NCBI GenBank assembly: GCA_001303225.1 | Contig: LJNI01000111.1 | Span: 1-17,864, forward strand | From: a candidate division TA06 bacterium DG_78 | GTDB taxonomy: Bacteria; Hydrothermota; Tepidihabitantia; SM23-42 | Reading direction: 5' to 3' | Length of the DNA: 17,864 bases | Part shown: one piece after another, positions 1-17,864 of the stretch | Position numbering within the stretch: position 1 is the first letter of the stretch | Layout: each line of letters begins with the position of its first letter | The notes under the pieces: model-generated | What the model was told of the DNA's origin: nothing | Seen by the model: only the letters and a program-made list of their open reading frames with translations | The model's database searches: none | Position numbers and translations under genes: made by a program

Positions 1-2
1 CC

Positions 3-152
3 GAACGCCGAGATGTTGTTGCCGGCATTATCGGCGACAAGAATGCAGAGATAATCAGTGGGGTAAAGGACGGTGAAAGGGTCGTCGTCGTCGGACAACA
101 GCGACTTGCCGGTGGCGAAAAAGTAACACCGATTTTGAGGAGTGAACTATGA
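3..152 (+). CDS. RND efflux membrane-fusion protein, C-terminal end (partial)
   Basis: This is the last 49 residues of a protein whose start lies left of the window. The frame is open from base 3 to the TGA at 150-152. The readable tail contains GVKDGERVVVVGQQRLAGGEKV, the usual closing strand pattern of HlyD/AcrA-type periplasmic adaptor proteins, where 'G(L/V)xxGxxVVxxG' is common. Its stop overlaps the ATG of the next gene in the four-base sequence ATGA, so the two are almost certainly translated as a coupled pair. Adaptor plus RND pump is the normal gene order; the protein would bridge the inner-membrane pump to an outer-membrane channel. The family call rests on a short tail plus context. 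Confidence 0.8.
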   Translation, partial: ERRDVVAGIIGDKNAEIISGVKDGERVVVVGQQRLAGGEKVTPILRSEL

Positions 153-3100
153 ACCTAACCGACGTCTCAATAAAAAGACCGCTTGCCATATCGATGGTCT
201 TTTTGGCCATCATCATATTCGGGTTCATCTCGGTCACCAATCTACCCGTAGACCTCTTCCCTAACGTTACTTTTCCAATGATGATTGTATTAACGACTTA
301 CCCGGGTGCCGGACCCGAAGAAATCGAAACACAAATCACCGAGCCCTATGAAAAAACACTGGGGACAGTAAATAATATCAAGAAAGTCACATCGACAACG
401 TCTGAGAATATCTCAAATATATTCCTTGAATTCGAATGGGGAACTGATCTCGATGCAGCATCAAATGATGTGCGTGACCGCTTGGGATTCATTACTCCCT
501 ACATACCAGAAGATGCTGATCTACCGCTTATCTTTAAGTTCGATGTATCTCAGCAACCAGTGGTCATGTATAACATTTCCGGTGACATCGATCCCCTTGA
601 ACTCGATCAGATCGCCGATGACATTGCCGACCGGTTGCAGCGTGTCGGCGGTGTTGCCGCGTCTTATGCAATGAGCGGCACGATGCGTGAGATACAAGTC
701 ATACTCGACCCGATTAAACTGAAAGGCACGGGTATCACATCAACCCAGGTAATGGAGATACTACAGGCTCAGAACATCAACTATCCACTCGGTAACATCG
801 AGTCCGGGAGAAAAGTCTATATATTGCGTACGATTGGTGAGTATAAAAATCTTCAAGAGATCGAGAAAACGATTGTGGGCAGTACCAATGGTGTTCCGGT
901 CCTGCTTTCACAGATTGCCGATGTACGTGAGCAAGCCTCAGAGATTACATCTGTCTCCCGCACAAACGGCGTTCTATCAATCTGGGGCATCGCCCAGAAG
1001 CGTACCGATGCAAATTCAGTGAATGTCGGCAATGCTCTTGTCAAAGAATTAAATGTAATCAAGAAAGAACTACCGCCTGGTGTTAAAATCGACGTCATGT
1101 TCAACCAGGCCGACTTCATCACCCGGTCAGTGCAAAGCACTGCCCAGACCCTGATCATGGGAGCAATCCTGGCAATTATTGTGCTCTTTCTCTTCCTGGG
1201 AAGTTTCCGCTCAACTCTCTATATGGGCGTTGCGATTCCGATTGCAGTATTCTTCGCGCTTTTTTTCATGTATCTATTCAACATGAGTCTCAATATTATC
1301 TCGCTCGGTGGTCTCACAATTGCCATCGGCATGGTACTCGATTCCGCGATTGTCGTGTTCGAAGCAATCTTCCGTCATAAAGAGAAGGGTGAAGAAGCAG
1401 AAAAAGCGGCGAGCACCGGTGCCAAAGAAGTGGGTATGGCGATCACTGCTTCGACCCTTACGACGGTTGCCGTCTTCTTGCCATTACTCTTGGTCAGAGG
1501 GTTCGCATCAGTATTTTTCCAGCCTCTCGCGCTTACTGTAACCTTTGCGCTCGTTTCTTCGCTCGTCGTTGCCTTGACGATTATTCCTATGCTGTCAGTT
1601 AGATTTAAAACTGTCAAGCGACGAAAGTTTGGCGAGAAGCTGAACCAGTTCTATACAGGATTGGAAGGTAAGTATGTACAGCTGATCAGGTGGGCGCTGA
1701 ACCACCGCTTGATTGTGATCCTTAGTACCATCGGCGTGTTTGTCGTTAGCCTCTTTCTTATTCCATTCATCGGGACTGAATTGAGTCCGGATGTCGACCA
1801 GGGCGAAATCGTCATTGATGCTGAGATGCCGGTCGGCACAAACCTCTGGGTTACGGATTCAGCGGTCCAACAATTAGAGAAAATAATCATCGACGAAGTT
1901 CCGGAAATTGACATCCTCTCCACATCAATCGGCAGTGGTGAAGGTGGTTTTTCGAGTCTGTTCAGCGCAACCACGGGTCCGCACGCGGCGCAAATATATC
2001 TCGAACTCGTTTACCGCGAACAACGTGATCGTTCTGTAAAGCAGATTCAACGCGATCTACGTCCGAAAATAACCGGTATCATTCCAGGACTCAAGGTTAA
2101 ATACGCAACACAACAGTTCTCAATGTTTGGCGGTGGCAAACCCATAGAGATAAAAATCCTCGGCTACAATTTTGCTCAGGCGACTCGGTTATCAGACCTC
2201 CTCATGGATACTCTGCAAAGCGTTGAAGGACTTGTCGATTTAGAGTCGAGCATTGCTGAAGGCAAACCCGAACTCCGCTTCGTTATTGATCGGCAAAAAG
2301 CCGCAAATTTCGGTCTAACGCCATACCAAATCGGACAGGTTCTCCGGACGAGAATTGAGGGCGTAGTGGCAAGCCAGTTCCGCCGAAAAGGCAACGAATA
2401 CGATATCAAAATCATGTACGACAAGAAATACCGGGATAATCTCAACGAAGTAAGCTCCATGACCATAACCACGCCCATGGGTGAAGTACCAATACGAAAT
2501 TTCATCAAAGATACAATCGCGGTGGGTCCGGTCAAAATCGATCACGAGGATAACTATCGTCTTGTGACCGTCAGCGGAAATATCGAAGGTCGTGACCAGG
2601 GTAGTGTTGCCCGCGATGTTCAGAATATTCTGAATAACATTCCTGTGCCAGCTGACTTCACCCTCGAATTGGCCGGTGGCTATGAAGAACAAGTGGAAAC
2701 ATTCCGCGATCTTTTCTTCGTTATCATCCTGGCTATTGTCCTTGTGTACATGATTATGGTCGGGCAGTTCGAATCCTTCCGGGAACCGTTTATTATCATG
2801 TTCACAATCCCCCTTGCTCTTATCGGTGTACTCTGGATGCTCTTCTTTACCGGGACAACGCTCAACATGCAGAGTCTCTTGGGTGTACTATTGCTGGGCG
2901 GTATAGTGGTCAACAATGCAATCGTTTACATTACTTATGCGAACCAGCTGCGTCGCCAAGCAGGTCTTGTCTGTATGGATGCGGTCGTCGAAGCAGGTAG
3001 AGTGCGTATGCGCCCAATTCTGATGACCGCGTTTACGACATCCTTTGGCTTGATACCTATGGCACTGGGAATCGGTGCTGGAAACGAGTTACGAGCACCC

Positions 3101-3232
3101 ATGGCGCGTTCAGTCATTGGCGGTTTGATGGTAGCAACATTCTTGACACTAGTATTTATACCCGTGCTCTATACACTGTTCGAACGGAAGAAAGACAAAG
3201 CCTGCGAAGTACCCCCGCTGAAATCAAAATAG
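149..3232 (+). CDS. RND-family efflux transporter, AcrB-like inner-membrane permease
   Basis: A 1027-residue protein, normal length for the HAE/AcrB group of proton-driven RND pumps. It opens with the classic MNLTDVSIKRPLAISMV start and TM1 at about residues 12-30. A periplasmic porter half follows (about 32-330), then TM2-6 (about 333-500), TM7 (about 530-550), a second porter half (about 555-860), and TM8-12 (about 870-1015). TM4 carries GMVLDSAIVVFE with Asp398 at the place of AcrB Asp407; the neighbouring second Asp is Ser399. TM10 has VNNAIV (Asn922-Asn923) where AcrB has Lys940-Asn941. These variants are common in RND subfamilies outside AcrB itself. The late motif GRVRMRPILMTAFTT is also typical. 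It is coupled to the upstream adaptor gene by an ATGA overlap. No outer-membrane channel gene follows in the window. Substrate cannot be told; drugs, lipids or metabolites are all possible. Confidence 0.95.
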   Translation: MNLTDVSIKRPLAISMVFLAIIIFGFISVTNLPVDLFPNVTFPMMIVLTTYPGAGPEEIETQITEPYEKTLGTVNNIKKVTSTTSENISNIFLEFEWGTDLDAASNDVRDRLGFITPYIPEDADLPLIFKFDVSQQPVVMYNISGDIDPLELDQIADDIADRLQRVGGVAASYAMSGTMREIQVILDPIKLKGTGITSTQVMEILQAQNINYPLGNIESGRKVYILRTIGEYKNLQEIEKTIVGSTNGVPVLLSQIADVREQASEITSVSRTNGVLSIWGIAQKRTDANSVNVGNALVKELNVIKKELPPGVKIDVMFNQADFITRSVQSTAQTLIMGAILAIIVLFLFLGSFRSTLYMGVAIPIAVFFALFFMYLFNMSLNIISLGGLTIAIGMVLDSAIVVFEAIFRHKEKGEEAEKAASTGAKEVGMAITASTLTTVAVFLPLLLVRGFASVFFQPLALTVTFALVSSLVVALTIIPMLSVRFKTVKRRKFGEKLNQFYTGLEGKYVQLIRWALNHRLIVILSTIGVFVVSLFLIPFIGTELSPDVDQGEIVIDAEMPVGTNLWVTDSAVQQLEKIIIDEVPEIDILSTSIGSGEGGFSSLFSATTGPHAAQIYLELVYREQRDRSVKQIQRDLRPKITGIIPGLKVKYATQQFSMFGGGKPIEIKILGYNFAQATRLSDLLMDTLQSVEGLVDLESSIAEGKPELRFVIDRQKAANFGLTPYQIGQVLRTRIEGVVASQFRRKGNEYDIKIMYDKKYRDNLNEVSSMTITTPMGEVPIRNFIKDTIAVGPVKIDHEDNYRLVTVSGNIEGRDQGSVARDVQNILNNIPVPADFTLELAGGYEEQVETFRDLFFVIILAIVLVYMIMVGQFESFREPFIIMFTIPLALIGVLWMLFFTGTTLNMQSLLGVLLLGGIVVNNAIVYITYANQLRRQAGLVCMDAVVEAGRVRMRPILMTAFTTSFGLIPMALGIGAGNELRAPMARSVIGGLMVATFLTLVFIPVLYTLFERKKDKACEVPPLKSK

Positions 3233-3246
3233 TATAGAAACTGCAT

Positions 3247-3299
3247 CCCGCATCCTGCTGTCAACTCCCACCCCAATTTGTGGGTAGGCAGGATGCGGG
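3247..3299 (+). terminator. Hairpin just after the RND gene (possible terminator)
   Basis: Perfect 12-base inverted repeat: CCCGCATCCTGC at 3247-3258 and its complement at 3288-3299, 15 bases after the RND stop codon. A smaller CCCAC/GTGGG stem sits inside the loop. There is no clean U-run, so it could be a repeat-type hairpin or mRNA-stabilising element instead of an intrinsic terminator. Confidence 0.45.
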
Positions 3300-3409
3300 T
3301 TTACCCTGTGTAATACCACATCCTTTACACCAACGCATTCTCTTTGGACAATCGCAGATGTTTGTGTGTAATCCGGTACTTCCTGGATGCATTATTACAC
3401 GGGGTAAAC
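3299..3409. repeat. Long-range inverted repeat in the post-RND spacer
   Basis: Sixteen bases at 3299-3314 (starting GTTTACCCTGTG) are repeated in inverse at 3394-3409 with a single mismatch, enclosing 79 bases. The left arm begins on the last base of the preceding hairpin's right arm, so two inverted repeats are nested end to end. No ORF with convincing composition lies in the enclosed stretch. It could be the ends of a very small degraded element or a structured spacer. Confidence 0.4.
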
Positions 3410-3419
3410 CCCGCGCCTC

Positions 3420-3496
3420 TTTTTCTCCTCTCCCTTGATGGAAGAACATTCCCTCTATTCCCTCTCCCTTGACGGGAGAGGAGACCGGAGAGGGTA
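3420..3496. repeat. CTCTCCCT/AGGGAGAG hairpin repeat, two units
   Basis: Two copies of a short palindromic motif built on CTCTCCCTTGA: one imperfect (CTCTCCCTTGATGG), one complete (CTCTCCCTTGACGGGAGAGG, followed by GGAGAGGG). Four further copies occur at 7216-7365, on the other side of the membrane-protein operon. This resembles the REP-like 'CCCTCTCCC...GGGTGAGGG' intergenic repeats seen in many bacterial genomes. Confidence 0.6.
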
Positions 3497-3586
3497 TAAT
3501 AGTATCATTGTAATCTGTCTTTTCATCTCCGTAATCGACCTGCAAAGCAGGGTCATTGCATTCCCCCAAATTTTATCCTTCGAGTA

Positions 3587-3609
3587 AGTCCGCCGTTATT
3601 ATTGGCGGA
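3587..3609. other. Small perfect hairpin in the spacer before the leaderless gene
   Basis: GTCCGCC, then nine AT-rich bases, then GGCGGAC. The surrounding stretch 3545-3723 is open in one plus-strand frame that ends in a TAA at 3721-3723. That frame has no ATG or ribosome site and no recognisable family, so I do not call it a gene; it could be a decayed coding remnant. I see nothing else between 3497 and 3690. Confidence 0.35.
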
Positions 3610-3696
3610 CGCATCGAGACGTATCATGAACCATCACTATCTGCTCCAGAAGTTGTCAAAATCATCGGACAGCCCACGCTACGCAACATCGTAAGT

Positions 3697-3724
3697 TTGA
3701 TTTTATCTCAATTAAGTGTATAAT
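3697..3724 (+). promoter_or_regulatory. Sigma70-type promoter, leaderless geometry
   Basis: TTGATT (3697-3702), a 16-base spacer and TATAAT (3719-3724). The -10 box ends five bases before the ATG at 3730, so transcription would start at or within a base or two of the start codon. No Shine-Dalgarno sequence precedes this gene, which fits a leaderless mRNA. Confidence 0.55.
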
Positions 3725-3729
3725 TACAC

Positions 3730-3933
3730 ATGCCTAAAAGGCGAAAAACGTACATCCGTCAGCTGGACCACGATGACGGAGACAAAGCCCTCGAATTTGA
3801 ACTTCAATTCCAAAGCACACTCGCAACTGCCGAACGCTTCAAGATGATGTTTGAAATATATGATAGAATAAAGAAGATATTGATCAGAAATGGACACATA
3901 AAACCCGTTGAGATTGTACAGCTAGATTCATGA
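3730..3933 (+). CDS. Small conserved-looking hypothetical protein, 67 residues
   Basis: A short, charged, soluble protein with no signal peptide or membrane segment. The first third is basic (MPKRRKTYIRQL), followed by an acidic patch (DHDDGDKALEFE) and a predicted helical core (about 25-60) containing TAERFKMMFEIYDRIK and the close IRNGHIKPVEIV. The general plan (acidic linker, 'ERF-MMFE' helix, 'L-R-GH-KPVEIV' end) recalls small proteins that sit beside nucleotidyltransferase-like toxin/antitoxin genes in other genomes. That is a weak memory-based resemblance, and no such partner is next to it here. The start is the only ATG and lies five bases from a TATAAT box, so the transcript is probably leaderless. 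The gene is convergent with the membrane-protein operon, 52 bases away. Confidence 0.6.
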   Translation: MPKRRKTYIRQLDHDDGDKALEFELQFQSTLATAERFKMMFEIYDRIKKILIRNGHIKPVEIVQLDS

Positions 3934-3985
3934 CTCTCTCCTATTCCAGTAAATAACGAACGCGTATTTAGCTAATTTGAAGGAT

Positions 3986-4315
3986 CTACCCCGGCAACTC
4001 CTTAAATATCTTCTTCATCCGCTGACTGTATTCATGAAATGCCTTTCTGCCTTCCTTTGTAAGACTGAGTAGGGTGCGCGGAATTTTCTGCACAAAATTC
4101 TTCTCAACATTCACATATCCCGCTTTTTCTAATTTCATCAAATGCGACGAAAGATTACCTTTTGTTAGATTTGTCTGCCTCAGCAAAAAGAGGAAATCAG
4201 CGCTCTCGACAACGTAAAGGTATGACAGAATCAGAAGCCTGGCAGGTTCATGGACAACCCGGTTAATGTCAACGATCTTCTGAAGTGCATGCGCTTCTTT
4301 CTTCTTAGCCGACAT
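3986..4315 (-). CDS. Winged-helix transcriptional regulator (HTH_34/MarR-ArsR-like)
   Basis: 109 residues, one winged-helix domain. Residues about 18-95 follow the pattern of the 'winged helix DNA-binding' family PF13601: EPARLLILSYLYVVESADF, then the recognition region LRQTNLTKGNLSSHLMKLE, then the wing AGYVNVEKNF...PRTLLSLTKEGRKAF. Such proteins are usually dimeric repressors binding short palindromes. It is the last gene of a six-ORF minus-strand operon, with its ATG 11 bases inside the preceding gene (GGAG upstream), so it is translationally coupled to the membrane proteins. The likely role is autorepression of the operon. A palindromic operator candidate lies at the operon promoter (7131-7153). 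The signal it senses cannot be told, as there is no ligand domain beyond the winged helix. Confidence 0.85.
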   Translation of the reverse strand: MSAKKKEAHALQKIVDINRVVHEPARLLILSYLYVVESADFLFLLRQTNLTKGNLSSHLMKLEKAGYVNVEKNFVQKIPRTLLSLTKEGRKAFHEYSQRMKKIFKELPG

Positions 4316-4916
4316 CCGAGGTCTCCCCAGGCTGTCGTGGATTCTTTTTCAGAAAATCGACAAATATCGTAATGCCGATTAACGTAATGATACCACCAAG
4401 AATAACAATATATATATGAATCTCGCGCGGCTCCCTCAGCATGAAATATAATCCACCAAGACCGAGAGCCAATCCGTATACAAACCAGCGATATACTTTG
4501 TGTTCGTATGTCAGTAGCCCGAAAATTACTGGAATAAAAAGTACTGCCGCAATCTTAATGACATTACTCCAATTGCTCTGAACCGGATACCCAGACAACA
4601 CGAAGATCAATGCCGTTATCAGTGAGAGAAGAGCTATACCCACCACGCAAATTAGAATTATTCTAACTGCTGTTGCTCCTTGGTTGGCCATACGCGCGTA
4701 GCCCATACGCGGATATGTTGTGCGTTTTCTGATTGCTTCAACGATCACCGGCCCGATCGCAATCCACGCAACATAAATCACCAATCGATATTCTATCCAG
4801 AAGTATACGAGCAAGAGCTGCACGCCTAGAAGAATATCCATTAGTCCATCTTGAAAATACAAGTGTCGGGTCTTGCGCTTTATATCCCCTAAATCAGCCT
4901 GCGGCTTCATCGACAT
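4305..4916 (-). CDS. Multi-pass membrane protein, paralogue D of the operon family
   Basis: 203 residues. A short charged N-terminus (DLGDIKRKTRHLYFQDGLMD) leads into about five or six hydrophobic segments. It shares three landmarks with its operon neighbours: the N-terminal 'QDGLMDILLG' element, a cytoplasmic-looking 'RKRTTYPRMGYARM' loop after the second segment, and a C-terminal 'FLKKNPRQPGE' end just after the last helix. I do not recognise a named family. It overlaps the upstream gene by 23 bases and the downstream regulator by 11, so expression is coupled to both. Two ATGs (4916 and 4910) are possible starts, with an AAGGA just upstream of the first. Confidence 0.75.
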   Translation of the reverse strand: MSMKPQADLGDIKRKTRHLYFQDGLMDILLGVQLLLVYFWIEYRLVIYVAWIAIGPVIVEAIRKRTTYPRMGYARMANQGATAVRIILICVVGIALLSLITALIFVLSGYPVQSNWSNVIKIAAVLFIPVIFGLLTYEHKVYRWFVYGLALGLGGLYFMLREPREIHIYIVILGGIITLIGITIFVDFLKKNPRQPGETSDVG

Positions 4917-5493
4917 GTTCCTTAGTTAAGGGATTCTTGTGCATGAATATTGTGAATTGCACCGATCCTACAAGAACCAGCACCGCCGCGAGAATCCAAA
5001 GCTGGAAAGCAGTAACAACCCCAGGATCAACTCCGTGCATAGTGGCAACTAAACCACCCATACCACTCAAGAGAATCACACCGGCGAGGAAATATTCGAC
5101 GACCGTTTTGTACAAGTAGCCAATCACATATGCTATAACACCAAACACCGTACCAAGATATAGAGGTAATAACCAGTTATATGCGTTAAGCTTGAGAACA
5201 ATCACAAACAGCACAAGAATCACTGTTGAGATGAGCAATTTCCATGGTTTCGCCTTTCTTTCCTTGAATTTAACGAAACCAATCCGTGGATAGACAAATG
5301 TTTTACGCAAGATTTCCGGGAGAAAAACATATAACCCAGTTCCAAGGATGAACAAAAAGCCCAATCGGTCATCAAGGAAAAACGGTGCCAGAATTGCGAA
5401 CGCTACTCCTGCAATAATAATCGCCATTCCATCTTGCCTTAGGGCACTTCGAGCTCTTTTCTCGACCTCACCTACTGCCACTGGGTCCATCAT
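4894..5493 (-). CDS. Multi-pass membrane protein, paralogue C of the operon family
   Basis: 199 residues, same plan as the neighbours. The N-terminal soluble stretch ends in 'ALRQDGMAIIIAG', two hydrophobic segments follow, then the signature loop 'RKTFVYPRIGFVKFKERK', about four more hydrophobic segments and a C-terminal 'MHKNPLTKE'. The start overlaps the stop of the upstream ORF in TATGATG, with GAGGAG a few bases before. The operon therefore repeats one fold at least four times with low sequence identity but fixed landmarks. This suggests old duplication and perhaps a hetero-oligomeric membrane complex. The function is unknown. Confidence 0.75.
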   Translation of the reverse strand: MMDPVAVGEVEKRARSALRQDGMAIIIAGVAFAILAPFFLDDRLGFLFILGTGLYVFLPEILRKTFVYPRIGFVKFKERKAKPWKLLISTVILVLFVIVLKLNAYNWLLPLYLGTVFGVIAYVIGYLYKTVVEYFLAGVILLSGMGGLVATMHGVDPGVVTAFQLWILAAVLVLVGSVQFTIFMHKNPLTKEHVDEAAG

Positions 5494-5981
5494 ATAGACT
5501 CCTCAGTCGGTCTGGAATACTTCCGCAGAAAGCGGGCCAGTACAATGCCTCCAATAATTAGTATAACCATTGCTGGAACGCCAAACGCAACGAACGTTAG
5601 GTCTAGATGCAACAGTTCCTTCAGTACGATATCAAGTGGAACACATATGGCAAACATCACGCCGATCAGATAAAGCCGGTCAAAATGCAGGAAATACGCG
5701 GCTAAGCTGAACACAACAAGCATATTGCCCACCCATATGCCTGGTAGTAATAATTCTGCCGGCAGCGATTGAGGCAAAGAACCTTTAGCACTGAGTGCCG
5801 CAATAACAAACGCTACCAAACCCACAAGAACCGATATAGCAAGGACGATCACGGTCTTTAGGTTTCTAGCTTTCCCCTTCGGACCATAAATCACACGACC
5901 TATGCGTGGTGTTGTAATGAAACGCTTGCCTGCCCAAAGGAATAGAATTGCTGCGACAATTAAGAACATATAAATGATCAT
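5490..5981 (-). CDS. Paralogue B membrane protein, main fragment after N-terminal deletion
   Basis: 163 residues starting MIIYMFLIVAAILFLW. It has the family signature loop 'GKRFITTPRIGRVIYG', four or five later hydrophobic segments and a 'LRKYSRPTEE' end. Compared with paralogue A it lacks the 'DGLLDIFLG' element and most of the first hydrophobic segment, roughly 35 residues. The missing N-terminal sequence is present just upstream in another frame (6046-5978) and stops in an ATGA overlap with this ORF's ATG. The ancestral gene therefore seems to have suffered an internal deletion and frame change. The fragment may still be made by reinitiation after the 22-residue leader, since there is no separate Shine-Dalgarno. 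It could be a functional shortened protein or a decaying gene. Confidence 0.7.
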   Translation of the reverse strand: MIIYMFLIVAAILFLWAGKRFITTPRIGRVIYGPKGKARNLKTVIVLAISVLVGLVAFVIAALSAKGSLPQSLPAELLLPGIWVGNMLVVFSLAAYFLHFDRLYLIGVMFAICVPLDIVLKELLHLDLTFVAFGVPAMVILIIGGIVLARFLRKYSRPTEESI

Positions 5982-6046
5982 CTGCGAAAAAAAGACGTCC
6001 AGACCTTACGTTCAAGCTGTTTCAGGTCAATGTTCTGTTCTGTCAT
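5978..6046 (-). CDS. 22-residue ORF: severed N-terminus of paralogue B
   Basis: The ATG at 6046 is preceded by a strong AAGGAGGT Shine-Dalgarno six bases upstream. It encodes MTEQNIDLKQLERKVWTSF plus three residues, then TGA. The first 19 residues match the start of paralogue A (MEQQIDLKQLERKVWTSF) almost residue for residue. This proves a common origin and shows that 5978-6046 and 5490-5981 were once one reading frame. The stop overlaps the next ATG (ATGA). It may now act as a leader that carries ribosomes to the shortened membrane protein. Confidence 0.7.
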   Translation of the reverse strand: MTEQNIDLKQLERKVWTSFFRR

Positions 6047-6452
6047 GGTGTACCTCCTTGGCTGCAAGATATACATAGAATGATAGATATACAATCGATA
6101 GTATCACGAACGTAAACGTTAACAACATTAACAATTGCGTTGGATATTTGAAAAACATCCAATTACATTCCATATCCTTCGATGAGAAGCTTGCGTTAAT
6201 CATACCCGGAGACGCGCCTTCCGAAATGGTTCCATTTTTGCTATTTGAAAATCGTCGAGCCTCGACGACAACCTCTTCAACCATACCTAACCACGCCTCA
6301 TCCTGATATTCATACCTGGGAGCCATCACTGTGATCTCGGGCATTCTGCCAATAGAATCTAATTCTGGTAGATCCACAGATGCTTTCGATACCTTCAATG
6401 TTGCTGCCAGAATGATAAGCATGATCGATATTTGAATCTTCTGCATGAACAT
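6027..6452 (-). CDS. Signal-peptide protein with C-terminal transmembrane helix, unknown function
   Basis: About 141 residues. The N-terminus MFMQKIQISIMLIILAATL looks like a signal peptide. A periplasmic stretch of about 75 residues follows, then a hydrophobic helix (LLMLLTFTFVILSIVYLSFYVYL) and a short charged tail (AAKEVHHDRTEH). The exported part contains two look-alike strands, EITVMAPRYEYQDEAW and EEVVVEARR, recalling the 'VVVTA-R' start of TonB-dependent receptor plugs, but there is no plug or barrel. The ATG at 6452 is preferred over the in-frame GTG at 6455 because AGGAGG lies six bases before it. It starts about 30 bases after paralogue A ends and overlaps the paralogue B leader by 20 bases. 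It may be an accessory subunit of the membrane module. No family recognised. Confidence 0.7.
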   Translation of the reverse strand: MFMQKIQISIMLIILAATLKVSKASVDLPELDSIGRMPEITVMAPRYEYQDEAWLGMVEEVVVEARRFSNSKNGTISEGASPGMINASFSSKDMECNWMFFKYPTQLLMLLTFTFVILSIVYLSFYVYLAAKEVHHDRTEH

Positions 6453-6485
6453 CACGAACCTCCTGTTTGTTTCTCTAATGACAAG

Positions 6486-7109
6486 CTAAACCTCCTGCGG
6501 CCGTGGGTTTTTCATTAGCAAACGTAAAAAAAGCACAACGCCAGTCATGATCGGGATTGCTGCTGTGATACCAAAGGTAACTGGATAACCATGGTAAGGT
6601 ATCCCAGCATTCAAATATAGCCATTCGCCGATCGGTATGCACAAAGCGATAAGCAGTCCGTAAATATACAACCGTATAACCCCAAGGAAATAGCCTGCAA
6701 GACCAAAGCATACAAGCGCAACCCCAATGAAGCGTAGATTGTGCACCCATGCTTGTGTTATGCTGTCCTTCAGAGAAATGATGCCTAGAATCAGGCTAAC
6801 TGACAGTGCGATAAAAATAAGGATGTTGAACTTCGCCAACCGCTTTCTGCGTGTCTGTCCAAACCTTACTAGCCCGATCCGCGGAATAACGACACGTTTC
6901 CTTAGCAGCACAACCAAGGCCAAGATCGCAGCCCAAAACGGAACAAACACAGCCGAACTCCAGAAATCCCCCAAGCCCATTCTATTAAGGAAGGGCGCCA
7001 GCGCGAACATCAGTATTATGCAGCCCAGGAATATATCCAATAAGCCATCAGCATGGAAAGAGGTCCAGACCTTCCGTTCCAGCTGTTTCAGGTCGATTTG
7101 CTGCTCCAT
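6486..7109 (-). CDS. Multi-pass membrane protein, paralogue A, first gene of the operon
   Basis: 207 residues and the most complete member of the local family. The soluble N-terminus (MEQQIDLKQLERKVWTSFH) is followed by ADGLLDIFLG, about two hydrophobic segments, the loop LRKRVVIPRIGLVRFG with a basic stretch (QTRRKRLAK), then about four more hydrophobic segments and a cytoplasmic-type end (LMKNPRPQEV). GGAGGA precedes the ATG by about seven bases. It is the promoter-proximal gene of an operon ending in a winged-helix regulator. Its shared landmarks with the next three membrane genes suggest tandem duplication. Possible roles include a stress-responsive membrane complex, but the sequence gives no catalytic residues to support any specific activity. 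Confidence 0.8.
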   Translation of the reverse strand: MEQQIDLKQLERKVWTSFHADGLLDIFLGCIILMFALAPFLNRMGLGDFWSSAVFVPFWAAILALVVLLRKRVVIPRIGLVRFGQTRRKRLAKFNILIFIALSVSLILGIISLKDSITQAWVHNLRFIGVALVCFGLAGYFLGVIRLYIYGLLIALCIPIGEWLYLNAGIPYHGYPVTFGITAAIPIMTGVVLFLRLLMKNPRPQEV

Positions 7110-7130
7110 AACTATCCTCCTTTTTCACAT

Positions 7131-7153
7131 ACTAGTCTGTAATGCAAACTAGT
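7131..7153. promoter_or_regulatory. Palindromic operator candidate upstream of the membrane-protein operon
   Basis: A 23-base imperfect palindrome: ACTAGT at each end (7131-7136 and 7148-7153) and a core in which TG and CA also mirror each other. ACTAGTCT is also repeated directly at 7131-7138 and 7148-7155. It lies between the -10 box and the ribosome site, where a bound repressor would block the start of transcription. The HTH regulator at the end of the operon is the obvious candidate to bind it. Confidence 0.5.
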
Positions 7154-7160
7154 CTATGAC

Positions 7161-7188
7161 ATTATAACAAAAAATCCGGATTTGTCAA
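7161..7188 (-). promoter_or_regulatory. Consensus sigma70 promoter of the membrane-protein operon
   Basis: On the minus strand TTGACA (7188-7183), a 16-base spacer and TATAAT (7166-7161), both perfect consensus boxes. Transcription would start near 7154, inside or at the edge of the palindrome at 7131-7153. A perfect promoter overlapped by a palindrome is typical of strongly repressed genes. Confidence 0.75.
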
Positions 7189-7215
7189 GGGGTGACTTGC
7201 ACCTACCCCTCATCT

Positions 7216-7365
7216 TCCATCTCCCTTGACGAAAGAGAATCCTCCTCTACGTCCCCTCTCCCTTAACGGGAGAGATTCGCCCTTCTTATTTCCCTCTCTC
7301 TGGATGTGAGAGATTCCTGCTTATTTCCCTCTCCCTGGATAGGAGAGGGAAAGGGTGAGGGTGTA
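7216..7365. repeat. CTCTCCCT hairpin repeat, four degenerate units
   Basis: Four units about 35 bases apart, each a short palindrome of the form CTCTCCCTTGA...GGGAGAG with covarying changes in the arms. The last unit is followed by AAGGGTGAGGG. The same element is present twice at 3420-3496. It is of REP type: intergenic, palindromic and multi-copy. It has no coding capacity. Confidence 0.6.
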
Positions 7366-7473
7366 ACTAGATGACTACAAGCTATTCTTTAATGACAAAC
7401 CCTATATTGACTTCAATCCGACTCAGATTACAATTGACTACGTACTACATACTTCCTGGTACATACTAAGAAA

Positions 7474-7548
7474 GCGCCTGTAGCTTTCGCCCCGTGAAAT
7501 ATATTATCCTCTATTTCACGGGGCAAGCTGGATAGAGCGACGGACTTC
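7474..7548 (+). pseudogene. Truncated tRNA-Arg(TCG) copy interrupted by a hairpin insertion
   Basis: Bases 7474-7485 (GCGCCTGTAGCT) equal the first 12 bases of the intact tRNA-Arg at 16020-16093. Bases 7528-7548 equal 21 consecutive bases of its D-arm and 5' anticodon arm, ending inside the anticodon. Between them, three tRNA bases are replaced by 42 bases (7486-7527) dominated by a perfect hairpin with 13-base arms (7489-7501 and 7512-7524). Homology stops in the anticodon loop, where many tyrosine recombinases cut tRNA genes. The copy is on the plus strand, opposite to the intact tRNA. Read as an integration scar or attachment-site remnant. Confidence 0.75.
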
Positions 7549-7664
7549 CATCTCGTCTCGATGATATCGAGACTTCGATATCGAGAGAGAATTCGAATAT
7601 ACTACACTTTGAAATCGCTGAGATTACGGTGTATCAATGCTTGGACCAAAAGTGGACCAAATGG
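7549..7664. other. Spacer with ATATCGAGA palindromes and a TGGACC direct repeat
   Basis: Immediately after the tRNA fragment come overlapping copies of GATATCGAGA and its inverse (about 7557-7591). At 7641-7664 TGGACC is repeated with an 11-base period. The same arrangement with TGGCAC, also 11 bases apart, is found at 10551-10576. Such short paired repeats next to tRNA-derived sites could be recombinase arm-binding sites. That is inference only. Confidence 0.35.
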
Positions 7665-7696
7665 AAAAGGGGGGTAGTTGATACTACTCCCCTTTT
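7665..7696 (-). terminator. Intrinsic terminator of the beta-propeller surface protein gene
   Basis: Fourteen-base arms (7665-7678 and 7683-7696, core GGGGTAGT / ACTACTCCCC, one G-T pair) with a four-base loop. It lies about 20 bases beyond the stop codon of the minus-strand gene and ends in a T run in the transcript. The same style of terminator follows the other two sorting-tail genes. Confidence 0.8.
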
Positions 7697-7717
7697 ATTC
7701 TTTATTGCAGCGATCAT

Positions 7718-8008
7718 TTATTTTGTCACCACAATTTTTCTGATGAACTCAGCATCTTCTGTTCTCACCTTCAAGAAATAAACACCGGCACTTAGGTTTT
7801 TCACAGAAACCGTGGTTGTATTCTTAGGTTTTATCATAGTCACTTCTATCACCAAATCGCCAAGGACATCATATACTTTGATGCCATGCAATGGTGTAGA
7901 AGCACAAATGGTGAGTGATGTCTTTAACGGATTAGGATAGAGGTCCAAAACGAAAGGCGCGGTGTTTTGCGCTATTTCTTCTATCCCTGTCGATGAATCC
8001 CGAATCAC
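7718..8008 (-). CDS. Frameshifted C-terminus of the propeller protein: Por-type sorting tail
   Basis: Ninety-six codons readable from a GTG at 8008. The sequence runs SSTGIEEIAQNTAPFVLDLYPNPLKTSL, then HGIKVYDVLGDLV, then LSAGVYFLKVRTEDAEF and ends IRKIVVTK. This is the beta-sandwich sorting domain that directs proteins to type IX secretion in FCB-type bacteria. It is not an independent gene. Removing one copy of the 38-bp duplication at 8049-8124 puts it in frame with the propeller ORF upstream, giving '...WNPVQNRVYVANYHGSSISVIRDSSTG'. In the sequenced state the large ORF ends without this tail, so the exported protein could not be anchored or secreted by that route unless the frame is restored. 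Confidence 0.8.
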   Translation of the reverse strand: MIRDSSTGIEEIAQNTAPFVLDLYPNPLKTSLTICASTPLHGIKVYDVLGDLVIEVTMIKPKNTTTVSVKNLSAGVYFLKVRTEDAEFIRKIVVTK

Positions 8009-10146
8009 TGAAATACTTGAACCATGGTAATTTGCGACATAGACCCGGTTCTGAACAGGATTCCAGGCAAAGGCAGAAGGATAATCTTCTGAACAGGATT
8101 CCAGGCAAAGGCAGAAGGATAATCACCGACCGTGATGGTGGTAAACACGCTGTCGGCCGCACCATCAATTACGGAGACATCATCGCTCGACTGATTTGCA
8201 CAGTAGACTTTGTTGTTAATCATATTACAGACTAAGGCCCAAGGAAAACTATCGACCGCAACCGTGGCAATGATCGTATCGCTCACGCCATCAATCATGG
8301 AAACGTTATTGGTATACTTATTTGTGCAGTAGACTTTGTTGTTGGTTGGATTATGGACTAAAGCTCCACCGCCGGCCTCAACGATCGTAATTACGCTGTC
8401 GGTCGCGCCATCGATGATTGTTACATCATCGTTAAACCAGTGTCCGCAGTAGATCTTGTTGTTAGTGGAATTATAGGCTACCTCGTCAGGTTCGTGGCCA
8501 ACAATAATGGTGGTAATCACGCTGTCGGCCGCCCCATCAATCACGGTGACACTTCCAGAAGGATACATAAAATGATCCCCGAGGCAGTAGATCTTGTTGT
8601 TGGTAGAATTATAGACTAATGCACGAGGTTCAGAACCGACCGGGATGGTGGTGATCACGCTATTGCTCGCGCCATCAATCACGGTGACATCAGAGCTCGT
8701 TTCATTCATACAGTAGACCTTGTTGCTGATTGGATTATAGACTAGTGCCCAAGGCCAATAGCCGACCGGGATGGTGGTGATCACGCTATTGCTCGCGCCA
8801 TCAATCACGGTGACATTATAGCTACCCCTATTTGCACAATAGATCTTGTTGTTGGTCGGATTATAAACTAGGGACACAGGATAACTACCGACCGGGATGG
8901 TGGTGATCACGCTATTGCTCGCGCCATCAATCACGGTGACATTATGGCTAGCCCTATTTGCACAGTAGATCTTATTGTTAGTCGGATTATAGACTAAGGC
9001 CCAAGGTTTATAACCGACCGTGATGGTAGTAATCACGGTGTCGGTTGCGCCGTCGATCACGGTAGCATTATTGCTGTATGAATTTGCGCAGTAGACCTTG
9101 TTGTTGACGGAATTATAGACTAAGTCATACGGATGATCACCGACAGCGATGGTCGTAATCACGCTGTTGGTCACGCCGTCGATCACCGTGACATTGTCGC
9201 TATTATAATTCACACAGTAGACCTTGTCGTTTGTGGGATTATAGATTAGGTTACTAGATCCGCTGCCGACCGCAATGGTGGCAATGATCATATTGCTCGC
9301 GCCGTCAATTACGGCCACACTATCATTATTCACATGTGCGCAGTAGACCTTGTTGTGGGTCGGATTATAGACTAATTTTCCACCGCCGGCCTCGACGGCT
9401 GTAATCACGCTGTTGCTTGTACCATCAATCACGGTGACATTACCGCTAGACGCATTTGCGCAGTAGACCTTGTTGTTGATTGAATTATAGATTAAGGCAT
9501 AAGGATGATCACCAACCGTGATGGTGGTAATCACGCTGTTGGTCGCTCCGTCAATCACCGTCACGTTATCGCTCCCATTATTTGCGCAGTAGACCTTGTT
9601 GTTAGTTGGGTTATGGACTAAGGCAAGAGGGCGATCACCAACCGGGATAGTGGTGATCACGCTGTTGGCCGCCCCGTCGATCACGGTTACGTTGTCGCTG
9701 TAATTATTTGCGCAGTATACTTTGTTGGTAACTGGATTATGGACTAAAGCGCAAGGTTCATCACCGACCGTAACCGTGGTAATCACGCTGTTGGTCGCCC
9801 CGTCGATCACCGTGACAGTGCCTTCGAGGTATATATGATGCCCGTAGTTGGCACGGTAGATCTTGTTGCTGGTTGAATTGTAGCAAAGAGAAAAAGTACC
9901 GGAACCCACAGGAATTCTAGCAACCTTTTCGTCCGTTTCCCCGTCTATTACAAGCACGCAATTACCTTCACCACCAACATAGATTTTGTTGTTCGTTGGA
10001 TTGTAAGTGACGGCGTGAGGCTCTGTAACTCCGCAAAGTGAATCCGGAATATAGATTGTGGTTTCAAGCCATTGGGCAGACGCGAGGAGTGGCAATAACA
10101 AAAGCAACATGATCGTCGGAAAGAATCTCTTTTGATTAACAAGCAT
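8005..10146 (-). CDS. Secreted YVTN-type beta-propeller repeat protein (C-terminus lost by frameshift)
   Basis: Starting at the ATG 10146, preferred because GGAG lies about seven bases upstream, the protein has a signal peptide (MLVNQKRFFPTIMLLLLLPL, then LASAQ). About 16 repeats of roughly 42 residues follow, of the form 'xVTVIDGATNSVITTI-VGxxP-ALVYNPTNNKVYCAN'. These match YVTN/NHL-like beta-propeller blades, enough for two seven- or eight-bladed wheels. Almost every blade carries a Cys in 'YCAN' where the YVTN family usually has Val. Near its end an exact 38-bp tandem duplication shifts the frame, so the ORF finishes with about 25 unrelated residues and TGA at 8005-8007 instead of running into the sorting tail at 7718-8008. 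The usual role of such proteins is as surface or extracellular propellers, often of unknown ligand. The gene has its own promoter and terminator. Confidence 0.9.
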   Translation of the reverse strand: MLVNQKRFFPTIMLLLLLPLLASAQWLETTIYIPDSLCGVTEPHAVTYNPTNNKIYVGGEGNCVLVIDGETDEKVARIPVGSGTFSLCYNSTSNKIYRANYGHHIYLEGTVTVIDGATNSVITTVTVGDEPCALVHNPVTNKVYCANNYSDNVTVIDGAANSVITTIPVGDRPLALVHNPTNNKVYCANNGSDNVTVIDGATNSVITTITVGDHPYALIYNSINNKVYCANASSGNVTVIDGTSNSVITAVEAGGGKLVYNPTHNKVYCAHVNNDSVAVIDGASNMIIATIAVGSGSSNLIYNPTNDKVYCVNYNSDNVTVIDGVTNSVITTIAVGDHPYDLVYNSVNNKVYCANSYSNNATVIDGATDTVITTITVGYKPWALVYNPTNNKIYCANRASHNVTVIDGASNSVITTIPVGSYPVSLVYNPTNNKIYCANRGSYNVTVIDGASNSVITTIPVGYWPWALVYNPISNKVYCMNETSSDVTVIDGASNSVITTIPVGSEPRALVYNSTNNKIYCLGDHFMYPSGSVTVIDGAADSVITTIIVGHEPDEVAYNSTNNKIYCGHWFNDDVTIIDGATDSVITIVEAGGGALVHNPTNNKVYCTNKYTNNVSMIDGVSDTIIATVAVDSFPWALVCNMINNKVYCANQSSDDVSVIDGAADSVFTTITVGDYPSAFAWNPVQKIILLPLPGILFRTGSMSQITMVQVFQ
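8049..8124. repeat. Exact 38-bp tandem duplication inside the propeller gene
   Basis: Bases 8049-8086 and 8087-8124 are identical over all 38 positions and abut exactly. Because 38 is not a multiple of three, the second copy shifts the frame. Deleting one copy restores a continuous ORF from 10146 to 7718. The flanks differ, so the duplication is precise. It could be real (phase switching or recent mutation) or an assembly error at a repetitive gene. Confidence 0.95.
8125..10010. repeat. Array of about 126-bp coding repeats (propeller blades)
   Basis: The coding sequence of the propeller protein repeats at the DNA level with a period near 126 bases. Phrases such as GCGCCATCAATCACGGTGAC and CAGTAGACCTTGTTGTT recur. 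Some adjacent units (about 8640-8990) are nearly identical, indicating recent duplication or gene conversion and a hot spot for unequal recombination. Confidence 0.85.
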
Positions 10147-10187
10147 TTTTATCTCCATTGATACACATATCCTTATTACACAATTCA

Positions 10188-10216
10188 ATCATATCCTGAA
10201 ACAATATAATTGTCAA
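10188..10216 (-). promoter_or_regulatory. Promoter of the propeller gene
   Basis: Minus strand TTGACA (10216-10211), a 17-base spacer and TATGAT (10193-10188), about 40 bases before the ATG. The next two minus-strand genes of this region also have TTGACA promoters at a similar distance from a tRNA-like site (about 95-108 bases). Confidence 0.7.
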
Positions 10217-10315
10217 CTGTGAAATTTCTGTGAAATGACTAGATTTATGATTCGTTGCGATTCTGTGAAAATACCTAACCAGTCAATCGTAACAGGCAGA
10301 TCAATCCAACGCAAG

Positions 10316-10333
10316 TTGCGGATTATAAGTCAT
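10316..10333. other. tRNA-anticodon-arm-like site B
   Basis: TTGCGGATTATAAGTCAT. Read on the minus strand it and the next bases (GACTT..AATCCG.A..TTGCGT, 10306-10333) follow the 3' half of tRNA-Arg, from the anticodon loop to the start of the T-stem, with substitutions in the anticodon. It lies in the spacer between two gene groups, about 105 bases from the -35 box of the propeller gene. Confidence 0.5.
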
Positions 10334-10672
10334 CTTAATTTGAAATCAAGAGAAACGCGGCGGACTCTTGGAGGTTCCGTTTTGTGGAACCGGAAATCCC
10401 GCTGTTGTGTGCGGGGAAAATCCGATTTGGCCATTTTTCATAACCCCCACGATTACAGCAGAAATCGCACAAAGTCAAGTCAGACAAACATTTGCACCAT
10501 TCTGGCCGTTGCTGGATTTTCTGTCCTGTACCGAATGTTTTGGTAACAACTTGGCACTGAGATGGCACTGGATTGGTGTTACAGCATCCCCTCGATACGG
10601 CAAGAGCATTCCTTGCCACTGTTGGTGCGAGAAGAATCTACTTTATGATTGCGCTTGCATTAGTGCTCTGCA
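10334..10672. other. Non-coding spacer with hairpin and TGGCAC direct repeat
   Basis: Open frames in this stretch have no ribosome sites and unnatural composition, so I call no gene. It contains a small hairpin (GGTTCC 10373-10378 with GGAACC 10386-10391). At 10551-10576 TGGCAC occurs twice with an 11-base period, the same layout as TGGACC at 7641-7664. Confidence 0.4.
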
Positions 10673-10700
10673 TTGACATCCTAGGTATGTACAATATAAT
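10673..10700 (+). promoter_or_regulatory. Consensus promoter for the small exported protein gene
   Basis: TTGACA (10673-10678), a 16-base spacer and TATAAT (10695-10700), with AGGAGG at 10711-10716 and the ATG at 10721. The implied leader is only about 14 bases, just enough for the ribosome site. Confidence 0.75.
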
Positions 10701-10720
10701 AATCCAGTAGAGGAGGAAAA

Positions 10721-11107
10721 ATGAAGAAGTACACAGCGATTGTATTACTATTGTCCTTTGTAAGTCTACTTTTGGCAAAGACCGATACCACAGTAGAGCA
10801 TGATAATACCAGTGGCGATGTTGCATACGTTGAGCGAAAAGGAACTGATGGAACCGACCAATTGAATTCGTTAAAGCGTCTATCGTATTGTAGAACCGCT
10901 TTTAGTTTGTATGCGTCTAGTCGCTGGTTACGATATCAATCAGTGGAAGATACTGCAGGAACGGTTATTGAGGAGGAAAAGGAAAAAGCAGGAGGCTGTT
11001 TCTTGTTTACTCCACCGGGAAATATCCTTTTATATACGGCGGGGGCGGTTGTTCTTATCTATCTTATGGCTACATTGATTCTTGGCGGCCTCTCAAATGG
11101 ATGGTAA
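10721..11107 (+). CDS. Small exported protein with C-terminal transmembrane helix, unknown function
   Basis: 128 residues. A signal peptide (MKKYTAIVLLLSFVSLLLA) is followed by a polar, exported region of about 70 residues (KTDTTVEHDNTSGDVAYVER...) with two Cys, and then one long hydrophobic helix (about 101-122, NILLYTAGAVVLIYLMATLI) near the C-terminus. AGGAGG lies four bases before the ATG, and a perfect promoter precedes it. No family recognised. The plan (signal peptide, polar stretch, late TM) resembles the product of 11690-12106 in the same block, though the sequences are not clearly related. It is the only plus-strand gene between 3933 and 14911, so it stands alone or entered separately. 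Confidence 0.7.
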   Translation: MKKYTAIVLLLSFVSLLLAKTDTTVEHDNTSGDVAYVERKGTDGTDQLNSLKRLSYCRTAFSLYASSRWLRYQSVEDTAGTVIEEEKEKAGGCFLFTPPGNILLYTAGAVVLIYLMATLILGGLSNGW

Positions 11108-11112
11108 TAGTA

Positions 11113-11247
11113 TCAAGGAAATATAGACAAGTATTGTAGCCTCGCCAGGTCGTTATCCCACAACACTTCCAGAGACACATTTTTGTAAAACCTCACCATT
11201 TGTCCCAGAATCGATGTCTTGGCGTAGGACAAATCAAATTTATCCAT
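11113..11247 (-). CDS. Possible 44-residue ORF or gene remnant
   Basis: On the minus strand, ATG at 11247 to TGA at 11113 reads MDKFDLSYAKTSILGQM, then VRFYKNVSLEVLWDNDLARL and a short end. The composition looks protein-like (balanced, one Trp, helix-forming), but there is no ribosome site or promoter. It lies beyond the terminator of the 11334 ORF. It could be a truncated remnant or chance. Confidence 0.2.
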   Translation of the reverse strand: MDKFDLSYAKTSILGQMVRFYKNVSLEVLWDNDLARLQYLSIFP

Positions 11248-11284
11248 ATTATGTTTGACCTGGGCTGTTTTTCAGAAAAGAAGG

Positions 11285-11314
11285 GGAGGGGGTGACCGCT
11301 TAAGTCACTCCTCC
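11285..11314 (-). terminator. Terminator after the orphan sorting-tail ORF
   Basis: Imperfect hairpin (GGAGGGGGTGAC 11285-11296 with GTCACTCCTCC 11304-11314). In the minus-strand transcript it is followed by a pyrimidine-rich CCTTCTTTT. It lies about 20 bases after the stop at 11334. Confidence 0.6.
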
Positions 11315-11333
11315 TATGTTACACTTCCAATGT

Positions 11334-11720
11334 CTATCTGACCTTAACTACCTTCTGCGTCACAACGCCGTCAACTTCGATGAAGTAGATACCTGGGTTC
11401 ACTCTGTCTGGTTCTACGACTCTCCCTATGATGTCAAAGACTTTGCAGGTTTTGTCTTTTGGTAACACCAATGGACCTTTGAAGACAATGGCATTAAGAC
11501 TGTTATTTTTAATAATCGTGTTGTTCTCTTGTACACCGAGATTTGAATCAGGGCTGATTACAGTAAAATCATCGTTACCGCCAATGCCATAGCTCTCTCC
11601 TGCAGCATAGCCGTTGCCATCCACACAATCACGCCTGATGCTACATCGTTGCGTCTCTTTACGTTTCTCCCTACGTGCAGCTCCTTGTATTACTTTTCCC
11701 ACTTCAACTCCCACTCCCAC
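11334..11720 (-). pseudogene. Orphan C-terminal sorting domain, probably a gene fragment
   Basis: The frame is open for 128 codons, but only the last half looks like protein: NAIVFKGPLVLPKDKTC, then KVFDIIGRVVEPDRVNPGIYF and IEVDGVVTQKVVKVR. This is a Por/type IX-type sorting tail of a second subtype, different from the 'FIRK-V-V' form of its neighbours. The upstream part (GVGVEVGKVIQGAARREKRK) overlaps the end of the previous gene and shows no domain, signal peptide or ribosome site. A sorting tail without cargo is not useful alone, so this is probably the 3' remnant of a deleted surface-protein gene, or a tail that lost its frame with the ORF upstream. The start is undefined (GTG codons only). 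Confidence 0.6.
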
Positions 11721-12106
11721 GTGCGCATGAACACGACAAGAGCCACTACTGATATTACGGTTCCGGCAATTGCGCCGATCAGAGCTTTCTGCTTTTTCCT
11801 TGACTTCGTTGCATCCTTGTACCCCTCAACATAACCGACTTTGAATTCTTGAGGACCTTCAGGAATAAGACTTGGCGAATCGCCTGATGCGAGTAAGAAA
11901 ACTATGCCGCCACCAAGACATGCACCCAACAAACCGCCAGCACAGCCGTGGGCCAGCCACTGAGTTTGACTGACCCTCCGACCGTCCTGTTTGCCTTCGG
12001 CATAGCCGTCATCATAAGTCATCTTTTCGGGAACTGATTCGATCTGTTGTGCGAAAAGAACGCCAGGCACCATAAACACCAACATCAATGCTACTATTTT
12101 TCGCAT
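11690..12106 (-). CDS. Exported glycine-rich membrane protein, unknown function
   Basis: The preferred start, ATG 12106, has GGAG seven bases upstream and opens directly with a signal peptide (MRKIVALMLVFMVPGVLFAQ). An ATG at 12145 with AAGGAGGT just upstream is an alternative and would add 13 residues. The mature part has 'YDDGYAEGKQDGRR', a Cys/Gly-rich hydrophobic stretch (GCAGGLLGACLGGGIVFLLA), a second 'VGYVEGYKDATKSRKKQK' element and a final hydrophobic helix (ALIGAIAGTVISVVALVVF). Two 'GY-EG--D' elements, each beside a glycine-zipper-like helix, suggest an internal duplication. No family recognised. It overlaps the orphan sorting-tail ORF by 31 bases. Confidence 0.65.
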   Translation of the reverse strand: MRKIVALMLVFMVPGVLFAQQIESVPEKMTYDDGYAEGKQDGRRVSQTQWLAHGCAGGLLGACLGGGIVFLLASGDSPSLIPEGPQEFKVGYVEGYKDATKSRKKQKALIGAIAGTVISVVALVVFMRTWEWELKWEK

Positions 12107-12201
12107 GTTCGATCTCCACACAGTTACTGTCTTCACTTCATGCATACTACCTCCTTGCATCTATTACGCAATATAAGAAACAACTGTAAATTACATATAG
12201 T

Positions 12202-12229
12202 AATATATGTATTTCAATAATGCTGTCAA
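12202..12229 (-). promoter_or_regulatory. Promoter of the glycine-rich exported protein gene
   Basis: Minus strand TTGACA (12229-12224), a 16-base spacer and TATATT (12207-12202). The implied start is near 12195, leaving a leader of 50-90 bases depending on the start codon used. Confidence 0.55.
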
Positions 12230-12318
12230 GGACAACAAGTGTGCAAATTTCGGCACAGAAATAATGTCCGACATATTTGAGTCCAGAAAAGTATTGCGAC
12301 ATTAACCTGGGTAACTGT

Positions 12319-12347
12319 GTTAGATAGCCTGCGGATGGTAAGTCCGT
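12319..12347. other. tRNA-anticodon-arm-like site C
   Basis: Contains CGGATGGTAAGTCCGTA (12332-12348), identical over 17 bases with site E. On the minus strand it reads ACGGACTT, a variable triplet, ATCCGCAGG, then ATCTAA. The first parts match the anticodon arm of the intact tRNA-Arg. Over 29 bases it shares 23 with site D, including the extension past the arm. The core is an inverted repeat with five-base arms and a seven-base loop. Confidence 0.6.
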
Positions 12348-12420
12348 AAGTCGATATTGTATGAGTTCAACTAATTATGTTCATTCTATACCGAAATTGG
12401 GTGAAAAGTGAACTAAAACA

Positions 12421-12450
12421 AAAAGGGAGTAACTTAGATTACTCCCTTTT
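12421..12450 (-). terminator. Terminator of the second surface-protein gene
   Basis: Perfect 12-base arms (12421-12432 and 12439-12450, core AGGGAGTAA / TTACTCCCT), a six-base loop and a T-rich continuation in the minus-strand transcript. It starts about 22 bases after the stop at 12473. Confidence 0.85.
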
Positions 12451-12472
12451 GCTCTGTAATTCTAGTAATATT

Positions 12473-13876
12473 TTATCTTGCCACAACTACCTTTCTGATG
12501 AATTCGTTGCCTTCAGTAATAACTTTCACAAAATAGACACCCGGGTCTACATTCACTAATGAGACTTCTCTTTTACGCTGAACCTCTGACCAACTTTCTG
12601 CTTTCAATAGTCTGCCACAAACATCATAGATTTCAATGTCTTGCAGCGGCGTTGGCGAATGAATCGTGAAGGATGCCCTTGTAGGATTCGGAGAAATATA
12701 AGGTATTGAACGCCACAGAGTCTTCTTTCCATCTTCTTGTACGCGATCGATGAATATGTAACTGCCATAGATGTCCCAATCGCCGTCGCGATTTGTCTGC
12801 CAAAAAACCCAAAGGTACATGAGACTCCCGGTCATGACGGGCCAGACATCGTCTGCCCGGCTCGTGTCCACCTGAATTAAGGTGTCACCGGGATATCCAA
12901 GACTGAATAGTGTATAGACATCATAATTACCATTCCGGTTGGTGCTGAATGCAGTAATCGGTGGACCCTCTTGTCGACCAATCGCCATGAACGGTAACGG
13001 GCTCGGTGTAATGTCCGCAGAATCATTGAAGGTCCTACGGTACTGCACATTGAGCGTATCGAATGCCGTCGTGTAGATCTCATAATTACCGTCGCGGTTA
13101 GTTTCCCAGACTATCCAAATGCCCGAATATTGGCCTAAGGAAGCTATCTCAGGATTTGCGTTAAAGTAAGTATCATCTGTTATGGGTTGAGGTATCTGCC
13201 AAGAACCATTAAGATACTCAGTATAATAAATATTGCTCGCAGACTCAATTTTCTGCCAGACAACCAAGGGATGGTCGTATCGAATGTTGATTTTCGGCCT
13301 GCAGTTGACCACCTCAGAATCATTGGTTAACGGATACGGAGTTGACCAACTGGTTCCATCATAATATGAAGCGTAAATATTCATGAAGGATACTGAATCG
13401 CCAATTAATAACCCTCTCTGCCATACGACCCAGACAGTATCACTGATAACACAAATTGATGGCAGATCTTCCATCAGTGTATCAGACGTCAATTGATGAG
13501 GTGGAGACCATCCATTGATTTCACTCCCCTGGGATACGTAGATGCCATCGTTACCTGAACCATAATAATGCCAGACACACCAAAAACAATCTCTCGCAGG
13601 GTCATAAGCCACACTTGGAGACTCATCCATAAACACATCAGTTGATATTCTGAATGTATCGCTCCATGTCGATCCATTACTGAATCGCGAAAAGATATCG
13701 TCATATCCATTGAGATTAGATTCCCACACGACAACGATCCAAAGATCATCCAATACTTGAGCGCGGCAAGCCTGCGGATTAATATCGTTTACTCCCTCTA
13801 TCCCGAGATCAATTGGCGGTGACCACCAAGCCAATGAAATGCTGGCACAAAATACTGCCAATAATGGTATCTTCAT
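12473..13876 (-). CDS. Secreted beta-propeller-like surface protein with Por-type sorting tail
   Basis: 467 residues from the ATG at 13876, preferred over 13882 because AGAGGA lies right against the latter and eight bases from the former. After a signal peptide (MKIPLLAVFCASISLAWW) come about six repeats of 50-60 residues. They carry 'WIVWETNRDGNYEIY', 'TAFSTNRNGNYDVYTL' and 'VFWQTNRDGDWDIYGSY' type motifs, with a Trp-rich strand before each. This resembles the TolB/BNR-like blades of extracellular propellers ('SNRDGNxEIY'). The end (SPNPTRASFTIHS, IEIYDVCGRLL, VDPGVYFVKV, FIRKVVVAR) is a complete type IX-type sorting domain, of the same subtype as the frameshifted propeller gene. It should be exported to the surface or medium. 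The ligand is unknown, and the sialidase active-site Arg triad is not evident. It is a single-gene unit with its own promoter and terminator. Confidence 0.88.
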   Translation of the reverse strand: MKIPLLAVFCASISLAWWSPPIDLGIEGVNDINPQACRAQVLDDLWIVVVWESNLNGYDDIFSRFSNGSTWSDTFRISTDVFMDESPSVAYDPARDCFWCVWHYYGSGNDGIYVSQGSEINGWSPPHQLTSDTLMEDLPSICVISDTVWVVWQRGLLIGDSVSFMNIYASYYDGTSWSTPYPLTNDSEVVNCRPKINIRYDHPLVVWQKIESASNIYYTEYLNGSWQIPQPITDDTYFNANPEIASLGQYSGIWIVWETNRDGNYEIYTTAFDTLNVQYRRTFNDSADITPSPLPFMAIGRQEGPPITAFSTNRNGNYDVYTLFSLGYPGDTLIQVDTSRADDVWPVMTGSLMYLWVFWQTNRDGDWDIYGSYIFIDRVQEDGKKTLWRSIPYISPNPTRASFTIHSPTPLQDIEIYDVCGRLLKAESWSEVQRKREVSLVNVDPGVYFVKVITEGNEFIRKVVVAR

Positions 13877-13935
13877 CTTCATTCCTCTACGATCTATTTA
13901 TCTAAGCGTACAGCTACCGAATCATTTCTACAGAA

Positions 13936-13964
13936 ATTATATGTTCACATCAAGCAAATGTCAA
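13936..13964 (-). promoter_or_regulatory. Consensus promoter of the second surface-protein gene
   Basis: Minus strand TTGACA (13964-13959), a 17-base spacer and TATAAT (13941-13936): perfect boxes at ideal spacing. The leader is about 50 bases. Confidence 0.8.
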
Positions 13965-14066
13965 GGTGGGAGAATTATATCCGTTCTGGCACAAAACTGA
14001 CGCAATGAACACCTGTTAAACGTAAGCAGTCCCACAATATTGAAAATAATATCGTTGAGATGAACG

Positions 14067-14095
14067 ATTAGATGCCCTGCGGATTATTAGTCCGT
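14067..14095. other. tRNA-anticodon-arm-like site D
   Basis: Contains CTGCGGATTATTAGTCCGT. On the minus strand it reads ACGGACT, a variable stretch, AATCCGCAGG and ATCTAA. The five-base arms and seven-base loop imitate a tRNA anticodon arm. It matches site C at 23 of 29 bases. It lies about 108 bases from the -35 box of the surface-protein gene and about 70 bases before the hairpin that ends the next gene. Confidence 0.6.
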
Positions 14096-14163
14096 TGTCT
14101 GGGGATATGTGAGATGTTTAGTTGGAAGTCCCGTTTCGATTTCTGTTGTGTAATTAGCAGAGC

Positions 14164-14176
14164 GGGGATTTGCCCC
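14164..14176 (-). terminator. Weak hairpin after the HExxH gene
   Basis: GGGGATTTGCCCC directly after the stop at 14180, on the minus strand GGGG, a five-base loop and CCCC. There is no T run, so terminator activity is uncertain. Confidence 0.3.
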
Positions 14177-14179
14177 ATT

Positions 14180-14620
14180 CTACTCAAGCTCTTCATCGAT
14201 AGGCTCTTGTAACCGACCAAAGGATAGTGATTTTTGAGTCCCAGTGGCTGATAGATAACCTTTTGTTAAATCTTCAACAGTAGACTCCAAAATCATCATG
14301 AATTGCGTGCAAGCGAATTCACGTTTTGGATCATCCTCTTTCTCGCCGAAGACACTGGATAAGAGACCTTCAATCATTTGGTCCATCCCGTACAGTTTCA
14401 GATGGAGTAACTCGTGAATCACCAACTCCTCAAGATTTGTACATTTGGGGGTGCGATTCACCAAAAGGACTGCTTTCTTATCCTCCAAATCAATCTTTAT
14501 ATCTCCAGATTTTCTCCATTTGGTTCTGACTATTTTGACTATTATGTCCCAATCTCTTAACCTTAAGATGTCCTGCCATCTATTTAGATGTTTCTCTACC
14601 TCTCCTTTATTAACGCTCAT
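14180..14620 (-). CDS. HExxH-motif putative metallopeptidase
   Basis: 146 residues, no signal peptide or membrane helix. A helical N-terminus (VEKHLNRWQDILRLRDWDI) leads to a strand-rich part, then LEELVIHELLHLKLYGMDQM with His69-Glu70 and His73 forming an HExxH zinc site. The acidic region after it (GEKEDDPKREF) and a helix to residue 120 may supply the third ligand, but I cannot identify it. The small size and the order of strands before a helix with HELLH resemble SprT-like/'minigluzincin' and ImmA-type proteins of mobile elements. Exact family uncertain. AGGAGG lies about eight bases before the ATG. Only 20 bases separate it from the upstream ORF at 14641, so the two may be co-transcribed. 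Confidence 0.75.
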   Translation of the reverse strand: MSVNKGEVEKHLNRWQDILRLRDWDIIVKIVRTKWRKSGDIKIDLEDKKAVLLVNRTPKCTNLEELVIHELLHLKLYGMDQMIEGLLSSVFGEKEDDPKREFACTQFMMILESTVEDLTKGYLSATGTQKSLSFGRLQEPIDEELE

Positions 14621-14640
14621 CTCTACAGCCTCCTACTCAA

Positions 14641-14925
14641 TTACTTCTTTACGATAAAAGTCATTTCCGATAGCCAAAATGTGAATGCCGCTGCTCTCGT
14701 TATTGCTTTTATATCATTCACCAACCCTTTGGGAAGGAATGGAGCTGCATCTAAACACCTTACAATGCAATGCCTTTCTCCACGTTGACTGATTATACTG
14801 TCCGCCATTGTCATGTCAACAAAGTTTGAGATTGCCGCGTCGTCCCGTTTCATATTCTCGAAAGAAAATATAATAAGGGCACCTTCAACAATGACATACA
14901 CGACCAAAGCATGTTGACTAATCAT
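14641..14925 (-). CDS. Possible small protein upstream of the HExxH gene
   Basis: Up to 94 residues; an internal ATG at 14853 would give about 71. The C-terminal part (MADSIISQRGERHCIVRCLDA) followed by FLPKGLVNDIKAITRAAA reads like a real soluble protein, and the spacing to the HExxH gene (20 bases) fits an operon. Against it, no ribosome site is seen, its 5' end overlaps the divergent methyltransferase ORF, and no family is recognised. Confidence 0.4.
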   Translation of the reverse strand: MISQHALVVYVIVEGALIIFSFENMKRDDAAISNFVDMTMADSIISQRGERHCIVRCLDAAPFLPKGLVNDIKAITRAAAFTFWLSEMTFIVKK

Positions 14926-14955
14926 TCACAATCATTACCATATTTTGAGAAAATC

Positions 14956-15723
14956 ATGATGTATTTCAATGGTAAGGATTCCGCAAAAAGGTATGCCCTA
15001 TATCGCCCAAACATTCATCCAAAAGTGATCCAAATTATCAAGTCGAACATAAAATCGGAGAAACCGATAAGATACGCTTTAGATGTGGGTTGCGGCACTG
15101 GCCAATCCGCAATCGCACTAAAAGCACTCGCAGAGAAGGTAATCGCTATTGATATATCGCCGGATATGATTTCACAGGCACCACGCAGCGAACAAGTAGA
15201 ATATATATGTGCGGCCGCAGAAGCAATACCACTACGAAATGCGATTTTCCATCTCATATCCGTGGGGCTTTCACTTCACTGGTTTGAGCGCGGCAAATTC
15301 ATGACTGAAGCTGTCCGGTTAATCAAACCACGCGGGTTGCTGGTCATATATGATAATTTCTTTTCAGGCGTTATGCGGGAAAACGATGAATTTCAAAAAT
15401 GGTTTCGGGGCACATTCATGCGGAAATTCCCTACGCCACCGCGCGACTGTAGGCCTTTAGAGGATAAAAAACTACGTCGATACGGCTTTGGCCTCGAAAA
15501 AGAAGTGGATTACGAAGAAAATATCACCTACAATCTTGATCAACTTGTTGGCTATGTTACTACCATGACCAATACGGTAGCGGCCCTCAAGAAAGGTATT
15601 GTAGAGTTAGATGTAGTGCTCGATTGGCTTGAGTCTTCGATCAGACCATTCTTTATAGGACAAGACAAGTGTACTATTTTGCATCGAGGCTGGATCAAAT
15701 TCCTAAAAAAACTAGATAATTGA
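14956..15723 (+). CDS. Class I SAM-dependent methyltransferase
   Basis: About 255 residues from ATG 14956. An upstream in-frame ATG at 14911 adds 15 residues of doubtful character. Start choice is uncertain, as only a weak GAG precedes it. The opening 'YFNGKDSAKRYALYRPNIHP' is typical of the Methyltransf_11/yeast Crg1-like small-molecule methyltransferases. Motif I is ALDVGCGTGQS, followed by VIAIDISPDM with the ribose-binding Asp, then EAIPLRNAIFHLISVGLSLHWF (motif II/III region) and EAVRLIKPRGLLVIYDNFF (motif after the fourth strand). The C-terminal half carries lid-type sequence. The substrate is unknown. It stands alone on the plus strand, diverging from the HExxH pair. Confidence 0.88.
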   Translation: MMYFNGKDSAKRYALYRPNIHPKVIQIIKSNIKSEKPIRYALDVGCGTGQSAIALKALAEKVIAIDISPDMISQAPRSEQVEYICAAAEAIPLRNAIFHLISVGLSLHWFERGKFMTEAVRLIKPRGLLVIYDNFFSGVMRENDEFQKWFRGTFMRKFPTPPRDCRPLEDKKLRRYGFGLEKEVDYEENITYNLDQLVGYVTTMTNTVAALKKGIVELDVVLDWLESSIRPFFIGQDKCTILHRGWIKFLKKLDN

Positions 15724-15810
15724 TAATGAATCTGTCCGCGGTATATCCTACTAAAAACAATCCTTTCTGGTAGGTATTCGCGTTAGTAAAGGAGACAGCC
15801 ACCACGGGAT
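15724..15810. other. Spacer after the methyltransferase gene
   Basis: Contains CCTAC...GTAGG (about 15748-15774), a weak stem that might end the methyltransferase transcript. Nothing else is recognised before the tRNA-like site. Confidence 0.25.
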
Positions 15811-15832
15811 TAACGGATGGTAAGTCCGTAGG
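15811..15832. other. tRNA-anticodon-arm-like site E
   Basis: TAACGGATGGTAAGTCCGTAGG, an inverted repeat with arms ACGGA/TCCGT around a seven-base loop. Seventeen central bases are identical to site C. The arms and neighbouring bases equal those of the intact tRNA-Arg 200 bases to the right, in the same orientation; only the anticodon bases differ. Confidence 0.6.
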
Positions 15833-15942
15833 TTTCGTAATTATCGATATGATGGATTTGCTTTTCGTAAAAGCGGTTTTAATTCGGCGTCCTCTTCGCC
15901 TTAGCTGGATTCGGGGCCTGCAATTCCGCAGTCAAATTAATA

Positions 15943-15973
15943 TAGAACCCCGCACTTTCGGTAGAAAGTGCGG
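15943..15973. repeat. Strong hairpin downstream of the tRNA (terminator or REP-type)
   Basis: CCCGCACTTTC, GGTA, GAAAGTGCGGG: a perfect 11-base stem just downstream of the minus-strand tRNA-Arg. It lacks a T run. Together with the neighbouring CAAATC...GATTTG stem it could stop the tRNA transcript. The stretch 15833-15942 holds nothing else I can identify. Confidence 0.5.
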
Positions 15974-16019
15974 GATACACAATTCTACAATCAAATCACA
16001 GATTTGAGTATAATTGGAG

Positions 16020-16093
16020 CGCGCCTGGCGTGACTTGAACACGCAACCTACGGATTCGAAGTCCGTCGCTCTATCCAGTTGAGCTACAGGCGC
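16020..16093 (-). tRNA. tRNA-Arg, anticodon TCG
   Basis: Minus strand, full cloverleaf: acceptor GCGCCTG pairing with CAGGCGC; D-arm GCTC...GAGC; anticodon arm ACGGA / TCCGT with loop CTTCGAA (anticodon TCG, reading CGA arginine codons); variable AGGTT; and T-arm GCGTG TTCAAGT CACGC. The discriminator is G, and CCA is not encoded. It is the intact parent of the fragments at 7474-7548, 10316, 12319, 14067 and 15811, and is probably the target of integrating elements. Confidence 0.95.
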
Positions 16094-16101
16094 ATATTTA
16101 A

Positions 16102-16131
16102 CCCAAATCTTCGATTTGGTTGTTAAATATA
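16102..16131. repeat. Long AT-rich hairpin upstream of the tRNA
   Basis: TTTAACCCAAATC, TTC, GATTTGGTTGTTAAA: an almost perfect stem of about 13 pairs with one unpaired base, about ten bases upstream of the tRNA 5' end on the minus strand. It may be part of the hairpin repeat cluster that follows. Confidence 0.5.
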
Positions 16132-16278
16132 GCGTCCTGGCTTTTCTATGAAAAGTCAGGGCTGCAGCAAATGATCACAAAATATAGCGTCCTGGCTTTT
16201 CTATGAAAAGTCAGGGCTACAAATGATCGCAAAATTGAGCGTACTGGCGTTTTGAAGAAACGTCAGTGCTGCAAATTA
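16125..16278. repeat. Three tandem hairpin repeats of about 52-55 bases
   Basis: Units start at about 16125, 16180 and 16232. Each begins AAATATAGCG or AAATTGAGCG, contains a stem such as CCTGGCTTTTC/GAAAAGTCAGGG and ends GCTGCA--AAATGATC. Units one and two are nearly identical. In unit three both arms change together (CTGGCGTTTTG/AAACGTCAG), keeping the stem. This compensatory change argues that the structure is selected or that the unit spreads as a palindrome. Confidence 0.75.
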
Positions 16279-16354
16279 CAGTATGCACTAATATAAAAAT
16301 ATTATACTGCCTTTTACCTGTTAGTCAATATTACTTACTTTCCTTGTTCTAGGG

Positions 16355-16382
16355 TTGATAAGTACAGAATTTATGGTATAAT
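16355..16382 (+). promoter_or_regulatory. Promoter of the LRR lipoprotein gene, leaderless geometry
   Basis: TTGATA (16355-16360), a 16-base spacer and TATAAT (16377-16382). The ATG is at 16388, five bases beyond the -10 box, and no ribosome site is present. This is the same geometry as the promoter at 3697-3724. Confidence 0.65.
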
Positions 16383-16387
16383 AGAGT

Positions 16388-17629
16388 ATGATAAGAAAAA
16401 GCATAATATTTTTGTTTATGTTTCTCATCGTCATCGGATGCAGTAGACAGACCATAAAGCTAAAGTTTAATCGCTTCTCAGCATATGGTGATGGGAAAAT
16501 GCATTTTTCTCTGGAGGAAGCATTAGAAGAACCAGCGAGTATAACCAAACTTGAGTTGTGGCATAATCAACTTGAACAATTACCCAACGAGATCTTTGCA
16601 TTTATAAACCTGCGAGAGCTTAACTTAATGGACAATAAATTTGCTGAGCTTCCCGCTGAAATTAGTAAGTTTGAGCACCTCGAGTTCATTAGTTTAATAG
16701 AAAATGAACTTACGAAATTACCCAAAGAAATAGGTAAGTTGATTCACCTTAAAGGTCTAGGGTTGAGCAGTAATCAACTCTCACAGTTACCGCCTGAGAT
16801 AGGCGGTTTAACAAATCTAAAATCTCTGCTATTAAACTGCAATCGATTGATTCAACTGCCTGCAGAATTTCGTAATTTAAGAAATCTTCAAACTCTTTCT
16901 TTACAGCGTAATCAGTTTTGGTGGGAATTCCCTGATGAGATACTACACCTTACATCTTTACAAAACTTGGATTTAGGTGAAAATTTTCTTACAGAAATAC
17001 CTTCAGATATTACAAAATTAACAAATCTCCAAACATTGAGTTTAGCCTGCAATAGATTAGAACAAATACCTTGTGAAATCGGCAAACTTACAGCATTGAA
17101 ATATCTGGATTTACATTCAAACCCCATTGAGTATATTTCACCCGAGATCAAAAATTTAGTAAATCTACAATCGTTAGTGCTTTATGGAATTAAACTTAAG
17201 CGATTACCTGTTGAAATCTGTGAATTAACCAATCTTCACACACTCCTCCTTGATCGTAATCATCTTTCAGATCTCCCATCAGAAATAACAAACCTCACCA
17301 ATTTATCTAGACTTACATTAGGTATGAACGAATTTATAGAACTACCAATTGAAATCTGTATGCTAACAAGCCTAAGAGAACTTATTTTAACAGGAAACAA
17401 ACTCAGATTTGTACCTCCGGAAATTGGGCAACTCACAAATCTTGAAGAATTACGGTTAGATGGTAATCAACTTGAGATGCTCCCACCAGAAATTGCACGG
17501 CTCACTAAATTAAGAATGTTGATTCTGAACGATAATAACTTTTCAGATGAAGAAATAGAGAAAATCAAGGATCTTTTACCGAATACCAATATAGACAACC
17601 TTAAAACAGATATAGATTACAGCAAATAA
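16388..17629 (+). CDS. Leucine-rich-repeat lipoprotein
   Basis: 413 residues. The N-terminus MIRKSIIFLFMFLIVIGC is a lipoprotein signal with Cys18 as the lipid site. From about residue 53 come 14 full repeats of 23 residues plus a degraded last one, of the form 'L--L-L--N-L--LP-EI--L-N', the typical/SDS22-like bacterial LRR. Examples are 'LKGLGLSSNQLSQLPPEIG' and 'LEELRLDGNQLEMLPPEIA'. Repeat 6 has one extra residue (FWWEF). The end (DLLPNTNIDNLKTDIDYSK) caps the solenoid. It should be membrane-anchored and facing the periplasm or outside, as a binding scaffold; the partner is unknown. The gene is clearly more AT-rich than its left neighbours, with many TTA and AAA codons, suggesting recent arrival. 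It has its own leaderless-type promoter and a terminator. Confidence 0.92.
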   Translation: MIRKSIIFLFMFLIVIGCSRQTIKLKFNRFSAYGDGKMHFSLEEALEEPASITKLELWHNQLEQLPNEIFAFINLRELNLMDNKFAELPAEISKFEHLEFISLIENELTKLPKEIGKLIHLKGLGLSSNQLSQLPPEIGGLTNLKSLLLNCNRLIQLPAEFRNLRNLQTLSLQRNQFWWEFPDEILHLTSLQNLDLGENFLTEIPSDITKLTNLQTLSLACNRLEQIPCEIGKLTALKYLDLHSNPIEYISPEIKNLVNLQSLVLYGIKLKRLPVEICELTNLHTLLLDRNHLSDLPSEITNLTNLSRLTLGMNEFIELPIEICMLTSLRELILTGNKLRFVPPEIGQLTNLEELRLDGNQLEMLPPEIARLTKLRMLILNDNNFSDEEIEKIKDLLPNTNIDNLKTDIDYSK

Positions 17630-17645
17630 TAATATCTATTTTGTC

Positions 17646-17670
17646 AAGGGGTCAATTTCCCCTTTATTTT
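17646..17670 (+). terminator. Intrinsic terminator after the LRR gene
   Basis: AAGGGG (17646-17651), a seven-base loop, CCCCTT, then TATTTT. It begins 16 bases after the stop codon. Confidence 0.7.
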
Positions 17671-17748
17671 CAATGCTTTAATGCTGTACATACTAGTGAT
17701 TGTATAAGGATACTTGACCTGAACTTGTATAAATATATATTTACATAA

Positions 17749-17864
17749 ATGAGAGTTTATGAGAAGTTTACTATGCCTGATAACGATTTATTGCGTGAAA
17801 GACAAGTAATTGTATATGGTTTAATTCAGGGAATTAGCTTTATAAATTATGATGAGGGTATAAG
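17749..17864 (+). CDS. Start of an unidentified gene (partial, runs off the window)
   Basis: The frame is open from ATG 17749 (or ATG 17773, in frame) to the window end without a stop. It reads MRVYEKFTMPDNDLLRERQ, then VIVYGLIQGISFINYDEG. Too short for a family call. The AT-rich composition matches the LRR gene, so both may belong to the same acquired segment. A TTGACC at about 17714 and AT-rich bases downstream may form a promoter, but the boxes are poor. Confidence 0.5.
   Translation, partial: MRVYEKFTMPDNDLLRERQVIVYGLIQGISFINYDEGI

Follow-up and report, generated by a model that had tools for sequence, protein, structure and literature searches.

A probable array of small mobile gene segments with att-type junctions, anchored on a displaced tRNA-Arg 5' half

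The window analysed here, a stretch of 17,864 nucleotides from a genome (G000) whose family includes a named Candidatus Stahlbacteria member, probably carries a recombinase-less array of small mobile gene segments with att-type junctions, anchored on the displaced 5' half of a tRNA-Arg gene. Each segment would consist of one or a few genes, often encoding a secreted beta-propeller or another protein with a Por-type sorting tail, lying between att-type sites, and each such site would comprise a near-palindromic core that mimics an anticodon arm, in many cases with 11-bp repeats about 75 bp to its left. What is read directly from the sequence comprises the sites, the arms that some of them have, the sharing of whole segments among relatives with breaks at the cores, and the integrases at tRNA genes of relatives, whose repeats and spacing are similar; we infer that a phage-type tyrosine integrase, bound to the repeats and either acting in trans or since lost, would exchange strands in the core loop, and that the segments of the window moved in the same way as those of its relatives. 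A preliminary description had proposed a stack of tRNA-targeted mini-elements or an integron-like array; the idea of junctions has held up and the array looks like such a stack at a tRNA target, but the mechanism appears to be neither of the two proposed, and the window's sites lack an attC-like fold.

Results

An anticodon-arm-like motif in the window and its relatives

Sites C and E each contain an exact match to CGGATNNTAAGTCCG, reading CGGATGGTAAGTCCG, at 12332-12346 and 15814-15828, within plus-strand cores at 12330-12347 and 15812-15829, respectively. The core of site D (14078-14095, plus strand) matches CGGATNNTAAGTCCG with one change at 14080-14094, and site B (10317-10331, plus strand) is damaged, its right arm falling short of that in the corresponding G021 site (L061:7082). 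The claim that the sites share an anticodon-arm sequence is right for C and E and, with that one change, for D. The 17 bases said to be common to C and E were confirmed from the sequence, and C and D do share 23 bases, although over 28 positions rather than 29. At site E, positions 15825-15838 also correspond to tRNA-Arg positions 40-53 at 13 of 14 bases, a weak match (E = 6.1). When up to three mismatches to ACGGACTTNNNATCCG are allowed, there are 11 matches in the window against 3.88 expected, a number reached in none of 200 shuffles. In the assembled 2.09 Mb of G000, C and E are the only exact matches, and with up to one mismatch the motif is found at nine places, four of them inside tRNA genes.

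The motif forms a dispersed family. Across 23 family genomes all 15 exact non-tRNA matches are intergenic, and of 40 non-tRNA matches with up to one mismatch 33 are intergenic and seven lie in ORFs; one of these seven (L197) is the site of a shared segment, described below, and is overlapped by a called ORF. The intergenic placement that had been suggested as a check is seen at both levels of stringency, and chance occurrence of the motif was ruled out on the grounds that C and E are the sole exact matches in the assembled genome and that 15 of 15 family matches are intergenic. For the comparisons that follow, 39 sites were kept from 55 pattern matches, a choice made knowing their context; the count of 40, 33 and seven is independent of it. 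The 16 matches dropped were tRNA arms (L059:11176 and L142:9032), matches outside the family (L020, L021, L043 and, twice, L067) or inside ORFs (L098, L102, L104, L106 and L111), intergenic matches in G010 lacking array features (L064 and L065), a two-mismatch case (L057:2881) and a second-strand duplicate (L059:11093).

In the consensus of the 39 cores, which is near-palindromic (CGGA-7 bp-TCCG), a 7-bp middle is flanked by conserved arms some 4-6 bp long. Two loop types seem to alternate along arrays. When each core was assigned to the nearest of 24 tRNA types, with ties shared, tRNA-Leu(UAA) accounted for about 16 of the 39 and tRNA-Arg(UCG) for 13; site C is nearest to tRNA-Leu and site E to tRNA-Arg, with three mismatches in 17 each. 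The description of the sites as tRNA-Arg arms fits the anchor, which is a tRNA-Arg 5' half, but is too narrow for the core, which is equally near tRNA-Leu(UAA). A tRNA-Arg-specific origin of the core was set aside as unsupported because tRNA-Leu(UAA) is the nearest type as often. The core reads in the sense opposite to the tRNA arm, which counts against our preferred reading and which the simplest model of insertion into a tRNA gene does not explain.

A displaced tRNA-Arg half as the probable anchor of the array

The tRNA-Arg placed at 16020-16093 in the preliminary description was detected as an intact tRNA-Arg(UCG) at 16019-16093 on the minus strand. The copy at 7474-7548, the left anchor of the array, had been called truncated; it is present, and is more exactly a 5' half on the plus strand, identical at tRNA positions 1-12 and 16-36 and interrupted by two hairpin inserts. 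One, of 41 bp, was located in the D loop by sequence comparison (7486-7526), and the other (7549-7588, plus strand) splits the anticodon loop in the middle (TTC^GAA). A similar anticodon-loop insert is found in halves of G020 and G021 (L066:7505, L061 and L062), and the half at L066:4618 has none. The promoter region upstream of the window's half resembles those preceding halves in G014 (L063) and G021 (L176). On its 3' side lies a conserved block (7595-7640, plus strand), part of a stretch (7532-7642) that is 95-97% identical to two copies in L062, and the propeller genes adjoining these copies align to that of the window at about 68-77%. The block is followed by a tandem direct repeat of arm type, TTGGACCAAAAGTGGACCAAATGG (7641-7664, plus strand), similar to one at the 3' end of the integrase gene in G011.

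Such halves recur. In the 23 family genomes, 22 tRNA-Arg matches retain the 5' end and break off at the anticodon arm; this number was obtained from 25 matches keeping only the 5' end by leaving out one accompanied by its own 3' half (G011:C98), one truncated by the end of its contig (G019:C51) and one that is only 79% identical (G010:C75). Outside this count, G022 has a 75% match to tRNA-Arg positions 14 to 73. The anchor may have arisen through displacement of the 5' half by an element that itself restored a 5' half. In the window, the half (plus) and the intact tRNA-Arg (minus) are on opposite strands; in G014 (L063, half at 121-157 and intact tRNA at 2071-2144) and G017 (L133, half at 3687 and intact tRNA at 5736) both are on the plus strand and bracket the DNA between them in the same orientation. 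In G003, a candidate empty site, an intact tRNA-Arg adjoins the homologous operon and acrB, with its upstream sequence masked.

Segments and their probable exchange at the cores

The first segment holds a minus-strand gene (7718-10188) for a YncE/YVTN-type beta-propeller, with a C-terminal Por_Secre_tail in another frame, and a terminator-like inverted repeat was read after it at 7671-7692. Between B and C lie a small plus-strand ORF (10721-11107) and minus-strand ORFs of 156 and 128 amino acids (11334-12160) that have no Pfam match. The C-D segment contains a minus-strand gene (12473-13882) for a 469-residue protein with a Por_Secre_tail. In the D-E segment, a minus-strand ORF of 146 amino acids with a HELLH motif (14180-14620), which shares 85% DNA identity with part of G020 (L066), is accompanied by a plus-strand methyltransferase gene (14911-15723), recognized as an ORF and by domain search. 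Segments do not all consist of a single minus-strand gene, as B-C and D-E hold plus-strand ORFs as well. No integrase was seen among the ORFs and domains of the window, as had been stated.

The clearest evidence of movement comes from the relatives. A 1.36-kb one-gene segment is present in G003 (L053:8377-9738) and G019 (L197), which belong to different genera, at 90% identity over 1229 bp; the homology runs from one core to a point inside the next, and the neighbours differ. Another segment, in G020 (L143) and G021 (L128), is 87-89% identical from the tRNA-Arg half to the core and unrelated beyond. Over the 39 sites, homology ends within 17 bp of the core centre at 19 and crosses the core at four, with both seen at three (site L110 is absent from the compared set); at random intergenic points it stops at 261 of 1200 and crosses at 275 of 1200. 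Within the window, 14072-14181 matches the modules to the right of L057:1981 and L057:5315 (82-85%) from the core onward, which defines a right-hand module of site D at 14096-14181 (plus strand), and a 72% match of site D to L055:8701 runs across the core. In none of the family genomes compared did a window segment recur with both of its cores as breakpoints. Most of the proposed checks gave positive results; in the relatives, two one-gene segments sit between different neighbours and single-gene units appear to have been exchanged at one site each. In these comparisons the sites behave as recombination junctions that would bound mobile gene segments.

Accretion offers a different account, in which successive tRNA-targeted islands entered one tRNA-Arg, lost their integrases and decayed, leaving the sites as dead att remnants with no cassette mobility today. 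We regard this as possible, though doubtful: a whole one-gene segment common to two genera with its junctions at two cores suggests exchange, as does the re-pairing of left and right modules at several cores, which points to more than one-way accretion, and units as small as these (about 1.4-2.8 kb) could hardly each accommodate an integrase. In its favour are the damage to site B and the weak arms of C and E, together with the distribution of integrases described below.

Arm-type repeats beside the cores

Tandem 11-bp repeats flank the cores in one orientation. Arm scores of at least 13/18 are reached on the site strand in 12 of 38 left and eight of 38 right windows, compared with none and two, respectively, on the opposite strand; among random windows, 65 of 1320 do so. 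The 12 strong left repeats are all found at a distance of 73-77 bp from the core, and the left flanks fall into seven sequence groups; right-hand repeats, where present, lie 10-14 bp from it. These 12, one of them at window site D, are counted over 39 family sites, the remaining 27 being without a strong left repeat. An arm motif on its own was found in five of 38 left windows and 67 of 1260 random ones, an enrichment that is not beyond doubt; this test left out L059, whose arm motif was in the training set.

Site D has its left repeat at 13987-14006 (73 bp from the core, 15/18) and a weak arm motif at 14032-14045, 48 bp before the core. Site C has weak repeats on the left (12239-12259, 72 bp from the core, 11/18) and right (12397-12419, 11/18), and its arm motif GAAAAGTATTGCGA (12286-12299, starting 46 bp before the core) scores highest among the 38 tested sites; all these features are on the plus strand. 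Neither strong nor weak arm repeats were found at site E. Because the repeats of C are weak, E has none and B is damaged, the array in the window may be decayed.

The sites appear to be built like phage-type att sites rather than attC hairpins, since arm repeats occur at an integrase-like spacing and an attC-like fold is lacking: at the four window sites, six folds gave z-scores of -1.2 to +0.6 and no long hairpin. The background level of these folds, along with the arm repeats beside many cores, led us to reject the idea that the array is an integron relative (CALIN) whose attC sites are recombined by an IntI-type integrase; this is extremely improbable, even though the one-gene segments are lined up, each with a single site, and an integrase gene is missing. 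It is also very unlikely that transcription factors use the sites as operators in front of secreted-protein genes, with a coincidental likeness to tRNAs and integrase arms. Several do lie, as judged by eye, upstream of promoter-like sequences of opposite-strand genes, but homology stops at the cores, for which reason this explanation was set aside; moreover, the one-strand repeats at 73-77 bp are of the same form as those at the 3' ends of integrase genes and lie at a matching distance, and some sites adjoin tRNA promoters.

Integrases of the relatives and of G000

In relatives, the distance from the repeat at the integrase 3' end to the anticodon arm is 76 bp at a tRNA-Leu(UAA) (L150), 75 bp at a tRNA-Leu(CAA) of G016 (L147, integrase gene at 3965-5065) and 78 bp at a tRNA-Thr (L167). 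At tRNA-Arg loci with an integrase (L161 and L127) the spacing is 56 bp rather than 75 bp, and at those without one (L146 and L056) it is 74 and 72 bp. Integrase genes adjoin tRNA-Arg in G011 (intact, L161:1809-2912) and G004 (with a masked stretch), which fits the suggestion of a tyrosine recombinase near such an array and also favours accretion, as does the failure to find an arm-type integrase in the assembled part of G000 (79.5% complete). No integrase was found inside an array, and at none of eight integrase loci (L127, L147, L149, L150, L161, L167, L168 and L169, 3' ends read) is the core of a non-tRNA site used as its own att core. This last result counts against the preferred reading, as do the 56-bp spacing at tRNA-Arg, the Xer-like make-up of the two G000 proteins described below, the 27 sites without a strong left repeat, the possible decay of the window's array, the doubtful enrichment of the arm motif, the four sites crossed by homology, and the opposite strands of half and intact tRNA-Arg in the window.

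Host XerC/XerD could instead recombine the cores, as in pdif-like modules. G000 has two integrase-domain proteins, both Xer-like in domain make-up, and among the matches listed G000, G019 and G020 have two integrase-domain matches each (the Pfam scan covered four integrase-domain proteins). We nevertheless consider Xer modules unlikely: dif consists of two 11-bp arms, unlike the present core with its 7-bp middle between arms of some 4-6 bp, and Xer enzymes are not known to depend on distant arm repeats such as those beside the cores.

Discussion

Integrons are the standard bacterial example of the collection and reordering of single-gene cassettes, and the pdif modules of Acinetobacter plasmids are gene modules between short sites on which a recombinase acts in trans. 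The array would resemble the latter in both respects, but its core and arms are unlike dif, and it lies on chromosomal contigs and is tied to tRNA genes. It is quite conceivable, if short of probable, that this is a new kind of gene-capture platform, in which mostly single-gene cassettes, each with one complete phage-type att site and a core copied from a tRNA anticodon arm, would be shuffled in arrays by a helper integrase in trans; it would be integron-like in its working but follow the logic of phage attP, and Stahlbacteria would use it to exchange genes for secreted proteins and for defence.

With tRNA-targeted islands, as treated in the Islander report (PMC4383910), the array would share a tyrosine integrase, a tRNA target, crossover in the anticodon arm and a displaced tRNA fragment at the far end; it differs in that the fragment is a 5' half and most junctions have no tRNA fragment. 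Arm-type repeats beside an anticodon-arm-like core are a feature of islands seen here too, whereas the integrase expected inside the element was not seen in the window. The Islander report gives a 5' fragment in 159 of 3919 islands and four tandems of three or more, and its filters require an integrase and reject elements of <2 kb, so units of about 1.4-2.8 kb without an integrase would fail them. CALINs (PMC11389934) likewise have gene units with one site each, no integrase and shuffled units, but the sites here are phage-type att-like with arm repeats and not attC hairpins. Tycheposons, according to PMC10872708 and PMC11389934, are tRNA-associated elements of 4-200 kb with a tyrosine recombinase and cargo genes; they are similar in their tRNA association, enzyme type and cargo, and differ from the present arrays (the window and the mapped arrays) of about 1.4-2.8-kb units, which have no recombinase and belong to another phylum.

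If cassette arrays on phage-type attachment sites are real, cassette logic has more than one origin, and islands aimed at tRNA genes can fall apart, or evolve, into single-gene units mobilised in trans. Finders with filters such as those described in PMC4383910 would miss such units, and a core with repeats at 73-77 bp could serve as a marker for listing mobile genes in an uncultured phylum.

Apart from two distant mycobacterial matches, the GTDB release 220 species genomes yielded just one contig, which is identical to the source. In viral contigs no relative of the tRNA-Arg integrase was found, and the tRNA-Leu integrase has two distant relatives there (28 and 33% identity).

Anticodon-arm-like sites in the window and in related genomes

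The window, contig C35 of the 2.09-Mb MAG G000 (completeness 79.5%), holds one intact tRNA-Arg(UCG), which ARAGORN places at 16019-16093 on the minus strand. On the plus strand, at 7474-7548, it has a displaced tRNA-Arg 5' half into which hairpins have been inserted, at the D loop and halfway through the anticodon loop. The junction sites between gene segments have as their core the near-palindrome CGGA-7 bp-TCCG. Throughout the assembled genome, CGGATNNTAAGTCCG is matched exactly only at sites C (12332) and E (15814); site D (14080) differs from it by a single base, and site B (10317) has partly lost its right arm, with G021 as the reference. When up to three mismatches are allowed, the window contains 11 matches versus 3.88 expected, and none of 200 shuffles gave as many.

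A search of the family's 23 genomes for CGGATNNTAAGTCCGT, one mismatch being allowed, gives 72 matches, as compared to 16 for a backwards-read control pattern summed over the same genomes. Eighteen of the 72 are the arm of tRNA-Arg(UCG), 14 that of tRNA-Leu(UAA), and 40 are others, of which all 15 exact matches and 18 of the 25 one-mismatch matches are intergenic. None of a curated set of 39 sites (chosen with their context known, 16 rows being dropped) lies within an ORF of at least 120 aa, where the mean ORF cover of the loci is 76%. When these 39 cores are compared with the 24 tRNA types in the examined loci, with ties shared, the nearest type is tRNA-Leu(UAA) for ~16 and tRNA-Arg(UCG) for 13, and the core is nearly always reversed in sense relative to the nearest tRNA arm. 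We also note from reading the sequence that three sites, L063:1905 (G014), L053:8377 (G003) and L146:8123 (G001), lie ~12-15 bp before promoter-like sequence of an intact tRNA-Arg.

Homology between loci often ends at the cores

Comparison of loci indicates that in relatives the segments move as units. Between G020 (L143) and G021 (L128), a stretch of 87-89% identity with small gaps extends from a tRNA-Arg 5' half as far as the core of a site, where it ends. In 25-bp windows, the two loci are 88-100% identical in the last three ahead of the core, 72% in the one containing it and 28-40% beyond. Similarly, G003 (L053) and G019 (L197), from different genera, have in common a one-gene segment of 1.36 kb. 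To its left the two loci are unrelated; they become alike at the first core, remain 90% identical along 1229 bp and cease to match inside the second core.

For 19 of the 39 sites, the end point of homology to another locus falls no more than 17 bp from the core centre, and for 4 the homology crosses the core (3 sites show both); 1200 random intergenic points give 261 and 275, respectively. Since the cores are alike, two sites with one flank in common will also match across the core, up to its far side; what the comparison shows is how often just one of the flanks is common. At L056:6060 the flanks are re-paired, the left as in L057:5315, L060, L128:6217 and L129 and the right as in L056:9680 and L128:13552. 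To the right of window site D, similarity to L057 stops at the core, and similarity of 72% to L055 continues across it. None of the window's segments was found whole at another locus; the window's units presumably moved in the same manner as those of the relatives.

Direct repeats beside the cores and at integrase genes

Tandem direct repeats with an 11-bp unit (consensus TGGCACAAA) lie in one orientation beside part of the cores. At a score of at least 13/18, the site strand has them in 12 of the 38 left windows and 8 of the 38 right windows; the other strand has 0 and 2, and random intergenic windows 65 of 1320. The distance to the core is 73-77 bp for every one of the 12 strong left repeats and 10-13 bp for 5 of the 8 strong right repeats; the left cases are not all independent, as their flanks fall into 7 groups by sequence and six of the flanks copy one module. 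Within the window, the left repeat of D is strong, C has weak repeats on both sides and E has none. For a second arm motif, GCAAAGCGTTGTAA, derived from tRNA-adjacent loci, the top score is at window site C, 46 bp before the core; the spacing is 46-50 bp in 10 of the 13 best-scoring sites, three integrase loci have the motif at 50, 50 and 51 bp, and free-standing enrichment is not clear (5/38 versus 67/1260).

Such repeats also form the 3' ends of tyrosine integrase genes in relatives, with a tRNA gene immediately after. An intact 367-aa integrase of G011 (L161) has the gene end TGGCCCAAAAGTGGACCAAA with tRNA-Arg just downstream, and an integrase gene of G004 (L127), which includes a masked stretch, ends in CTTCCACAAACCTTCCACAA followed by tRNA-Arg. 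The L161 and L147 proteins match Pfam Phage_integrase, and on reading the sequence a small excisionase-like ORF precedes the L161 gene. The repeat-to-core spacing is 76 bp at tRNA-Leu(UAA) in L150, 75 bp at tRNA-Leu(CAA) in L147, 78 bp at tRNA-Thr in L167, and 56 bp for the two integrases next to tRNA-Arg; two tRNA-Arg copies that do not adjoin an integrase show 74 bp (L146) and 72 bp (L056). By its repeats and spacing, the left arm of the sites is thus arranged like an integrase attP arm. Family integrases at tRNA-Leu, at tRNA-Thr and near tRNA-Val (L147, L149, L150, L167 and L168) have 3' ends encoding similar tandem repeats.

Integrase-domain searches found no dedicated integrase for the arrays of G000, G019 and G020. 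G000 has two matches, both Xer-like in domain make-up, and G019 and G020 (one contig) have two each, in open frames of 295-323 aa.

tRNA-Arg halves as anchors

Searching the 23 genomes with the full tRNA-Arg and reading each match singly, we found 22 that have the 5' end and diverge from the tRNA at the anticodon arm or shortly after it. Their source is tRNA-Arg of the UCG and UCU types, or of the ACG type in two cases (G002); G017 contributes two that are identical to each other and close to contig ends. Among matches with the 3' end alone, one adjoins a contig end, another a masked stretch, and a third, in G022, is 75% identical. Several halves appear to keep promoter-like sequence upstream, and since the region upstream of the window half resembles its counterparts at halves in G014 and G021, the three probably go back to hits on a single ancestral tRNA. 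In G014, a half, one gene, a site and an intact tRNA follow each other within ~2 kb. The Islander study (PMC4383910) gives 5'-fragment integration as the rarer form, 159 of 3919 islands, and it is this form that the halves fit.

Palindromic hairpins in the D and anticodon loops of tRNA-Arg halves occur in more than one genus (window 7486-7526 and 7549-7588; L062:2934-3020; L066:7505-7557). Four similar palindromic repeats adjoin the window's tRNA-Arg (15938-16273), and contigs C108 and C69 have related sequence next to tRNA-Arg-like genes. In G020, a single contig, the matches listed comprise a tRNA-Arg 5' half and two of 72-75%, with no intact close tRNA-Arg(UCG/UCU) among them. A tRNA-Arg gene of G011 (L145:955-1067, contig C98) is interrupted exactly between anticodon-loop positions 36 and 37 by 39 nt of partly self-complementary sequence, with both halves of normal appearance. 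The genome is 96% complete, and the matches listed for the tRNA-Arg query include no second close tRNA-Arg(UCG); the gene may be either a pseudogene or one with an unusual intron.

Proposed organization and cargo

An array of small recombinase-less gene segments with att-type sites, anchored on a tRNA-Arg half, is in our view quite probably the best explanation, a confidence slightly reduced by the 12 left arms forming 7 groups and by the 56-bp spacing at both tRNA-Arg integrases. An element bearing an integrase of this class would enter tRNA-Arg via the anticodon arm and supply a new 5' half, the old half staying behind; small integrase-less units, each with an att-type site, would line up alongside and be exchanged at the cores, presumably by crossover in the loop and by an enzyme acting in trans. 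The model does not explain why the core is opposite in sense to the tRNA arm, nor the mutual inversion of the window half and the intact tRNA, nor the seeming alternation of loop types along arrays. No earlier description of such arrays was found in titles and abstract openings of the openly licensed literature, nor did a search there for WOR-3 integrases and mobile elements yield any paper; statements on CALIN and tycheposons rest on PMC11389934 and PMC10872708.

The cargo of segments in the window and its relatives includes YncE-like and other beta-propellers, Por_Secre_tail proteins, a GNAT acetyltransferase, S41 and M23 peptidases and a methyltransferase. Near a frameshift between a propeller and its Por_Secre_tail, the window has an exact 38-bp tandem duplication (8049-8124). 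Between a tRNA-Arg half and a site in G011 (L130:8638-9501) lies a CAP12/Pycsar-type TIR protein (PADLOC PDC-S35), a predicted defence cargo within an array.
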